A stretch of 64,000 bases of DNA from Thermophilibacter mediterraneus (GCF_900119385.1 NZ_FPKO01000009.1:333405-397404); one strand, 5' to 3'; counted from the stretch's first letter, positions 1 to 64,000 are shown. Made by a program: numbers and translations. Notes: generated by a model from the letters alone, not told the origin.

Positions 1-1
1 G

Positions 2-391
2 CTCTTTCCTCCCGCCACGGGGGCGCGCCTCATCGACGCCGCCGCGACGCTCAGCCGCGTGAAGCGCATGGCCACGCTGCTCGACGCCTACGTGCGCGTC
101 CGCGAGATTTCCTGGACCGAGTACGCCGTAGCCTACGAGCTCGAGAACATGGCGGGCGTGACCCTGTGGTCCGACGACGAGACCTACCTCGCCTACGCCG
201 AGCGCCACGGTGTGCTCTACTGCGCAACGACCGACTGCCTCTCGCGCGTTCGCTACCTGAGCGACGGCGCTCACGACACCTTCCGGGCGCGTCAGTTCGC
301 CGGCAGCCACTTCTTCGAGGCGTGCGGGCTTCCGCTCGGCTCGCCCGACCCCGAGGACAACGCCCTCGTAGACGCGCTTCTGCGCACGTAG
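2..391 (+). CDS. Hypothetical protein, 5' truncated by window edge
   Basis: An open frame runs from the first bases of the window to TAG at 389-391, so only the C-terminal ~129 residues are present. The visible part is soluble, rich in Tyr, Asp, Glu and Arg, with no signal peptide, membrane segment or motif that I recognise. It ends in a Leu-rich segment (ALVDALLRT). The stop codon is the first base triplet of a perfect 46-bp inverted repeat shared with the convergent P-type ATPase gene. An internal ATG at 68 is possible, but the frame continues upstream without a stop, so a truncated longer gene is the better reading. Function unknown. Confidence 0.6.
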   Translation, partial: LFPPATGARLIDAAATLSRVKRMATLLDAYVRVREISWTEYAVAYELENMAGVTLWSDDETYLAYAERHGVLYCATTDCLSRVRYLSDGAHDTFRARQFAGSHFFEACGLPLGSPDPEDNALVDALLRT

Positions 392-483
392 GCGTGCAGG
401 GGGCCGTGCAGAGGGGACAGGCACTTTTGCACGCCAAGCGTGCAAAAGTGCCTGTCCCCTCTGCACGGCCCCCTGCACGCCTA
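389..483. repeat. Perfect 46-bp inverted repeat covering both stop codons
   Basis: Arms at 389-434 and 438-483 are exact reverse complements with a 3-nt loop. The left arm starts with the TAG of the upstream gene and the right arm ends with the TAG (read on minus) of the P-type ATPase. The inner part is a copy of the dispersed palindrome (GTGCAAAAGTGCC and relatives). There is no T-tract, so it may act as a bidirectional transcript-end hairpin rather than a classical terminator. Confidence 0.9.
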
Positions 484-3168
484 CTCGTCGCCGGTGTTGC
501 TGTGGCGAACGAGGCGCCGGCGGTAGAGCCAGGTCTCGTGGCGATTGTCCCAGAGCTTGAACGCCTCGGCCACGAGCAGCGGCACCACGGAGAGCCCGAG
601 CGCGCACGCCCAGCTCACCGGCCCGATGGGGGCCAGGCCAAACGCCGCGCCGACCGGCTCCACGAGCACCAGGAGCGAGAAGGCGGCCACGACGCCCGCC
701 GCGCCCCACGCGAGCGGAAGGTTGTCGCGCACCGTGCGACGAAAGACCGAGCCGCGCGTGCGCACGGTGAAGATGTGCAGGATGCTGGTGAAGCCCACCA
801 CCAGAAAGCACATCGTCTGACCCGCCACGAGCGACGGCCCCTCCCCGCCCGGCAGCCACGCGAACGCGCCGAGCCAAAACGCAAGGAGACCCACCGCCGC
901 AAAGGCGACCGTCTGCTGGCCGATGGCGCGCGCGATCCCGCCGGCGAAGAAGCTCTCGGTACGCCCGATGGGACGACGCGCCATGATGCGCTCGTCGGAG
1001 CGGTCGCGCGCGAGGCTGAGACCGGGGATGCCGTCGCCGAGCACGTTGATGAGCAGCAGCATCACCGGCGTGAGCGGGGTGCCCCAGCCCAGGATCTGCG
1101 CGCCCAGCATGATCGCGATCTCCGAGAGGTTGCACGCCAGCAGGAAGTAGATCGTGCGCTTGATGATGGAGAAGACGTTGCGGCCCTCGCGCACGGCCTC
1201 GATGATGGTGGCAAAGTTGTCGTCGGTGAGCACCATGTCAGCCGCCGCCTTGGCGACCTCCGTTCCGGAGCGGCCCATGGCAATGCCGACGTCGGCCGCC
1301 TTGAGCGCGGGCGCGTCGTTCACGCCGTCGCCGGTCATGGCGACGACCTCGCCCTGCTCCTGCCACGCCTCGACGATGCGGATCTTGTCCTCGGGCGAGA
1401 CGCGCGCGTAGACCGAGTAGCCGCGCACGTTCTCCACGAGCTCCTCGTCGGACATCGCCGCGAGCTCGCGGCCCGTCACCACGCGACCCGACTCGCCCAG
1501 AAGGCCGATCTGCCGCGCGATGGCACCCGCCGTGGCGGCGTGGTCCCCCGTGATCATAACGGTGCGGATACCGGCTCGCCGCGCGGTCGCCACCGCCTCG
1601 GCCGCCTCCGGGCGCGGAGGGTCGATGATGCCCACGATGCCCTCGAAGGCGAGGTCGCGCTCGAGTCCCTCGAGCTCGCCGTCTGCCGGGAGCTCATCGA
1701 CCACGCGGCTTCCGAGCGCCATCACGCGCAGCGCGTCATGCGCAAACTGGTCGTGAACGTGCGCGCGCTCCTCCAGCTCCTCGCGGGTGGCCTCCGCGAA
1801 GGGAAGACGGTCCATCGCGCCCTTGCTCAGGACCAGGTAGCGGCCGTCCGGCAGCGCGTGGACGCTCGTCATCATCTTGCGCGCAGACGAGAAGGGCACC
1901 TCGCCCACGCGCGGAAGGTCCGCGAGCAGCTCCTCGCGCGTCTCGCCGCCCTCGCGCAGCAGCCGCACGATCGCGGTCTCGGTGGCGTCCCCCACGATCT
2001 TCTCGCCGCCCTCTCCGTCGGGCTCGACGCTCGCGTTGCTGGCCAGTGCCAGACGGCGCAGCAGCTCGCGCGCGGCGCCTGTGACCTCCTCGCCATCCCC
2101 CACGTGCTCGACCTCGGAACCCGGGACCCAGATCCTGCGCACGGACATGCGGTTCTGCGTGAGGGTTCCCGTCTTGTCGGAGCAGATGACCGAGGTCGAC
2201 CCTAGCGTCTCAACGGCAGGCAGACGACGGATGAGCGCGTGCTTGCCCACCATGTTGTGCACGCCCTGCGAGAGCGTGAGGGTAACGATGAGCTGCAGCG
2301 TCTCGGGCACGGCGGCAACGGCGAGCGACACCGCGGCGAGGACCATGCTCCAGAACTCCTCTCCCTGCTGCAGGCCCGTGGCGAGAAGGGCGGCGGCAGC
2401 CAGGGCGGCAATCGCGCTGACCATGCGGCTCACTCGGTTGAGCCTGCGCTGAAGCGGCGTCTGGAGCTTCTGGGCATCGTTGAGGTAGCCCGCGATCTTG
2501 CCCATCTCGGTGTTCATGCCGGTGGAGCAGACCACGGCTACGGCGTTGCCCGCCGTGACGAGGCAGCCCGAGAAGACCATGTTGGCGCGGTCCCCGATGG
2601 GGGCGTCCTCGTCCACGAGGGCTCGGGCGTCCTTATCGGCGGGCTCGGACTCACCGGTGAGCGAGGACTCGTCCACGGCGAGCCCCGTCGCCTCCACGAG
2701 ACGGGCGTCGGCCGGGACGAGGTCGCCCGTCTTGAGCAGAACGACGTCCCCCGGCACGACCTCGGCCGTCGGCACCTCCACGCGCGCGCCGCCGCGCAGC
2801 ACCAGGCAGACGGGGCCGTTGAGGTCGCGCAGCGCCTCGAGGGCGCGCTCGGCGCCGCGCTCCTGCGTGACGGCGAGCGTCACGTTGAGGGCGATCACCG
2901 CGAGGATGACCACGGGCTCGAGGTAACCGTGCCCCTCACGGACGGCGAGGGCCAGCGAAAGGCACGCTGCGAGCACCAAGATCAGGTTGGCGACGTCGCG
3001 AAACTGCCTCGCGACCATCGAGGCCACGCCCTCGGGGGGCGCCTGGCGGTAGGCGTTCGGCCCGTGCTCCTCCAGGAGGGTGGCGGCACGCTCGGGAGAG
3101 AGGCCATGTCCGGCGTCGACGGAGAGCGCCTCGAGGACGCTCTCTGCAGGGGCGTTCCAGTACTTCAT
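481..3168 (-). CDS. P2-type cation-translocating ATPase
   Basis: A 895-residue P-type ATPase, normal length for the Ca2+/Na+/H+-like (P2) group. An N-terminal cation-ATPase domain (about 1-60) precedes two membrane helices. The actuator motif TGES is at 171-174, the phosphorylation motif DKTGT at 331-335, the hinge TGDGVNDAP is near 615, and four to six membrane helices end the protein. It should move a cation, probably Ca2+, across the cytoplasmic membrane at the cost of ATP. The helix-4 ion-site motif, normally PEGLP in Ca2+ pumps, reads PETLQ (288-292), so the ion cannot be assigned confidently. It is transcribed alone, convergent with the gene before it. The start is ATG at 3168; the upstream minus strand has no strong Shine-Dalgarno. 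Confidence 0.93.
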   Translation of the reverse strand: MKYWNAPAESVLEALSVDAGHGLSPERAATLLEEHGPNAYRQAPPEGVASMVARQFRDVANLILVLAACLSLALAVREGHGYLEPVVILAVIALNVTLAVTQERGAERALEALRDLNGPVCLVLRGGARVEVPTAEVVPGDVVLLKTGDLVPADARLVEATGLAVDESSLTGESEPADKDARALVDEDAPIGDRANMVFSGCLVTAGNAVAVVCSTGMNTEMGKIAGYLNDAQKLQTPLQRRLNRVSRMVSAIAALAAAALLATGLQQGEEFWSMVLAAVSLAVAAVPETLQLIVTLTLSQGVHNMVGKHALIRRLPAVETLGSTSVICSDKTGTLTQNRMSVRRIWVPGSEVEHVGDGEEVTGAARELLRRLALASNASVEPDGEGGEKIVGDATETAIVRLLREGGETREELLADLPRVGEVPFSSARKMMTSVHALPDGRYLVLSKGAMDRLPFAEATREELEERAHVHDQFAHDALRVMALGSRVVDELPADGELEGLERDLAFEGIVGIIDPPRPEAAEAVATARRAGIRTVMITGDHAATAGAIARQIGLLGESGRVVTGRELAAMSDEELVENVRGYSVYARVSPEDKIRIVEAWQEQGEVVAMTGDGVNDAPALKAADVGIAMGRSGTEVAKAAADMVLTDDNFATIIEAVREGRNVFSIIKRTIYFLLACNLSEIAIMLGAQILGWGTPLTPVMLLLINVLGDGIPGLSLARDRSDERIMARRPIGRTESFFAGGIARAIGQQTVAFAAVGLLAFWLGAFAWLPGGEGPSLVAGQTMCFLVVGFTSILHIFTVRTRGSVFRRTVRDNLPLAWGAAGVVAAFSLLVLVEPVGAAFGLAPIGPVSWACALGLSVVPLLVAEAFKLWDNRHETWLYRRRLVRHSNTGDE

Positions 3169-3319
3169 GGTTCTCGTTTCTGGTGGGAGGCGGATACGGA
3201 CGCGTCAATCTGGCGTGTCAGACTCGGCTTACTTAATACCCGAGATTAACGCACGCAACGCACCCCTTCGGCGAGAAACGCCAAATCTCCTTGATTCGCC
3301 CGAACCCGTCGCAGCTCAG

Positions 3320-3350
3320 GCGTGCAAAAGTGCCTGTCCCCTTTGCACGC
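3320..3350. repeat. Dispersed 27-nt palindrome copy
   Basis: Arms GTGCAAAAG and CTTTGCAC flank a GTGCCTGTCCC-type centre; the outer GC pair extends the stem. It lies between the divergent P-type ATPase and engB, about 45 bp upstream of the engB start. Same family as copies at 9616, 43745, 45448, 60664, 62524 and 63160. Confidence 0.8.
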
Positions 3351-3395
3351 CCGCGGGTACAATGGTGCCTCAGCCTCACGACCGAAAGGACCCAC

Positions 3396-3983
3396 ATGGC
3401 CGGCATCAACTACCAGCTCGCACGCTTCGAGGCCTCGTACGGCACCGTGGCGCAGCTCCCGCCCTCCACCACGCCGGAGGTCGCCGTGGCGGGCCGCTCG
3501 AACGTGGGCAAGTCGTCGCTGCTCAACAAGCTCTTCAACCGCAAGGGGCTCGTCAAGGTCTCGAGCACGCCCGGCAAGACGGCCAACATCAACTTCTTCG
3601 AGGTCGACGGCATTCGCTTCGTGGACCTGCCGGGATACGGCTTCGCCAAGGTGTCCCAGGGCGAGAAGCAGCGCTGGGCGAACCTCATCTCGGGCTACTT
3701 TGCCCAGGAGCGCAGCTTCAACCTCGTGATCGCGCTCGTCGACATCCGCCACGACGCCCAGAAGCTCGACCACGAGATGGTGGGGTTCCTCCGCGAGAGC
3801 GAGCTGCCCTTCGTGGTGGCGCTCACCAAGGCGGACAAGCTCGGGCGCTCCAAGCAGGCGCAGCAGGCCGCGACCATCGCCCGCCAGCTCGACATCGAGC
3901 GCGACCAGGTCGTCGTGACCTCGTCCGAGACCGGCCAGGGCATCGACGAGCTGCGGCGAATCATCGCAGAGGCCTGCCTCTGA
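3396..3983 (+). CDS. engB: Ribosome-biogenesis GTPase EngB/YsxC
   Basis: A 195-residue TrmE-Era-EngA-EngB family GTPase. G1 is GRSNVGKSS (about 29-37), G2 includes STPGKT, G3 is DLPGYG, G4 is TKADK (about 145) and G5 is TSSETGQG near the C-terminus. All GTPase motifs are intact. The family helps assemble the large ribosomal subunit in the cytoplasm. The ATG at 3396 is chosen because GAAAGGA lies 6 nt upstream and the protein then starts at the normal family N-terminus; in-frame upstream codons run through the palindromic repeat. It is convergent with mntP, with only about 25 bp between the stops. Confidence 0.95.
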   Translation: MAGINYQLARFEASYGTVAQLPPSTTPEVAVAGRSNVGKSSLLNKLFNRKGLVKVSSTPGKTANINFFEVDGIRFVDLPGYGFAKVSQGEKQRWANLISGYFAQERSFNLVIALVDIRHDAQKLDHEMVGFLRESELPFVVALTKADKLGRSKQAQQAATIARQLDIERDQVVVTSSETGQGIDELRRIIAEACL

Positions 3984-4008
3984 CGCGACGGCGAGGTCGT
4001 GCCCCGCG

Positions 4009-4587
4009 CTAGAGGGCCAGCACGCCAAGGTGCTCCAGCAGGACCTTGAGGCCAATGAGGATCAGCACGACGCCTCCCACGACACTCGCGGGCTTCTCGT
4101 AGCGCGCCCCGAAGTAGTGGCCCACGGCCACGCCGACAAACGAGAGGCAGAACGTGATGACGCCGATAAGGGACACCGAAGCGACGATGTCCACGTTGAG
4201 CGCCGCGAACGAGATGCCCGCCGCCAGCGCGTCGATAGAGGTGGCGACCGCCAGCACGAGAAACTCGCGCAGGTCGATGCGGCTCGTGTCCTCCCCCGCG
4301 GCGTCATCCGCCTCCTCGTGAAGGGCCTCCCAGAGCATCTTGCCGCCGATGAAGGCGAGAAGGACGAAGGCCACCCAGTGGTCGACAGGCTCGATGAGCC
4401 ACATGAACTGCGTGCCCAGCGCCCATCCGACGAGCGGCATCAGCCCCTGGAAGCCACCGAAGAAGAGCGCGAGCACCGCGGCCGTGCGCATGTTGAGCTC
4501 CCTCATGCCCAGGCCACGGCAAATCGAGACCGCGAAGGCGTCCATCGAGAGCCCCACGGCGATCAGCACCAGCTCGACGATTCCCAT
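4009..4587 (-). CDS. mntP: Manganese efflux pump MntP
   Basis: A 192-residue membrane protein with six predicted helices in two repeats of three (DUF204 pair), the normal MntP layout. Each half has the conserved Asp motif: SMDAFAVS near residue 15 and SIDALAAG near 120. It exports Mn2+ from the cytoplasm and protects against Mn2+ excess. The start at 4587 follows GAGAGGGG on the minus strand. A yybP-ykoY riboswitch aptamer and a strong intrinsic terminator lie between the promoter and the gene, so expression is expected to rise when Mn2+ is bound. Function is confident from both protein and leader. Confidence 0.95.
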   Translation of the reverse strand: MGIVELVLIAVGLSMDAFAVSICRGLGMRELNMRTAAVLALFFGGFQGLMPLVGWALGTQFMWLIEPVDHWVAFVLLAFIGGKMLWEALHEEADDAAGEDTSRIDLREFLVLAVATSIDALAAGISFAALNVDIVASVSLIGVITFCLSFVGVAVGHYFGARYEKPASVVGGVVLILIGLKVLLEHLGVLAL

Positions 4588-4625
4588 CTCGTCCCCTCTC
4601 CGCCCGCGCGCGACGGGCACCTCAC

Positions 4626-4671
4626 AAAAAGAGACTCGCGACGAGGGCCCCTCACCCTCGTCGCGAGTCTC
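4626..4671 (-). terminator. Riboswitch expression-platform terminator before mntP
   Basis: Read on minus, 17-bp perfect arms (4655-4671 and 4631-4647) close a 7-nt loop and are followed by five Ts (4626-4630). The hairpin lies between the aptamer and mntP, 39 bp before the start codon, so it is an attenuator and not an end-of-operon terminator. Confidence 0.88.
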
Positions 4672-4675
4672 GTTG

Positions 4676-4757
4676 ATTAAGGCGCACCAGGCCTCCGGCC
4701 AGCGTGTTGATGCACCGCACGCCCTTCTCGGCGTGCCACTACTCCCTCGTGGACGGC
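4676..4757 (-). promoter_or_regulatory. yybP-ykoY (Mn2+) riboswitch aptamer
   Basis: Read on minus, the leader has the first conserved loop GGGAGTAG (4739-4746), a GC hairpin, then the second conserved block GCATCAACACG followed by CTGGCCGGAGGCC and a closing arm near 4680. This is the arrangement of yybP-ykoY riboswitches, which bind Mn2+ at the joint of the two loops. A TATGAT -10 box lies just upstream at 4759-4764. The downstream gene is mntP, the classical regulon member, followed by the terminator at 4626-4671. Confidence 0.82.
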
Positions 4758-4808
4758 AATCATACCACAGGGTGCGCGGGCGGCCTGGTGCCAATGCCGC
4801 CGCCTGCG

Positions 4809-7800
4809 CTACTCGGCGGACTTGAGCGCCCCCACCATGTCGATCCTGTCGAGCGCGCGGTTGGTGATAAGGTTCACGAGCAGCGTGAACACGAACGCGA
4901 GCACCGCGGAGATCACATACGTGAGCGGGTCCACCACCACGTCGAAGTACAGCGACGGCATCCGCAGGATCCACGTGAGGCTGCGCGCCAGGGCGTAGCC
5001 GATCGGCATGCCGAGCACCACGCCAATGCCCGTGAGGATGAGCGTCTCCTTGTTGATGTAGCTGTAGACCTCGGGCCGCTTGAAGCCGAGCACCTTGAGC
5101 GTGGCGAGCTCGCGCTCGCGCTCGGAGATGTTGGTGTTGGAGAGCGTGAAGACCACGGTGAACGAAAGCGCCGCGGCAAGAACGATGACGACGTAGACCA
5201 CGGTGTTGATGAGCGTGAACGCGCTCGAGAAGTCGCGCACGAGCTTTGCCGTGGACACCACGGAGAGCAGCCGGTCGTCCTGGGTGAGGCGCTCGGACAG
5301 CTCGATCTGCTCCTCGTCCGACCCCGCGAGGCTCACGAGCGCGCCGTTCATCTCGCAGGCCTCCCCAAACGCGGCCTCATAGGCGTCCGCGGTCATGAAG
5401 AGGGTGTTGCTCAGGTAGTTGAGCGCGATGCCGTCCACGCGCACCGACCCCTCGGCAAGCGTGCTGTCCTGCAGCGCGAGCTCGTCCCCGAGCGAGAAGC
5501 CCATGACCTGCTCGGCGTTCTTCGTGATGACGGCGCCGTCCGAGGTGAGTCCCAGCGCCTGACCGGAGTCCCCCGCAAGCGAGACGTAGCCCTCGAGGTC
5601 TGACGCCTCGGGCACCACCACGAGCTGGACGGTCTCCTTGTCGTCCCCGTAGCTCACCGTGAGGCTGTCGATGTAGGCGCGCGTGAGGTCCTCGACCCCC
5701 GAGTCGGCGCCGAGGTCGGAGAGCACGGCGTCGAGGTCGTCGGAGGAGCTCACGACCATGAGGTCGTAGCGGGTCACGCCGGCGTCGCCGTACTGGCGCG
5801 GAGAGAGCGAGAGCACCGTGTCGCGGATGCCGAAGCCGGTGACGAGCAGCGCCACGCAGCCCGCGACGCCGAAGACCGTCATGAGGAAGCGACGCTTGTA
5901 GCGGAAAAGGTTGCGGGCGGTGACCTTGTTGAGGAAGCTCAGGCGACCCCACACCGGCGTCACCCGCTCGAGCAGGATGCGCGACCCCGCCTTGGGCGCC
6001 TTGGGGCGCATGAGGTCCGCGGGGGACTCGTGCAGCTCGCGCCAGCAGGTGAACAGCGTCGCCCCCACGATGCCGGCGGCAAAGAGCGCAAACGAGAGCA
6101 GCGCGCTCGCCGCATCGTAGCCGTACATGAACCCGGGCAGCGCGTACATGGTCGAGAAGATCGTGAAGATGATGGCGGGCAGCACCACGAAGCCGAGCAC
6201 GTTGCCCGCGACCGCGCCCACGAGGCACGCGGCGAGCGCGTAAAGCGCGTACTTGGAGAGGATGCGACCCCTCGCGTACCCGAGCGCCTTGTAGACGCCG
6301 ATGAGCCCGCGCTCCTCCTCCACCATGCGCGTCATCGTGGTGAGGCTGATGAGCACCGCCACCACGAAGAACACGATGGGAATCACCGTGCCGATGGCCT
6401 CTATCGAGGAGGCGTCGGAGTCGACGCTCGCGTAGCTCGAGAGGCTCGAGCGGTCCTGCACGTACCAGGTCGCGTCGGGGATGTCCTCGACCTCGGCGCG
6501 GGCGTCGGCGATCTCGGCGAGTGCGTCGGCTCGCTCGGACTCGAAGGTCGCACGGGCGTCGTCGAGCTCCGCCTGCCCGTCGGCGATCTCGGCGAGGGCC
6601 TCGTCGAGCGTTCGCTGGGCGTCGTCGAGCTCCTCGAGCGCGTCGGCACGCTGCCGGTCGAGCTCCGCCTGCCCGTCGGCGAGCTGGGCCCACCCGTCCG
6701 CGAGCTCCCGCTCGCTCTGGTCGAGCGTCTCCTGCGCGGACACGAGCTGGTCGTAGGCATCCCGAAGCTCCTGCCAGCCCTGGTCGATGACGGCCTGCTG
6801 CTTGGAGAACTCCGCCTCCGCCGCGCTGGTTGCCTGCTCGATGCCGGCCTCGACCTGCGCGAGGCCCGCCTGTGCCTGCGCGAGCCCCGTCGCCGCCTGC
6901 ACGCGACCGCTCGCGAGCGCGGCGGCACCCTGGTCGCTCGTCGCCCCCGCGGTGCCGACGGCAATGATCCGCTGCAGCCCCTCGCGGGATTCCGTGAGCG
7001 CGTCGAGCTGTCCCTGCGCCGCCTCCCGCCCGGCAACGGCCTCGTCGCGCGACGACTCGAGGCCCGACCTCTGGGAGGAGAGCTCCTCGAGCCCGGCGGC
7101 CACCTCCTCGCGCTCGGCGAGAAGGGCCTCGAGCTCCGCGCTCTCAAGATCCTCGGCCTGGAGCTCCGCGATCTTCTCGTCAAGCTCCGCAAGCTCACGC
7201 TCCGCCTGCTCGATGCCGGCATCTAGCTCCGCCAGACTCTCGTCCAGGACGGCGACCTGCTGGTCGATGAGCTCGATCTGCTGCCGGACCTGCGCCTGTG
7301 CCTCCCCGAGCGACTGCGAGACGGGCTCGAGCGCCGCGGCGGCGTCGGAGAGCGCGGAGGAGAAGAGCGCCACGGCCTCCCGCGTCGCCGCCTCGTCCGT
7401 CCCGTCGAGCGCCCCGACCGACTCCCAGGCGTCGCGCACGCGCTGCGCCAGGACACCGAGCGCCTCTCCCTCGTCCTCGGGCAGGGACGACGCGGCGGCC
7501 TCGATGCCGTCTGCGAGCTGGGCCGCGTTTGCGTCGAGCGAGTCAACGGTCTGGCGCAGCTGCTCGACCGTCGCCGAGAGCTCGTCGCGCTGGGCCTCGA
7601 GTGGCGCGATCGTGGTCGCGTGGAACTCCTCCCGCGCCGCGTCGAGCTGCGCCTGGCCGTCCTCGAGCTGCTGGCGGGCCGCCGGCAGCTGCGCGTTGAA
7701 CTCTGCGATTCCCTCCTCGAGCTCGGCGCGGCCGTCGGCGAGCTGTGACTCGCCGTCCTCGAGCTGGGCCCGACTGTCGTCTATCGTGCGCTGCGCCTCG

Positions 7801-8810
7801 TCGAGCTGCCTCAGGGCATCTGCGCGCTGCTCGTCGAGCTCGCGCTGGCCGTCCGCCGCCTCGGCGCGCCCGTCGTCGAGCTCCGCCTGACCGTCCGCGA
7901 TCTCCTGCTCCGCGTCGGAGAGCTCCTCGAGGGCCTCCGCCTCGGCTTCGTCCACCTCGGCGGTGGCATCGGCGCGCAGGTCCTCGCCGCGGGCTCGCTC
8001 CCGCTCGGAGCGGGCGTCCTCAACGCTCTGCTTGACCTCGTCGACGATGCCCTCGTACTCCGCCGAGTAGCACAGCGGCTCGGCGGCCCCCTCAACGCTG
8101 AGGTAGACCACCGTGTACGCCTCCGCCGTCACGCACTCCGGCAGCACGAAGAACGAGTACTGCGACCCCCCGCTCGAGCGGAACGACATCGTTCCCTCTC
8201 CTGCGTTGACGTCCATCGGGTCGAGCACGGTGCCCACGATCGTGTACTCCCCGCGCTCGAACACCTCCGTGGAGCCGGAGTCGAGGGCGGAGAGGCCCTC
8301 CTCCGCCTCGTCGTCGGCCTCGTCGTCGGCGCCGTGGAAGCTCACCGTGTCCCCGATCCCCAGCCCCGAGTCCTTGAGGTAGCGAACGGTCACCGCGACC
8401 TCGTCGGAGCTCTCGGGTAGGCGACCCTCGATGACGAGCGGCTCGTTCATGCCCGACGGCGAGAGCGCCTTGACGTCGACCTTCTCGGAGACCGTGCCGA
8501 CCGTCGTGTAGGCGGTCTCGACGTACCCGCCCTCCGCGGCCTCGACCCCGTCGAGCGCGGCGAGCGCGTCCACGTCCTCGTCGGTGAGGCCGAGCGTGGA
8601 CTGCACGCGCACGTCGAAGAGCCGCTGCGCGTCAAAGAACTCGTCAGCGGAGTTGCGCAGGTCGACGCAGGAGGCGCGCAGGCCCGTGAGCATGGTCACG
8701 CCCAGGGCGGTGATCGTGGCGAGCGCCACGAAGCGCTTGAGGCTCCCGCGCACCGTGCGCAGGATGTCGCGCGTGAAGGCGCTGCGCGAGCGCGCGGGAC
8801 GACCTGCCAT
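4809..8810 (-). CDS. FtsX-type ABC permease with long coiled coil
   Basis: A 1333-residue permease of the MacB/FtsX group. An N-terminal helix (about 22-42) is followed by an extracytoplasmic domain. Residues about 265-780 form a long coiled coil built from repeats such as DGQAELDDG and LADGQAEL. An FtsX domain with three to four helices starts near 805, a second small extracytoplasmic domain follows, and a final FtsX domain lies near 1190-1320. The ATG at 8810 lies 2 nt after the stop of the ATPase gene; the frame is open further upstream, but that would overlap the whole ATPase gene. With the ATPase it forms an exporter or a mechanotransmission complex for an envelope substrate not identifiable here. 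Probably controlled by the divergent TetR gene. Confidence 0.92.
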   Translation of the reverse strand: MAGRPARSRSAFTRDILRTVRGSLKRFVALATITALGVTMLTGLRASCVDLRNSADEFFDAQRLFDVRVQSTLGLTDEDVDALAALDGVEAAEGGYVETAYTTVGTVSEKVDVKALSPSGMNEPLVIEGRLPESSDEVAVTVRYLKDSGLGIGDTVSFHGADDEADDEAEEGLSALDSGSTEVFERGEYTIVGTVLDPMDVNAGEGTMSFRSSGGSQYSFFVLPECVTAEAYTVVYLSVEGAAEPLCYSAEYEGIVDEVKQSVEDARSERERARGEDLRADATAEVDEAEAEALEELSDAEQEIADGQAELDDGRAEAADGQRELDEQRADALRQLDEAQRTIDDSRAQLEDGESQLADGRAELEEGIAEFNAQLPAARQQLEDGQAQLDAAREEFHATTIAPLEAQRDELSATVEQLRQTVDSLDANAAQLADGIEAAASSLPEDEGEALGVLAQRVRDAWESVGALDGTDEAATREAVALFSSALSDAAAALEPVSQSLGEAQAQVRQQIELIDQQVAVLDESLAELDAGIEQAERELAELDEKIAELQAEDLESAELEALLAEREEVAAGLEELSSQRSGLESSRDEAVAGREAAQGQLDALTESREGLQRIIAVGTAGATSDQGAAALASGRVQAATGLAQAQAGLAQVEAGIEQATSAAEAEFSKQQAVIDQGWQELRDAYDQLVSAQETLDQSERELADGWAQLADGQAELDRQRADALEELDDAQRTLDEALAEIADGQAELDDARATFESERADALAEIADARAEVEDIPDATWYVQDRSSLSSYASVDSDASSIEAIGTVIPIVFFVVAVLISLTTMTRMVEEERGLIGVYKALGYARGRILSKYALYALAACLVGAVAGNVLGFVVLPAIIFTIFSTMYALPGFMYGYDAASALLSFALFAAGIVGATLFTCWRELHESPADLMRPKAPKAGSRILLERVTPVWGRLSFLNKVTARNLFRYKRRFLMTVFGVAGCVALLVTGFGIRDTVLSLSPRQYGDAGVTRYDLMVVSSSDDLDAVLSDLGADSGVEDLTRAYIDSLTVSYGDDKETVQLVVVPEASDLEGYVSLAGDSGQALGLTSDGAVITKNAEQVMGFSLGDELALQDSTLAEGSVRVDGIALNYLSNTLFMTADAYEAAFGEACEMNGALVSLAGSDEEQIELSERLTQDDRLLSVVSTAKLVRDFSSAFTLINTVVYVVIVLAAALSFTVVFTLSNTNISERERELATLKVLGFKRPEVYSYINKETLILTGIGVVLGMPIGYALARSLTWILRMPSLYFDVVVDPLTYVISAVLAFVFTLLVNLITNRALDRIDMVGALKSAE

Positions 8811-8812
8811 GG

Positions 8813-9514
8813 CTACCACTCGATCTCTGCGATGGGCTTGGGATGCTCGTTCACGGTCATGCTCGTGACCCTGCCGCTCTTGAAGCGGATGAGCCGGTCC
8901 GCCATGTCGGCGAGCGCGGCGTTGTGCGTCACGATGATCACGGTGATGCCCTCGTTGCGGCACATGTCCTGCAGCAGCTGGAGGATCTGCTTGCCGGTCT
9001 GATAGTCGAGCGCGCCGGTGGGTTCGTCGCACAGCAGCAGCTTGGGGTTCTTCGCCATGGCGCGCGCGATGGAGACGCGCTGCTGCTCGCCACCCGAGAG
9101 CTGCGCGGGGAAGTTGTTCAGGCGCTCGGCGAGGCCGACCTTCTCGAGGGTCTCCACCGGATCGAGCGAGTCGGGGCAGATCTGCGTCGCCAGCTCGACG
9201 TTCTCGAGCGCCGTGAGGTTGGGCACGAGGTTGTAGAACTGAAAGACGAATCCCACGTCCGCGCGACGGTACAGCACGAGGTCGTTCTCCCCCGCCGAGC
9301 TGATGTCGCGCCCGTCCACCACCACGGTGCCCGAGGTGGCGCTGTCCATGCCGCCCAGGACGTTGAGCGCCGTGGTCTTGCCGGCACCCGACGCGCCGAG
9401 AATGACGGCGAGCTCGCCACGCTCGACGGTGAAGGTCGCCCCGTCGAGCGCGTTGATCTTGGCTGAGCCCTCGCCATAGGTGCGCACGACGTCCAGGAAG
9501 TCGATGTAGGCCAT
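8813..9514 (-). CDS. ABC transporter ATP-binding protein (MacB/LolD type)
   Basis: A 233-residue ATPase: Walker [10 protein letters not shown] (about 39-47), Q-loop FQFYNL, signature LSGGEQQR, Walker [13 protein letters not shown] and switch His in VTHN. This is the LolD/MacB/SalX subfamily that pairs with FtsX-type permeases. GTG at 9517 and ATG at 9514 are adjacent; ATG is chosen because GGAG sits 5 nt upstream of it and only 2 nt from the GTG. First gene of a two-gene minus operon with the coiled-coil permease. A divided palindrome near its promoter points to TetR control. Confidence 0.95.
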
Positions 9515-9531
9515 CACTGCTCCGATTGCTC

Positions 9532-9560
9532 GACAACGTGTTGTCTAATCGAAGTATACT
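9532..9560. promoter_or_regulatory. Probable TetR operator and -10 box
   Basis: GACAA (9532-9536) and TTGTC (9541-9545) form an inverted pair with 4-nt spacing. On the minus strand a TATACT -10 box (overlapping palindromic AGTATACT at 9553-9560) precedes it, so the palindrome covers the likely transcription start of the ABC operon. The divergent TetR gene starts at 9681. Operator assignment is inference. Confidence 0.5.
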
Positions 9561-9615
9561 GAGACCGGGGGACGAGAAGAACACGCGCTCGACACGTGGG
9601 GCCCAAGTGTCGAGC

Positions 9616-9642
9616 GTGCAAAAGTGACAGTCACCTTTGCAC
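9616..9642. repeat. Dispersed 27-nt palindrome copy
   Basis: Arms GTGCAAAAGTGAC and GTCACCTTTGCAC around a single A. It sits upstream of the TetR gene, between the divergent ABC operon and its regulator. A partial extra arm (CTTTTGCAC, 9645-9653) follows directly. Confidence 0.85.
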
Positions 9643-9680
9643 GACTTTTGCACGGCCCCCGCACGTCCCGAGGAGGAGCC

Positions 9681-10229
9681 ATGAGGAAGCAGCCGCAGGT
9701 CACGGAGCAGACGCGCGCCAACCTCCGCCAGGCGTTCTGGGAGCTCTACGTTGAGCGGCCCATCGAGAAGATCTCGGTGCGAGAGATCACGGACCGTGCG
9801 GGCTACAACCGCGCGACCTTCTACCTCTACTACCATGATGTCTACGAGCTGCTCGAGGACATCGAGTCGCGCCTGCTCGACGGGCTCTCGCGCCTCGTCA
9901 ACGAGCGCCTCCTTCAGGGGGAGCGCCTCGACTTCTCGCAGCACATGGGCGTCATCCTGCTGATGGCCCAGGAGTACCGGGGCTACTTCGAGGTGCTTCT
10001 GGGGGAGCGCGGGGACCCGACGTTCACCCGGCGCTTCAAGGAGGCGGTCGCGCCCCTGCTCGAGCGCTTCGTGCTGCCCGCCGACGAGCTCACGCCACAG
10101 CAGGCCCACGTCCTGCTGGAGTTCTATCTCTCGGGCATCGTGGCGGCGGTGAGCACCTGGCTCTCGGAGCCCGAGCCCATGTCCGTGGAGAGCCTCATCG
10201 AGCTCATCGTGCGCGAGGTGCTCTCCTGA
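9681..10229 (+). CDS. TetR/AcrR family transcriptional regulator
   Basis: A 182-residue TetR-like repressor. The HTH spans about residues 27-50 (ISVREITDRAGYNRATFYLYY), followed by an all-helical ligand/dimer domain of the TetR_C_33 or AcrR kind. ATG at 9681 has AGGAGG 4 nt upstream; longer in-frame starts would lie in the repeat. It is divergent from the FtsX/ATPase operon, with an inverted GACAA/TTGTC pair between, so it most likely represses that transporter. The inducer is unknown. Confidence 0.9.
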   Translation: MRKQPQVTEQTRANLRQAFWELYVERPIEKISVREITDRAGYNRATFYLYYHDVYELLEDIESRLLDGLSRLVNERLLQGERLDFSQHMGVILLMAQEYRGYFEVLLGERGDPTFTRRFKEAVAPLLERFVLPADELTPQQAHVLLEFYLSGIVAAVSTWLSEPEPMSVESLIELIVREVLS

Positions 10230-10277
10230 CGGCCTCGCGGCGGGGACGCGACCCCGCGCCCCCGCCGCCGCGAACCG

Positions 10278-11123
10278 CTACTCCACGCGGAAGAAGGCGA
10301 GCGCGATGGCGTTCGGCCCCACGTGCGTCCCGACCGTGGCGCCCACCGACGTGATCGGAAGGTCCTCCTCGGCCACCTTGCCCTCCCAGATGGCCCGGTT
10401 GTCATCGAGGTACTTGCGCAGCAGCTTGTCCGAGAGGCCCGAGTAGCCGATCAGCACCGGCATCGCGAAGTCGATGCCGTTCTTCTCGACCTCCTGGTGA
10501 AGCAGGTTGCGCCCGTTCTTGGAGCCGCGGGCCTTGCCCAGCATCACGACCTCGCCGTCGCGGACCCCCACCACCGGCTTGATGGAGAGCAGCTCGCCGA
10601 TGGTCCCCACGCTCTTGGGGATGCGCCCGCCGCGCTTGAGGTACTCGAGTGTGTCGAGCAGGGCGAGAAGCACCAGGCGCTCGCGCGCGGACTCGACCAA
10701 CGAGGCGATCTCGGAGGCGCCGCGCCCCTCGTCGACGAGCCGCAGCGCGTACTGAACCAGGATGCCCTGGCCGATCGTGACGTTCTTGCTGTCGACCACG
10801 CGCACCTCGGGGTAGTCCGCGGCGGCGGTGACGGCGCTCTGGTAGGTTCCCGAGAGCCCGGACGACAGCGTAATCACCACGGCCTCGTCGCCGGCGGCGC
10901 GCACCTGCTCGAAGATCTGCTGGTACTGGAAGGGCGTCGCCTGGCTCGTCTTGGGGAGCTCGTCGCTCTCGATGAGCAGCTCGAAGAAGCGCTCGTTCGT
11001 GAGGTCGACGCCGTCGGCGTAGGTGGTCTCGCCAAAGGTGATGGAGAGCGGGAGCACCGTGAGGCGCGGGTCACCCTCCCCGGGGATGTCGAAGCCGGAG
11101 TCGGTGATGATGCGAACGGACAT
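10278..11123 (-). CDS. DegV family fatty acid-binding protein
   Basis: A 281-residue DegV protein of normal length. The N-terminus MSVRIITDSGFDIP carries the ITDS motif. The TSQATP segment (about 60-65) and the SGLSGTY block (about 85) form the fatty-acid pocket, and a C-terminal domain includes PVVGVRDGEV. DegV/FakB proteins present fatty acids to the FakA kinase in the cytoplasm for phospholipid synthesis. No fakA is seen in the window. It is the second gene of an operon with the MarR regulator (29 bp gap), suggesting control by lipid state; that link is inference. Confidence 0.93.
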   Translation of the reverse strand: MSVRIITDSGFDIPGEGDPRLTVLPLSITFGETTYADGVDLTNERFFELLIESDELPKTSQATPFQYQQIFEQVRAAGDEAVVITLSSGLSGTYQSAVTAAADYPEVRVVDSKNVTIGQGILVQYALRLVDEGRGASEIASLVESARERLVLLALLDTLEYLKRGGRIPKSVGTIGELLSIKPVVGVRDGEVVMLGKARGSKNGRNLLHQEVEKNGIDFAMPVLIGYSGLSDKLLRKYLDDNRAIWEGKVAEEDLPITSVGATVGTHVGPNAIALAFFRVE

Positions 11124-11152
11124 GGCTGTTCCCTTCTGTTCGTCCGAGGCGT

Positions 11153-11608
11153 CTACTCGTCTCGCCCAAACGTCTTGAGCCTCTCGAGGATGTGATTGAG
11201 CGAATCGTACATCTGCATGCGCTGACGGGCGGCCAGCTCCCCGCCAGCCTCGTCAAGCACTCGGTGAATGATGTCGTCGAGGGGACGCGCGGCCTCGCGG
11301 CCCTTCTCGGTCAGGCGAACGGGCGCGCGATACTTGGACGCCTCCTCGTCATCGGCGTCCCCCACCTCGACGAGGCCGTCCTCCGCGAGGTGGGCGACCG
11401 TGCGCGACATGGCGGCGCGGCTCACATCGATCAGGCGCGCGAGCTCGGACCCCGTGAGACCGTCAGGGTACTTGACCAGGTAGTAGAGACACATCACGTC
11501 CGAACCGCGAAACCCCAGGCGCCGGGCCTCGGCGGTCTTGATGCGCTGGATCTCCTTGTTCAGGGCGCTGATGATGCCGACGAAGTCCTCGAAGCGCTGT
11601 CCGGTCAC
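11153..11608 (-). CDS. MarR family transcriptional regulator
   Basis: A 151-residue MarR protein. The winged helix has the recognition helix LTGSELARLIDVSRAAMSRT (about 50-69) and a wing with DADDEEASKYRAPVRLTEKG; helices at both ends form the dimer interface. The GTG at 11608 is supported by GGGAGG 6 nt upstream on minus. First gene of an operon with degV. A near-palindromic AT-rich site at 11639-11656 lies in the promoter and is a plausible autoregulatory operator. Confidence 0.92.
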   Translation of the reverse strand: MTGQRFEDFVGIISALNKEIQRIKTAEARRLGFRGSDVMCLYYLVKYPDGLTGSELARLIDVSRAAMSRTVAHLAEDGLVEVGDADDEEASKYRAPVRLTEKGREAARPLDDIIHRVLDEAGGELAARQRMQMYDSLNHILERLKTFGRDE

Positions 11609-11638
11609 GCCGGGCCTCCCGTTCCCCCCGCCCGATAG

Positions 11639-11656
11639 ATGTTAACTAATCAACAT
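11639..11656. promoter_or_regulatory. Probable MarR operator
   Basis: An AT-rich inverted repeat, ATGTT at the left and AACAT at the right with an 8-bp centre, sits 30 bp upstream of the marR start in otherwise GC-rich DNA. Typical size and place for MarR autoregulation; not proven. Confidence 0.5.
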
Positions 11657-11844
11657 TATAGGGGGGAGGGGACACCTGGCAGGCACATCACGCGATAAGC
11701 ACAAGCGTCGGGGGCACGAGCGCCGCCAGTTCCGACCGATTGTTTCAACGAGAAAAACTCTCGCGCGCCATGACCGGGGCGCGCGTATCTTGTCTCCAAC
11801 ACCTTTGGCGCCGCATCGCGGCCGAGCACAGAGAGGAGCGCGCC

Positions 11845-11922
11845 ATGACCAAGACCGCCCGCATCGCTCGCACGTCTCAGAACTGGTGGTGGCGCAACTT
11901 CTCCTCACTCGGTCGATGGTGA
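11845..11922 (+). CDS. trp-type leader peptide with Trp-Trp-Trp
   Basis: A 25-codon ORF starts at ATG 11845 behind GAGAGGAG and ends at TGA 11920-11922. It has three consecutive Trp codons (11884-11892) preceded by SQN, and a last Trp codon just before the stop. The QNWWW core resembles known actinobacterial trpL peptides. It precedes an attenuator (11889-11988) and a TrpP-like ECF transporter operon. Its role would be to measure charged tRNA-Trp: stalling at WWW would favour read-through. The peptide itself need not function. Confidence 0.85.
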   Translation: MTKTARIARTSQNWWWRNFSSLGRW

Positions 11923-11988
11923 GCTCACGCGCCACGTCTCAATTCGCGCATGAGGGGCTCCCGGGCGACCGGGGCCCCTTCTTTTTTG
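11889..11988 (+). promoter_or_regulatory. Transcription attenuator of the ECF operon
   Basis: Four pairing segments are visible. Segment 1 (GTGGCGC, 11889-11895, in the Trp codons) pairs with 11929-11935. Segment 2 (GAGCTCACGCGC, 11921-11932) pairs with segment 3 (GCGCATGAGGGGCTC, 11946-11960) with a 3-nt bulge and one mismatch, giving an antiterminator. Segment 3 overlaps the terminator stem AGGGGC/GCCCCT (11953-11958/11974-11979), which is followed by CTTCTTTTTT. A ribosome stalled on the Trp codons masks segment 1, leaving segment 2 free to form the antiterminator; one reaching the stop covers segment 2, so the terminator forms. Confidence 0.82.
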
Positions 11989-12051
11989 CACCTCGCCATC
12001 TAACAAGAATCACTCAAGAGCATCACCCCTCTTCCCAGAAAGGAACTCGCC

Positions 12052-12621
12052 ATGTCTGACGCCACCACCTCCGCCGCCCGCACCGTTGCCACCGTCGACC
12101 GCGGCAAGCTCGACGTCCAGTCCCTCGTCCTTCTCGCCGTGCTCCTCGCCGCAGGCTTCATCCTCAACTTCACCGTGGGTCGCATGATCTCCAGCATCTC
12201 CGGCGGCCTCATCAGCCCCGAGTTCATCATCTCCGCGTTCTGCCTGACCATTCTGGTGGTGCGCCCCAACGTGGGGCAGGCCCTGATCATCGGCCTCATC
12301 TCGGCCGCCGTCATCCAGCTCACCACCACCTCGCCGTTCGTCGACTTTGCCGCGGAGGGCATCGCCGCCATGCTCATGGCCCTCATCGTGCGAGCCGGCA
12401 TGGGGACCCCGGCCAAGCGCCTCGTCCCGCTCGCGGGGTCGTTCGTCACCACCGTGGTCTCCGGCGTGATCTTCATGCTCATCCGCATCGCCATGGTTGG
12501 CGCCGCCGCCGAGCTCGCCGCGGCCATGCTGCCCGTGGTGGTGCTCTCCGCCGCCTTCAACGCCGTCCTCGTGAGCGCCCTCTACCTGCCCATCCGCAAG
12601 GCGCTCGGCCTGAGCGACTAG
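12052..12621 (+). CDS. TrpP-like ECF transporter S component
   Basis: A 189-residue hydrophobic protein with about six membrane helices after a polar N-terminus of ~25 residues. Layout and short motifs (VRPNVGQALIIGLISA, then LTTTSPF, and an AEGIAAML segment) resemble TrpP, the tryptophan transporter family with S-component topology. It is followed by a fused ECF ATPase and an EcfT gene, so it should be the substrate-binding S component of a dedicated importer. Tryptophan as substrate is supported mainly by the WWW leader and attenuator in front. AAGGA 7 nt upstream of ATG 12052 supports the start. Confidence 0.82.
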   Translation: MSDATTSAARTVATVDRGKLDVQSLVLLAVLLAAGFILNFTVGRMISSISGGLISPEFIISAFCLTILVVRPNVGQALIIGLISAAVIQLTTTSPFVDFAAEGIAAMLMALIVRAGMGTPAKRLVPLAGSFVTTVVSGVIFMLIRIAMVGAAAELAAAMLPVVVLSAAFNAVLVSALYLPIRKALGLSD

Positions 12622-12717
12622 CGCGCGGCGCATCGGCTCGGGACGGTGGCCGGACGGCCGGCGTCCCGAGTCGCGCCGACGCCCGACCCGCACGCCCAGA
12701 AAGGACCTCCCCCGCCC

Positions 12718-14514
12718 ATGAGCTCGCCCGCCATCATCAGCCTCGAAGACGTCTCGTTCTGCTACGGGGAGCGCGACGAGCGCGCCCTCGACGACGTCTC
12801 GCTCAAGATCTTCCCCGGTGAGTTCGTGGGCGTGACCGGCCCCTCGGGCGCCGGCAAGTCTACGCTGGCGGCGGTGCTCTCCGGCGCGGTGCCGCACCAC
12901 TATCGCGGAAGCCTCTACGGCGCCGCCATCGTTGACGGCCATGACACCTGCGAGGTCAGCCTCACCGACATCGCGCGAACCGTGGGAAGCGTGACGCAGG
13001 ACATCGACGCGCAGATGGTCGCCTCCGTGGTCGAGGACGAGCTGCTCTTCGGCCTGGAGAACTTCGGCGTCCCCCACGACCAGATCGAGGGACGCCTCTC
13101 CGGTGCGCTCGAGACCGTGGGCATCTCCGAGCTGCGCGACCGAGAGATCGCAACGCTCTCCGGCGGGCAGAAGCAGAAGGTGGCCGTCGCCGCGATCTTG
13201 GCCCTGCGCCCGCGCGTCCTGGTACTCGACGAGCCCACCGCCGCCCTCGACCCGGCCAGCTCCAAGCTCATCTTCCAGACGCTCTCCCAGCTCAACCGAA
13301 CCGAGGGCATCACCGTTGTGGTCATCGAGCAGAAGGTGGCGCTGCTCTCCGAGTTCTGCGGTCGCGTCCTCGTGATGGACGGTGGCCGCCTCGCGCTCGA
13401 CGGCACCCCGCGCGAGGTCTTCGCGCACGGCTCCGAGCTCAGGCGCATGGGCGTAGACAGTCCCCGGGTGGCGCGCGTCTCAAACAGCCTCGCCGAGCAC
13501 GGCGTCATCGAGCCCGGGCCGCCCTGCCTCAGCGTAGAGGAGGCCGAGGCGCTCATCAGGGGTCTTCTCGCCGGACGGGGGAAGAAGTCCCCGGTCGTGA
13601 CGAGTCGCTCCGCCCGGGACGACGCCCTGGGCGACGCCCCCTCGCACGCGTCTCCGCACGCGCCCGCGCCGCGCCGCGCCGAGGAGGCAGCCCCTCCCGT
13701 GGTTGACCTTCGTGACGTCAGCTTTGCCTACCCCGGGTCCGGCGACGGCGTGTCCCACGTGAACCTCGCGTTTCGTCCCGGAGAGCTCGTGGGCGTGGTC
13801 GGCCAGAACGGCGCCGGCAAGACCACCCTCACCAAGCTCCTGAACGGCCTGCTGCGACCCGCGTCCGGCGAGGTGCGCATCGCCGGAATCGACACGAGGG
13901 CCGTGCCGGTGAGCCGCATCGCCGCGCACGTCGCCACCCTCTTCCAGAACCCCGACCGACAGCTCTGCAAGGACACCGTGCTCGACGAGGTTGCCTTTGG
14001 ACTGGAGCTCCAGGGCGTGGACGGCGAGGGGGCGCGTCGAAGGGCCGCCGCCGCGATCGAGCGCTTCGGCCTTCCGGCGGGCGAGTCGCCCTTCTCGCTG
14101 TCCCGCGGACAGCGGCAGATGGTGGCGCTCGCCTCCGTGGTGGTGATGGAGCCGCAGGTCGTGCTGCTCGACGAGCCCACGAGCGGCCTGGACTACCGCG
14201 AGTGCATGACCGTCATGGAGACGGTGCGTGAGATGGCCGAGCGCGGGTGCGCCGTCATCATGGTCTGCCACGACATGGAGGTCGTCTCGGACTTCGCCGA
14301 GCGCGTCGTGGTCATGGCCGGCGGGCGGGTGCTCGCGGACGGACGCGCGGCGGAGGTCTTCTCGCGTCCGGAGGTCATGGAGGCGGCGAGCATCGAGGCG
14401 CCGCAGGTGGCGCAGCTCTCGCGCGCGCTGGCCCTGAGCTCGTCCGAGAAGTTCGCCGGCATCAGCCAGGTGTCCGGGATCGTCGACCTTGTTGAGGAGA
14501 TGGTGCGCCCGTGA
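12718..14514 (+). CDS. ECF transporter fused ATPase (EcfA-EcfA')
   Basis: A 598-residue protein with two ABC ATPase domains in one chain. Domain 1 (about 5-245): Walker A GPSGAGKST, signature LSGGQKQK, Walker B VLVLDEPTAALD. Domain 2 (about 325-570): Walker A GQNGAGKTT, signature LSRGQRQM, Walker B VVLLDEPTSGLD. Separate A and A' genes are more usual. The ATG at 12718 is chosen over longer in-frame codons because the ABC domain starts directly after it; AAAGGA lies 13 nt upstream. It energises the TrpP-like S component with the T protein encoded by the next gene, whose GTG start overlaps this stop by 4 nt. Confidence 0.93.
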   Translation: MSSPAIISLEDVSFCYGERDERALDDVSLKIFPGEFVGVTGPSGAGKSTLAAVLSGAVPHHYRGSLYGAAIVDGHDTCEVSLTDIARTVGSVTQDIDAQMVASVVEDELLFGLENFGVPHDQIEGRLSGALETVGISELRDREIATLSGGQKQKVAVAAILALRPRVLVLDEPTAALDPASSKLIFQTLSQLNRTEGITVVVIEQKVALLSEFCGRVLVMDGGRLALDGTPREVFAHGSELRRMGVDSPRVARVSNSLAEHGVIEPGPPCLSVEEAEALIRGLLAGRGKKSPVVTSRSARDDALGDAPSHASPHAPAPRRAEEAAPPVVDLRDVSFAYPGSGDGVSHVNLAFRPGELVGVVGQNGAGKTTLTKLLNGLLRPASGEVRIAGIDTRAVPVSRIAAHVATLFQNPDRQLCKDTVLDEVAFGLELQGVDGEGARRRAAAAIERFGLPAGESPFSLSRGQRQMVALASVVVMEPQVVLLDEPTSGLDYRECMTVMETVREMAERGCAVIMVCHDMEVVSDFAERVVVMAGGRVLADGRAAEVFSRPEVMEAASIEAPQVAQLSRALALSSSEKFAGISQVSGIVDLVEEMVRP

Positions 14515-15257
14515 CGAGCGTCATCGACTACGTGCCCGGAGACACGCTGCTCCATCGGCTGAACCCCGTCACCAAGCTTGCCGTCGCGGTGGCGGTGATC
14601 GTGGCGACGCTGCTCGCCGACACCTATCCGCTGCTCGTGGGCCTCATCGCGCTGACGTTGGCGCTCGGCGCGTACGCGGGGGCGCTGAGACGGTTGACGT
14701 CACTGCTCAAGGTGCTGGTGCCGCTGGCAGCGATCATGCTCGCGCTCCAGACCGCCGTGGTGCGGACGGGCGCCCCGGTCGCGGCCTGGATCACCGTGGA
14801 CGGCCTGGTCACGGGCTCCAAGGCGTGCCTGCGACTGCTCGGAGTTGCCATGCCGCTGATCTTGATGCTCTCGGTGACCAAGATGGGCGACCTCGCCAAC
14901 GCCTGCGTGGAGGTGCTGCACGTGCCGTACCGCTATGCGTTCACGTTCACGACCGCACTGCGATTCGTGCCCGTGTTCTCGCAGGAGATGACCGCCATCA
15001 TGGAGGCGCAGACCGCCCGGGGCGTCGAGTACGACACCCGCAACCCCTTCCGCAAGCTGCGGCTCATGCTGCCGATGTGCGTGCCGCTGCTGGTGAGCTC
15101 CGTCGGCAAGACGGACGCCACGGCGCTCGCCGCCGAGCAGCGCGGCTTCTACCTCCGCACGCGCGAGAGCAGCTATCGGCGCTACCCGCTCGTCGCGCGC
15201 GACTGGGCGACGCTCGCGTGCTGCGTCGCCCTCGTCGCGATCGGCGCCGCACTGTAG
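14511..15257 (+). CDS. ECF transporter T component (EcfT)
   Basis: A 248-residue CbiQ/EcfT membrane protein. Hydrophobic helices lie near 25-60, 65-90, 100-130 and at the C-terminus. The coupling helices carry the two Ala-Arg-Gly style motifs: EAQTARGVEYDT (about 170) and AEQRGFYLRTRE (about 213). It links the S component to the fused ATPase. GTG at 14511 overlaps the ATPase stop (GTGA), so the genes are translationally coupled. Third and last gene of the attenuator-controlled operon; two palindromic repeats follow. Confidence 0.93.
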   Translation: MTSVIDYVPGDTLLHRLNPVTKLAVAVAVIVATLLADTYPLLVGLIALTLALGAYAGALRRLTSLLKVLVPLAAIMLALQTAVVRTGAPVAAWITVDGLVTGSKACLRLLGVAMPLILMLSVTKMGDLANACVEVLHVPYRYAFTFTTALRFVPVFSQEMTAIMEAQTARGVEYDTRNPFRKLRLMLPMCVPLLVSSVGKTDATALAAEQRGFYLRTRESSYRRYPLVARDWATLACCVALVAIGAAL

Positions 15258-15294
15258 GGCATCCTGCGCCCGCGGGGCCTGAGGACCCTCGCAG

Positions 15295-15342
15295 GTGCGG
15301 GTTATGGACGGTTTCGGAACCCAGAGTGTCCATAACCCGCAC
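15295..15342. repeat. GTGCGGGTT palindromic repeat, copy 1
   Basis: Perfect 15-bp arms (GTGCGGGTTATGGAC at 15295-15309; complement at 15328-15342) around an 18-nt loop. It follows the EcfT gene by about 37 bp. A second copy lies 13 bp downstream and a third after recQ. Stem bases differ between copies but stay paired. Confidence 0.88.
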
Positions 15343-15355
15343 GCGATTCAGGTGA

Positions 15356-15403
15356 GTGCGGGTTGCGGACGCTTTCGAGCTCCAGAACGACCGCAACCCG
15401 CAC
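15356..15403. repeat. GTGCGGGTT palindromic repeat, copy 2
   Basis: Perfect 13-bp arms (GTGCGGGTTGCGG at 15356-15368; complement at 15391-15403). Same 48-nt length and loop size as copies 1 and 3, with the inner stem changed from ATGG/CCAT to GCGG/CCGC. It lies between the convergent EcfT and lipoprotein genes. Confidence 0.86.
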
Positions 15404-15442
15404 GCTTATGTCGGGACTCGCCCGCCGGGAACCCCCGCGTCG

Positions 15443-16354
15443 TCAGTCATCCCAGTCGTCCCAGTCGTCCAGGTCGTCATCGCGGTCGTCGTCGCGGTCG
15501 TCGCGGTCGTCATCGCGGTCGTCCCGGTCGTCGCGGTCATCGTAGTCGTCGTCGTGGTCGTCGTCCCAGTCGTCGCGATCGTAGCGGTCGTCGTTCCAGT
15601 CGTCCCAGTCGTCGCGACCGTCCCAGTCGTCGTTGCCGTCGATGTCGGCCTCGAGCACCTTGCCGGAGCGCGCGTCGACCTCGTACTCGTACTCCACGCC
15701 GTTGGCGGAGAACTCCATCTCGTAGACGCCGTCGTCGAGCTCGTACTCGTGGTCGTTGAACGACGCCTCATTGAGCCCAAGCTGCGCGAGAACGATGTCC
15801 TTCGCCGCGTCGAGGCCAATGTAGCCGCGCTCGTCGAGCTGGTCGGGGGCAACGGCAAGCGCGTCCGACGCAAGTCCGAACGTCCCGACCTTCGAGCGAA
15901 CGTCGTCCTCGATCCCGCGCAGGAAGTCGTCGCCGGGGTAGCTCGAGCCCTGCTCGAGCTTGACCACCACGTTGCGGTCATGCCCGTCAACCGTCTGGTC
16001 GAAGTAACCGTCCCGATAGATCTCCTCCACGAGGTCGGAGACCACGTCGCGAGCCTCGCGCCCCTCGTAGCCAGCATAGTCGCTCACGACCCCGCGCCCC
16101 TCGTCGTTGACGCCCTCGACCTCGGTGACAAGCCCCTCGTCGTCGTACTCGACCTCGATCTCAGGGTTGACGCTCAGAAGCAACGTTCCCGCCGTCTTGA
16201 CCGTCTGGTCCTGAGGGGCGGCAACGCTCGCGCTCTGAGCCTGCGGAGAGCTCGACGGGGTGGTGCCGCAGCCGCTCAGCGCCGCCACAAGTGCCGCGCC
16301 CGCCATCGCGCCGAGCAGGATGCTCTTCGAGCTCGTGGTCCTCGTAGCCTTCAT
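15443..16354 (-). CDS. Lipoprotein with RsgI-like and PepSY domains, Asp-rich tail
   Basis: A 303-residue predicted lipoprotein: signal sequence with lipobox ALSGC (Cys ~29). A domain from about 57 to 125 (SVNPEIEVEYD ... GYFD) matches the extracellular middle domain of RsgI-type anti-sigma factors. A PepSY-like domain (about 170-235, ending EVDARSGKVLEADID) follows. The last ~65 residues are almost only Asp, Arg and Trp in DDRDD repeats. It is downstream of, and co-oriented with, sigI-rsgI (143-bp gap), and RsgI also ends in an acidic run. Exposed outside the membrane, it may bind cations or wall polymers; that is inference. GGAGG 5 nt upstream supports the start. Confidence 0.85.
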   Translation of the reverse strand: MKATRTTSSKSILLGAMAGAALVAALSGCGTTPSSSPQAQSASVAAPQDQTVKTAGTLLLSVNPEIEVEYDDEGLVTEVEGVNDEGRGVVSDYAGYEGREARDVVSDLVEEIYRDGYFDQTVDGHDRNVVVKLEQGSSYPGDDFLRGIEDDVRSKVGTFGLASDALAVAPDQLDERGYIGLDAAKDIVLAQLGLNEASFNDHEYELDDGVYEMEFSANGVEYEYEVDARSGKVLEADIDGNDDWDGRDDWDDWNDDRYDRDDWDDDHDDDYDDRDDRDDRDDDRDDRDDDRDDDLDDWDDWDD

Positions 16355-16497
16355 GGTGTCCTCCTTGATGTGATTGGGCCTCTTCTTGCCGTGCAGTGAG
16401 AGGTTGCGCGGGGAACAACCCGAAACCGGGGTAGCGGAGAAAAACTTTTTCGCACGAGGGTCGTCTCGTCCGCTTCCCGGCTCAGGCGCGGGGGAGC

Positions 16498-17322
16498 CTA
16501 GTCGTCATCGCCATCGTCATCGTCGCCATCGTCATCGTCGCCATCGTCATCGTCGTCATCGCTATCGTCGTCATCGCCGTCCTCGTCGTCATCGTCGTCA
16601 TCGCCGTCGTCGTCGGTCGTCGGAACGGGATGGGGCGCGGGGGAGGTCGTCACGCTCGAATCCTGGGACGTCGCGTCATCACCGAGGTCCTCGGGAGCCA
16701 CTCCGTCGGCATCGGAATCATCGTCCTCATCGCCCGCAGCGAGCTCGCCCGGACCGACCACGACAACGCGGTGCTCGAGGTGGACCTCAAGCTCGACCAC
16801 GAGACGGTCCTCGGTCGCCACCTTCCAGTCCTCGTCATCCGACTCAACCGTGACCTCAATCGTCCCGCCGTCGTCGAGGTACCCCTGATCCTCTGCCCTC
16901 GTGGCGAGGTCGTCGGAAACCTCGTCGACCGTGCGTCCGTAGTACGAGAAGCCCTCCACGAGCTCGACGCCGTCCTCGTTGTCGCCCGCGAGCCCGACCA
17001 CGCGATCAAGTCGGTTGACCTCCATGCTCACCTCGGGGTTGATGCGCATGTGCACCGTGCCGACCGGCGTGCCCCACACCACCGCCCCGCCCGCGAGCAC
17101 CGCGCACACCACCAGCGCCGCGGCAACCCCGGCAACAAGGCGCCCGCGGCCGCGCCGACGCGTCGAGAAGTCAATGACCTCCGTGTCGGGCTCGTCGAGC
17201 ACGACCACGTCCTCGACGCGCTGTCCCACCTCGTAGCCGAGATTGGGAACCTTCACGAAGCGCCCCTCCTCGTCGAGCGCCACGGCATAGCTCGCGGCGC
17301 ACTCCATGATCAGGTAGCTCAT
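16498..17322 (-). CDS. rsgI: RsgI-type anti-sigma factor with acidic tail
   Basis: A 274-residue single-pass protein. Residues 1-50 (MSYLIMECAASYAVALDEEG ...) form the RsgI N-terminal sigma-binding domain. A helix spans 61-84. The extracellular part starts with INPEVSMEVNRLDRV (94-108) and ends that domain at GYLDDG (~150). The last ~60 residues are almost pure Asp/Gly with Glu and Ser. RsgI proteins hold SigI at the membrane and release it on an outside signal such as wall stress or polysaccharide. The start overlaps the sigI stop by 4 nt (ATGA). A longer frame extends upstream but runs through sigI in another frame and is not real. Confidence 0.88.
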   Translation of the reverse strand: MSYLIMECAASYAVALDEEGRFVKVPNLGYEVGQRVEDVVVLDEPDTEVIDFSTRRRGRGRLVAGVAAALVVCAVLAGGAVVWGTPVGTVHMRINPEVSMEVNRLDRVVGLAGDNEDGVELVEGFSYYGRTVDEVSDDLATRAEDQGYLDDGGTIEVTVESDDEDWKVATEDRLVVELEVHLEHRVVVVGPGELAAGDEDDDSDADGVAPEDLGDDATSQDSSVTTSPAPHPVPTTDDDGDDDDDDEDGDDDDSDDDDDDGDDDDGDDDDGDDD

Positions 17323-18059
17323 CGCGCCTCGCCTCCCGATCGTCCCGGCATCCTGCAGAGGTGCCCGCGGATGATCTCGTATCCGTTGGTGTAAGCGACG
17401 AGAAGAGCCACGAGGTAGCGGCGGTGGCGCTCGAGCGTCTTGCGCTCCACGCCCGACCCGCGGGCGAGCTCGGCCAGCGGCAGCTTTCCCGTCTGGGCGA
17501 CGCGGTCGAGAAGGGCCTGGTCGCCGCGGGCATAGGCGAGCGCCCTGCCGCACGCCTCCAGCGTGCGACCCTGCTTCGGGCAGTTCTGCGCCACGTCCGC
17601 GAGCCCGATTCCCAGTCCCTCGAGCTGTCGCGCGAACGCGACGATCTCCCGGCGGCTCGCGGAGCGCCCCTCGCTCTCCCCGATCTCGTCGCGCTCGCAG
17701 GCAAGGTCGTCCACGAGCGCCCGACCATCGTCTCCCGCACCCCCGCGTGGCTCGTCGAGGGAGTCGACGCCCTCGTGGCGACGCTCGCGACGCCTGAAGT
17801 CGACCAGTCGGTTCCTGATGCTCAGCGCGGCCAGGGGCAGAAACGCCCCGCGCCCGCGGTCGTAGGCCAGAACGGCCTCGTGAAACGCGAACATGGCGAT
17901 TCCCAGCTCGTCGTCTGCGCCCTCGCGCGGGGGCCTGCCCATGAACTTTGCCGTCTCCGACTTGATAAACGGCAGGTAGTCGCGCACCAGGTCGTCCGCG
18001 GCGCGGGCGCTGCCCTTTGCCGCGCGAACCCGCGCGAGGAGCTCCTTCTCCCGTCTCAT
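17319..18059 (-). CDS. sigI: SigI family RNA polymerase sigma factor
   Basis: A 246-residue sigma-70-like factor of the SigI group. Region 2 includes DDLVRDYLPFIKSETAKFMG (about 21-40) and FHEAVLAYDRGRGAFLPLAA (about 65-84). A distinctive C-terminal domain has NCPKQGRTLEACGR and a helical segment with LARGSGVERKTLERHRRYL for promoter contact. ATG at 18059 is preferred over 18065, because AAGGG touches the latter but lies 6 nt from the former. Overlap with rsgI gives a coupled sigma/anti-sigma operon. Confidence 0.9.
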   Translation of the reverse strand: MRREKELLARVRAAKGSARAADDLVRDYLPFIKSETAKFMGRPPREGADDELGIAMFAFHEAVLAYDRGRGAFLPLAALSIRNRLVDFRRRERRHEGVDSLDEPRGGAGDDGRALVDDLACERDEIGESEGRSASRREIVAFARQLEGLGIGLADVAQNCPKQGRTLEACGRALAYARGDQALLDRVAQTGKLPLAELARGSGVERKTLERHRRYLVALLVAYTNGYEIIRGHLCRMPGRSGGEAR

Positions 18060-18287
18060 CGTCATCCCTTCGGCGATAGAGTGCGCACGGGCTCGTGCGC
18101 TTTCGGGGTGGCGGCAGAAACTGCCAGAACTTTTTTAGGGTATCTGCAGCGGAAGGCGTCCATGTAAGGAATGGGTAAGCGCCCGCCAGCGGCATGCCCC
18201 GTCGCGACCACACGGCCGGGCGAGTGCTCGTTTCTGTCCTGCCGCTCTGCCACAATGGTTCCCAAAGATCCCGTTCCGAGGAGAGGC

Positions 18288-20186
18288 ATGGCCACACCGC
18301 TCGACATCTTGCAGCACACCTTTGGCTATCCGAGCTTTCGGCCGCACCAAGCCGAGATTGTCGACACCGCGCTCGGCGGGCGCGACGTGCTGGCGGTCAT
18401 GCCAACCTCCGCAGGCAAGTCGATCTGCTACCAGGTCCCCGCGCTCGCGCTGGCAGAGCGAACGGGCGGCCTCACGCTCGTGGTCTCCCCGCTCATCTCC
18501 CTCATGGCGGACCAGGTGGGCGCGCTGCGCCAGATGGGCGTCGCCGCGTCCTGCCTCAACTCCACGCTCAGCGGCGGCGAGCGCGCCGGCGTGCTGCTCG
18601 ATGTCGCCACGGGGGCGCTCGCTCTGCTCTACGTAGCGCCCGAGCGCCTGGACGACCCCTCCTTCGTCGAGTGCGTCTCCGAGCGCGGCGTCGCGCTGCT
18701 CGCCGTGGACGAGGCGCACTGCATCTCTCAGTGGGGCAACGACTTTAGGCCCAGCTACCAGCGCATTATTGACTTTCTGGGAGCCCTTCCCGCCCGACCC
18801 CCCGTCATGGCCCTCACCGCCACGGCAACGCGCGCCGTGCGCAAGGACATCTCCTCGGCGCTCGCGCTGCGCGACCCGCTCGTAGTGGTGGCGAGCTTTG
18901 ACCGCCCCAACCTCTCCTTCTTCGTATCGCGCCCGAGGGGGGCAGCCGAGAAGGACCGCATGCTCGTGTCGTTTGCCAGGCAGCACCTCGAGCGCTCCGG
19001 AATCGTCTACTGCTCGAGCCGTCGCGCGGTGGAGGAGGTCTGCGAGCTGCTCTGCGACGAGGGGCTCTCCGCCACGCGCTACCACGCGGGGCTCTCCGCC
19101 GAGGAACGCGAGCGCAACCAGGAGGACTTCCTCTACGACCGCCGGCGCGTGATGGTGGCCACCAACGCCTTTGGCATGGGCATCGACAAGTCCAACGTGA
19201 GCTACGTGGTTCACTACAACCTGCCGCTCTCGCTCGAGAACTACTACCAGGAGGCCGGGCGCGCCGGGCGCGACGGAACGAAGGCCGACTGCCTTCTGCT
19301 CTACTCCCCGGGCGACGTGCACACGGCGGAGTTTCTGCTCTCCCGCACCGAGCCGCGCGAGGACCTCACCCCCGAGCAGCGTGAGACCCTCGCAGAGCGC
19401 GATGCCGAGCGCCTGCGCCAGATGGTCTTCTACGCAACCACCACCGAGTGCCTGCGCGCCCACATCCTGCGCTACTTCGGTGAGGAGGCTCCCGCGTACT
19501 GCGGGAGCTGCGGCAACTGCCTCACCGACTTCGAGGAGGTCGACGCCATGACCGACGCGCTCAAGATCGTGAGCTGCGTGGCGCGCATCGCCCAGCGCGG
19601 ACGCAGCGCCGGGGCATCGATGGTCACCGACGTGCTGCGCGGCTCACGCGGCGAGAAGGTCCTGCGCCGCGGCTTCGATACGCTCTCGACCTACGGCATC
19701 ATGGCGGACGCCTCCGCGTCACACGTTCGCTCCGTCCTCGACGAGCTGGTCTTTCGAGGTGTGCTCGCGCGCACGGGCGGCGACTACCCCACGATCTCGC
19801 TCACGTCGGAATCAGGCGCCTTCCTGCGGAGGGACGCCCCCTGGGACGAGCCGTTTATCATCAAGGTCGCCAAGGGGGCTCCGCGCGCCGAGCGCGCCGT
19901 CGCGCCCCCGACCAAAACGCGCGCCGCCACGGACGTCTCCGAGCTCGACGAGGCGGGCCAGGCCCTCTACGCTGAGCTCTCCGAGCTGCGCTCCGAGCTC
20001 GCCCGCGAGCAGGGCGTCCCGTCCTACTTCATCTTCAACAACGCCACGCTCGTGGACATGTGCGCCAAGAGGCCGCGGACCGTCGATGAGCTGCTCGGCG
20101 TCTCGGGCGTGGGCGCCAAGAAGGCCGAGCGTTACGGGGAGCTCTTTCTGGCGCGCATCGCTGAGGCCGCAGACGTCGGCGCGTGA
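18288..20186 (+). CDS. recQ: ATP-dependent DNA helicase RecQ
   Basis: A 632-residue RecQ with full domain order. Helicase domain 1 has Walker A MPTSAGKS (about 44-51) and DEAHCISQWG (about 142). Domain 2 has YYQEAGRAGRDG (about 319). The zinc-binding segment carries CGSCGNC (about 403), followed by a winged helix and a C-terminal HRDC domain (about 560-625). It unwinds 3'-5' in recombination and repair. The SD GAGGAGAGG precedes ATG 18288; the frame is open to 18171 but those codons are upstream of it. A palindromic repeat (20208-20255) separates it from the convergent thpR. Confidence 0.96.
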   Translation: MATPLDILQHTFGYPSFRPHQAEIVDTALGGRDVLAVMPTSAGKSICYQVPALALAERTGGLTLVVSPLISLMADQVGALRQMGVAASCLNSTLSGGERAGVLLDVATGALALLYVAPERLDDPSFVECVSERGVALLAVDEAHCISQWGNDFRPSYQRIIDFLGALPARPPVMALTATATRAVRKDISSALALRDPLVVVASFDRPNLSFFVSRPRGAAEKDRMLVSFARQHLERSGIVYCSSRRAVEEVCELLCDEGLSATRYHAGLSAEERERNQEDFLYDRRRVMVATNAFGMGIDKSNVSYVVHYNLPLSLENYYQEAGRAGRDGTKADCLLLYSPGDVHTAEFLLSRTEPREDLTPEQRETLAERDAERLRQMVFYATTTECLRAHILRYFGEEAPAYCGSCGNCLTDFEEVDAMTDALKIVSCVARIAQRGRSAGASMVTDVLRGSRGEKVLRRGFDTLSTYGIMADASASHVRSVLDELVFRGVLARTGGDYPTISLTSESGAFLRRDAPWDEPFIIKVAKGAPRAERAVAPPTKTRAATDVSELDEAGQALYAELSELRSELAREQGVPSYFIFNNATLVDMCAKRPRTVDELLGVSGVGAKKAERYGELFLARIAEAADVGA

Positions 20187-20207
20187 GGTCGGGCGTCATC
20201 GAAGGAC

Positions 20208-20255
20208 GTGCGGGTTACGGACGGTTTCCCACCCCAAAGCGTCCGTAACCCGCAC
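20208..20255. repeat. GTGCGGGTT palindromic repeat, copy 3
   Basis: Perfect 16-bp arms (GTGCGGGTTACGGACG at 20208-20223; complement at 20240-20255), loop 16 nt. It lies between the convergent recQ and thpR stops, ending 1 bp before the thpR stop codon. Total length is 48 nt, as in copies 1 and 2. Confidence 0.88.
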
Positions 20256-20256
20256 T

Positions 20257-20784
20257 TTAGCCCAACTCGACCGTATAGAGCGGCTTGTACCGCGCGCCGC
20301 CGGGGTCCAGGAAGCTCCGGTAGAGCGTGACGGCACGCGCCTCGTCCGGCAACGGGAAGGCAAGGCCCTCCAGAGCCGCCTGCGGCAGGCGGGCGCGACG
20401 CGCAATCGTCACGTGAGGCAGGAAGGGCTTCTCGTCAAAGCAAAGGCCGCGGGCGAGAAGCTCCTCGCGCAGGCGCTCCGCAAGGGCCGCGAGCCCCGGG
20501 TTCTTCTCGACGCCCAGCCAAAGCGTCGCGTCGCGCCCGCGACCAAAGGTGCCGAGGCCCTCCGCCACGAGCTCCACCGGCCCCGCGCCCGCACAGGCAG
20601 CGTCGAGTGCATCCATGGCGCGGCGCGCCTCCGCCTCCCCCACCTCTCCGAGAAACGCCAGCGTGAGGTGATGGTTCCCAGGTCGAACAAAGCGCCCCTC
20701 GCAGACGGCCGAGAGGCACCGCGAGAGCGCGGCGACCTCGTCGGCGAACGCCTCCGGCAGCTCGAGCGCGACAAACGACCGCAT
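20257..20784 (-). CDS. thpR: RNA 2',3'-cyclic phosphodiesterase ThpR
   Basis: A 175-residue 2H phosphoesterase. The two catalytic H-x-T/S motifs are HLTLAFLG (about 39-46) and HVTIAR (about 124-129). The fold length is normal for the LigT/ThpR family, which opens 2',3'-cyclic phosphate ends of RNA to 2'-phosphates in the cytoplasm. Its physiological substrate is not clear in the family. The start lies 8 bp after the stop of the PIN gene on the same strand, so the TA genes and thpR may be co-transcribed. Confidence 0.92.
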   Translation of the reverse strand: MRSFVALELPEAFADEVAALSRCLSAVCEGRFVRPGNHHLTLAFLGEVGEAEARRAMDALDAACAGAGPVELVAEGLGTFGRGRDATLWLGVEKNPGLAALAERLREELLARGLCFDEKPFLPHVTIARRARLPQAALEGLAFPLPDEARAVTLYRSFLDPGGARYKPLYTVELG

Positions 20785-20792
20785 ACAGCCTC

Positions 20793-21269
20793 CTAGGTCA
20801 GCGGGACGTCAGCGGCATCGAGACACGGGACCGGCGAGCGTGCGATGAGGGTCTGGTCTGACGTCACCAGGTAGTCGACGCCGGCACGGCGCGCCGCGGC
20901 AATGAGCAGATCGTCCTCGAAGTCACCGTGGCCCCTACGCAGCGAAAACGCCTCCCAGACCTCCGCCGTGCCCATGGGAACGACAAGCGCCAGATGCATG
21001 ATGTTGTTCAGGCAGGCCCACGCCGCCTCGTCGATCGACGCGGCGACCGAGGAGTCTATCTCGTCACCGTCGGCACGCCGCAGATCCTTGAGCGTCATCC
21101 GGAAGAGGAAGAAAAAGTCCTTGAGGACACCCTCGGTCACATAGAGCGCCACGCTCTCCCCCGCCGCAGAAATAACGATGCGCGCCGCCTGGTCGTGGCG
21201 AGACCCGCGGTCGAGGTAGTAGTCGAGCCACACGTTGGTGTCCACGAATAGCTTGAGGGGAACGCTCAT
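20793..21269 (-). CDS. PIN-domain toxin
   Basis: A 158-residue PIN-domain ribonuclease. Acidic residues of the metal site are in FVDTNVWLDYYL (Asp ~8), the central Glu region, and GHGDFEDDLLIAAA (about 123-136); VTSDQTL follows. The family cuts RNA, and the partner antitoxin lies just upstream. The ATG at 21269 overlaps the antitoxin stop (ATGA); an upstream in-frame ATG would overlap the antitoxin further and has no better SD. Type II toxin-antitoxin assignment is confident; the RNA target is unknown. Confidence 0.88.
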   Translation of the reverse strand: MSVPLKLFVDTNVWLDYYLDRGSRHDQAARIVISAAGESVALYVTEGVLKDFFFLFRMTLKDLRRADGDEIDSSVAASIDEAAWACLNNIMHLALVVPMGTAEVWEAFSLRRGHGDFEDDLLIAAARRAGVDYLVTSDQTLIARSPVPCLDAADVPLT

Positions 21270-21607
21270 GCGCAGCCCCTCTCCGTCAGACGCTCCTTCC
21301 AAGCGCGGTACCGCAGCTCGTCGTAGTCGAGCCCCTCAGCGGAGAGCGGTCCGCGCTCGGCCACGAGCGCATCAACGAGCCCGAGGGCGTCCGCGCTTTC
21401 TCGCAGCAAGAGACGCTCCCGAGAGTCGCCCTCGTCAGGCTCCCCCAGCAGACGAACGACCTCTTCGGGAGAATCGGCAAGCGCCGCCACATGCTCCCAG
21501 ACGCGCCGCACGGCCTGCGTGGGCGTGAATCCTGCCCGAGCCAGAGCAGCGTCCCCGCGGCGTTTGACGTCTGCGTCTATGCGTACGTTCATCTGCGTCG
21601 TTGCCAT
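21266..21607 (-). CDS. RelB/DinJ-like antitoxin
   Basis: A 113-residue protein. The N-terminus (MATTQMNVRIDADVKRRGDA) has the ribbon-helix-helix pattern of RelB/DinJ antitoxins, followed by GFTPTQAVRRVWEHVA. The acidic C-terminal half would wrap the PIN toxin. ATG 21607 is preferred over 21619, because GGAGGG sits 4 nt upstream of it. A 9-bp inverted repeat (21620-21650) overlapping a TATACT box lies at the promoter, as expected for autoregulation. The pair RelB-like plus PIN is a mixed but known combination. Confidence 0.85.
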   Translation of the reverse strand: MATTQMNVRIDADVKRRGDAALARAGFTPTQAVRRVWEHVAALADSPEEVVRLLGEPDEGDSRERLLLRESADALGLVDALVAERGPLSAEGLDYDELRYRAWKERLTERGCA

Positions 21608-21619
21608 GATTCCCTCCAT

Positions 21620-21650
21620 GAGCTATACGAGGCTTGTATCAGTATAGCTC
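21620..21650. promoter_or_regulatory. Toxin-antitoxin operator
   Basis: Perfect 9-bp arms GAGCTATAC (21620-21628) and GTATAGCTC (21642-21650), spacer 13 bp. On minus, the outer arm contains the TATACT -10 box, and the inner arm lies near the transcription start, 13 nt before the antitoxin start. Strong candidate for the antitoxin binding site. Confidence 0.75.
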
Positions 21651-21684
21651 GTGGCGACCCAGAGGCGAAGCTTTCCTCAAAACA

Positions 21685-21778
21685 GAACAAGTGTTGCAGC
21701 ATTTGTGACGGCCGCGCGAAAAAGGAACTTCTGTCCGGCCGGACGCTCATCATGGTCTCGCGACGGGAACAGGTGTTT
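21685..21778. promoter_or_regulatory. Two LexA-like (SOS) boxes
   Basis: GAAC-AAGT-GTTG (21685-21696) and GAAC-AGGT-GTTT (21767-21778) both fit the Gram-positive LexA half-site layout GAAC-N4-GTTC with one mismatch at the last base. The second lies 14 bp upstream of the Y-family polymerase start. Both share AAC-ARGT-GTT. Operator role is inference from sequence and downstream gene. Confidence 0.6.
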
Positions 21779-21792
21779 GTGAAAGGGGAGCC

Positions 21793-23127
21793 GTGACGCA
21801 CGCGTATCTCTGCATTGACCTCAAGTGCTTCTACGCGTCGGTCGAGTGCGTGGACCGCGGGTACGACCCATTCGAGGCGCGCCTCGTCGTCGCGGACCCC
21901 TCGCGCGGCGAGAAGACCATCTGCCTGGCCATATCCCCCGCAATGAAGGCGCTCGGCGTGCGCAACCGCTGCCGGGTCTTCGAGATTCCCGACGACATCG
22001 ACTACGAGATGGCCTGCCCGCGCATGCGGCGCTACATGGAGGTTTCCGCGCAGATCTACGCCCTCTACCTCCGGTACTTCTCGCCGAAGGACATCCACGT
22101 GTACTCGGTCGACGAGTGCTTCGTGGACGTGGGGCCCTACCTTGCCCTCTACGGGAGGACGCCGCGCGAGCTGGCCGTCGAGCTCGTCGCGCTCGTGCGC
22201 CGCGAGACGGGAATCTGCGCCACGGCGGGCATCGGCCCCAACCTCTTTCTCGCCAAGGTGGCGCTCGACGTCACGGCAAAGCACGCCGCGGACAACATCG
22301 GGGAGCTCGACGAGGAGCGCTTCAAGTGCCTCGTCTGGCCGCACCGCCCCATCACCGACATATGGGGCATAGGGCCGGGAATCGCGCGGCGCCTCGCGGC
22401 GATGGGGGCGAGCTGCCTGGGCGAGGTTGCGCTGCTCCCCGAGGAGGCGCTCTACGACGAGTTTGGCGTCAACGCGGAGCTGCTCATCGACCATGCCTGG
22501 GGAGTCGAGCCCTGCACCATCGAGGAGATCCAGGCGTACCGGCCGCGCGCCCACTCCATCGGAAGCGGCCAGGTGCTCGCGCGGGACTACGAGTTCGAGG
22601 AGGCGCGCGTGGTGCTGCGCGAGATGGCGGACGCGCTCGTGCTCGACCTCGTGGACAAGGGCATGGCCTGCGCACACCTCTCCCTGTTCGTGGGCTATGC
22701 GCGCGAGCGTCGTCCCTGGGACGGGCAGGGCGCCCCCGAACGGGCGCAGACGTTTACCGGCGAGCACGGCACGCGCGTGGTCGGACGCGCGACGGACGGC
22801 GCGGGGGCGTCGCGCAAGCTCCCGGAGGCGACCGACTCGCGCGAGGAGCTCACCGCGCAGCTGCTCGGGCTCTTCTCGGAGACCGTCGACCCAAACCGGG
22901 CCGTCAGGCGCGTCAACATTGCCTTTGGCGCGCTCGTGCCGGTGGAGTACGCCGAGCTCTCGCTCTTCACGGACGTGGAGGCGCGGTCCGCCGAGAGGCG
23001 CCTCGCCCGGGCCACCAACGCCGTCAAACGGCGCTTCGGGAAGAACGCGCTGGTGCGAGGCATCAGCTACCGGGCCGCGGCAACGGGTCGCGAGAGAAAC
23101 CAGCAGGTCGGGGGGCATCATGAGTAG
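21793..23127 (+). CDS. Y-family (UmuC/DinB-type) DNA polymerase
   Basis: A 444-residue translesion polymerase. The N-terminal catalytic motif is IDLKCFYASVE (about 7-17), and the second motif SVDECFVDV (about 104-112) supplies the acidic pair. A helix-hairpin-helix (WGIGPGIARRLAAMG) is near 192-206, and a little-finger domain with a polymorphic insertion near 310-345 follows. It copies past DNA damage. GTG 21793 has AAAGGGGAG 3 nt upstream. The downstream YolD-like gene overlaps by 8 nt, the same pairing as in Firmicutes SOS cassettes. Two LexA-like boxes upstream suggest SOS induction. Confidence 0.92.
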   Translation: MTHAYLCIDLKCFYASVECVDRGYDPFEARLVVADPSRGEKTICLAISPAMKALGVRNRCRVFEIPDDIDYEMACPRMRRYMEVSAQIYALYLRYFSPKDIHVYSVDECFVDVGPYLALYGRTPRELAVELVALVRRETGICATAGIGPNLFLAKVALDVTAKHAADNIGELDEERFKCLVWPHRPITDIWGIGPGIARRLAAMGASCLGEVALLPEEALYDEFGVNAELLIDHAWGVEPCTIEEIQAYRPRAHSIGSGQVLARDYEFEEARVVLREMADALVLDLVDKGMACAHLSLFVGYARERRPWDGQGAPERAQTFTGEHGTRVVGRATDGAGASRKLPEATDSREELTAQLLGLFSETVDPNRAVRRVNIAFGALVPVEYAELSLFTDVEARSAERRLARATNAVKRRFGKNALVRGISYRAAATGRERNQQVGGHHE

Positions 23128-23488
23128 CGACGCGGGGGGCGCTCCGGGGGCACGAGGCACGGCCGGCGCAGCCCGGGGCCATACGGACCGCGCGGCGCAG
23201 TTCATGCCGTTCGCGGCGCTCACCGGCTTCTACGACCTCGTGCGCGAGCAGGAGCGCACGAGGGAGCCGCGCCGTGAGGTGGGCGAGGAGCGCGCGGAGG
23301 AGATCTCCTCCGCGCTCTCGTCCCTGCGCAGGGGTGACCTCGTGCGGGTGACGCACTACGCCGACGACGCCTACGTCACGCGCGAGGGCATCGTCGCCCG
23401 CATCGAGACCGACCTTCGGATCCTGCAGGTCGTCCGGACCCGCATCCGCTTCGACGACCTCTGGGAGGTCGTGCGCCTCGATTCGTAG
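23120..23488 (+). CDS. YolD-like family protein
   Basis: A 122-residue protein. The centre RAAQFMPFAALTGFYDLVRE (about 24-43) and the C-terminal beta-rich part (GDLVRVTHYADDAYVTREG) match YolD-like proteins, which are encoded next to Y-family polymerases. The exact role is unknown; they are thought to assist or restrain the polymerase. ATG 23120 overlaps the polymerase stop by 8 nt. The gene ends 6 bp before the convergent aminotransferase gene. Confidence 0.82.
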   Translation: MSSDAGGAPGARGTAGAARGHTDRAAQFMPFAALTGFYDLVREQERTREPRREVGEERAEEISSALSSLRRGDLVRVTHYADDAYVTREGIVARIETDLRILQVVRTRIRFDDLWEVVRLDS

Positions 23489-23494
23489 GGTCCC

Positions 23495-25012
23495 TCACGC
23501 CTGCCGGTAGTGAGCGAAGAAGTCGGCGAGGTCGCCCATGGCCTCGCGCAGCACCTCCATGCGCGGCAGATAGACGATCCTAAAGTGGTCGGGCTCCGGC
23601 CAATTGAACCCGCCGCCGCGCGTGATGAGGATGTGCTTGTCGTGCAGCAGGTCGAGGGCGAACTGCTCGTCGTCGGTGATGTTGAACTTCTTCACGTCGA
23701 TCTTGGGGAAGATGTAGAAGGCGGCCTTGGGCTTGACCGCGCTGATGCCGTCGATGGCGTTGAGCGCCTCGTAGACGTAGTTGCGCTGCTCGTAGACGCG
23801 CCCGCCCGGCTCCACGTAGCGCTCCACGCTCTGATAGCCCCACAGCGCCGTCTGGACGATGGACTGAGCGGGCACGTTGGAGCACAGGCGCATGTTGGAG
23901 AGCATGTTGACGCCGTAGACGAAGTCGCGCATGCAGCGCCTGTTGCCCGAGAGGACCATCCAGCCGATGCGGTAGCCCGCGACCATGTGGGACTTGGAGA
24001 GGCCGGAGAAGGTGACACACGGGAGGTCGGGGGCGAGCGACGCGATGGACACGTGCTCGTAGCCGTCCATGCACAGCCGGTCGTAGATCTCGTCCGAGAA
24101 GATCATGAGCTGGTGGCGTCGCGCGATCCCCACGATCTGCTCGAGCACCTCGCGCGGGTAGACCGCCCCCGTGGGGTTGTTGGGGTTGATGATGACGATG
24201 GCCTTGGTGTTGCTCGTGACCTTGGACTCCATGTCGGCGAGGTCGGGGTTCCAGTCGGCCTGCTCGTCGCAGAGGTAGTGGACGGGAGTGCCTCCGGCGA
24301 GCGTGGCGCACGCGGTCCACAGCGGGTAGTCCGGGCTGGGGATGAGAATCTCGTCCCCGTTGTCGAGCAGGGCGTTCATGCAGAGCTGGATGAGCTCCGA
24401 GACACCGTTGCCGGTGTAGATCCCGTCCATGCTCACGTTGGGGAGGTGCTTGATCTGCGCGTACTGCATGATGGCCTTGCGCGCGGAGAAGAGGCCGCGC
24501 GAGTCGGAGTAGCCCTCGCACTCAGGCAGCTGCTGGCGCATATCGTAGACGACCTCGTCGGGGGTGCGAAAGCCAAACGGCGCGGGGTTGCCGATGTTGA
24601 GCTTGAGGATGCGCGTCCCCTCGTCCTCCATGCGCGCAGCCTCGTCGGCGACGGGGCCGCGAACGTCGTAGAGAACGTTGTCGAGCTTGGTGGACTTCTT
24701 GAACTCTCGCATGGTGGTGGTCCTTTCGGAAGGGGTGGTCGTAACGTGCGGGCGCGCGGTCTCAGGCCGCGCGGGAGCTCGGCGCGACGCCCCCTCCCCC
24801 GTGGAGAGCCATCCCTCGTCGACGCCCAGCACCTCCGCGAGCAGCCGGCGCACGTTCGCCCGGGGCTCGACCTTGCCGCTCACGTACTGGCTGACCTGGC
24901 TCTTGCCGAGGTGCTCGCCGCGCTCCGCCGCCAGGCGAATCAGGTCCGACTGCTTGAGGTCCTTCTCGCCCATGGTCGCGCGCAGGCGCTCCGCAAAGGT
25001 TCCGTGAGCCAT
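23495..25012 (-). CDS. XRE-HTH / AlaA-type aminotransferase fusion
   Basis: A 505-residue fusion. Residues 1-75 are an XRE-like HTH (FAERLRATMGEKDLKQSD ... GKSQVSQYVSGKVEPR). A Pro/Thr-rich linker (76-100) follows. Residues 101-505 are a complete fold-type I PLP aminotransferase close to AlaA: GNPAPFGFRTP, NPNNPTGAVYP, SDEIYDRL, and the PLP Lys in LSKSHMVAGYR. An internal ATG (24712) has GAAAGGA 8 nt upstream, so a shorter enzyme-only form may also be made. The long start at 25012 has GGGAGG 4 nt upstream. Four GTTCAAT half-sites in two inverted pairs lie upstream, so the protein may autoregulate. The substrate is likely glutamate/pyruvate to alanine. Confidence 0.9.
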   Translation of the reverse strand: MAHGTFAERLRATMGEKDLKQSDLIRLAAERGEHLGKSQVSQYVSGKVEPRANVRRLLAEVLGVDEGWLSTGEGASRRAPARPETARPHVTTTPSERTTTMREFKKSTKLDNVLYDVRGPVADEAARMEDEGTRILKLNIGNPAPFGFRTPDEVVYDMRQQLPECEGYSDSRGLFSARKAIMQYAQIKHLPNVSMDGIYTGNGVSELIQLCMNALLDNGDEILIPSPDYPLWTACATLAGGTPVHYLCDEQADWNPDLADMESKVTSNTKAIVIINPNNPTGAVYPREVLEQIVGIARRHQLMIFSDEIYDRLCMDGYEHVSIASLAPDLPCVTFSGLSKSHMVAGYRIGWMVLSGNRRCMRDFVYGVNMLSNMRLCSNVPAQSIVQTALWGYQSVERYVEPGGRVYEQRNYVYEALNAIDGISAVKPKAAFYIFPKIDVKKFNITDDEQFALDLLHDKHILITRGGGFNWPEPDHFRIVYLPRMEVLREAMGDLADFFAHYRQA

Positions 25013-25025
25013 GTCGCCTCCCAAA

Positions 25026-25117
25026 GGTTCAATTCATGTCACATCCGTGTCGCACAATTGAACCACATGTTTCCGTACAGTTCAATATGAGGCACGTCTT
25101 CGAGGATGAAATTGAAC
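25026..25117. promoter_or_regulatory. Duplicated GTTCAAT inverted operators
   Basis: Pair 1: GGTTCAATT (25026-25034) and AATTGAACC (25056-25064). Pair 2: GTTCAAT (25080-25086) and ATTGAAC (25111-25117). The two pairs are offset by about 53-54 bp, near five helical turns. On minus, TTGAAC-17-TTCAAT (-35/-10-like) falls inside them, so binding would cover the promoter of the HTH-aminotransferase gene. Confidence 0.72.
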
Positions 25118-25317
25118 TTCAGTAACAGCGCTGCGGCACCAGAGCCATGGTCCGAGCCCAACGCACGGTTCTGCGGCGGATTCCGTGCGCGAGGGTCGGG
25201 CCAGCGCGATGGTGGCCGGACACGCTCCGACACCCTCACCGCGTTCATGGCTCTCCCTCGCCTCGGCTGCCCTATCATCTCCTAGTGTGAGCGCAGGAGC
25301 CGGCCGGAGGAAACGAC

Positions 25318-25980
25318 ATGCCCAGAGAGACCAAGCAGGCCAAGGTTGACCGAGCCGTCGAGGTGTGCCGACGTCTCGACGAGAAGTACGGTCCCGTCGA
25401 GTGCTTCCTCGACCATGCCAACCCCTTTAGGCTGACGATCGCCGTCCTGCTCTCCGCCCAGACCACCGACGCGCAGGTCAACAAGGTGACGCCGGCACTC
25501 TTCGAGCGCTTTCCCACGCCCGAGGCCATGGCCGCGGCGTCACCCGAGCAGGTCGCGGAGTACATCCACAGCCTCGGCTTCTACAAGTCGAAGGCTCGTC
25601 ATTGCGTCGAGTGCGCGCAGATGATCGTCTCGGAGTTCGGCGGCGAGGTGCCGCACACGATGGAGGAGCTCACGCGCCTTCCCGGCGTGGGGCGCAAGAC
25701 GGCCAACATCGTCATGAATGTGGGCTTTGGCATCGTGGAGGGCATCGCCGTCGACACGCACGTCAACCGCATAGCGCACCGACTGGCGCTCTCGCCCAAG
25801 ACGCACGCGAAGGAGCCGCTCAAGACCGAGCAGGACCTGCTGCGACTGCTGCCGCGCGAGCTGTGGGGGCCCGTCAACCACCAGTGGATCCGTCACGGGC
25901 GCGACACCTGCACCGCGCGCGGGCCGAAGTGCGACGGCTGCGTCCTCGAGGACATTTGCCCGAGCGCGCACCGCTGCTAG
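25318..25980 (+). CDS. nth: Endonuclease III
   Basis: A 220-residue base-excision repair glycosylase/AP lyase for oxidised pyrimidines. The helix-hairpin-helix LPGVGRKTANIV (about 121-132) includes the catalytic Lys. The catalytic Asp is in VDTHVNR (about 144). The C-terminal [4Fe-4S] loop is C-x6-C-x2-C-x5-C (CTARGPKC ... CVLEDIC). GGAGG lies about 8 nt upstream of ATG 25318, and a TATCAT box lies at 25272. Single-gene unit. Confidence 0.96.
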   Translation: MPRETKQAKVDRAVEVCRRLDEKYGPVECFLDHANPFRLTIAVLLSAQTTDAQVNKVTPALFERFPTPEAMAAASPEQVAEYIHSLGFYKSKARHCVECAQMIVSEFGGEVPHTMEELTRLPGVGRKTANIVMNVGFGIVEGIAVDTHVNRIAHRLALSPKTHAKEPLKTEQDLLRLLPRELWGPVNHQWIRHGRDTCTARGPKCDGCVLEDICPSAHRC

Positions 25981-26067
25981 GGGCGCCGCCGCGCGCGGAC
26001 CCGAGGCCGCGGATGCGGGCGCCCCGAGCCTCCGCGCAGTCCGGGGCGCCGCGAAACGCGGGGCGCG

Positions 26068-26487
26068 CTAGACCAGCTTGCCCTTGCAGTGGTCGACCAT
26101 GTGCTGAATCATCTGGGCGGTCCAGCCGACGTAGTCGCGGCGACGCGCCCTGAGGGAGCCGTCAACGAGCTCGTCGAAGGACACCTTGATCTTGGCGAAG
26201 CGCGTGACCTTGGAGACCTCCTCGTGCGTGAGGCAGCTCTCCTCCACCTTGGCGCCGCCCAGGCCCATGAGGATCTTGGGGTTGAACATGACGTGGACCT
26301 CGTCCTTGTCATCCTGGAAGGCAATGATGGCCTTGGTGACGCCGATCTGGTTTGCGGCCAGGCAGACCGCATCGTCGATGGAGGCGAGCGTGTCGACGAG
26401 GTCGGTCGCCACGGAGGCGTCCTCGGCGGTCGCGGGCTCGCACGGGGTGGAGAGGATGGCGTCGTCGTGCACCAGGTCCTTGATCAT
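26068..26487 (-). CDS. Peptide deformylase-like protein, catalytic Glu absent
   Basis: A 139-residue small deformylase-family protein. The three family motifs are recognisable: AANQIG (about 46-51), EESCLTHEE with the metal Cys (about 83-91), and HMVDHCKG (about 129-136). The last is normally HExxH; both His remain, but the catalytic Glu is Met (codon ATG, checked on the DNA). Metal binding may persist, but classical deformylation of fMet is doubtful. No tRNA-fMet transformylase gene is next to it. It is divergent from trmL across 69 bp. It may be a binding protein or an enzyme with another chemistry. Confidence 0.85.
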   Translation of the reverse strand: MIKDLVHDDAILSTPCEPATAEDASVATDLVDTLASIDDAVCLAANQIGVTKAIIAFQDDKDEVHVMFNPKILMGLGGAKVEESCLTHEEVSKVTRFAKIKVSFDELVDGSLRARRRDYVGWTAQMIQHMVDHCKGKLV

Positions 26488-26556
26488 GTGGTTCCCTTCG
26501 ATTGGGGTATGCTGCTCAGGAGATTATAGCGGGGCGGCCGAGAAGGGCGACGATTC

Positions 26557-27135
26557 GTGTTCAACATCGTGCTCGTGGCGCCGGAGATTCCAGCGAACAC
26601 GGGGAACATAGGGCGGACCTGCGTGGTCACGGGAACGCGCCTCCACCTCGTTGAGCCGCTCGGGTTCTCGCTCGACGAGAGGTCGCTGCGTCGGGCGGGG
26701 CTCGCCTACTGGGAGAGCCTCGACGTCACGGTGCACGAGAGCTGGGACGCCCTTCTCGACGCCGCCGGGGCCGGGGCCCGCCTCCACCTTCTCACCAAGA
26801 AGGCCCGACGCACCTACGCCGAGGCGACGTATCGCGACGGCGACTACCTCGTCTTTGGCTGCGAGAGCGTGGGGCTGCCCGAGGAGCTGCTCGCCGCGCA
26901 CGCACGGTGCTGCGAGCGCATCCCCATGCTTGCGGACGCCTCCTCGCTCGACAACGCCTCCAGCTGGGCGGCGCCGGGCGAGAGGGGCGGCCACGCCGCC
27001 CTTCTCGCCCAGGACGTCTGCGGCAACTTCGTGAACCCGGAGGACTACCGCATCAGCGCCCTCAACCTCTCGAACGCGGTCGCCATCGTGCTCTACGAGG
27101 CGCTGCGACAGACCGGATTCCCCGGCATGGAGTGA
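26557..27135 (+). CDS. trmL: tRNA (cytidine34-2'-O)-methyltransferase TrmL
   Basis: A 192-residue SPOUT methyltransferase. The N-terminal motif MFNIVLVAPEIPANTGNIGR, the central FGCESVGLPEEL (about 98-109) and the C-terminal knot motif ALNLSNAVAIVLYEAL (about 168-183) match TrmL/YibK. It methylates the wobble ribose of tRNA-Leu isoacceptors using SAM. It is somewhat longer than E. coli TrmL because of a small insertion near 130-140 (APGERGGHA). The start is GTG at 26557; AGAAGGG lies about 10 nt upstream. Confidence 0.92.
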   Translation: MFNIVLVAPEIPANTGNIGRTCVVTGTRLHLVEPLGFSLDERSLRRAGLAYWESLDVTVHESWDALLDAAGAGARLHLLTKKARRTYAEATYRDGDYLVFGCESVGLPEELLAAHARCCERIPMLADASSLDNASSWAAPGERGGHAALLAQDVCGNFVNPEDYRISALNLSNAVAIVLYEALRQTGFPGME

Positions 27136-27156
27136 GCGGGTCCGCCGGGGCGTTCC

Positions 27157-28311
27157 CTAGAGGCGCTGCGACGCTTCAACGATTGCCAGGTAGCGAGGGT
27201 CGTCGCCGGCCAGCTCCGCCCACTCGGGGGATGTGGCCCGCTCCGCGAGGCCCCGCCTCACGAGCTCGAGCGCCTCGCTCGTCTGACGCTCCTTGTGCCT
27301 GGACCACGCCTCGCTCACCGAGCCCGGGTCGAGCTGGTCGGCGATGCGGTCGAAGAGCGGCATCCGCCCCGCCTCCGCCACGCTCGCACGAGCCTCCGCC
27401 AGCGCCTCGACGGCCCGTCCCAGCGCCTCGAGCGCACCGTCCCTCTCGCCCGCGCCCCGAAGGGTCTCGGCGAGCTCCGACTCCATGGTCACCGGGAAGA
27501 GCGGGTTTGCCCCCGCCATTCCCAGCGCGTCGTGAACGGCGAGCGCCGCCGCGGCGGCGTCGCGCGCGAACGGCGCCTCCCCGCGCATGCCGACCTCCTG
27601 CATGAGGGAGGAGAGCACGAGCCCCGCAGCCTGCAGCCGCCTGGTCTGCAGCAGGCGCACCGCGTCATCGTTGCGCCCGAGACGTCGGTAGCAGGAGGCG
27701 AGCAGCATCACCGCCGCCCCTGCGTCCTGCGCCGCGATGATGGACTCGAGCAGCGCCGCCGCACCCTCGCAGTCGCCCGCCTGAAAGAGCGTCGTGGCCT
27801 TCTGCTGCCGCGCGAGGGACAGCGTCCGCTGGTCGCAGGCGTGGTCGAGCACGCGATCGAGCAGCGAGAGCGCCTCGTCGGTCAGCTCGTCGGGATCGCA
27901 GGCCCGCGCCTCCCCGTCGTCGTGCGGAAGGGACGCCCAGCCAGTGAGCAGCGATGCGAGCATCAGCAGGAGGTTCCAGTCCGAGTAGCGCTCCGCCGCG
28001 ATCCTGCCCAGCCGGTCGTGCGCCGAGGCGAGGTCGCGCCCGCCCTCCGCGTAGAGCTCCGCGTACAGCTCGCCCGCCTCGGCGTCGCTGAGTCGCGCCC
28101 TATACGAGAAGAGCTCGTCGAGCGTGAGCGAGAAGAACGCCGCTATGCGCGGGAGCAGGGTCACGTCGGGGTAGCTCTGCGACAGCTCCCACTTCGAGAC
28201 GGCCGCCTTCGACACTCCCAGGTGGGTCGCCAGCTCCTCCTGGGTGATTCCCGAGCGCCTCCGCTCGCGCGCAATGACCTGACCGATGTTGATGGTTGTG
28301 CCCATGTCCAT
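27157..28311 (-). CDS. XRE family regulator with helical repeat domain
   Basis: A 384-residue protein. The N-terminal HTH (ITQEELATHLGVSKAAVSKW, about 22-41) is of the XRE/Cro type. The rest is Ala/Leu-rich with paired helices that look like TPR-type repeats (for example LARQQKATTLFQAGDCEGAA near 170). Such proteins are often peptide- or protein-sensing regulators. ATG 28311 has AAGGAG 5 nt upstream. It is divergent from the GntR-ABC operon (340 bp apart) and might sense or control it, but no direct evidence is seen. Confidence 0.82.
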   Translation of the reverse strand: MDMGTTINIGQVIARERRRSGITQEELATHLGVSKAAVSKWELSQSYPDVTLLPRIAAFFSLTLDELFSYRARLSDAEAGELYAELYAEGGRDLASAHDRLGRIAAERYSDWNLLLMLASLLTGWASLPHDDGEARACDPDELTDEALSLLDRVLDHACDQRTLSLARQQKATTLFQAGDCEGAAALLESIIAAQDAGAAVMLLASCYRRLGRNDDAVRLLQTRRLQAAGLVLSSLMQEVGMRGEAPFARDAAAAALAVHDALGMAGANPLFPVTMESELAETLRGAGERDGALEALGRAVEALAEARASVAEAGRMPLFDRIADQLDPGSVSEAWSRHKERQTSEALELVRRGLAERATSPEWAELAGDDPRYLAIVEASQRL

Positions 28312-28489
28312 GTCCGCTCCTTAGACGACGTTGGCTTGGGGCGGCCGCCGGCTCAAGTATCCGTCCTCGCGCCGGAGGCATCAAAGGAGCGCCGGTTGAC
28401 GTTTTCGCCCCGGGGTCAACCGCACGGGCCCGCCGCCCGCCGGCGCGCCCAGCGGGCGGGAGCGCGGGCGACATTTTTTCTCCTCCCTC

Positions 28490-28546
28490 TTGCACTGTGT
28501 ATAGGTGAGTATATACTGTACTTATCGGATATACACTGTATATCCG
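28490..28546 (+). promoter_or_regulatory. Promoter and palindromic operator of GntR-ABC operon
   Basis: TTGCAC (28490-28495) and TATACT (28512-28517) are spaced 16 bp. AGTATATACT (28508-28517) is a perfect palindrome. Downstream, 9-bp arms CGGATATAC (28526-28534) and GTATATCCG (28538-28546) flank ACT. Shared TAT-AC-TGTA words suggest that one factor, presumably the GntR protein, binds two sites. The rest of 28312-28651 contains no gene; it is GC-rich leader. Confidence 0.7.
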
Positions 28547-28651
28547 GGGGGAGGAGCGAAGACGTCCGCGACTCCCCGGCCGCCGAGGGGGACGCCCCGG
28601 AGCGGCAAACCCCCGAGGGGACGCCCGAGGGGGCGGGAAGGAAGGAAGAGC

Positions 28652-29020
28652 GTGGACATCATCATCTCAAACTCGAGCGGCAAGCCCATCTACGAGCAGA
28701 TCACGGACCAGATCAAAGCCGCGATCGTCAAGGGCGAGCTGGCCGAGGGCGAGCAGCTCCCCTCGATCAGGGCGCTTGCCAACAGCCTGCGCGTGAGCGC
28801 GATCACCACCAAGCGCGCCTACGCGGACCTGGAGGCAATCGGCCTCATCGAGACGGTGCAGGGCAAGGGGAGCTTCGTCGCCGGCGGCAACGCCGAGCTC
28901 ATCCGGGAGGAGCAGCTGCGAGAGGTCGAGGGCCTCATGGCCCGGGCGGTCGAGCGCGGCCGCGCGATGGGCCTCTCGAACGACGAGCTCTCCGAGATGC
29001 TCGCCCTGGTACTGGAGTGA
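28652..29020 (+). CDS. GntR family regulator (YtrA subfamily)
   Basis: A 122-residue regulator. The winged HTH (IYEQITDQIKAAIVKGEL ... LPSIRALANSLRVSAITTKR) covers about 12-75, followed by the short C-terminal helical pair (~40 residues) of the YtrA subfamily. Such proteins repress adjacent ABC transporter operons induced by wall-active antibiotics. GTG 28652 with GGAAGGAAGAG 1 nt upstream starts exactly at the family N-terminus (VDIIISNSS). It is followed by the ATPase gene (40 bp). Palindromic sites cover the promoter. Confidence 0.9.
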   Translation: MDIIISNSSGKPIYEQITDQIKAAIVKGELAEGEQLPSIRALANSLRVSAITTKRAYADLEAIGLIETVQGKGSFVAGGNAELIREEQLREVEGLMARAVERGRAMGLSNDELSEMLALVLE

Positions 29021-29060
29021 CTCAGGGGGGCCGCCCCCCTGAGCCAGAAAGGACGTCACC

Positions 29061-29948
29061 ATGAGCGCACTCATCGAGGCACGCGGCCTCACCAAGCACT
29101 ACGACGGGTTCTCCCTCGAGGGCGTCAGCCTCGCCGTGGAGGAGGGCGAGGTCGTGGGCTTCATCGGCCAGAACGGTGCCGGCAAGTCAACCACCATCAA
29201 GGCCCTTCTCGGCCTCATCGGACTCGACGGCGGCGAGGGTCAGGTCCTCGGCACCCCGAGCGACGAGCTCTCCCGCCCCTCCGGCGCCTCCGTCAAGGAG
29301 CGCGTGGGCGTGGTCTTTGACACGGTGTCCCTCCCCGGCCACCTGCGCATCTCCGACGTGGGGCGCATCTACCGGAGCGCGTACGCCTCCTGGGACGCGC
29401 GCGCCTTCGACCGGCTCACGCACGAGCTCGACCTCGACCCCAGGAAGGCCGTGAAGGACCTCTCGCGCGGCATGGGCATGAAGCTCAGCCTCGCCTGCGC
29501 CCTCGCGCACGACCCGCAGGTCCTCATCCTCGACGAGGCAACGGCCGGCCTCGACCCCATGGCGCGCGACGAGGCGCTCGATCGCCTGCGCGACTTCGTG
29601 GCCCGACCCGGCCGCGCGATCCTCATGAGCAGCCACATAACGAGCGACCTCGAGCGCATCGCGGACCGCATCGTGTGCATCGACGCAGGCCGCATCGTCT
29701 TCGACCTGCCCAAGGACGTCATCACCGACGAGACGGGCATCGCGCGCTGCCGCGTGGCCGACTTCGAGCGCGTTGCCGCGAGCGGCGTCGTGCCCGAGCG
29801 CAAGCTGCGCTACCTGCGCCACGACTACGGCATCGACGTGCTCGTGCCCGACCGCTTCGCGTTTGCGGAGATGTTCCCCGACATCCCCTGCGACCGCATG
29901 ACCATCGACGACTACATGGCTCTCACCCTGAAGGGCGGTGTCCGATAA
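29061..29948 (+). CDS. ABC transporter ATP-binding protein (YtrB type)
   Basis: A 295-residue ATPase with Walker A GQNGAGKST (about 36-44). The signature region is LSRGMGMKLSLA (about 134) in place of LSGGQ, a form common in YtrB-like and antibiotic-efflux ATPases. Walker B is VLILDEATAGLD and the switch His is in SSHITSDLE. The last ~80 residues form the extra C-terminal domain of this class. AGAAAGGA lies before ATG 29061. The TAA overlaps the ATG of the permease by 1 nt. Confidence 0.92.
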   Translation: MSALIEARGLTKHYDGFSLEGVSLAVEEGEVVGFIGQNGAGKSTTIKALLGLIGLDGGEGQVLGTPSDELSRPSGASVKERVGVVFDTVSLPGHLRISDVGRIYRSAYASWDARAFDRLTHELDLDPRKAVKDLSRGMGMKLSLACALAHDPQVLILDEATAGLDPMARDEALDRLRDFVARPGRAILMSSHITSDLERIADRIVCIDAGRIVFDLPKDVITDETGIARCRVADFERVAASGVVPERKLRYLRHDYGIDVLVPDRFAFAEMFPDIPCDRMTIDDYMALTLKGGVR

Positions 29949-30673
29949 TGAAGCGCGCCTACCTGATCGAACTCACCATCTTCCGCGACTACGGAAAGCA
30001 GCTCTTGGCCCTCGGCTTTCTCGTTGCGGTGCTCGTGGGCTGCGGGATGCAGACCGTGCTCGCCGCCCCCTCGATCATTACCTGCATGTTCTTCATGATG
30101 GGCGCGATGGGCGCCGCCGCCTACGACGAGCAGAACGACTGGGGGCGCTTCCGCCTCACGCTGCCGCTCTCCCGCCGCGACGTGGTGCTCGGCCGCTACG
30201 GCGCCATCGTGACGCTGGGCCTGGGCGGCATGGCGGTGGGGCTGCTCGCCGCACTCGCGATCAGCGCCGTGGCCTCCGCGGTGGAGCTCCCCGGCGAGCT
30301 CTCCCAGGCGCTCGCCCTCGACGGGAACACCCTCTCCGCAATGGCGTTCGCGACAACGTTTTGCCTGCTCATCGGCTCGACCGTGGCCTCCGTCGTGACG
30401 CCGATCTACTTCCGTCTTGGCCAGACCAAGGCCACGCAGCTCCTGCCCACGATCATCGTGCTGCTCTTCGTCCTTCCCGTGGTCTTCCTCGGCAACAGCG
30501 GCCTTCTCGACGGCGCGCTGCCGGGCCTCGAGCAGATTGCGTCCTTCCTCGCCTACATCGAGACGCCCGAAGGGCTGGTCGTGGGGTGCACGGGCATGGT
30601 GGCGGCCTCCGCCGTCATCCTCGCCGCCTCCGCCGCGCTCTCCCTGCGCCTCTACGAGACCCGCGAGCTCTAG
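29948..30673 (+). CDS. ABC-2 type permease
   Basis: A 241-residue membrane protein with six hydrophobic stretches (about 17-33, 35-58, 90-115, 135-160, 170-190, 212-235), a typical ABC-2 exporter half-permease. The N-terminus MKRAYLIELTIFRDYGKQ is cytosolic. With the ATPase and the GntR regulator it forms a YtrABC-like export unit; the substrate is unknown. Start codon overlap (TAATG) implies coupling to the ATPase. Confidence 0.88.
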   Translation: MKRAYLIELTIFRDYGKQLLALGFLVAVLVGCGMQTVLAAPSIITCMFFMMGAMGAAAYDEQNDWGRFRLTLPLSRRDVVLGRYGAIVTLGLGGMAVGLLAALAISAVASAVELPGELSQALALDGNTLSAMAFATTFCLLIGSTVASVVTPIYFRLGQTKATQLLPTIIVLLFVLPVVFLGNSGLLDGALPGLEQIASFLAYIETPEGLVVGCTGMVAASAVILAASAALSLRLYETREL

Positions 30674-31407
30674 GTAGACGCGCCATGGACCTGGACCTCA
30701 CCGTGCTCTTTGTCGTCGTTCTGCTCCTCGTCGTCATCCCGCTGAGAAACGCACGGCGACGGCGCTGAGGGACCCCTCCGCAGGACTGCGTCGAGCGCGG
30801 CGAGCCCTGCGGCGAGGCGCTCGGCCACGTGCTGCATGTGGCTGCCGGGACCGAGCGCCACGTCCACCCCGCAGCCCCGCTCGCGCAGGATGCTCGCGCA
30901 GGCCGCCAGGTCCTCCTCCACATGGCGAAACGGAAGCCCCGCGCGCTTCTCCTTCTTCCCCACCGAGAAGAACGCGTAGCGTCCGGAGCAGTCCGGCGCG
31001 TTCGCGCGCAGCCAGTCGATCCACCCCTCGTACCAAACCGACCCGGAGAGGCACGCGCAGGCCGTAAGGCGCGGCTCGCGCGCGAACGCGTAGAGCGCAA
31101 AGAGCCCGCCGAGCGAGTAGCCGCAGACGGCGCAGGACCCGTCTCGCAAGCCAACCTCTCCCACGAGCCTGGCGAGCGTCTCATCCGCGCGACCCCCAAA
31201 GTCCTTCTCGCCCGGACGCAGCGCGGGGGCGGGCCACGGCGTGAGGTCGTCGCCCCAGCTTCCCACCGGCACGCGCACGACGTTCGAGGCGATCCCCGCC
31301 GCCGCCTCTGCCAGGGGCAGCGGGTGCGTCACCGAGTCGATAACGTAAATGACGGGCGCCCCGGACCCCGCCGACTTGCCCGACATCGCTCCAAGACCGT
31401 CGCCCAT
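30670..31407 (-). CDS. Alpha/beta-hydrolase esterase
   Basis: A 245-residue hydrolase. The nucleophile elbow is GYSLGG (about 95-100; Ser), as in the enterochelin-esterase/esterase D group. The catalytic His is likely in PGSHMQHV near 200. The last ~30 residues are highly charged ([14 protein letters not shown]) and overlap the small ORF on the other strand; they may be a late addition. ATG 31407 is supported by GGAGG 5 nt upstream. It is convergent with the GntR-ABC operon and overlaps its 3' end by a few bases. Substrate unknown. Confidence 0.8.
30685..30768 (+). CDS. Candidate 27-residue membrane peptide
   Basis: ATG 30685 to TGA 30766-30768 encodes Met-Asp-Leu-Asp followed by a Val/Leu-rich helix of about 17 residues and a basic end (RNARRRR). 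It lies 11 bp after the ABC permease stop and could be a small subunit of that transporter. AGGTAG upstream is a weak SD. It is fully antisense to the 3' end of the esterase gene, so chance is a real alternative. Confidence 0.35.
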   Translation: MDLDLTVLFVVVLLLVVIPLRNARRRR

Positions 31408-31521
31408 GCGCTCCTCCCGTCGACTCCTGCGGCCTGCACCACCCCCATGATGACGAAAAGGGGATCCTCCCGCTCTCGCGTCGGGGAAACCGGATGCGAG
31501 CGGGGTCGCTCCCCCTTCACC

Positions 31522-31527
31522 TATAAT
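31522..31527 (+). promoter_or_regulatory. TATAAT -10 box before UPF0210 gene
   Basis: A consensus TATAAT lies 36 bp upstream of ATG 31564. No TTGACA is visible 16-18 bp upstream; GAGCG/CGCTC arms surround the -35 position and could be an operator. Confidence 0.55.
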
Positions 31528-31563
31528 GGGCAGCCACAGCCATCCTCGCGACGAAAGGCCCCC

Positions 31564-32928
31564 ATGGACATCACACCGCAGGAAGTCGCCGAGACCCTCT
31601 CGATGGTCTCCGAGCAGAACCTCGACCTTCGCACCATCACGATGGGCATCTCGCTCGCGGGCTGCGCCGACGAGGACATGGGTCGCATGTGCGACAAGGT
31701 CTACGACCGCATCACCCGCACCGCCGAGCACCTCGTCGAGACCGCCGACGACCTTCAGGCGGAGTACGGCATTCCCATCGCCAACAAGCGCGTCTCGGTG
31801 ACGCCGATCGCGCAGATCGCCGCGGGATGCCCGGACGAGGACCTCTCGCCGCTCGCGCACGCCATGGACCGCGCCGCCGAGTCCCTCGGCATCGACTTCA
31901 TGGGCGGCTTCTCCGCGCTCGTCCAGAAGGGCATGGGCGCCACCGACCGCCGCCTCATCGCCTCGATTCCCGAGGCGCTCGCCACCACCGAGCGCGTGTG
32001 CTCCTCGCTCAACATCGCTTCAACGCGCGCGGGCATCAACATGGACGCCGTGCTGCTCTCCGCCGAGACCATCCTCGAGTGCGCCCAGCGCACCGTCGAC
32101 ATCGACTGCTACGGCGCCGCCAAGTTCGTGGTCTTTGCCAACATGGTCGAGGACTCCCCGTTCATGGCGGGCGCCGTTCACGGCTCCGGCGAGGCCGACG
32201 CCGTCATCAACGTGGGCGTCTCCGGCCCCGGCGTCATGGCGGCGGCGCTCGCCGAGCTGCCCGAGTCCGCGAGCCTCATGGACGTGGCCGAGAAGATCAA
32301 GCAGACCGCGTTCAAGATCACGCGCGCCGGCGAGCTCATGAGCCGCGAGGCGAGCCGTCGGCTTGGCGTGGAGAAGGGCATCGTGGACCTCTCGCTTGCG
32401 CCGACGCCCGCCGCCGGCGACTCCGTGGCCAAGATCCTCGAGATCATCGGCGTGGGCGAGTGCGGCGGCCCCGGCACCACGTGCGCGCTCGCGCTGCTCA
32501 ACGACGCCGTCAAGAAGGGCGGCGTCATGGCGAGCTCGAGCGTCGGCGGCCTCTCCGGAGCCTTCATCCCCGTCTCCGAGGACGCGGGCATGATCCGCGC
32601 GGCCGTTGACGGCGCGCTCACCATCGAGAAGCTCGAGGCCATGACCTGCGTGTGCTCGGTCGGCCTGGACATGATCGCCGTTCCGGGCGACACGAGCGTG
32701 GAGGCCATCGCAGGCATCATCGCCGACGAGATGGCCATCGGCGTCATCAACACCAAGACCACCGCGGTGCGCCTCATCCCCGCCATCGGCAAGGCGGAGG
32801 GCGACATGCTCGAGTTCGGCGGCCTCTTCGGCTCCGCGCCCGTTATGCCGGTCAACCGCTTCGCGGGCAGCGTCTTCGCCCATCGCGGCGGCCGCTTCCC
32901 CGCCCCGCTCAACTCGCTCAAGAACTAG
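31564..32928 (+). CDS. UPF0210 (PFL/DUF711) family protein
   Basis: A 454-residue cytosolic protein of the DUF711/UPF0210 family, often found with the ACT-domain regulator UPF0237. The N-terminus [21 protein letters not shown], the central [21 protein letters not shown] (about 200-220) and the C-terminal Asn-rich end (APLNSLKN) are typical. The structure is related to the pyruvate-formate-lyase barrel but lacks a glycyl radical motif. Its function is not established in the family. CGAAAGG precedes ATG 31564. No ACT partner gene is adjacent. Confidence 0.92.
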
Positions 32929-33002
32929 CGCGAAGGTCCGCGCGGCGGGAGGTCCTTCTCGCCGCGGGGCTCTTCTCGCTGCGGGGTCCTTCTCGCCGCC
33001 AG

Positions 33003-33100
33003 AACCTCACAGGTAGTTTGTCTTTCGGAAATCAGCCGACCACGCAACCTGGCCTTTCTTTGGAAATGGTCAAATAGAGAAAGACTGCCTGTGAGGTTTT
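33003..33100. repeat. 98-nt palindromic element, left copy
   Basis: Arm AACCTCACAGGTAGT ... TCTTTC (33003-33026) faces GAAAGACTGCCTGTGAGGTT (33079-33098). The left arm has a 4-nt insertion relative to the right. A related element in the same orientation lies at 34326-34424, on the other side of the nuclease-like gene. The element is less GC-rich than its surroundings. Confidence 0.85.
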
Positions 33101-33157
33101 CCCATCGCCGGGGCACTCTGCAGCCGAGAAGCGCCGCCGAGAGGAGCCCCCGCATCG

Positions 33158-34300
33158 CTAGGATCTTTCGCGCACGGGCATGAGCTGCATGTAGAGCTTT
33201 CTCCTGCGAAGGTCCTGCAGGGGCGTCGTCTCCGCGAGCTCGACGCCCAGCGCATGCGCAACCTGACTCGCAAGCAGCGTCATGCCAGACAGCGTCCTCA
33301 CGGTCTCCGGGGTCGCCCTTAGCACGCAGTAGCCCAAAGAGGCCAGGATGTTCGCACGCACGGCATCCTGCCCGAGTCGCGCCCCACCAGTCGCCGCATG
33401 GAACTCATCGCTGTCATACTCGAGCGCCACCCCCGATCCCATCCCCTCGCCCTGCCAGAGGAAATCAGGCGTCACCACGTCCCTGTCGGACAGGGTCCCC
33501 CGAAACTCGGAGACGTCCAGGGCATGGTTTAGCTGCGGATGACCCAGGCCAAAGCCACCGAAGTCAATGGGAAGAGTGAGCATGAGCGCAAGCGACGTCT
33601 CCATGGGCGACGCAGACCCCTCAAGCGCAAGCCCGCAGACACGACGGGCGCGGCGCGTGCCCTGAAACTCCCCCACCTCGGCAATGGCGCACACCAGGCT
33701 GTCGGCGCTCATTAGGGGACGCACCCGATACGTTACGGGCGCCGCCGCCCCACCAAGCCGATACGTGCCCATGAACTCGCACGCAACCATCGTCGCGGCG
33801 ACCAGCCGGCGAATACGCTCCCATTCCAGAGGGTGATCGATCACCGGGGAGTCGTCCAGGCCCAGATCGGCAAGCAGGTCTGCCTCCGCGTGCACGGCAC
33901 TCACGTGGGCATCCAAAAGCGCGTCGAGCTTACCCTGCGCGGAGCACAGCTGAATGACCACTAGCTCGGGGCCGCTCACCAGCAGGCCGGGACAGACCTG
34001 CACGAGCGAACGCGCCGGGAGGATGCCGCTCCACACGTGAAAGCGCGCCGCCCGACCGCTGCTGCGCCCCTCCTGCCTGGGGACAATGAGCTCAACCGGA
34101 CGCCTGCTCGCGCCGAGCTCAACCAGACGCTCCTCGATCCGTCCACCCCGAAAATCGCGCTGGCTCGAAACGCACGAACCGTCCCGCGGCAGAGGCCGGG
34201 CGCTCTCCGGCCAGCGGACAAGCCCCTCGACCCCACGGCGCCCCGCGGACAGCAGGCGCAAAACATCGCACGCGGACTCATGGCTCAGAAAGGCCTGCAC
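33158..34300 (-). CDS. Predicted PD-(D/E)XK (DUF559-like) nuclease protein
   Basis: About 380 residues. The C-terminal half has TPDFLW, then VALEYDSDEFH, then a Lys-poor stretch and a basic helix, ending GYCVLRATPETVRTL. That order is the DUF559/Vsr-like endonuclease fold (PD ... ExY ... D/H). The N-terminal part (FLSHESACDVLRLL, Arg-rich segment) may be a winged-helix or binding domain; it resembles AbiEi-like N-termini only loosely. The start is uncertain: GTG 34300 or GTG 34309, with GGAGAGG upstream. It is bracketed by two 98-nt palindromic elements. Nuclease activity is inferred; the role is unknown. Confidence 0.65.
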   Translation of the reverse strand: MQAFLSHESACDVLRLLSAGRRGVEGLVRWPESARPLPRDGSCVSSQRDFRGGRIEERLVELGASRRPVELIVPRQEGRSSGRAARFHVWSGILPARSLVQVCPGLLVSGPELVVIQLCSAQGKLDALLDAHVSAVHAEADLLADLGLDDSPVIDHPLEWERIRRLVAATMVACEFMGTYRLGGAAAPVTYRVRPLMSADSLVCAIAEVGEFQGTRRARRVCGLALEGSASPMETSLALMLTLPIDFGGFGLGHPQLNHALDVSEFRGTLSDRDVVTPDFLWQGEGMGSGVALEYDSDEFHAATGGARLGQDAVRANILASLGYCVLRATPETVRTLSGMTLLASQVAHALGVELAETTPLQDLRRRKLYMQLMPVRERS

Positions 34301-34325
34301 GTCAGGCACCCCCCTCTCCAGGCCC

Positions 34326-34424
34326 AAAACCTCACAGGTAGTATGTCTTTCAAAAACACCCGACCCGTTTACCAGGCATTCTTCAATTCAATACACGAAA
34401 GAGAAAGACTACCTGTGAGGTTTT
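34326..34424. repeat. 98-nt palindromic element, right copy
   Basis: Arm AAAACCTCACAGGTAGT ... TCTTTC (34326-34351) faces GAAAGACTACCTGTGAGG (34403-34420). It shares both arms, the 4-nt insertion in the left arm, and much of the loop (CCGACC, GGC-TT-CTT) with the copy at 33003. It lies just upstream of the nuclease gene start and would be in its 5' region. Confidence 0.85.
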
Positions 34425-34511
34425 CGGGCGACGTGGGCAGAGGATGCCACGGGCGGCGGGGCGAGAAGAGCCGCGCGCCAGCGAGAAGAGCCGCGCGGCG
34501 GGAAGTTCTTC

Positions 34512-35435
34512 TCAGCCCAGGAAGCGAACCTCGGGCTCGAGGCGCACGCCGAACTGTCGCTCGACCTCGTCCTGCACGTGCCCGATCACGGCGCGCACGT
34601 CAGCCGCCGTGGCGCCGCCGACGTTGACCACGAAGCCCGCGTGCTTCTTCGAGACCGCGGCACCGCCCACCTGGTAGCCCTGCAGACCGGCGTCCATGAT
34701 GAGCTTGCCGGCGAAGTGGCCCTCGGGGCGCTTGAAGGTCGAGCCCGCGCTCGGCAGGTCGAGGGGCTGCTTCTCCTCGCGCTGGCGCATGAGGTCGTCC
34801 ATGGTGGAGCGGATCTTCTCGGGGTCGCCGCGCTGGAGGTCAAACGTCGCCGCCAGGACCACGAGGCCGTCGCTCGCCACGCGGCTGCGGCGATACCCCA
34901 GCTCGAGGTCGTCGGCGTCGATGGTGTCGAAGCCGCCGTCCGGCGAGACCACGCGCACGCACTTGAGGACGTCCGCCATGGAGCCGCCGTACGCCCCCGC
35001 GTTCATGAAGCACGCCCCGCCCACGGAGCCCGGAATCCCGCACGCGAACTCCAGTCCCGAGAGCCCGAGCTCGCAGGCCATCTCGGATGCCTCGCGCAGG
35101 TCGACGCCCGCCTGGCAGGTCATCTCGGTGCCGTCCACGGACACGCCGACGAGGCCGTCGGCGACGGCCACGACCACGCCTCGGTAGCCCTCGTCGGACA
35201 CCAGCAGGTCCGAGCCGCGCCCCAGGACAAACCGCTCGACGCCCGCCTCGTCGCAGGCGCGCAGCACGTCGCGCACCTCCTCGAAGTCCTCGGGAATCAC
35301 GTAGAGGTCTGCCGGGCCGCCCACCTCGAAGGTGGTGTGCTCGCTCATCGGCTCCGCCTCGAGCACGTTGTCCTCGCCCACGATCGAGCGCAGGCGCCAG
35401 GCAAGGGGTTCTCGGCCGGTATCGCTGTCGGACAT
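34512..35435 (-). CDS. murB: UDP-N-acetylmuramate dehydrogenase MurB
   Basis: A 307-residue type II MurB. The FAD-binding domain has HTTFEVGGPADLY (about 33-45) and GLEFACGIPGSVGGA (about 124-138). The substrate domain has the catalytic Ser in SAGSTFKRP (about 227) and the catalytic Glu near EPEVRFLG at the C-terminus. It reduces UDP-GlcNAc-enolpyruvate to UDP-MurNAc with NADPH in peptidoglycan synthesis. AAAGGAAG lies upstream of the start and a TATACT box (minus, 35469-35474) gives a promoter. It is divergent from ribU. Confidence 0.96.
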   Translation of the reverse strand: MSDSDTGREPLAWRLRSIVGEDNVLEAEPMSEHTTFEVGGPADLYVIPEDFEEVRDVLRACDEAGVERFVLGRGSDLLVSDEGYRGVVVAVADGLVGVSVDGTEMTCQAGVDLREASEMACELGLSGLEFACGIPGSVGGACFMNAGAYGGSMADVLKCVRVVSPDGGFDTIDADDLELGYRRSRVASDGLVVLAATFDLQRGDPEKIRSTMDDLMRQREEKQPLDLPSAGSTFKRPEGHFAGKLIMDAGLQGYQVGGAAVSKKHAGFVVNVGGATAADVRAVIGHVQDEVERQFGVRLEPEVRFLG

Positions 35436-35516
35436 GGCTTCCTTTCGATGCTTCGCTGGGCATCGTAAGTATAGCAGCGCCCAGCCGCCCGATTCGTGCT
35501 ACACTCGCCCTGTCAG

Positions 35517-35657
35517 TTTCAGGGCGGGGTGAAAGTCCCCACTGGCGGTAACGGGAGGCCGAGGCTCGAGCCTGCCCCCGAAGTCCGCGACCCGCAAAAA
35601 AGGCGGCTGACCCGGTGAGAGTCCGGGACCAACGGTCACAGTCCGGATGGAAGAAAC
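35517..35657 (+). promoter_or_regulatory. FMN riboswitch (RFN element)
   Basis: All RFN landmarks are present: GGGCGGGGTGAAAGTCCCC near the 5' end, GGCGGTAA, AGTCCGCGACCC, then CCGGTGAGAGTCCGGGACC, ACGGTCACAGTCCGGATG and AAGAAAC closing onto GTTTC. The SD GGAGG (35658-35662) lies immediately after the closing stem, and no terminator is seen, so translational control by SD sequestration is likely. TACACT at 35500 is a possible -10. High FMN should lower ribU translation. Confidence 0.95.
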
Positions 35658-35668
35658 GGAGGCCAGAC

Positions 35669-36253
35669 ATGGCTATCTCCACCCATGCATCAGGTTCGTC
35701 GCACGACACGCACGCCACCACCGCCGGGGGCGCGTGGTCCACGAGGCGCATCGCGACGACCGCGCTCTTCTGCGCGCTCGCGTTCGTGCTCACCTTCGTG
35801 GAGATTCCCATCTTCCCGCCCGCACCCTGGCTCATGTACGACCCGTCGGGCATCGTCGCGTTTGTCGCCGCCCTCGCCTTCGGTCCGAGCACGGGCGTCA
35901 TCGTCGTCGTGCTGCCGTGGGTGCTCAAGACCCTCTTCACGTTCAACGTCTGGGGGCACGTGATGGCCATCGTCGCGGGCCTCGCGCTCTGCGTCCCCGC
36001 CGCCCTCGTCGCGCGCCGCGTCAGCGGGACACGCGGACTCGCCCTCGGCATGGTCGTCGGCGCCGCCTGCGCCCTCGCGGCCTGCATCGCGGGCAACATC
36101 GTCGTGACGCCGCTCTACACCGCCGTCTCCACGGCCGACGTCATCGCCATGATCGTGCCGATCCTGCTGCCGTTCAACGCGCTCAAGATCGTCATCAACT
36201 GCGTCGTGACGGCGCTCATCCAGCGGCCCGTCGCGCAGGTGGTCTCCCGCTAG
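35669..36253 (+). CDS. ribU: Riboflavin ECF transporter S component RibU
   Basis: A 194-residue membrane protein with six helices after a polar N-terminus (~28 residues). Family features include the helix with VLTFVEIPIFPPAPWLMYDPSG (split around residue 55), a proline-rich loop, and the conserved NALKIVINCVVTALI end. It binds riboflavin outside and toggles it in when combined with the ECF module. GGAGG 6 nt before ATG 35669 overlaps the FMN riboswitch boundary. The ATPase gene follows 11 bp downstream, then EcfT. Confidence 0.93.
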   Translation: MAISTHASGSSHDTHATTAGGAWSTRRIATTALFCALAFVLTFVEIPIFPPAPWLMYDPSGIVAFVAALAFGPSTGVIVVVLPWVLKTLFTFNVWGHVMAIVAGLALCVPAALVARRVSGTRGLALGMVVGAACALAACIAGNIVVTPLYTAVSTADVIAMIVPILLPFNALKIVINCVVTALIQRPVAQVVSR

Positions 36254-36264
36254 CGGGGCGGCAC

Positions 36265-38013
36265 ATGACCGTCCCGCCCACCCCCATACGCCTCTCCCAC
36301 GTGAGCCTCGTTTACGAGGGCGGCGTCACCGCCCTCGACGACGTCTCCCTCACGATCGCGCGCGGCGAGCGGGTCTGCGTCCTCGGCGCCAACGGGTCGG
36401 GAAAGTCCACGCTCGCCTCGGTCGTCTGCGGTCTGCTCGCCCCGGACGAGGGCGAGGTCGAGCTCGTCGGCGAGCGCGTGTGCTCGGACGGCGCCCCGGA
36501 CATCGAGGCGTACCGGCGCGCGAGGCGCTCGCTCGGGCTCGTCTTCCAGAACCCCGACGACCAGATCGTCACGAGCGTCGTGGAGGACGACGTTGCGTTC
36601 GGCCCCGAGAACCTCGGGGTCCCACGCGACCAGATCGCGGAGCGCGTCGCCCGCGAGCTGCACCGCGTTGCCCTCGACGACTACGCGAAGGCCGATCCCT
36701 CCCGCCTCTCGGGCGGGCAGAAGCAGCGCGTCGCCATCGCCGGCGCGCTTGCCATGGAGCCCGCCGTGCTCGTGCTCGACGAGCCGGGCTCGCTCCTCGA
36801 CGTGCGCGGGCGCTCCGCCATCCTGCGCGTGATGGGGCGCCTCGCCCGGACGGGCACCACGCTCGTCCACGTGACCCACTTCATGGAGGAGGCCGTCGAG
36901 GCCGACCGCGTCATCGTGCTCGACCGCGGGCGCATCGTCCTCCAGGGCACGCCCGACGAGGTCTTCACGCACGGCCCCGGGCTCGCCGGGCTCGGCCTCG
37001 AGGTCCCCTTCGCCGCGCGCCTCTCCCAGCGCCTCGGCCTCCCCTGGACCTGCGACGAGCGCACCCTCCTCCGTGAATTGGGGCCGGGCCCCGATTCACG
37101 GAAGCCCTTTGCGCTCTCTGGATCCGGCACCAAGCGTGTGCGTGAGCCGGGACCGGACCCCGTTTTGCAGGTCGAGCGCGTGTCCTTCTCGTATGACGGG
37201 CGGACGCGGGCGCTCGAGGACGTCTCGTTTGCGGTCCCCCGCGGCACCTCGACGGCCATCATCGGCCAGACCGGCTCGGGCAAGTCGACGCTGCTGCGAC
37301 TGCTCTGCGGGCTCGAGACGCCCGACGCCGGCCGCGTGGTCGTCGGAGGAAACGACACGCGGACCCGCCGCGGGCGCAAGGCCGCGCGCCGGGCCGTGGG
37401 ATACGTCATGCAGCACCCCGAGCGCCAGCTCTTCGCCGAGTCCGTGGAGAAGGACGTGGCGTTTGGCCCCCGCAACCTTCGCCTCCCCGAGGACGAGGTC
37501 GACCGTCGCGTGAACGCCGCCCTCGAGCTCGTCGGGCTCGAGGGGAGGCGCTCGGCGTCCCCGTTCACGCTCTCCGGCGGACAGCGCCGCCTCTGCGCGC
37601 TCGCGGGCATCCTCGCGATGGAGCCCGAGGTCCTCATCCTCGACGAGCCGACCGCAGGACTCGACCCGCGGGGCCGCGCCCTGCTCCGGCGCGTCCTCGA
37701 GCGCCTGCGCGAGCTCGGCATCACCCTCGTCCAGGTCACGCACTCGATGGAGGACGCCGCGCGCGCCGACCGAGTCGTCGCGCTCGACCAGTCGCGCCTC
37801 GTCACCGTCGGCACCCCGCGCGAGGTCTTCTCACGCGACAACGAGGAGCGTCTCTCCCGAGGCGGCCTCGGCATCCCCCGCTCCCTGCGCGTCGCGCGAG
37901 AGCTCGAGCGGCGCGGCTGGCCCTCGCTCGGGGACCCCCTCACCACCGACCAGCTCGTCGGCGCCCTGGGCGAGCGCGGCCTCCCCCTCCCTTCCCGCGG
38001 AGGTGAGCCCTGA
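36265..38013 (+). CDS. ECF transporter fused ATPase (riboflavin operon)
   Basis: A 582-residue double ABC protein. Domain 1 (about 7-255): Walker A GANGSGKST, signature LSGGQKQR, Walker B VLVLDEPGSLLD (GSLLD rather than TAGLD). Domain 2 (about 300-540): Walker A GQTGSGKST, signature LSGGQRRL, Walker B VLILDEPTAGLD. The linker contains two palindromic repeat copies (37071-37101 and near 37143) that code for PGPDS and PGPDP. ATG 36265 follows ribU by 11 bp, and the stop overlaps the EcfT start (TGATG). Confidence 0.93.
   Translation: MTVPPTPIRLSHVSLVYEGGVTALDDVSLTIARGERVCVLGANGSGKSTLASVVCGLLAPDEGEVELVGERVCSDGAPDIEAYRRARRSLGLVFQNPDDQIVTSVVEDDVAFGPENLGVPRDQIAERVARELHRVALDDYAKADPSRLSGGQKQRVAIAGALAMEPAVLVLDEPGSLLDVRGRSAILRVMGRLARTGTTLVHVTHFMEEAVEADRVIVLDRGRIVLQGTPDEVFTHGPGLAGLGLEVPFAARLSQRLGLPWTCDERTLLRELGPGPDSRKPFALSGSGTKRVREPGPDPVLQVERVSFSYDGRTRALEDVSFAVPRGTSTAIIGQTGSGKSTLLRLLCGLETPDAGRVVVGGNDTRTRRGRKAARRAVGYVMQHPERQLFAESVEKDVAFGPRNLRLPEDEVDRRVNAALELVGLEGRRSASPFTLSGGQRRLCALAGILAMEPEVLILDEPTAGLDPRGRALLRRVLERLRELGITLVQVTHSMEDAARADRVVALDQSRLVTVGTPREVFSRDNEERLSRGGLGIPRSLRVARELERRGWPSLGDPLTTDQLVGALGERGLPLPSRGGEP
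37071..37101. repeat. Palindrome inside the ECF ATPase linker
   Basis: Arms CCGTGAATTGGGGCC (37071-37085) and GGCCCCGATTCACGG (37087-37101) pair with one G-T wobble. It lies in the linker between the two ATPase domains, in frame. A related palindrome follows prs at 53631-53660 and a degenerate copy lies about 70 bp downstream in the same linker. Confidence 0.8.
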
Positions 38014-38816
38014 TGGCGCTTCGCATCTCGATCGGACAGTACTACGCGGCCGACTCGCCCGTCCACGCGCTCGACGCGCGCGTCAAGCTCTGGTGCGTGC
38101 TCGCCACCCTCGTCGCGATCTTCTGCGCGGCGGGGCCGGCCCAGCTCGCGCTCGCGCTCGCCTTCGTCGCCGCGCTGCTCGTCGCGGCGCGCGTTCCGGC
38201 CGGCCGCGTCCTGGCCTCGATCAGGCCGCTCATGGTCTTTCTCGCCGTCCTCTCGCTCTTCAACCTGCTCTTCGTGAGGACGGGGGAGGTCGTGGCGTCC
38301 CTGGGACCGCTCAGCGTGACCGCGGGGGGCGTCTCGGCCGCGGTGATCTACACGGCGCGCTTCGCCCTCGCACTCGTGACGGGCTCGATCGTCATGCTCA
38401 CGACCACCCCCACGCAGCTCGCGGACGCCTTCGACCGCATGCTCTCCCCCCTCTCGCGCATCGGCCTGCCCGGCCACGAGATCGCCATGGTCTTCTCGCT
38501 CATGATGCGCTTCGTCCCCACCCTCGCCGACGAGGCCTCGGCGATCATCGACGCCCAGTCCCTGCGAGGCGGCGCCTTCGACGAGGGCGGCCCCGTCCGG
38601 CGCGTCCGCTCGATCGTCCCCGTGGTGGTGGCCCTGCTCGCCAGCGGCCTGCGCCACGCCGACGGGCTCTCGCGCGCGCTCGACGCCCGCTGCTACGAGG
38701 GGGGCTCCGGCAGGACGCACCTCCACGAGCCGAGCATCGGCCCTCGCGAGCTTATCGCCGCGGCGCTGACCGCCGCCTTCGTCGCCCTCCTCGCCCTCCT
38801 CGGGGCCCTCGCATAG
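38013..38816 (+). CDS. ECF transporter T component (riboflavin operon)
   Basis: A 267-residue EcfT/CbiQ membrane protein. Helices lie near 30-60, 65-90, 108-130, 200-215 and 240-265. Coupling motifs: DAQSLRGGAFDE (about 185) and ALDARCYEGG (about 225), the two Ala/Arg-Gly elements that touch the ATPases. It completes the ribU-ATPase-T operon and differs from the T component near 14.5 kb. The start overlaps the ATPase stop by 1 nt. Confidence 0.93.
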   Translation: MALRISIGQYYAADSPVHALDARVKLWCVLATLVAIFCAAGPAQLALALAFVAALLVAARVPAGRVLASIRPLMVFLAVLSLFNLLFVRTGEVVASLGPLSVTAGGVSAAVIYTARFALALVTGSIVMLTTTPTQLADAFDRMLSPLSRIGLPGHEIAMVFSLMMRFVPTLADEASAIIDAQSLRGGAFDEGGPVRRVRSIVPVVVALLASGLRHADGLSRALDARCYEGGSGRTHLHEPSIGPRELIAAALTAAFVALLALLGALA

Positions 38817-38880
38817 CGTGCGCCGCGCAACACCACGCGATTAGACCTCCCCAGCCGGGTGAGCGGTCGCGATTTTGCCG

Positions 38881-38886
38881 TAGAAT
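38881..38886 (+). promoter_or_regulatory. purL -10 box
   Basis: TAGAAT lies 48 bp upstream of the purL ATG in an otherwise GC-rich gap (38817-38933); AGGAGGT is the ribosome site 8 nt before the start. No purine riboswitch pattern is visible here. Confidence 0.5.
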
Positions 38887-38933
38887 ACAAGGTACGTATA
38901 CGCTCCTTACGGCACCTCAGGAGGTAGCAGCGC

Positions 38934-41900
38934 ATGGTTTCTCGCATCTATGTGGAGAAGAGGCCCGGATTTGACGGCGAGGCCACGTCCCTCGAGCGCG
39001 AGCTGAAGACGCTCCTTGGCATCGGCTCCCTTGACAACCTGCGGCTCATTAACCGCTACGACGTGGAGGGCATCTCGCCCGAGCTCTTCGAGCGCTGCGT
39101 GCCCACGGTCTTCTCTGAGCCCCAGACCGACGTCGCCACCACCAGGATGCCCGAGGTCGCCGAGGGGGCCGTCGTCTTTGCCGTGGAGTTTCTCCCGGGT
39201 CAGTTCGACCAGCGCGCCGACTCGGCCAGCGAGTGCATTCAACTCATCAGCCAGGGCGAGCGCCCGATCGTGCGCTCCGCGACCGTCTACGTGCTCGAGG
39301 GCGCACTGAGCCCCGATGACGTCGCCGCGATCAAGCACTACGTCATCAACCCCGTGGAGGCGCGCGAGGCATCGCTCGACGAGCGCGCGACGCTGCGCCA
39401 GGACTACCCCGAGCCCGCGGACGTCGAGGTCCTCGACGGCTTCCTGGAGCTCGGCCAGGACGAGCTCCAGGCCTTCATCGACGAGCGCGGCCTGGCCATG
39501 GACCTCGCGGACATCACCTTCTGCCAGAGCTACTTCTCCCACGAGGGCCGCGTTCCCACGATCACCGAGATCAAGATGATCGACACCTACTGGTCAGACC
39601 ACTGCCGCCACACCACCTTCGGCACGGCGCTCGGGCACATCCAGTTCGACGACCCGGTCGTCCACGAGGCCTTCGAGCGCTACCTCGAGATGCGCCACGA
39701 GCTCGGGCGCGACGACAAGCCCGTCTGCCTCATGGACATGGGCACCATCGGCGCCAAGTGGCTGAAGCACACCGGCAGGCTCAAGAACCTCGACGAATCC
39801 GAGGAGATCAACGCCTGCACCGTCAAGGCCAAGGTCGACGTCAACGGCACCGACGAGGACTGGCTGTTCCTCTTCAAGAACGAGACCCACAACCACCCCA
39901 CCGAGATCGAGCCCTTCGGCGGCGCGGCGACCTGCATCGGCGGCGCCATCCGCGACCCGCTCTCGGGCCGCAGCTACGTCTACCAGGCCATGCGCGTGAC
40001 CGGCGCCGCCGACCCCACCGTCCCGGTCTCCGAGACCATGACGGGCAAGCTCCCGCAGCGCAAGCTCGTGACCACCGCCGCCGCCGGCTACTCGAGCTAC
40101 GGCAACCAGATCGGCCTCGCCACCGGGCAGGTCAGCGAGCTCTACCACCCCGGCTACGTTGCGAAGCGCATGGAGATCGGGGCCGTCGTGGGCGCCACGC
40201 CCGCGAGCCACGTGCGTCGCGAGTGCCCCGCGCCCGGCGACAAGATCGTGCTCCTGGGTGGCCGCACCGGCCGCGACGGCATCGGCGGGGCCACCGGCTC
40301 CTCCAAGGCGCACAACGTCGAGTCCCTCGAGAAGGACGGCGCCGAGGTCCAGAAGGGCAACGCGCCCATCGAGCGCAAGCTCCAGCGCCTCTTCCGCCGC
40401 GAGGACGCGTGCCGCCTCATCAAGCGCTGCAACGACTTCGGCGCGGGCGGCGTCTCGGTCGCCATCGGCGAGCTCGCCGACGGCCTCGATATCGACCTCG
40501 ACCTCGTGCCCAAGAAGTACGAGGGCCTCGACGGCACCGAGCTCGCCATCTCCGAGAGCCAGGAGCGCATGGCCGTGGCGCTTGCCGAGAAGGACGTCGA
40601 CGAGTTCATGCGCTACGCCCACGAGGAGAACCTCGAGGCCACCGTCGTCGCGACCGTCACCGAGGAGCCCCGCCTGCGCATGAGCTGGCGCGGCAGGACC
40701 ATCGTCGACGTGAGCCGCGAGTTCCTCTCGTCCAACGGCGCCCCCAAGACCACCTCGGTGCGCGTCAAGCAGCCCCAGGAGTTCGAGCACACCTGGGCCG
40801 GCTCCACCGTGACGGAGAAGATGCGCTCGCTCGTGACCGACCTCAACGTCGCCTCCAACAAGGGCCTCTCCGAGCGCTTCGACTCCACCATCGGCGCCGC
40901 CACGGTCCTCATGCCGTTCGGCGGTCGCACGCAGCTCACGCCGAGCATGGCCATGGTCGCCAAGCTCCCCGTCGACGGGGAGACCACCACGTGCTCCGGC
41001 ATGGCGTGGGGCTTCAACCCCTACCTCATGAGCGCCAACTGCTTCACCGGCGCCTACCTCTCCGTCGTCGAGTCCGTAAGCCGCATGGTTGCGGCCGGCT
41101 TCGAGCACGAGAGCCTCTACCTCACCTTCCAGGAGTACTTCGAGCGCCTGCGCGACGTCCCCTCCCGCTGGGGCAAGCCCACCGCTGCGCTGCTCGGAGC
41201 CCTCATGGCCCAGGTCGACCTCGGTATTGCCTCCATCGGCGGCAAGGACTCCATGTCCGGCAGCTTCGAGGACCTCGACGTGCCCCCCACCCTCGTCTCC
41301 TTTGCCACGGGCCTCGGCACGGTCGGCCGCGTCACCTCCCCCGAGTTCAAGGGCGCCGGTCACCGCATCCTCGTGGTGGTGCCCGACTACGCCGACGACG
41401 GCCTCACGCCCGACCCCGAGGCGCTTCTCGCCGCTTTCTCGCTGGTCGAGGGCATCGTTGCCGACGGTCACGCGCTCGCCGTCTCGACGCCCGGCTACGG
41501 TGGCGCCGCGGAGGCCCTCTTCAAGATGTGCGTCGGCAACCGGATCGGACTCGAGGTCGCCCCCGCGTTCGGGTCGGACGCCCTGTTCTGCCCGTCCTAC
41601 GGCAGCTTCCTCGTCGAGCTCTCCGATGACGCCGAGCTGCCCGTCGCGCCCGAGGGCGTGACGGTCTCCGTTTTCGGCGCGACCACGCAGGACTACCTCC
41701 TCACCGTCGCCGGCGAGACCATGGACCTCGCCGAGCTCCAAGAGGCCTGGGAGGGCGCGCTCGAGTCCGTCTTCCCGTACCGCGCGGAGGGCGAGCGGGT
41801 CGAGGCCGTGTCCTTCGACCTCGCCGCCGCCGGCAAGAGCCGCCCGGCGCCCTCCGTCCGCGTGGCGCGCCCGCGCGTCGTGATTCCCGTCTTCCCCGGA

Positions 41901-42668
41901 ACCAACTGCGAGTACGACACCGCTCACGCCTTCGAGCGCGCCGGTGCCGTGGCCGACGTCTTCGTGGTCAACAACCTCACGCCCGAGGCCGTGGCCGAGA
42001 GCACCCGCGAGCTCGCCCGCCGCATCCGCGAGAGCCAGATCGTCATGATCCCCGGCGGCTTCTCCGGCGGCGACGAGCCCGACGGCTCCGCCAAGTTTAT
42101 CACGGCCTTCTTCCGCGCCCCCGAGGTCACCGAGGCGGTTCGCGAGCTGCTCCAGGCGCGCGACGGCCTCATGCTCGGCATCTGCAACGGCTTCCAGGCC
42201 CTCATTAAGCTGGGGCTCGTGCCCTACGGTGACATCCGCCCGATGGATGACGCCTGCCCCACGCTCACCTTCAACACCATCGGCCGTCACCAGAGCCGCC
42301 TCGTGCGCACCCGCGTCGCCTCGACCCTCTCGCCGTGGCTCTCCAAGTGCGAGGTCGGCGACGTCCACAACATCGCGATCTCTCACGGCGAGGGCCGCTT
42401 TGTGGCCTCCGACGCCCTGCTCGCGCAGCTGATCGAGAGCGGTCAGGTCGCCACGCAGTACGTGGGCGAGGACGGCGTTCCGAGCATGTCTCTCGACGTC
42501 AACCCCAACGGCTCCGTTCTTGCCATCGAGGGCATCACCTCGCCGGACGGCCGCGTCCTCGGCAAGATGGGCCACACCGAGCGCTCCGGCGCCGGGCTCT
42601 ACAAGAACGTGCCGGGCAACGCGTACCAGCCGCTCATCGAGGGCGGCGTGGCGTACTTCACGGCATAG
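38934..42668 (+). CDS. purL: Phosphoribosylformylglycinamidine synthase (single chain)
   Basis: A 1244-residue long-type PurL with the glutaminase fused at the C-terminus. Synthetase landmarks: SDHCRHTTF (about 221-229), KNETHNHPTEIEPFGGAAT (about 315-333), and the second AIR-synthase-like half. The class I glutamine amidotransferase domain (about 980-1240) has GGFSGGDEPDG, the Cys nucleophile in LGICNGFQAL (about 1083) and a C-terminal His-Glu pair (SHGEGR). It makes FGAM from FGAR, ATP and glutamine in purine synthesis. Single-chain forms are known in Proteobacteria and some Firmicutes/Coriobacteriia. No other pur gene is adjacent. A long GC hairpin follows. Confidence 0.97.
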   Translation: MVSRIYVEKRPGFDGEATSLERELKTLLGIGSLDNLRLINRYDVEGISPELFERCVPTVFSEPQTDVATTRMPEVAEGAVVFAVEFLPGQFDQRADSASECIQLISQGERPIVRSATVYVLEGALSPDDVAAIKHYVINPVEAREASLDERATLRQDYPEPADVEVLDGFLELGQDELQAFIDERGLAMDLADITFCQSYFSHEGRVPTITEIKMIDTYWSDHCRHTTFGTALGHIQFDDPVVHEAFERYLEMRHELGRDDKPVCLMDMGTIGAKWLKHTGRLKNLDESEEINACTVKAKVDVNGTDEDWLFLFKNETHNHPTEIEPFGGAATCIGGAIRDPLSGRSYVYQAMRVTGAADPTVPVSETMTGKLPQRKLVTTAAAGYSSYGNQIGLATGQVSELYHPGYVAKRMEIGAVVGATPASHVRRECPAPGDKIVLLGGRTGRDGIGGATGSSKAHNVESLEKDGAEVQKGNAPIERKLQRLFRREDACRLIKRCNDFGAGGVSVAIGELADGLDIDLDLVPKKYEGLDGTELAISESQERMAVALAEKDVDEFMRYAHEENLEATVVATVTEEPRLRMSWRGRTIVDVSREFLSSNGAPKTTSVRVKQPQEFEHTWAGSTVTEKMRSLVTDLNVASNKGLSERFDSTIGAATVLMPFGGRTQLTPSMAMVAKLPVDGETTTCSGMAWGFNPYLMSANCFTGAYLSVVESVSRMVAAGFEHESLYLTFQEYFERLRDVPSRWGKPTAALLGALMAQVDLGIASIGGKDSMSGSFEDLDVPPTLVSFATGLGTVGRVTSPEFKGAGHRILVVVPDYADDGLTPDPEALLAAFSLVEGIVADGHALAVSTPGYGGAAEALFKMCVGNRIGLEVAPAFGSDALFCPSYGSFLVELSDDAELPVAPEGVTVSVFGATTQDYLLTVAGETMDLAELQEAWEGALESVFPYRAEGERVEAVSFDLAAAGKSRPAPSVRVARPRVVIPVFPGTNCEYDTAHAFERAGAVADVFVVNNLTPEAVAESTRELARRIRESQIVMIPGGFSGGDEPDGSAKFITAFFRAPEVTEAVRELLQARDGLMLGICNGFQALIKLGLVPYGDIRPMDDACPTLTFNTIGRHQSRLVRTRVASTLSPWLSKCEVGDVHNIAISHGEGRFVASDALLAQLIESGQVATQYVGEDGVPSMSLDVNPNGSVLAIEGITSPDGRVLGKMGHTERSGAGLYKNVPGNAYQPLIEGGVAYFTA

Positions 42669-42684
42669 CCTGACGGCAGGGCTG

Positions 42685-42754
42685 GCTGCGCCCGAGCTTC
42701 TCACCGGCTCACTGGCTTCGCCAGAAGTCGCCGGTCGAGAAGCCCGGGCGCAGC
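42685..42754 (+). terminator. Nested hairpin after purL
   Basis: 24-25-nt outer arms (42685-42708 and 42730-42754; starting GCTGCGCCCG) with a 1-nt bulge and one mismatch enclose a 21-nt loop holding CTGGC/GCCAG. There is no T-tract. It lies 16 bp after the purL stop and directly before the EamA gene. Confidence 0.65.
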
Positions 42755-42793
42755 TGCGTGCAGGTCCAGAAGCTTCAACAAAGGGGTCCTCTC

Positions 42794-43807
42794 GTGAATC
42801 ATCAGCAGTCCAAGCCCTTTTTGGCTACGACGGCGGGCGTTGTTCTCGCCTGCCTGGCAGCGTGCTTTCTGTGGGGGTCGGCCTTCCCCTGCGTGAAGAT
42901 CGGCTACGAGCTCTTTGCCGTCGACGCAGCGGACGTGCCGTCCATCCTTGCCTTTGCCGGCACGCGCTTCGTGATCGCGGGCCTCATGGTGGTGGTCGGC
43001 ATGAGCGTGGCGCGGCGGCGTGCCTTCGTGCCCGAGCGGCGCGACCTGCCGGCCATTGGGGTGCTGTCGCTCTTCCAGACGGTGCTGCAGTACGTGCTCT
43101 TCTACGTGGGCCTCGCCAACTGCGCGGGTGTCACGAGCTCCATCCTCGAGGCGAGCAACTCATTTCTCTGTGTGCTGCTGGCGGCGCTCGTCTTTCGCTT
43201 CGAGCGGCTCACGCCACGCAAGCTGCTCGGCTGCGCGGTCGGCTTCGCGGGCGTGGTGCTCGTGAACGTCGCGGGAGAGTCGGGCGGCCTCAGCTTCTCG
43301 CTCGCGGGCGAGGGCATGGTGCTCGCCTCGACGCTGGCCGCGGCAACCTCGAGCAACCTCGCCAAGCGCTTCTCCGCGAGCCACGACCCGGTGCTGCTCT
43401 CCGGCTGGCAGTTCGTGGTCGGCGGGGCCATCATGCTCGCCGTGGGCCTCGCGGCGGGCGGCCACGTGGCCCCGGCCGACGCCGCAAATCCGCTTCCCGC
43501 GCTCGCGCTTCTCGGCTACCTGGGCTTCATCTCCGCGGCGGCCTACTCCTTGTGGTCGCTCGCGCTTGCCGCAAATCCCGTCTCGCGCGTAGCGGTCTTC
43601 GGCTTCATGAACCCGGTCTTTGGCGTGCTGCTCTCCGCCGTCCTTCTCGGCGAGACGAGCGTGGTGAGCCCTGCGGTCGCCGTCGCCGCCCTCGTGCTCG
43701 TGAGCGCGGGTATCGTGGTGGTAAACCGGCCGGAGAGCGGGGCCGTGCAAAAGGGACAGTCACTTTTGCACGCCCTTTTTGCACACCGCACCCCCGTGCA
43801 AAAGTGA
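42794..43807 (+). CDS. EamA/DMT family transporter
   Basis: A 337-residue inner-membrane protein with ten predicted helices in two EamA repeats; the first has FLWGSAFPCVKIGYE (about 24-38), the second begins near 165. The family exports metabolites or amino acids by drug/metabolite-transporter chemistry; the substrate is unknown. GTG 42794 has AAGGGG 6 nt upstream. The last ~20 residues are encoded by two head-to-head copies of the 27-nt palindrome, and the stop is the TGA within it, giving a VQK end. Confidence 0.87.
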   Translation: MNHQQSKPFLATTAGVVLACLAACFLWGSAFPCVKIGYELFAVDAADVPSILAFAGTRFVIAGLMVVVGMSVARRRAFVPERRDLPAIGVLSLFQTVLQYVLFYVGLANCAGVTSSILEASNSFLCVLLAALVFRFERLTPRKLLGCAVGFAGVVLVNVAGESGGLSFSLAGEGMVLASTLAAATSSNLAKRFSASHDPVLLSGWQFVVGGAIMLAVGLAAGGHVAPADAANPLPALALLGYLGFISAAAYSLWSLALAANPVSRVAVFGFMNPVFGVLLSAVLLGETSVVSPAVAVAALVLVSAGIVVVNRPESGAVQKGQSLLHALFAHRTPVQK

Positions 43808-43822
43808 CTGTCCCTTTTGCAC
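43745..43822. repeat. Two head-to-head palindrome copies over a stop codon
   Basis: Copies at 43745-43771 and 43796-43822 are exact reverse complements of each other, each itself nearly palindromic. Together they make a 78-nt inverted repeat with a 24-nt spacer. The EamA reading frame passes through the first and terminates at TGA (43805-43807) inside the second. Confidence 0.9.
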
Positions 43823-43912
43823 GTTGCGCCCCCTGCTGCCGGTCGCCGACACGCGCCTCGTCCCCGGCCGGCCTCCCCTACGATGGTGTCATCCACGACG
43901 GAGGGGGTCATC

Positions 43913-45180
43913 ATGAGACGTGCCGGCAGGCTTCTCGGACGCGCGGTCCTTCTCGCCCTGTGCGCCACCCTCGTGGGGTGCGCCCCCTCCTCGACGCTCA
44001 GCCTCACGGCGACGGAGCTCACCGCCGACCATGACTTTGTCGAGCGGGCCAGCGTCGACGCGGATGCCAACGCGCTCGCACCCTACGACTTCTCCCTCGA
44101 GCTCATGCGCCGGTGCTCGGGCGAGACGGCCGGAAGAAGCGTTCTAGTTTCGCCGCTCTCCGTCCTTTACGCGCTCGCGATGGCGGAAAGCGGCGCGACG
44201 GGGCAGACGCTTGCCCAGATGGAGCGGGCGACGGGCATGGGCGCCGACGAGCTCGTCGGCGCGCTCCAGGCATACCTTCAGATCTCGGGCTCGCAAGACA
44301 GCCCCGTGTCGCTTGCCAACTCGGTCTGGCTGCGCGACTCCGGTGACCTCAGCGTCGAGGCCAACTTCCTCGAGACGTGCGGAGGCAGGCTCGCGGCCCA
44401 GGTCTTCGCGGCACCCTTTGACGACTCCACCGTCACCGACGTCAACGCCTGGGTCGAGGACAGGACCCACGGGATGATTCCCAGCGTGCTCGGGCACCTT
44501 TCCGATCAGGCGCAGTTCCTACTAGTGAACGCGCTCGCCTTCGAGGGCGCATGGCTTAACCCCTTTAGCCGAGAGCTCGTCACACAAGAGACGTTCACCC
44601 TCGAGGACGGGACAGAGAGGGACGTGGAGATGATGCGCTCGCTCGAGGACACCTACCTCGAGGGCGAGCTCGCCACCGGCTTCTCGAAGCCCTACGAGGG
44701 AGGGACCTACCGGTTCGTGGGCCTGCTGCCCAACGAGGGCGTCACCGTGTCGGAGCTGTTGAACAACCTCGACGGGGAGACCCTGCGCGACCTGCTCGTG
44801 CCCGTTGAGAGCACCGATGTGGACGTGGGGCTGCCAAAGTTCTCCCTCAGCTATGACATCGAGCTCTCCGGCGCGCTCAGGTCGCTCGGCATGACGGACG
44901 CCTTTGACGCGAGCCGGGCCGACTTCTGCGCATGGGCACGTCTGACGCCGGGCCGCTCTTCGTCGGCGGGGTGATCCACAAGACGTTCGTTGAGGTCAGC
45001 GAGGAGGGCACGCGGGCAGCGGCGGCAACGGCCGTTGCCATGGACGGGGGCGCGGGCCCGACAGACGAGGAGGAGCCCGAGCTCCGCACGGTCATTCTCG
45101 ACCGCCCCTTCGTCTACCTCATCATCGACGCGCGCACGGGAACGCCCATCTTCACCGGCACCCTCATGTCCATCGAATAA
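43913..45180 (+). pseudogene. Serpin lipoprotein gene, frameshifted
   Basis: The first frame (43913-44974) codes a lipoprotein signal (LCATLVGC) and most of a serpin, including SVLYALAMAESGATGQTLAQ, NAWVEDRTHGMIP and NALAFEGAW. Just before the reactive loop the sequence shifts: the frame from about 44931 continues MGTSDAGPLFVGGVIHKT, hinge EEGTRAAAATAVAM, and the C-terminal serpin strand FVYLIIDARTG. The break is near 44926-44931 and looks like one lost base. Without the shift the protein ends 15 residues later and lacks the reactive loop, so it would not inhibit proteases. Either a true pseudogene or a sequencing error. Confidence 0.85.
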
Positions 45181-45183
45181 CGC

Positions 45184-45230
45184 GATCGTGCAAAAGCGTG
45201 CAAAAGGGACAGTCACTTTTGCACGATCGG
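45184..45230. repeat. Palindrome copy with extended stem
   Basis: CGATCGTGCAAAAG and CTTTTGCACGATCG arms surround an internal extra GTGCAAAAG. It lies between the serpin pseudogene end and the convergent zinc-ribbon gene, where it could end transcription from both sides. Confidence 0.85.
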
Positions 45231-45231
45231 A

Positions 45232-45426
45232 TTATTTTGGCCGACGGTGCGTGAGGTGCCACCCTCCGCAGTACGGGCACTCGTAGACGAAGATCTTCGG
45301 CGAGTCCTTGCGGCGCGAGCTCCTCTCCGCGGCCTTTGCCGCCTCCACGCGCGTCTCGTAGCGCCTCTTGCGCCCGCACGCCCTGAACTCCGCCGGGTCC
45401 TCACCCGGCCTCATCCGCACCTTCAT
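45232..45426 (-). CDS. Small zinc-ribbon-like protein
   Basis: A 64-residue basic protein. The C-terminal half has YECPYCGGWHLTH: a CxxC pair followed by two His, enough for one metal site. The N-terminus MKVRMRPGEDPAEFRACGRK contains one further Cys. Similar small proteins sit near rRNA or phage genes in other bacteria, but I recognise no function here. ATG 45426 has GGGAGG 4 nt upstream. It is flanked on both sides by palindrome copies. Confidence 0.7.
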   Translation of the reverse strand: MKVRMRPGEDPAEFRACGRKRRYETRVEAAKAAERSSRRKDSPKIFVYECPYCGGWHLTHRRPK

Positions 45427-45447
45427 CACACCTCCCCGCGCAAAAGC

Positions 45448-45474
45448 GTGCAAAAGGGACAGGCACTTTTGCAC
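45448..45474. repeat. Dispersed 27-nt palindrome copy
   Basis: GTGCAAAAGGGAC and its near complement CACTTTTGCAC with AGG centre, of the GACAGGCAC subtype. It lies 21 bp upstream of the zinc-ribbon start. A partial extra arm (GCAAAAG) precedes it. Confidence 0.85.
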
Positions 45475-45588
45475 GCCCCCGCACGCCCCTCAGGATACGC
45501 CAAGATTGAGGGAACGTTTTTCCTGGTCCATGCATGTAACGGGCAGGGAGGTGATGGCGGACGGCCAGTCAGACCAAGGACCAAAGCG

Positions 45589-45855
45589 AGCGACGAGCAC
45601 CTGCGCGCGTGGCTTCTGCACGTGGCGATAAACCGCTGCCGCAAACTCTACCGGATGCCCTGGCGCCGCCGCGTGGACGCGCTCGACGAGCGGGCGGAGC
45701 CGCCGTCGCCGGGCATGGGAACCGAGGACGTGACGCTCGCCGAGCTCCGGGCGAACCCCGTGTGGCAGGCGCTCTGCCAGCTACCGGAGAAGCTGCGCGA
45801 GGCGGCACTGCACGATATCGAGCGTCTGGCGCGCGCCGGGGTCATCCGGAACGCG
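45589..45855 (+). pseudogene. ECF-type sigma factor remnant
   Basis: The frame over 45589-45855 reads SDEHLRAWLLHVAINRCRKL, then YRMPWRRR, an acidic linker, and LPEKLREAAL. That is region 2.4 to the start of region 4 of ECF sigma factors. The usual region 2 start is missing, and after LPEKLR the region 4 helix-turn-helix is lost (HDIERLARAGVIRN). No start codon with a ribosome site in frame. Remnant, not a working gene. Confidence 0.6.
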
Positions 45856-45977
45856 CGCCATCAGAGCGCCTCCGCCCCCTCGGTCCTCTCGATAGAACGA
45901 ATGGACGCCTGTGGCCGGACAATGATTCGACAGCAAAAAGGGCGGCCCGCCCGAAGGCAGACCGCCCGTGCAAAAGC

Positions 45978-46004
45978 GTGCAAAAGTGCCTGTCCCTTTT
46001 GCAC
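45978..46004. repeat. Dispersed 27-nt palindrome copy
   Basis: GTGCAAAAGTGCC and GGGACAGGCAC-type arms (read as complement), 9 bp before the stop of the malic enzyme gene on minus; a partial arm GTGCAAAAG precedes it at 45968-45976. Confidence 0.85.
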
Positions 46005-46012
46005 CCTTGCGC

Positions 46013-47191
<1,179 letters not shown>

Positions 47192-47312
47192 GGAAACTCC
47201 CATCTCACGGGGCCGGCCATCGCCGGCCAACTTGGCGATAAGAACCACGTGCAAGTGTACTCATTTTGCCGCGCCTCGGCAGGGCGAGAGGGACCGGGGC
47301 CGGCCCTCGCCC

Positions 47313-47840
47313 CTATGCGAGCGAGATCGCCCCGAGCCAGCCCCATCGGGGCTCCGACGCCACGCCGTAGGCGGAGAGCCACAGCTCGAGTGGAACGCGC
47401 CGCACGCGGCCGCCCGCGCAGTCCATGACCACGCCGTCACCCGCGTAGAGCCCCACGTGCCCGTGGACCCACCCGTCCGCGTCAAAGGGGTGTCGCGGGA
47501 CCGCGACCACCATGCCCACGAGCAGCTCACCCATGTCGGTGAAATGGCAGTAGCCGTCATAGAGCTCGTTCGCATCGCCCGTGACGAGCCCCATCCCGAG
47601 GCTCGAGAAGGCGCGCTCGACCCACGCCGCGCACTGGCCCGCGCACGAGGGCGTCGTCGCGCAGGCGCACTCCACGAGCCGCCGCTGAGACCCCCCGGCG
47701 TCCATGAGCGCCTGAGGCTCGTGACCAGGCAACACGCCGCGCCATGCGGGGAAGCCATACGTGGTCGCAACCCCATCGGAGGCAAGCAGGCCGCGGGCGC
47801 CCAGTGCCGCCAGGAAGCTCTCGCGTGCCTCTCGCCCCAT
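47313..47840 (-). CDS. NlpC/P60- or CHAP-like cysteine hydrolase
   Basis: About 175 residues. The catalytic Cys is likely in CAGQCAAWVERAF (about 66-78). The His is in WVHGHVGLYAGDGVVMDC (about 125-142), the usual order Cys then H-x-G-x-Y-xG for NlpC/P60 or CHAP amidases. A central acidic-aromatic loop (GYCHFTDMGE) lies between. No clear signal peptide or wall-binding domain is present, so a cytoplasmic or incomplete protein is possible. Start uncertain: ATG 47840 or GTG 47876. Confidence 0.7.
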   Translation of the reverse strand: MGREARESFLAALGARGLLASDGVATTYGFPAWRGVLPGHEPQALMDAGGSQRRLVECACATTPSCAGQCAAWVERAFSSLGMGLVTGDANELYDGYCHFTDMGELLVGMVVAVPRHPFDADGWVHGHVGLYAGDGVVMDCAGGRVRRVPLELWLSAYGVASEPRWGWLGAISLA

Positions 47841-47989
47841 GCTCGCCCCCGTCCCGGACGCGCCCACGCGCCCCACGCCTCGACCACCTCAAAACTCTAT
47901 CCCACCCGGCCGGCCTCGCGCGCTGGACGTATACTGAATCCTAGGGGAAACACAGGGGGAAGCATCCACACCTCAGCGAAAGGACCTCC

Positions 47990-49045
47990 ATGAGCGAGAA
48001 GATCACACCCCAGGACACCTGCGTGCTCGTCACGGGCGGCGCCGGCTTCATCGGCAGCCACACCGTGGTCGAGCTGCTCACGCGCGGCTACCGGGTCGTC
48101 GTCGTGGACGACCTCTCCAACGCCTCCGCAAAGGTGATGGACCGCATCGCCACCATCGTGGGGGACGAGGCCGCGGGCAACCTCACCTTCCACGAGGCCG
48201 ACGTCAACGACCGCAGCGCACTCTCCAAGATCTTCGACGCGCACCGCATCGACCGCGTGATTCACTTCGCGGGCTTCAAGGCCGTGGGCGAGTCCGTGAG
48301 CAAGCCCATCGAGTACTACGCCAACAACATCGGCAACACGCTCACTCTCGTCGACGTCATGCGCGAGCACGGCTGCACCTCCATCATCTTCTCGAGCTCG
48401 GCCACCGTCTACGGAGACCCCGACTCGCTGCCGCTCACCGAGGAGAGCCCCAAGAAGCCCGCGACCAACCCCTACGGCTGGACCAAGTGGATGATCGAGC
48501 AGATTCTGACCGACCTCCACACGGCCGACCCCGCCTGGAACGTCGTGCTGCTGCGCTACTTCAACCCCATCGGCGCGCACCCCTCGGGCCTCATGGGCGA
48601 GGACCCCAAGGGCATCCCGAACAACCTCGTGCCCTACGTCGCGCAGACCGCCATCGGCAAGCGCGACGCCGTGCACGTCTTCGGCAACGACTACGACACC
48701 CCCGACGGCACCGGCGTGCGCGACTACATCCACGTCTGCGACCTCGCCTCCGGGCACGCCGCCGCGCTCGCCTGGATGAACGGGCGCACCGGGGTCGAGG
48801 TCTTCAACCTCGGCACCGGCCGTGGCACCTCGGTCCTCGAGATCATCAACGCCTTCTCCAAGGCATGCGGCCACGAGGTCCCCTACGTCATCGAGGCGCG
48901 CCGTCCCGGCGACGTCACGGCAAACTATGCCGACTGCACCAAGGCGCGCGAGCTCATGGGCTGGGAGGCCCGCTACACGATCGAGGACATGTGCCGCGAC
49001 TCCTGGAACTGGCAGTCCCACAACCCCAACGGCTACGAGGGATAG
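47990..49045 (+). CDS. galE: UDP-glucose 4-epimerase
   Basis: A 351-residue extended SDR. NAD-binding GGAGFIGSH (about 15-23), DD at the end of beta-2, catalytic Ser in SSSATVYGD (about 129-137) and YxxxK in YGWTK (about 157-161). The substrate region RYFNPIGAHPSG is conserved. It interconverts UDP-glucose and UDP-galactose for sugar use and surface polymers. AAAGGA lies 7 nt upstream of ATG 47990, and a TATACT box at 47930-47935 may be its -10. The polyprenyl synthase gene follows by 15 bp. Confidence 0.96.
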   Translation: MSEKITPQDTCVLVTGGAGFIGSHTVVELLTRGYRVVVVDDLSNASAKVMDRIATIVGDEAAGNLTFHEADVNDRSALSKIFDAHRIDRVIHFAGFKAVGESVSKPIEYYANNIGNTLTLVDVMREHGCTSIIFSSSATVYGDPDSLPLTEESPKKPATNPYGWTKWMIEQILTDLHTADPAWNVVLLRYFNPIGAHPSGLMGEDPKGIPNNLVPYVAQTAIGKRDAVHVFGNDYDTPDGTGVRDYIHVCDLASGHAAALAWMNGRTGVEVFNLGTGRGTSVLEIINAFSKACGHEVPYVIEARRPGDVTANYADCTKARELMGWEARYTIEDMCRDSWNWQSHNPNGYEG

Positions 49046-49060
49046 GCAAGCGAGAAGAAC

Positions 49061-50104
49061 ATGGCAGAGCTCTTCGTCGACTACCTCAGGCGCCGCCTCC
49101 CGCTCGTCGAGGCGGCACTCGCCGATGCGGCGGCACGCCCCCTCACCCAGGGGGCTCCCGCCGACGACCTCACCAGCTACCTCTACGCCCCCGTCGCGCG
49201 CTTCACCGCCTCGGGAGGCAAGCGCGTGAGACCGGTGCTCGCGCTGCTCGGGTCCGAGGCCGTGGGCGGGCGCGCCGAGGACGCGCTCTCGTGCGCCGTC
49301 GCCGTCGAGCTCTTCCAGAGCGCGGCGCTCATCCATGACGACATAGCCGACGAGGGCGAGCTGCGCCGCGGGGAGCCGTGCCTGCACCGCGTGGAGGGAA
49401 CCGGCCTCGCCATCAACGCGGGTGACCTTGCCCTCGCGCAGGTCTTCGAGGTGGTCCTCGCCGACGAGGGGCTCTCACCCGAGCGTAAGGTCCGCGCGCT
49501 GAGCGAGATCGTCGCCATGGAGCGGCACACCCTCGAGGGCCAGGCGCTCGACCTCGGCTGGGTCCGCGACCGACGCTGGGACCTCTCGACCGAGGACTAC
49601 CTCTACATGGTCCGCAGCAAGACCGCCTGGTACTCTGCCGCCGTCCCGCTCTTCGTGGGGGCGCTGGTGGGCGGGGGCAGCGAGCGCGCGGCCCGCGGGC
49701 TGCTCGAGCTCGGCCTCACGGCGGGCGTCGCCTTCCAGCTCCAGGACGACCTCCTCAACCTCGTCGGCGACGCCGCGGCGCAGGGCAAGGACTTCCGCTC
49801 CGACGTCACGGAGGGCAAGCGCACGCTCGCCGTGGTGTGGGCGCTCGAGCACCTGGGAGACGACGGGCGCGCCGAGCTCATAGCCCTTCTCGACGCCGGC
49901 GTCTCCGACGCCCCCAGACTCGAGCGAGCCGTGGAGCTCATCGAGCTCGGCGGCGGTATCGATCGCTGCAGGGCGCTCGCGCGCGAGCTTGCCGACGACG
50001 CCCGGGAGCGGGCCGACGCGCTCCTCGAGGCGGGGCTCGTCTCCGCCGAGGCTCGCGACCTGCTCGCCTCTATGGCAGACTTCTTCGTGGAGCGAGCGGG
50101 CTAG
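49061..50104 (+). CDS. Polyprenyl diphosphate synthase
   Basis: A 347-residue trans-prenyl transferase. The first Asp-rich motif is HDDIADEG (about 93-100), with GGKRVRP (about 51-57) upstream. The second motif is QLQDDLLNLVGD (about 228-239), ending DDxxN, as in many GGPP synthases. Chain length is unpredictable from sequence alone; long-chain (quinone) or GGPP-type products are possible. A cytosolic enzyme using isopentenyl diphosphate. It follows galE by 15 bp. Confidence 0.92.
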   Translation: MAELFVDYLRRRLPLVEAALADAAARPLTQGAPADDLTSYLYAPVARFTASGGKRVRPVLALLGSEAVGGRAEDALSCAVAVELFQSAALIHDDIADEGELRRGEPCLHRVEGTGLAINAGDLALAQVFEVVLADEGLSPERKVRALSEIVAMERHTLEGQALDLGWVRDRRWDLSTEDYLYMVRSKTAWYSAAVPLFVGALVGGGSERAARGLLELGLTAGVAFQLQDDLLNLVGDAAAQGKDFRSDVTEGKRTLAVVWALEHLGDDGRAELIALLDAGVSDAPRLERAVELIELGGGIDRCRALARELADDARERADALLEAGLVSAEARDLLASMADFFVERAG

Positions 50105-50138
50105 CCCCGTCCCACCCCGTACACATAAAGGAGAGGCA

Positions 50139-51050
50139 ATGGAACCAATTCAGGAGGGCGCGGCAGGCGCGGCGGTCGAGGACATCCAGGAGCGGCTGCA
50201 GTTTCTCGGCTATGCGATCGACGCCGCGGAGACCGCCGGCGCGGCCTTCGGCCGGTCCACGGCAACGGCGGTCGCCCGCTTTCGCCTGGACCACGGCCTC
50301 TCCCTGGGCAGCGAGGTCGACGCGCTCACGTGGTCGACGCTCGTCGACGAGTGCTACCAGCTCGGTGACCGCACGCTCTACCTGCGACTGCCCAACTTCC
50401 ACGGCAACGACGTGAGGCAGCTCCAGGAGCGCCTCAACATCCTCGGGTTCTCCTGTGGGGAGGTCGACGGCGTCTACGGCGTCCACACCGAGGCAGCCGT
50501 GAAGCTCTTCCAGGAGAGCATCGGGGTGCTCGCCGACGGCATGGCGTTCCCCGACACCTTTGACGCCATCGAGCGTCTCAAGCACGTCTGGGCGGGCAAG
50601 CCCGCCGACGGTCCGCACCCCATGGGGGGCATGGGCTTCGCCCGCGCCGCGAGCGTGCTCGAGCTCGCCCGCATCTCCATCACCGCCGACGACCCCATCT
50701 CTCGCAACATCGCCGGCCGCATCTGGAACCTCGCGCACGCCACCGTCGACGACTGCGCGCTCGACCTCGTCGACTCCCCCGCCGACGCCACCACCGGCAC
50801 GCTCATCGTGCTCTCCACGATGCCGCAGCCGGAGAACTCCGCCTCGGGCATGGGAAGCGTCACCCTGGACGACTTCGACACGCTCCCGCTGCGCCTGCGC
50901 ACCGCCATCGAGAGCTCGCACGCGACGCCGCGCGCCGCGCGCATCGAGGTCCCCGTGGGCACCGGCACCTTCACCATCGGGGACGCCCAGACCTACGCGG
51001 TGCTTCTGCTCGACACCATCTGCGCGGCGTTCGAGGGCCTCGAGCTGTAG
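50139..51050 (+). CDS. Peptidoglycan-binding-domain protein
   Basis: A 303-residue protein with two PG_binding_1-type helical domains: GAAVEDIQERLQFLGYAI ... (about 11-65) and NDVRQLQERLNILGF ... (about 88-145). The C-terminal part (about 165-303) is of unknown fold, with no catalytic motif. No signal peptide is visible, which is odd for a wall-binding protein; such domains also occur in cytosolic or export-chaperoned proteins. AAGGAGAGG lies 2-6 nt before ATG 50139. It is in an operon-like run with galE and the prenyl synthase. Confidence 0.8.
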   Translation: MEPIQEGAAGAAVEDIQERLQFLGYAIDAAETAGAAFGRSTATAVARFRLDHGLSLGSEVDALTWSTLVDECYQLGDRTLYLRLPNFHGNDVRQLQERLNILGFSCGEVDGVYGVHTEAAVKLFQESIGVLADGMAFPDTFDAIERLKHVWAGKPADGPHPMGGMGFARAASVLELARISITADDPISRNIAGRIWNLAHATVDDCALDLVDSPADATTGTLIVLSTMPQPENSASGMGSVTLDDFDTLPLRLRTAIESSHATPRAARIEVPVGTGTFTIGDAQTYAVLLLDTICAAFEGLEL

Positions 51051-51052
51051 CG

Positions 51053-51087
51053 CGCCCCGCCGCGGGGCGGCGACTTCCTGCTACAAT
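51053..51087 (+). promoter_or_regulatory. GC hairpin and tRNA promoter
   Basis: A hairpin with CGCCCCGCC/GGCGGGGCG-type arms (51053-51073) ends the upstream gene. TACAAT (51082-51087) lies 16 bp before the tRNA 5' end and is the likely -10 box; no clear -35. Confidence 0.55.
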
Positions 51088-51102
51088 CACACTCGACGGC
51101 AC

Positions 51103-51177
51103 AGGGGTATCGTCCAATGGTTAGGACAGTGGTTTTTGGTGCCATCAATGTGGGTTCGAATCCTACTACCCCTGCCA
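51103..51177 (+). tRNA. tRNA-Gln (anticodon TTG)
   Basis: Acceptor AGGGGTA (51103-51109) pairs with TACCCCT (51167-51173); discriminator G, then encoded CCA (51175-51177). The D arm, the anticodon loop TTTTGGT with TTG at positions 34-36, and the T loop TTCGAAT are all in place. The anticodon reads CAA and, by wobble, CAG. Confidence 0.95.
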
Positions 51178-51235
51178 TCGCCGTCTCGCGCTATCATGGT
51201 TTTGTAAGGGACATCAGTTGCTTGGAGGACCATCC

Positions 51236-52630
51236 ATGCCCATGACCGCGATCATCCTCGCCGCAGGCGAGGGAACGCGCATGAAGTCCCGTCACCCCAA
51301 GGTAATGCACAAGCTTCTCGACCGTCCGCTCGTCTCCTGGGTCACGCGCGCAGCGCGCCTCGCCGGAGCCGAGCGGATTGTTGTTGTCGTAGGCCACGGC
51401 GCCGACGAGGTGCGGGCTCATCTAGCAGGCGAGAAGGACGTCGAGTGCGTCGAGCAGACCGAGCGGCTGGGCACGGGCCACGCCGTTCGCGTGGCGCTCG
51501 AAGGGGCGCGCGTCAACAAGGGCGCGGTGCTCGTCCTGAACGGTGACGGCCCGCTCGTTGAGAGCGAGACCCTCCGTCGCCTGGCCAAGCCCGTCATCGA
51601 CGACGGCGCCGCCGAGGCCATCCTCACCTGGACGCCCGCCGACCCCTTTGGCTACGGCCGGCTCGAGTTCAACGCCGAGGGCGACGTGACGCGCATCATC
51701 GAGCAGAAGGACTGCACGCCCGAGCAGGCCGCGAGCCTCACCGCATGCAACCCCGGCTTCTACGCCTTCGACGGCGCCAAGCTCGCAGCCCACATCGGCG
51801 AGCTCTCCACCGCCAACGTCCAGCACGAGTACTACGTCACGGACATGGTGGAGATCCTGCGCGGCCACGGCGAGCGCGTGGCCGCCGTGCGCACCGAGGA
51901 CGCCGACGAGCTCCTCGGCGTGAACAGCCGCGCCCAGCTCGCCCAGCTCACGGCCATAGCACGCGACCGCATCAACGCGCGCCTCATGGACGAGGGCGTC
52001 ACCATCGTCGACCCGGCGACCACCTGGGTCGGTCCGGACGTGACCGTGGGACGCGACACCGTTCTTCTCCCCATGACCATGCTCTGGGGGAGCACGACCG
52101 TGGGTGAGGAGTGCGTCCTCGGCCCCAACACCCGCCTCACCGACTGCGCCGTGGGCAATCGCGTCTCGCTCGAGGAGACCGTGGGCGTCGACGTGACCAT
52201 CGACGACGACGTCACCTGCGGTCCGCGCGCCTACCTGCGCGGCGGCGCCCACGTGCTCGAGGGCGCCCACGTGGGGACCCACGTGGAGATCAAGAACTCC
52301 ACCATCGGCCGCGGCTCCAAGGTGCCCCACCTCTCCTACATCGGAGACTGCACCATGGGCTCTGGGGTGAACATCGGCGGGGGCTCCATCACCTGCAACT
52401 ACGACGGCGTGCACAAGAACCGGACCGTCATCGGCAACGACGTCTTCGTTGGCTCTGACACCATGATGGTCGCACCCGTCACCATCGGGGACGGCGCGCT
52501 CGTGGGCGCCAGCTCCTGCGTCACCAAGGACGTCCCTGCTGACGCGCTCTACCTCGAGCGCGCCGAGCAGCGCATCGTAGAGGGGTACGCCTCCCGGCGA
52601 CTCGAGAGACTCAAGAGGAGTGAGGACTAG
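51236..52630 (+). CDS. glmU: Bifunctional GlmU
   Basis: A 464-residue enzyme. The N-terminal pyrophosphorylase half has LAAGEGTRMKS (about 8-18), then NGDGPLVE, GRLEF and NPGFYAFD. The C-terminal half (about 250-450) is a left-handed beta-helix acetyltransferase with hexapeptide repeats (for example IGDCTMGSGVNIGGG) and the CoA-site Arg/Lys. It makes UDP-GlcNAc from GlcN-1-P for wall synthesis. GGAGG 7 nt upstream supports ATG 51236. The prs start directly touches its stop, so they are coupled. Confidence 0.97.
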   Translation: MPMTAIILAAGEGTRMKSRHPKVMHKLLDRPLVSWVTRAARLAGAERIVVVVGHGADEVRAHLAGEKDVECVEQTERLGTGHAVRVALEGARVNKGAVLVLNGDGPLVESETLRRLAKPVIDDGAAEAILTWTPADPFGYGRLEFNAEGDVTRIIEQKDCTPEQAASLTACNPGFYAFDGAKLAAHIGELSTANVQHEYYVTDMVEILRGHGERVAAVRTEDADELLGVNSRAQLAQLTAIARDRINARLMDEGVTIVDPATTWVGPDVTVGRDTVLLPMTMLWGSTTVGEECVLGPNTRLTDCAVGNRVSLEETVGVDVTIDDDVTCGPRAYLRGGAHVLEGAHVGTHVEIKNSTIGRGSKVPHLSYIGDCTMGSGVNIGGGSITCNYDGVHKNRTVIGNDVFVGSDTMMVAPVTIGDGALVGASSCVTKDVPADALYLERAEQRIVEGYASRRLERLKRSED

Positions 52631-53629
52631 ATGTACGAGAACCTGCGCGAGCCCATTGCCATCAAGAAGGAGATAAAGCTCTACTCCGGAACCGGCAACC
52701 CCGAGCTTTCCCAGAAGATCGCCGACATCCTGCACCTCGAGCTGCAGGGGCTGAGGATCGAGAAGTTCGCCAACGGTGAGATCTACGCCCGCTTCGACGA
52801 GTCCGTCCGCGGCGACGACGTCTTCTTCATCCAGTCGCTCTCGGGCATGAACGTCAACGACCTCCTCATGGAGACCCTCGTCGTCGCAGACGCCGCCAAG
52901 CGCGCCTCCGTCTCCAAGTTCACCGCCGTCCTGCCCCACTACTGCTACGCCCGCCAGGACCGCAAGGCCTCCGCGCGCGAGCCCATCACCGCCCGCCTCG
53001 TCGCCAACCTCCTCGAGGCCGCCGGCGTCGACCAGGTCATCACCGTCGACCTGCACCAGGGCCAGATCCAGGGCTTCTTCGACGTCCCCGTGACCCACCT
53101 CACCGCCCTCTACCTCATTGGCGACTACTTCAAGGAGAAGGACTTCGACTGGGACAACACCGTCGTGGTCTCCCCCGACATGGGTCGCGCCAAGGTCGCC
53201 AAGCGCCTCGCCGACTACCTCGGCTGCGAGGTCGCCATCGCCCACAAGAGCCGTCCCAAGCACAACGCGTCCGAGGTCATGGGCATCATCGGCGACATCA
53301 AGGGCAAGACCTGCATCGTCAACGACGACATGATCGACACCGCGGGCACCCTCTGCGGCTCCGTCCAGAAGCTCAAGGACATGGGCGCCGGCGACATCTA
53401 CGTCTCCGCGACGCACGGCATCTTCTCCGGCGCCGCCATCCAGCGCCTGCAGGACGCTCCGCTCGTGGAGTGCGTCGTCACCGACATCATCCCCTGCGAG
53501 GCCGCCAACAAGCCCGGCTCCAAGATTAGGTCCATCTCGGTCGCCAACGAGCTCGCCGAGGCGATCAACAGCGTCTACATGCGCACCTCCGTCTCCGAGA
53601 TCTTCGGTGGCCAGGGCGCCGAGATCTAG
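52631..53629 (+). CDS. prs: Ribose-phosphate pyrophosphokinase
   Basis: A 332-residue class I PRPP synthetase. The flexible-loop His/Lys site is YCYARQDRKASAREPI (about 98-113). The PRPP-binding motif is NDDMIDTAGTL (about 235-245). The N-terminus KLYSGTGNPELSQKIA is normal. It makes PRPP for nucleotides, His and Trp. The ATG follows the glmU TAG directly; the SD lies inside the glmU 3' end (AAGAGGAGTGAGG). Confidence 0.96.
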   Translation: MYENLREPIAIKKEIKLYSGTGNPELSQKIADILHLELQGLRIEKFANGEIYARFDESVRGDDVFFIQSLSGMNVNDLLMETLVVADAAKRASVSKFTAVLPHYCYARQDRKASAREPITARLVANLLEAAGVDQVITVDLHQGQIQGFFDVPVTHLTALYLIGDYFKEKDFDWDNTVVVSPDMGRAKVAKRLADYLGCEVAIAHKSRPKHNASEVMGIIGDIKGKTCIVNDDMIDTAGTLCGSVQKLKDMGAGDIYVSATHGIFSGAAIQRLQDAPLVECVVTDIIPCEAANKPGSKIRSISVANELAEAINSVYMRTSVSEIFGGQGAEI

Positions 53630-53630
53630 C

Positions 53631-53660
53631 CCGTGAGTCGGGGTCTGGCCCCGACTCGCA
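53631..53660. repeat. Palindrome after prs
   Basis: CCGTGAGTCGGGG and CCCCGACTCGCAG arms flank TCTGG. 27 of 34 positions match the palindrome inside the ECF ATPase linker (37071), including one paired A-T to G-C change. It overlaps no known gene. Confidence 0.75.
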
Positions 53661-53681
53661 GAAGCGCGTGATGTCACGAGT

Positions 53682-53703
53682 GGGGCCGCCCTTGGGCGGC
53701 CCC
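53682..53703 (+). terminator. GC hairpin upstream of pth
   Basis: 10-bp perfect arms GGGGCCGCCC and GGGCGGCCCC around TT. There is no T-tract, and it lies just upstream of the pth ribosome site, so it may be a partial terminator or a leader hairpin. Confidence 0.6.
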
Positions 53704-53721
53704 GTCACTATGAGGAGCGCC

Positions 53722-54291
53722 ATGCCCGCCCAGAAGCCCGCCAAGCCAGGCAACGTCAGAATCGTCTGCGGACTCGGGAACCCCGACGCCGAGTACGCCC
53801 GCACCCGTCACAACGCCGGGTTCGCCACCATAGACGCCCTCGCCGCGCGACGCGGCGTCCGCTACTGGAAGTCCGAGGCCGGGGCGCAGGTGGCCTCGAT
53901 CACCGTGACCGGCGCGGATGGCGAGAAGCGCGAGGTGCTTCTCGCCAAGCCCATGAGCTACATGAACACCTCGGGCGGCCCGCTCTCGAAGCTCGCCCGC
54001 GCCCATCACGTGCGCCCGGAGGAGATTCTCGTGGTGCACGACGAGGTCGACCTGGCTGCCGGCGAGGTCAAGCTCAAGCTCGGCGGAGGCCTCAACGCGC
54101 ACAACGGCCTGCGCTCCATCGCCGACAAGCTCGGCAGCCGAGACTTCGCACGCGTGCAGTTTGGCATCGGCCGCCCGCCCGGACGCATGCAGGTGGCTGA
54201 CTACGTGCTTCGCGAGCTCAAGGGCACCTTCCTCGAGGACTTCGAGCTCACCGTCGAGCGCGCCGCCGACCTCGTGGAGAGCCTCCTGTAG
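53722..54291 (+). CDS. pth: Peptidyl-tRNA hydrolase
   Basis: A 189-residue Pth of normal length. N-terminal CGLGNPDAEYARTRHNAGF (about 13-31) contains the catalytic His. MSYMNTSGGPL (about 75-85) and VVHDEVDLAAGEVKLKLGGG (about 106-125) form the rest of the site. It frees peptides from stalled peptidyl-tRNA. ATG 53722 has GAGGAG 4 nt upstream; two upstream in-frame ATGs would add non-conserved residues. In line with glmU-prs-pth order in many Gram-positives. Confidence 0.95.
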   Translation: MPAQKPAKPGNVRIVCGLGNPDAEYARTRHNAGFATIDALAARRGVRYWKSEAGAQVASITVTGADGEKREVLLAKPMSYMNTSGGPLSKLARAHHVRPEEILVVHDEVDLAAGEVKLKLGGGLNAHNGLRSIADKLGSRDFARVQFGIGRPPGRMQVADYVLRELKGTFLEDFELTVERAADLVESLL

Positions 54292-54536
54292 CCAGGAAGG
54301 CTGCTTCAACCTATCCTTTTAGTAATTCAATAGCATTGCTACACAGTTTTTGACATATAGCTCGCGGTTCTCCGGCGCGGCGACCTGCGCTCGCCCGACG
54401 CCCCGCCGCCGCCGCCCGCCGCTCTTCTCGCCCGCTCGATACGGAACGCCCCCTCGCTCGGGTACAATGAGGGGTGTTGGAAAGGCCCTGCTCGGGGCCG
54501 CCAAACTAGAGGGAATGCAGGAGAGGAGTGCGGTTA
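54292..54536. other. Gap before the NfnA-type gene
   Basis: An AT-rich start (54310-54360) holds TTGACA (54350-54355) without a good -10 at proper distance. TACAAT at 54463-54468 is a better -10 for the downstream operon. No gene or RNA is recognised in between. Confidence 0.4.
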
Positions 54537-55379
54537 ATGTACAAGATCCTCGAAAAGACGCAGTTCTCGGAGAAGGTGTTCAAGTTCCGCATAGAGGCGC
54601 CCCGGATGGCCAAGCACGCTCACGCTGGCCAGTTCCTCATGGTGCGCGCCAACGAGACGGGCGAGCGCGTCCCGTTCACGCTTGCGGGCTGGAACGCCGA
54701 GGAGGGCTGGGTCGAGTTCATCTTCATGGTGATCGGCAAGACCACGGAGATGCTGTCCACCTATCAGGAGGGCGACTCCATCAAGGACGTCACCGGCCCG
54801 CTGGGCGTCCCCACCGAGATGGCCGACGGCCCCTGCGCCGTCATCGGCGGCGGCGTCGGCCTGGCCATCGCCTACCCGGTTGCCCGCCACCTGGTCGAGA
54901 CCGGCCACGAGGTGCACGCCATCATGGGCGCGCGCACCAAGGACCTGCTGCTCCTCGAGGAGCAGTTCCGCGAGCTGCTGCCGGAGGACCACATCCACAT
55001 CACGACCGATGACGGCTCCTATGGCGAGAAGGGCGTCGTCACCGCACCGCTCGAGCGCCTGCTGCAGGAGAAGGCCGTCAGCCAGGTCTTCTGCGTCGGC
55101 CCCGTGCCGATGATGAAGTTCTCCGCCCTCACGGCCGAGAAGTACGGCACGCCGATCACCGCCTCGCTGAACCCCATCATGGTCGACGGCACCGGCATGT
55201 GCGGCTGCTGCCGCGTCGAGGTCGACGGTCAGACCAAGTTCGCCTGCGTCGACGGCCCCGACTTCGATGCCACCAAGGTGGACTGGAACGACCTTCGCGC
55301 CCGTCAGGCGGCGTATCTCACCGAGGAGGGCCAGTCCCTCAAGGCCTATGAGGAGGCGAACTGCGCATGCCACAGGTAA
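54537..55379 (+). CDS. FAD/NAD-binding oxidoreductase subunit (NfnA-like)
   Basis: A 280-residue ferredoxin-NADP reductase-like protein. The FAD region is GQFLMVRANETGERVPFTL (about 31-49) and the NAD region VIGGGVGLAIAYPVARHL (about 102-119). A C-terminal Cys cluster (GTGMCGCCRVEV plus FACVDGPDFD, about 220-245) holds a [2Fe-2S] site, as in NfnA and PyrK. It pairs with the next gene, overlapping by 13 nt. Together they look like NADH-dependent reduced ferredoxin:NADP+ oxidoreductase (NfnAB), or a GltA-associated electron-transfer unit. The physiological direction is not provable from sequence. Confidence 0.9.
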   Translation: MYKILEKTQFSEKVFKFRIEAPRMAKHAHAGQFLMVRANETGERVPFTLAGWNAEEGWVEFIFMVIGKTTEMLSTYQEGDSIKDVTGPLGVPTEMADGPCAVIGGGVGLAIAYPVARHLVETGHEVHAIMGARTKDLLLLEEQFRELLPEDHIHITTDDGSYGEKGVVTAPLERLLQEKAVSQVFCVGPVPMMKFSALTAEKYGTPITASLNPIMVDGTGMCGCCRVEVDGQTKFACVDGPDFDATKVDWNDLRARQAAYLTEEGQSLKAYEEANCACHR

Positions 55380-56767
55380 ACGGTCGCTTTGTTCCGGACA
55401 TGAAGTCCCCGCGCACGCCGGACAACGAGGAGCCGGCAGCCGAGCGCGCACGTGACTTCCGCCCCGTCGACAAGGGCTTCACCAAGGAGATGGCGCTGGC
55501 GGAGGCCGAGCGCTGCATGGACTGCAAGAAGCCGTTCTGCGTCGAGGGCTGCCCCGTCAACATCAACATCCCCAAGTTCATCGAGAAGATCCGCGAGGAG
55601 AAGTTCGGCGAGGCGCTCGACGTCATCCGCGAGGACTCGATGCTGCCCGCCATCTGCGGCCGCGTCTGCCCGCAGGAGAACCAGTGCGAGGGCAAGTGCA
55701 TCCGTGGCAAGAAGGGCGACCCCGTCGCCATCGGTCAGCTCGAGCGCTTCCTCGGCGACCAGCCCGAGCTCGCGTCCAAGCCCAAGATGGCCCCCAAGAA
55801 CGGCAAGAAGGTCGCCGTCGTGGGCTCCGGCCCCTCCGGCATCACCTGCGCCGGCGAGCTCGCCCGCAACGGCTTTGACGTCACCGTCTTCGAGGCCTTC
55901 TTCACCGGCGGCGGCGTGCTCGTCTACGGCATCCCCGAGTTCCGTCTGCCCAAGGCGGTCGTGAAGCGCGAGATCGACGGCCTGGAGGAGATGGGCGTCA
56001 AGTTCGAGTACAACTCCGTCGTGGGCCGCATCACCGACGCCGACGAGCTCTTTGCCGAGGGCTTCGACGCCATCTACATCGCCACGGGCGCGGGCCTGCC
56101 CAAGTTCCTCAACGTTCCCGGCGAGAACCTGCCCAACGTCTTCTTCGCCAACGAGTACCTCACGCGCGTGAACCTCATGAAGGCGAACAGGTTCCCCGAG
56201 TACGATACGCCCACCAAGCACGGCAAGAACGTCGTGGTCTTTGGCGGCGGCAACGTGGCCATGGACGCCGTGCGCACCGCCAAGCGCCTGGGCGCCGAGC
56301 GCGCGATCATCGCCTACCGCCGCACCGAGGCCGAGATGCCCGCCCGCCGCGCCGAGCTTCACCACGCCAAGGCGGAGGGCGTCGAGGTCATGCCGCTCGT
56401 GGCGCCGCTCGAGTTCGTCAAGGGCGAGGACGGCTGCGTCTGCGCCGTTCGCGTGCAGAAGATGGAGCTCGGCGAGCCTGACGCCTCCGGTCGTCGCCGC
56501 CCCGTGCCCATCGAGGGCGCCATCGAGGAGATCCCCTGCGACGTGGCTATCTCCGCCATCGGCACCAACGCCAACCCGTTCGCCAAGATGATCGGCGACA
56601 TCAAGCTCAACAAGTGGGGCTACATCATCGCCGACGAGGACGGCCGCACCTCCGACCCGCGCATCTGGGCCGGCGGCGACATCGTCACCGGCGCGGCCAC
56701 GGTCATCCTGGCCATGGGCGCCGGCAAGACGGCCGCGGCAAGCATCACCAAGACGCTCGTCGGGTAA
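55367..56767 (+). CDS. gltA: GltA/NfnB-type flavoprotein subunit
   Basis: A 466-residue glutamate-synthase small-subunit-like protein. N-terminal Cys clusters: CMDCKKPFCVEGCP (about 49-62) and CGRVCPQENQCEGKC (about 96-110), for two [4Fe-4S] sites. FAD site VVGSGPSGITCAGEL (about 149-163), NAD(P) site VVFGGGNVAMDA (about 290-301), C-terminal GGDIVTGAATVILAMGAGK. No large glutamate synthase gene is adjacent, so with the upstream subunit an NfnAB function (electron bifurcation among NADH, ferredoxin and NADPH) is likelier than glutamate synthesis. A nested terminator follows. Confidence 0.92.
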   Translation: MPQVNGRFVPDMKSPRTPDNEEPAAERARDFRPVDKGFTKEMALAEAERCMDCKKPFCVEGCPVNINIPKFIEKIREEKFGEALDVIREDSMLPAICGRVCPQENQCEGKCIRGKKGDPVAIGQLERFLGDQPELASKPKMAPKNGKKVAVVGSGPSGITCAGELARNGFDVTVFEAFFTGGGVLVYGIPEFRLPKAVVKREIDGLEEMGVKFEYNSVVGRITDADELFAEGFDAIYIATGAGLPKFLNVPGENLPNVFFANEYLTRVNLMKANRFPEYDTPTKHGKNVVVFGGGNVAMDAVRTAKRLGAERAIIAYRRTEAEMPARRAELHHAKAEGVEVMPLVAPLEFVKGEDGCVCAVRVQKMELGEPDASGRRRPVPIEGAIEEIPCDVAISAIGTNANPFAKMIGDIKLNKWGYIIADEDGRTSDPRIWAGGDIVTGAATVILAMGAGKTAAASITKTLVG

Positions 56768-56801
56768 ATCTGGCGAGAAGAGCCGTCTGACCGCACGGTC
56801 G

Positions 56802-56866
56802 GGCCCCGCCGACTTCCACGCAGGAGTGCGCTTCGCGAAACTTCTGCTTAGGAAGTCGGCGGGGCC
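56802..56866 (+). terminator. Nested hairpin terminator after gltA
   Basis: 16-bp perfect outer arms (56802-56817, starting GGCCCCGCCG; 56851-56866) enclose a 33-nt loop that itself pairs (GCAGGAGT with ACTTCTGC) around GCGCTTCGCG. Followed by TTTATC. The inner loop is nearly identical, in the same sense orientation, to the one after groL. Confidence 0.85.
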
Positions 56867-56898
56867 TTTATCGTAGGCGACGTCTCGCCGAGCCCCCT

Positions 56899-57301
56899 CT
56901 AGAGACCTTCCCAACCAGGCTGCTCAAGGCGGCGCAGGTGGAAGAGGTAGTCCGCAAGCGCCACGGTCTTCTCGGCGAGGTCCCCCTCGCTGACGCCGCG
57001 CTCGACCACCCACTCGCTGAAGAGAAGGTTGCTCGTGGTCTCCATCCGCGCGGTCGTGAGCTCCGCAAGGGCATACGGCTCGAAGATTCCGATGCGCACG
57101 CACTCCCCCTCCACGAGATAGGGCGCGTTGCGATCCGTGGGCAGGATGCGATAGAAAGCAAACTCAAGCTCAGAACCATCGACTCCGAGGTTCTCCTCGA
57201 TGCTGCGGCGCATGCTCCAGATGCTGGTCTGAGAGGCGCTCCCCAGGGGCGCGCTCCACGTCCGCGGAGATGACGTTCTTCTTGATGCGTCCTTCGCCCA
57301 T
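56899..57301 (-). pseudogene. Small conserved-looking gene with probable frameshift
   Basis: ATG 57301 has AGGAGGT 5 nt upstream and reads MGEGRIKKNVISADVERAP, but this frame then goes out and stops. The other frame continues sensibly from the CCCC/GGGG region near 57240 (LGSASQTSIWSMRRSIEEN) to the stop at 56899. The sequence thus looks like one ~133-residue gene with one extra base. If translated only from the internal ATG 57213 it is a 104-residue protein without an SD. Content: acidic/aromatic, no motif known to me. Operon partner of the XRE gene upstream (16-bp gap). Confidence 0.6.
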
Positions 57302-57317
57302 GGGCACCTCCTCGCCG

Positions 57318-57869
57318 CTACTCCAGGGAGATGGTCACGTGGTCGCCGTCCGAGCTGGTGACATCGACGAGCGTGCCCTTCTCGCCGCGGCTGATGGCGC
57401 TGGCAAGGAGGTCGAGGTCGACGTTGGCATCGTTGAGGTTCAGATTGACGGTGCCCGGAACCTTGTTTTTGCCGCGCAGCACGAGCGAGGCAAGGCCAAG
57501 CGGGACATTGATGTTGACGTCGTCACCGTCGTCACCGTCATGGACCTGGATGTGGAGGGTGTGCGGTCGGCCGTCTCGAGACGGGCCGGGCGCGGGCACG
57601 GCGGACACGGGGGCGTATACGGGCTCGGGCTCAACGGGCGCGATGGAGCGCTCGATGGGCTGCACGCCCAGCAGCTGGTCGACGCTCACACCAAACGTGC
57701 GGGCAAGCGCGGGCAGCAGCGAGATGTCCGGCGCGCTGAGGTCGTTCTCCCACTTGCTCACAGCCTGGGGCGTCACACCCAGCTCGCCTGCCAGCCGCTC
57801 CTGCGTCATGCCGTGCTCGAGGCGCAGGCGCGCGATGCGACGTCCGAGGGTCTCGTTATTCTCGCTCAT
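57318..57869 (-). CDS. XRE family regulator with beta-rich C-terminus
   Basis: A 183-residue protein. The N-terminal HTH (MTQERLAGELGVTPQAVSKW, about 21-40) is a clear XRE type. A Pro/Val-rich linker follows (about 72-95). The C-terminal ~85 residues are Val/Asn/Asp-rich (VNINVPLGLASLVLRGKNK), a pattern like short adhesin/DUF folds attached to HTH regulators. ATG 57869 is preceded by GGAAAGGACC. First gene of a small operon with the frameshifted gene. A plausible sensor-regulator, target unknown. Confidence 0.85.
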   Translation of the reverse strand: MSENNETLGRRIARLRLEHGMTQERLAGELGVTPQAVSKWENDLSAPDISLLPALARTFGVSVDQLLGVQPIERSIAPVEPEPVYAPVSAVPAPGPSRDGRPHTLHIQVHDGDDGDDVNINVPLGLASLVLRGKNKVPGTVNLNLNDANVDLDLLASAISRGEKGTLVDVTSSDGDHVTISLE

Positions 57870-57984
57870 GGTCGGTCCTTTCCTTGGGGTCCTTCGTGAT
57901 GGCATCACTGTGACGCCTCCCCCGGTTGAGTTCCACCAACCATTCTGATACCCCATTCTAGCTGCGGGAACAACCACCAGTTGA

Positions 57985-58165
57985 GCTCGTCGCCACAGTT
58001 TAGGAGAAGTGTGAACTCGGATCCCGCCGCGTCGGCCAAGCTACCGTTTTCGTCATGACCCTGACAATTGTGAGACAGGTCTGCAGGTCGGACACAAGCC
58101 AGTGCGCTCGCGGCAGCACGCCGGTCCCTATCCCAAGGTCGAGCGCACGCTGCCCGGCCTGAAAC
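57985..58165 (-). pseudogene. Class I methyltransferase fragment
   Basis: On minus, the frame reads AGQRALDLGIGTGVLPRAH, motif I of a SAM methyltransferase, then continues only briefly before losing similarity and stopping. There is no start or remaining catalytic domain. It fills most of the gap between the XRE gene and vapB. A degraded remnant; short, so moderate doubt. Confidence 0.4.
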
Positions 58166-58184
58166 AAGTATACTCTATACTTGT
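58164..58184. promoter_or_regulatory. vapBC operator
   Basis: Perfect 9-bp arms ACAAGTATA (58164-58172) and TATACTTGT (58176-58184) around CTC, with TATACT -10 inside (58169-58174). It lies 24 bp upstream of the antitoxin start. Typical antitoxin autoregulatory site. Confidence 0.75.
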
Positions 58185-58208
58185 CACCGTCTCGGGGAAG
58201 GAGACCTT

Positions 58209-58439
58209 ATGCCGCAGCTCTCGCTCTATCTCGACGACGCAACCATGGACAAGCTGAGAAACGACGCCTCCCGCGAGGGGGTGTCCCTCTCGCGCCATGC
58301 CGCGCGGCTCATCCAGGTAGACGGCTCTTCTCGCTGGCCGCATGGCTTCTTTGACCTCTACGGCTCAGTCAGCGACTCAACGTTTGTGGAGCCCCCTGAA
58401 CTTGACTGGACCCTTGACGCCTCGCGCCCGTCGATGTGA
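58209..58439 (+). CDS. VapB-like antitoxin
   Basis: A 76-residue protein. The N-terminus MPQLSLYLDDATMDKLRNDA has the ribbon-helix-helix pattern and is followed by the VSLSRHAARLI helix; the C-terminal ~40 residues are acidic and Pro-rich, as in toxin-wrapping tails. GGGAAGGAG lies about 6 nt upstream of ATG 58209. An inverted operator precedes it, and a VapC-like PIN toxin follows 11 bp downstream. Confidence 0.82.
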   Translation: MPQLSLYLDDATMDKLRNDASREGVSLSRHAARLIQVDGSSRWPHGFFDLYGSVSDSTFVEPPELDWTLDASRPSM

Positions 58440-58450
58440 TCGGAGACCCC

Positions 58451-58861
58451 ATGTTCCATCTGGACACCTGCATCTGCATCGACTTTCTTCGAGGGAGACT
58501 TCCCCACACGCTGAACACCCTCAGGACAAGTGACCCAAGGTCCTTCGGCGTTCCCGCCGTCGTCGAAGCGGAGCTTCGCCTGGGCGCCCTCAAGAGTGCA
58601 TCGCCCGAGAAGAACCTCAGGACGGTTGAGGCCTTCCTCCTGCCCTTCCAGACGGTTCCCTTTGACGTCTCCGCCGCGCGCGAGTATGCGGAAATTCGCT
58701 CAGAGCTCGAACGGGCGGGCAAGCTTATCGGGCCAAACGATCTGCTGATAGCGGCGACGGCACGTGCGCACGGCGCCGTCCTCGTAACCCACAACACCAA
58801 GGAGTTCTTGAGGGTCCCCCGCCTCCGCCTCGAAGACTGGGACGAGGTCCCCTTTTCCTAG
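58451..58861 (+). CDS. VapC-like PIN toxin
   Basis: A 136-residue PIN-domain ribonuclease. MFHLDTCICIDFLRG (first Asp, about 5), the central Glu (VVEAELRLGAL, about 38), IGPNDLLIAATA (about 98-109) and TRNxxEF-like VTHNTKEF (about 116-123) are the VapC landmarks. ATG 58451 has GGAG 5 nt upstream; GTG 58436 is an alternative that overlaps the antitoxin. It likely cuts tRNA or rRNA when free of VapB. Different in family detail from the RelB-PIN pair at 20.8 kb. Confidence 0.9.
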   Translation: MFHLDTCICIDFLRGRLPHTLNTLRTSDPRSFGVPAVVEAELRLGALKSASPEKNLRTVEAFLLPFQTVPFDVSAAREYAEIRSELERAGKLIGPNDLLIAATARAHGAVLVTHNTKEFLRVPRLRLEDWDEVPFS

Positions 58862-58909
58862 CCCAGCCCCTCACACCGGAAGGTCCTTCACCGCCCGAAC
58901 TAAACGAGA

Positions 58910-58976
58910 GGAGGCCCCGGGTTTCCTAAGCAGAGGTTTCGCGAAGCGCACCTCTGCGTGGAAACCCAGGGCCTCC
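58910..58976 (-). terminator. Nested hairpin terminator after groL
   Basis: 17-nt outer arms (58910-58926 and 58960-58976, GGAGGCCC-type) with one mismatch enclose a 33-nt loop. Read on minus (groL sense), the loop is 30/33 identical to that after gltA, with compensating changes in the inner stem GCAG-AG-GT/AC-CT-CTGC. It lies 28 bp after the groL stop. Confidence 0.85.
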
Positions 58977-59004
58977 CCGAGTCAGGTTAGTTCAGGCGTT
59001 GGGC

Positions 59005-60690
<1,686 letters not shown>

Positions 60691-60695
60691 GGTTT

Positions 60696-60986
60696 TTAGT
60701 CCTCGATGACGGCGTAGATGTCGTCGGCGCGGAGCAGCAGGAAGTCCTCGCCGTCGATCTTGACCTCGTTGCCGCCGAACTTGCCGTAGTAGACCTCGTC
60801 ACCGACGTGCACGTCGATGGCGATGCGCTCGCCCTTGTCGTTCATCTTGCCGGCGCCCACGGCGACGACCTGACCGCGCTGCGGCTTCTCCTGCGCGCCA
60901 CTGGAGATGTAGAGACCCGTCGAGGTCTTCTCCTCCTTGGGCGCGGGCTTGACGAGGACGCGGTCACCAAGCGGCTTGAGAGTCAT
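60696..60986 (-). CDS. groS: Co-chaperonin GroES
   Basis: A 96-residue Hsp10: N-terminus MTLKPLGDRVLVKPAPKEEK, the mobile loop (TSTGLYISSGAQEKPQRG, about 21-38) and C-terminal GGNEVKIDGEDFLLLR. It caps the GroEL ring. GGAGG lies upstream of ATG 60986 on minus. No CIRCE element is found upstream; an AT-rich inverted repeat (61111-61147) and a TATAAG box (61096-61101) are present instead. Confidence 0.98.
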   Translation of the reverse strand: MTLKPLGDRVLVKPAPKEEKTSTGLYISSGAQEKPQRGQVVAVGAGKMNDKGERIAIDVHVGDEVYYGKFGGNEVKIDGEDFLLLRADDIYAVIED

Positions 60987-61110
60987 GTTCAAGAACCTCC
61001 TTCTGGGGCGCCCGTGCGGGCGCGCTTCTGCGATGCTGACGACCAGTGCGTGCACCGCCCTATCCAACGTTCAGAATCATACCCACCCGCGCGGACTTAT
61101 ACCACCTCGC

Positions 61111-61147
61111 TAGAAAAAATCTTAGTCGAGTCACTTAGATTTTCTGA
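61111..61147. promoter_or_regulatory. AT-rich inverted repeat upstream of groS
   Basis: AGAAAAAATCTTAG and CTTAGATTTTCT face each other over an 8-bp spacer, just upstream of a minus-strand TATAAG box. The arm word is unlike CIRCE (TTAGCACTC) and unlike HAIR. It may be a heat-shock or general operator; inference. Confidence 0.45.
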
Positions 61148-61162
61148 TGCGCATTCGAGTAG

Positions 61163-61264
61163 GAGGAACGGGCGCGCCGCTTGCCCGCGTTTTTCGCCCG
61201 CGGCGGGCTCGGCCACCACGAACCGACAGAGGAACGGGCGCGCCGCTTGCCCGCGTTTTTCGCC
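61163..61264. repeat. Two 36-nt direct repeats with hairpin and T-run
   Basis: Exact 36-nt copies at 61163-61198 and 61229-61264, 30 bp apart. Each contains CGGGC/GCCCG arms followed by GTTTTTCG, so each looks like a short terminator. They lie between the groS promoter region and the lipoprotein gene (gap 60987-61352). Only two units are present and there is no third. Confidence 0.8.
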
Positions 61265-61352
61265 GTACGCGGACGGGAGGGCGGGGCGGGGTACGTCGCG
61301 CGGCATTCAGGGTACGATAAGCTCACCACACCCCGGACGGGAGGGCGGAGCC

Positions 61353-62522
61353 ATGAGGAATCGCGTCGTGAAAGCCCTGAGAGAGCTCGTCTTCTGCGCG
61401 CTCGCCCTGCCCCTCGCGACCGCCCTGGCGGCATGCGCGCCCCAGGCCTGGGAGCCGCCCCCCGGCACCATGCAGAGCGGGTGGCGGGGCTCCTCCATGA
61501 TTGGCATCAACATGCTCGTGTCCGGCTACACGTGGGACGGCGGCGTCTCCGACGCCGCGGCACCCATGGATGTGGATGAGGGCGTCCCGCGCTTCGAGGT
61601 CGAGGGGGCCGAGACGGTGCGCGTGTACTTCTCGCAGGCCGCGACGGACGTGGACGTCGCGCGCTACTCAGCCGATGCCGAGGAGGGCGAGCCCGTGGCC
61701 GTGTCCGGAATCACCAGCGACGGCGTCACCCTCGAGGTCGAGCCCGGCTGGCGCTACGCCGTCTCAGCCCAGTTCGAGGACGGGAGCGCAGACTACCTCA
61801 TCGACGTTGTGTCGGACGGGTCCGCACAGGAGGAGTTCACGAGCACGGCGATGGTCGTCCTCCTGGGCAACGGCAGGCCGCTCTTCATCGATCAGCAGAC
61901 CGATTCGCCTTACTACCCCACCCTGCCCGCAGACGCGCCCGAGCTCGCGTCAGGAAACATCGTTCGGGTGACCGGCAACGGCATCATGCTCGAGAGCTAT
62001 CCCGGACAGTATCCCGGCATCACCAAGGTTGAGGTCATCGAGGAGGGCTCGCCCGAGGACGCCGAGAAGTACGCCGAGCTCGCCGCGCAGCTCTGGCAGC
62101 CCAAGGACCCCTCCGAGCCGGCAATCGCCACGCTCGAGTACCGCACCGAGGAGGCCTCCGTCTCGCTGCTCCCGCTCGCCAACGCCTGGACGTGGTCCTA
62201 CGAGCAGAACGGAGAGGCGGTGACTGTCTCCAACGACGCGCCCGCTGCCAACCAGATCGACGTAACCGACCTCCCCGAGGCCACCGCCGGGAAGGCCGTC
62301 GAGGTCACCATGACCTTCGACCTGCCGCCGGTCGAGTCGGACGACTCCCGCTGGCCCGAGGTGGTGCGCTACCCCGAGAGCAACCTCGAGGCTGGCGCCG
62401 AGGCGGTGGACGCTGCGCTCTCTGGCGGAGCGCTCGAGTTCGCCGTTGAGCCCGGCTGGCGCTATCGGGTCGACGTCGCGTTCGATGCCGGGCAGGTCAG
62501 CTACGTCTTCACGGTCGCGTAG
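61353..62522 (+). CDS. Predicted lipoprotein, unknown function
   Basis: A 389-residue lipoprotein: signal helix and lipobox LAAC (about 27). The body is acidic and beta-rich. Two segments share a pattern: FEVEGAETVRVYFSQ ... VEPGWRYAVSAQFEDGSADY (about 85-155) and FAVEPGWRYRVDVAFDAG ... VFTVA (about 365-389). The paralogue gene next door repeats the same final motif. Outside the membrane, substrate unknown. ATG 61353 has GGAGG-type GGGCGGAGCC upstream. Preceded by tandem terminator-like repeats. Confidence 0.82.
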   Translation: MRNRVVKALRELVFCALALPLATALAACAPQAWEPPPGTMQSGWRGSSMIGINMLVSGYTWDGGVSDAAAPMDVDEGVPRFEVEGAETVRVYFSQAATDVDVARYSADAEEGEPVAVSGITSDGVTLEVEPGWRYAVSAQFEDGSADYLIDVVSDGSAQEEFTSTAMVVLLGNGRPLFIDQQTDSPYYPTLPADAPELASGNIVRVTGNGIMLESYPGQYPGITKVEVIEEGSPEDAEKYAELAAQLWQPKDPSEPAIATLEYRTEEASVSLLPLANAWTWSYEQNGEAVTVSNDAPAANQIDVTDLPEATAGKAVEVTMTFDLPPVESDDSRWPEVVRYPESNLEAGAEAVDAALSGGALEFAVEPGWRYRVDVAFDAGQVSYVFTVA

Positions 62523-62523
62523 C

Positions 62524-62550
62524 GTGCAAAGGGGACAGTCACTTTTGCAC
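62524..62550. repeat. Dispersed 27-nt palindrome copy
   Basis: GTGCAAAGGGGAC and GTCACTTTTGCAC arms around A, 1 bp after the stop of the first lipoprotein gene. One mismatch in the left arm. Confidence 0.85.
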
Positions 62551-62592
62551 GGCCTTCCCCCTTAGCCCACATTGGCGGCAGGTGGTGCGGAC

Positions 62593-63171
62593 ATGAAGCC
62601 CACGACATCTCGCGGCATCGCGATAGCAGCGATTCTGGCCCTCTTGGTTGTCACCCTTGTATCCTGCGTGGCGTTCCCACATGATGGCGGGCACGGCCCC
62701 GAGGCCAACGTCCCCGGGGCATGGGCGCTGACATCCGGGGAGGACGGCGCCGTCGCGCTCACCCTGGGCAACTACGCCTGGAGCTTCATGGACGGCAGCG
62801 AGAGACGCGTCGAGGAGCTTCGGCAGATAGACCCCCAGAAGCGGCGCGTCGACGAGCTGGCCCAGGTGTCGGTTGCCGAGGAACCAACCATCACCGTGCT
62901 CTTTGACGAGAGGCCGCTCTGGGCATACGCGCGGAGCTGGGACGAGGAGGAGCTCGCCGTCGGCTCGACAACGGACTCGTCCCTCTTCTGGCGTCTGCGC
63001 ACGCCGCTCGACACGGTCAGCTCGGTGGGCGACGAGGCCCCCTCGACCTTCGAGGACGGCGCCCTCACGTTTGACGCCGAACCCGGGCGCCGCTATGCGA
63101 TCAGCACGATCTACGAGCGGGGCTTCTCAGGCAACGACCGCATCGAGTACGTCTTCACCGTGCAAAAGTGA
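62593..63171 (+). CDS. Predicted lipoprotein, paralogue of upstream gene
   Basis: A 192-residue lipoprotein with lipobox LVSC (about 25). The C-terminal part (FDAEPGRRYAISTIYERG ... YVFTVQK) matches the ending of the 389-residue protein upstream (EPGWRYRVDV ... YVFTVA), so it is a shorter relative. The final codons GTG CAA AAG TGA are the first bases of a 27-nt palindrome copy, so the repeat supplies the last three residues and the stop. ATG 62593 has AGGTGG upstream. Function unknown. Confidence 0.8.
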   Translation: MKPTTSRGIAIAAILALLVVTLVSCVAFPHDGGHGPEANVPGAWALTSGEDGAVALTLGNYAWSFMDGSERRVEELRQIDPQKRRVDELAQVSVAEEPTITVLFDERPLWAYARSWDEEELAVGSTTDSSLFWRLRTPLDTVSSVGDEAPSTFEDGALTFDAEPGRRYAISTIYERGFSGNDRIEYVFTVQK

Positions 63172-63186
63172 CTGTCCCCTTTGCAC
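63160..63186. repeat. Palindrome copy overlapping a stop codon
   Basis: GTGCAAAAGTGAC (63160-63172) with its complement arm ending CTTTGCAC (63179-63186). TGA at 63169-63171 ends the lipoprotein gene; the nadE stop lies 2 bp beyond the right end. Confidence 0.88.
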
Positions 63187-63187
63187 G

Positions 63188-64000
63188 CTACAGCGTTTCG
63201 AGCTCGGCGAGCCAGAGCGTCGCGCAGGCGTCCGACGGCATGCGCAGGTCACCGCGCGGGCTCACGGCCGCCGAGCCCACCTTGGGTCCGTCGGGCAGGC
63301 AGCTGCGCTTGAACTGCTGCGCGAAGTAGCGCCGGTAGAAGACCTTGAGCCAGGAGAGGATCGTCGCATCGTCGTACTTCTCGCCCAGGGCGTAGCGGGC
63401 CAGACGGTAGACCTTGCGGGGGCTAGATCCGCGGCGAAGCACCTCGTAGAGGAAGAAGTCGTGCAGCTCGTAGGGGCCCACGAGGTCCTCGGTCCTCTGC
63501 GCAATCGTGCCGTCGCCGGTGGCGGGCAGAAGCTCCGGAGAGACCGGTGTGTCAAGCACGTCGAGAAGAACGCGCGCCTCGGCATCGTCCCCGCAGGTGT
63601 CGGCCACGTAGCGCACGAGGTGGCGCACGAGCGTCTTGGGCACGCCGGCGTTCACGGCATACATGGACATGTGGTCGCCGTTGTAGGTGGCCCAACCGAG
63701 CGCCAGCTCGGAAAGGTCGCCGGTGCCGATGACGAGCCCGCCCTCCTGGTTGGCCACGTCCATGAGAATCTGCGTGCGCTCGCGCGCCTGGGAGTTCTCG
63801 TAGGTAACGTCATGGACGGACTCGTCGTGCCCGATGTCCGCGAAGTGCTGGCGCACCGCGGCCGCGATGCCGATCTCGCGCAGCTCCGCGCCAACGGTGC
63901 GGGCGAGCTCGCAGGCGTTGTTGTAGGTCCGGTCGGTGGTGCCGAAGCCCGGCATGGTCACCGCGATGACGCCGTCGCGCGGCAGCGCCAGCAGGTCAAA
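63188..64000 (-). CDS. nadE: NAD+ synthase, C-terminal part (cut by window edge)
   Basis: 271 residues of the synthetase domain are visible and the frame runs open to the window end ([20 protein letters not shown] ...). Landmarks: [32 protein letters not shown] (about 92-103), and a C-terminal long-form tail with [10 protein letters not shown] and [13 protein letters not shown]. This is the glutamine-dependent two-domain NadE, whose nitrilase half lies outside the window. It amidates deamido-NAD+. On minus it ends 16 bp from the lipoprotein stop. Confidence 0.95.

Follow-up and report, generated by a model that had tools for sequence, protein, structure and literature searches.

A predicted tryptophan-codon attenuator at a TrpP-like ECF importer operon and its exchange with tRNATrp T-boxes in Coriobacteriales

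The genome studied here belongs to a gut-type actinobacterium of the Atopobiaceae (Olsenella/Thermophilibacter type) that is a predicted tryptophan auxotroph. Its ECF importer, dedicated to tryptophan on the present reading, is very likely controlled by a ribosome-mediated attenuator that senses Trp-tRNA charging. In the window (the whole 64,000-nt stretch of DNA analyzed), a 25-codon leader is followed by an intrinsic terminator and then by the importer genes S, A1A2 and T. Attenuation by Trp-tRNA charging is very likely from the comparative data given below; tryptophan as the main cargo, a reading based on two regulators and on gene neighbors, is likely. A first-pass annotation had described a Trp-codon leader and attenuator at this operon; its observation is confirmed here with the anatomy corrected, and genome comparison supports its interpretation.

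Organization of the importer operon

Upstream of the promoter lies an inverted repeat, GTTTC-N7-GAAAAC (11742-11758, no strand assigned), a possible operator found 5′ of 17 of 95 leaders, almost all in the window's own clade. The candidate -10 box, TATCTT (11786-11791, plus strand, as are all features below), was assigned by consensus match only and is conserved in an alignment of 13 close relatives, whose -35 element, TTGCGC, is degenerate in the window. The leader Shine-Dalgarno sequence, AGGAG (11834-11838), is kept in relatives and precedes a translatable ORF (11845-11922) encoding MTKTARIARTSQNWWWRNFSSLGRW in 25 codons plus TGA. As first annotated, with correct coordinates, this leader has three Trp codons in a row (codons 14-16, tandem UGG at 11884-11892) and a fourth immediately before the stop (codon 25).

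The genes behind the leader encode a complete ECF importer, as had been proposed: the S component (12052-12621, 189 amino acids, six main helices), a fused double ATPase (A1A2, 12718-14514; TIGR04520, 444 bits, and TIGR04521, 419 bits, both above cut-off) and a T component of the CbiQ family (14511-15257; PF02361, 84 bits). The S component, two ATPase domains and T component are thus all encoded together, as in own-module (group I type) importers, and the order S-A-T is found in 127 of 128 orthologous loci. Four T-type ECF genes are present in the host genome, so sharing of this T component is not needed, though still possible.

The S component scored 20 bits against PF17099 (TrpP), below the cut-off of 27.2, and on that score is filed as a TrpP-like homologue and not as a member of the Pfam family. 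Its assignment as TrpP-like, and not to another substrate family, held in orthologues: 19 of 28 match PF17099 alone among Pfam families, and the cut-off is reached by orthologues in 10 of 99 genomes of the class, the score in one (G042) being 52 bits. The structure model (pLDDT 86) has the six-helix S fold; its top eight PDB matches were all ECF S components (ThiT, PanT, RibU and one unnamed), at TM 0.47-0.65 and E 0.13-1.3, all above 0.1. Helix 1 carries an AxxxA motif, of which A29 and A33 are invariant. Searched against the sequences of solved structures, the S profile matched none at E ≤ 1.

Leader peptide

The leader was found at 94 orthologous loci, representing 81 distinct sequences over 140 bases from the Trp codons, and follows the pattern N-W-W-W-R/H-...-G-R/Q-x-stop with constant spacing. 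All 94 were collected with the WWW triplet as search anchor, and the invariance of WWW among them is partly by construction. The N-terminal half of the peptide is variable. Weaker leaders have WW (G175) or W-A-W (G155), and in two further orthologues (G120, G136) a terminator is present with no recognizable Trp leader.

The first-pass annotation had listed the fourth Trp codon as a feature of the leader. This codon is not conserved: of 52 non-redundant sequences, 9 have TGG here and the others CGG, TCG or CTG. A ribosome stalled there would cover the antiterminator arm; a sensing role was rejected, and the codon looks incidental. Two codons ahead of it, Gly is encoded by GGT in 51 of 52 sequences. 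The Gly codons of the window operon comprise 53 GGC and 6 GGT, and fixation of GGT despite the operon's preference for GGC indicates selection on the RNA, not on the peptide.

Structure of the proposed RNA switch

Region 11840-12000 was folded and was more stable than all 200 dinucleotide shuffles (z -3.07). Forty-nine orthologues were then folded as they would be without a ribosome, with one stalled on Trp codon 3 and with one at the stop codon, six of them also at growing 3′ ends, and the folds of the 49 agreed with one another. A protector stem pairs segment 1, GUGGCGC (11889-11895), with segment 2, GCGCCAC (11929-11935). The antiterminator pairs 11908-11926, CUCGGUCG-A-UGG-U-GAGCUC (the last codons and the stop), with 11955-11973, making 17 pairs in the window. 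The terminator hairpin (segments 3:4, 11952-11980) lies between the leader and the first gene and, as annotated, is followed by a T-run (11979-11987). All pairing segments had been placed in the 70 bases after the leader; 1:2 and 3:4 pairings do exist, but segment 1 lies inside the ORF, as does most of the antiterminator 5′ arm, the stop codon included. A conserved antiterminator likewise stands in place of the proposed 2:3 pairing, but it is longer, extending through the terminator 5′ arm and loop into the start of the 3′ arm.

Comparison of orthologous leaders for covariation, chosen beforehand as the test on which the reading could fail, found the Trp triplet and the pairing segments kept. 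In the 1:2 stem, 78% of cells were paired versus 30%-59% when the arms were slid, and 20 cells were altered on both sides, a number reached by 0 of 500 shuffles. The mean energy of the antiterminator duplex in 52 sequences was -21.4 kcal/mol, versus -13.0 kcal/mol with a shuffled arm. Arms re-paired between species were less stable, pairings as good as the cognate ones being obtained in 0 of 5000 permutations for 1:2 and in 43 of 5000 for the antiterminator. Strong sequence conservation of the antiterminator leaves the cognate arms a small advantage of 0.6 kcal/mol; where the sequence departs (L112, L116, L121), the opposite arm has changed to match. In the window, the antiterminator and inner hairpin reach about -32 kcal/mol just before the terminator 3′ arm is completed. 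Once complete, the terminator equals or exceeds the antiterminator in stability, which requires a kinetic switch.

RNAalifold gave almost no structure signal on the first alignment, because the alternative pairings conflict and some sequences were miscut, and was replaced by the state-wise folds and the cognate versus non-cognate duplex tests. An Rfam scan of 11400-12300 gave no match that reached the curated score of its family; the top one, BjrC68, was rejected as a chance match to the terminator.

From these parts we infer that the leader is translated and that switching proceeds as follows. When tryptophan is scarce, the ribosome would stall on the UGG triplet and mask segment 1, leaving the arm formed by the last codons and the stop free to pair with 11955-11973; with the antiterminator formed, RNA polymerase would read on and the importer would be made. 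When tryptophan is plentiful, a ribosome at the stop codon would cover the antiterminator arm, the terminator would form and transcription of the importer would end. With no ribosome, the Trp codons would pair with 11929-11935 and enclose the antiterminator arm, and again the terminator would form.

The leader might instead act by another route: translation of the short ORF might influence re-initiation, RNA stability or the access of Rho, and the hairpin might be a simple constitutive terminator. G155, G120 and G136, whose Trp codons are weak or absent, speak for this; the conserved, covarying, mutually exclusive antiterminator and protector pairings and the T-run terminator nevertheless fit classical attenuation, and orthologous operons have in place of the leader T-boxes, which commonly act on a terminator, making such a route very improbable. 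Mere coincidence of a Trp triplet with a GC-rich hairpin in a GC-rich genome, with no regulatory meaning, has a negligible probability: TGGTGGTGG by itself is not rare, being present eight times in the window (four sites on each strand), and weak covariance-model matches outside the order are ordinary terminators, but the leader occupies an identical position ahead of this operon in two families and in some genomes outside them, and its conservation, the duplex tests, the 1:2 covariation and the covariance-model search already contradict coincidence. Judged across the 94 orthologous loci, what goes beyond chance is the conservation of TGGTGGTGG together with the stop, the arms and the terminator.

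T-boxes at the orthologous operon

Orthologous S-A-T operons in most Eggerthellaceae, and in some minor families, are headed by a T-box and lack the Trp leader. One such locus matched RF00230 (T-box) at E 5.5e-12, and nine of nine further loci tested matched at E 4e-11 to 3e-15, with scores at the orthologous loci of 58-78 bits, below the Rfam curated 93. The specifier is UGG in 34 of 35 orthologues of other families (33 by pattern match, plus L137, which reads AATGGTTCGCC at the same place), and the bulge, UGGN in T-boxes, is UGGC in 34 of 35 loci; these features and the sub-threshold RF00230 match are found at the orthologous loci and not in the window. Bacterial tRNATrp has G at the discriminator position, and the UGGC bulge fits a tRNA with that discriminator.

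On a quick S-component tree, which has many open forks and omits L129 and L130 (two fused S-A genes of family f6), the regulator type changes at least 4 times, versus a shuffled mean of about 26, a count that holds for that tree alone; at least 2 to 3 of the changes are forced by well-supported branches. Trp leaders of G063, G002 and G139 lie inside the T-box clade. The occurrence of either a Trp leader or an unrelated Trp-tRNA T-box at the same importer is strong evidence that tryptophan is the regulatory signal, and this alternation makes tryptophan the likely cargo.

Other genes behind the same leader

A covariance model built from the leader-terminator and run on 199 genomes of the order had matches in 90. 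The leader also heads an SNF/NSS sodium symporter (G165, G192, G063), TrpB2-like genes (G010, G170) and, in one operon, TrpB2 with an S-A fusion of the importer behind it (G006, G035); in G115 and G151 the match is followed by no cleanly open gene. The tryptophan-linked reading of the first-pass annotation gains independent support from outside the window, through the same leader at TrpB2-like genes and the UGG T-boxes at orthologous operons.

In a wider phylum sample the model gave no other matches except plain terminators. Those of 31-37 bits outside the order were rejected as terminators lacking a Trp leader, as was a match near a phosphofructokinase-like gene within G179; TrpB2 matches of similarly low score were accepted only where the WWW peptide and the gene behind it fitted. 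In the host genome the model matched the importer operon alone. A second host Trp leader, the WWW peptide MTSRPRIATTIPAPAGERAWWWTRTTLIPG plus stop, with a terminator, precedes a truncated 5′ remnant of trpB2 beside a transposase gene (L226).

Whether the Coriobacteriales Trp leader-attenuator is a portable cassette, deployed within the order in four arrangements (TrpP-ECF, TrpB2-like, TrpB2 with TrpP-ECF, and NSS) and repeatedly swapped with tRNATrp T-boxes at the importer, is an evenly balanced question.

Cargo of the importer and tryptophan physiology

Matches to the S component occur in 128 of the 199 genomes of the order; 79 named relatives are Olsenella, Thermophilibacter, Collinsella, Enorma and others. 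TrpA was not found in the host genome (99.6% complete) and trpB2 is truncated, from which the host is predicted to be a tryptophan auxotroph. TrpA is encoded by 20 of 128 importer-bearing genomes versus 26 of 71 that lack the importer (Fisher p = 0.0014, kinship ignored).

Transport of tryptophan is likely from the two regulators and the gene neighbors. The cargo could also be a precursor or relative, such as indole, a different aromatic compound or several of them, imported to make or spare tryptophan while Trp-tRNA is sensed. The importer does share an operon in two genomes with a TrpB2-like synthase able to use indole, and several genomes have a second, tandem S component, about 48% identical, whose substrate may differ. 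The S component is nevertheless homologous to TrpP, indole passes membranes without a transporter, 108 of 128 importer-bearing genomes lack TrpA yet keep the importer, and the truncated trpB2 of the host could not use indole; a cargo other than tryptophan is therefore unlikely.

Comparison with known systems

The mechanism itself is of a known kind. Escherichia coli trpL follows a three-state logic of stalled ribosome, ribosome at the stop and no ribosome, and the predicted switch of the window shares it; here, unlike in trpL, most of the antiterminator 5′ arm, including the stop codon, falls within the ORF, and the target is a transporter. TrpP/YhaG of B. subtilis, under TRAP control, resembles the present importer in its protein family (PF17099) and in Trp-linked control, whereas here a leader peptide or T-box is in control and the S gene sits with its own A and T genes (127 of 128 loci).

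Trp attenuators of Corynebacterium and Streptomyces control trp operons and trpS (PMC1262725). They too have two or three tandem UGG codons, a GC-rich terminator with a U-tract and an antiterminator, but act on tryptophan biosynthesis or trpS and not on an importer (PMC1262725). The conserved block found here, CGGUCGAYSGUGAGUC with GGCUCCCGG...GACCG, differs from theirs (PMC1262725) and was confined to Coriobacteriales in the samples searched. C. glutamicum TrpP (Cg3357), an SdpI-like three-helix protein judged to be a non-transporter, was rejected as a functional relative and shares only the name (PMC11995493). Trp T-boxes are known on NSS transporters in the Bacillus cereus group (PMC2494555); as at the orthologous ECF operons, T-boxes there place tryptophan import under control of tRNATrp charging, but unlike the window leader they bind tRNA directly, with no leader peptide. 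Exchange of T-box and leader peptide is known for hisS in Firmicutes (PMC2965389), where the same two sensor types are traded at related genes; the amino acid, the gene class (here an ECF importer) and the phylum differ.

The literature search covered an open-access collection, in which no description of attenuation by leader peptide was found for an ECF importer or for Coriobacteriia; an earlier one may exist in subscription papers. The new elements are a complete ECF importer as target, an antiterminator arm that spans the stop codon, and exchange with T-boxes at the same operon.

Significance

Tryptophan synthesis appears to be lacking in many gut Coriobacteriia, and the importer is thus a candidate route by which they would compete for dietary tryptophan. 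Two unrelated tRNATrp sensors at one importer operon provide regulatory support for the substrate of an uncharacterized ECF branch, and the exchange of regulators within the order offers a case for the study of how one RNA switch replaces another.

Features around the importer operon and elsewhere in the genome

An inverted repeat, GTTTC-N7-GAAAAC, was located immediately 5′ of the leader promoter (11742–11758). The repeat was conserved at 17 of 95 leader loci, almost exclusively in the clade of the window, and is a possible operator. On the other side of the importer operon, palindromic repeats of the form GTGCGGGTTGCGGACG...GTCCGCAACCCGCAC lay between genes at 15295–15405 and, in the same genome, at positions 1270–1440 of L226, a locus outside this operon. 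L226 also contained a 5′ remnant of trpB2, the TrpB2-like synthase gene (1483–1946), which carried a separate leader with three tandem Trp codons (WWW) and a terminator; the remnant continued into unrelated sequence, with a transposase gene adjoining. In two proteins encoded on the minus strand of the window (15443–16354 and 16498–17400), the C-terminal tail was long and rich in Asp; a sigma-factor-like gene (17319–18065) lay beside the gene for the second protein. A second ECF system (35647–38816) began with a protein of 788 amino acids, in which two ABC domains were preceded by approximately 220 N-terminal residues that may be a fused S component, and a CbiQ-type T component followed.

Variant importer loci in relatives

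At L168 (G155), the leader contained W-A-W in place of WWW. L118 (G136) and L119 (G120) had a terminator at the importer operon and no recognizable Trp leader; TrpA, the Trp synthase subunit without a match in the window's genome, was present in both G136 and G120. The S component of L047, from a record named Slackia isoflavoniconvertens, was 72% identical to that of the window and was placed within Collinsella/Olsenella sequences, a placement that would reflect either transfer or a contaminated contig. In G072, G112, G132, G152, G184, G060, G046, G010 and other genomes, a tandem pair of S components lay between the leader and the ATPase gene. The second of these, ~48% identical to the window's S component, may broaden or alter the range of substrates.
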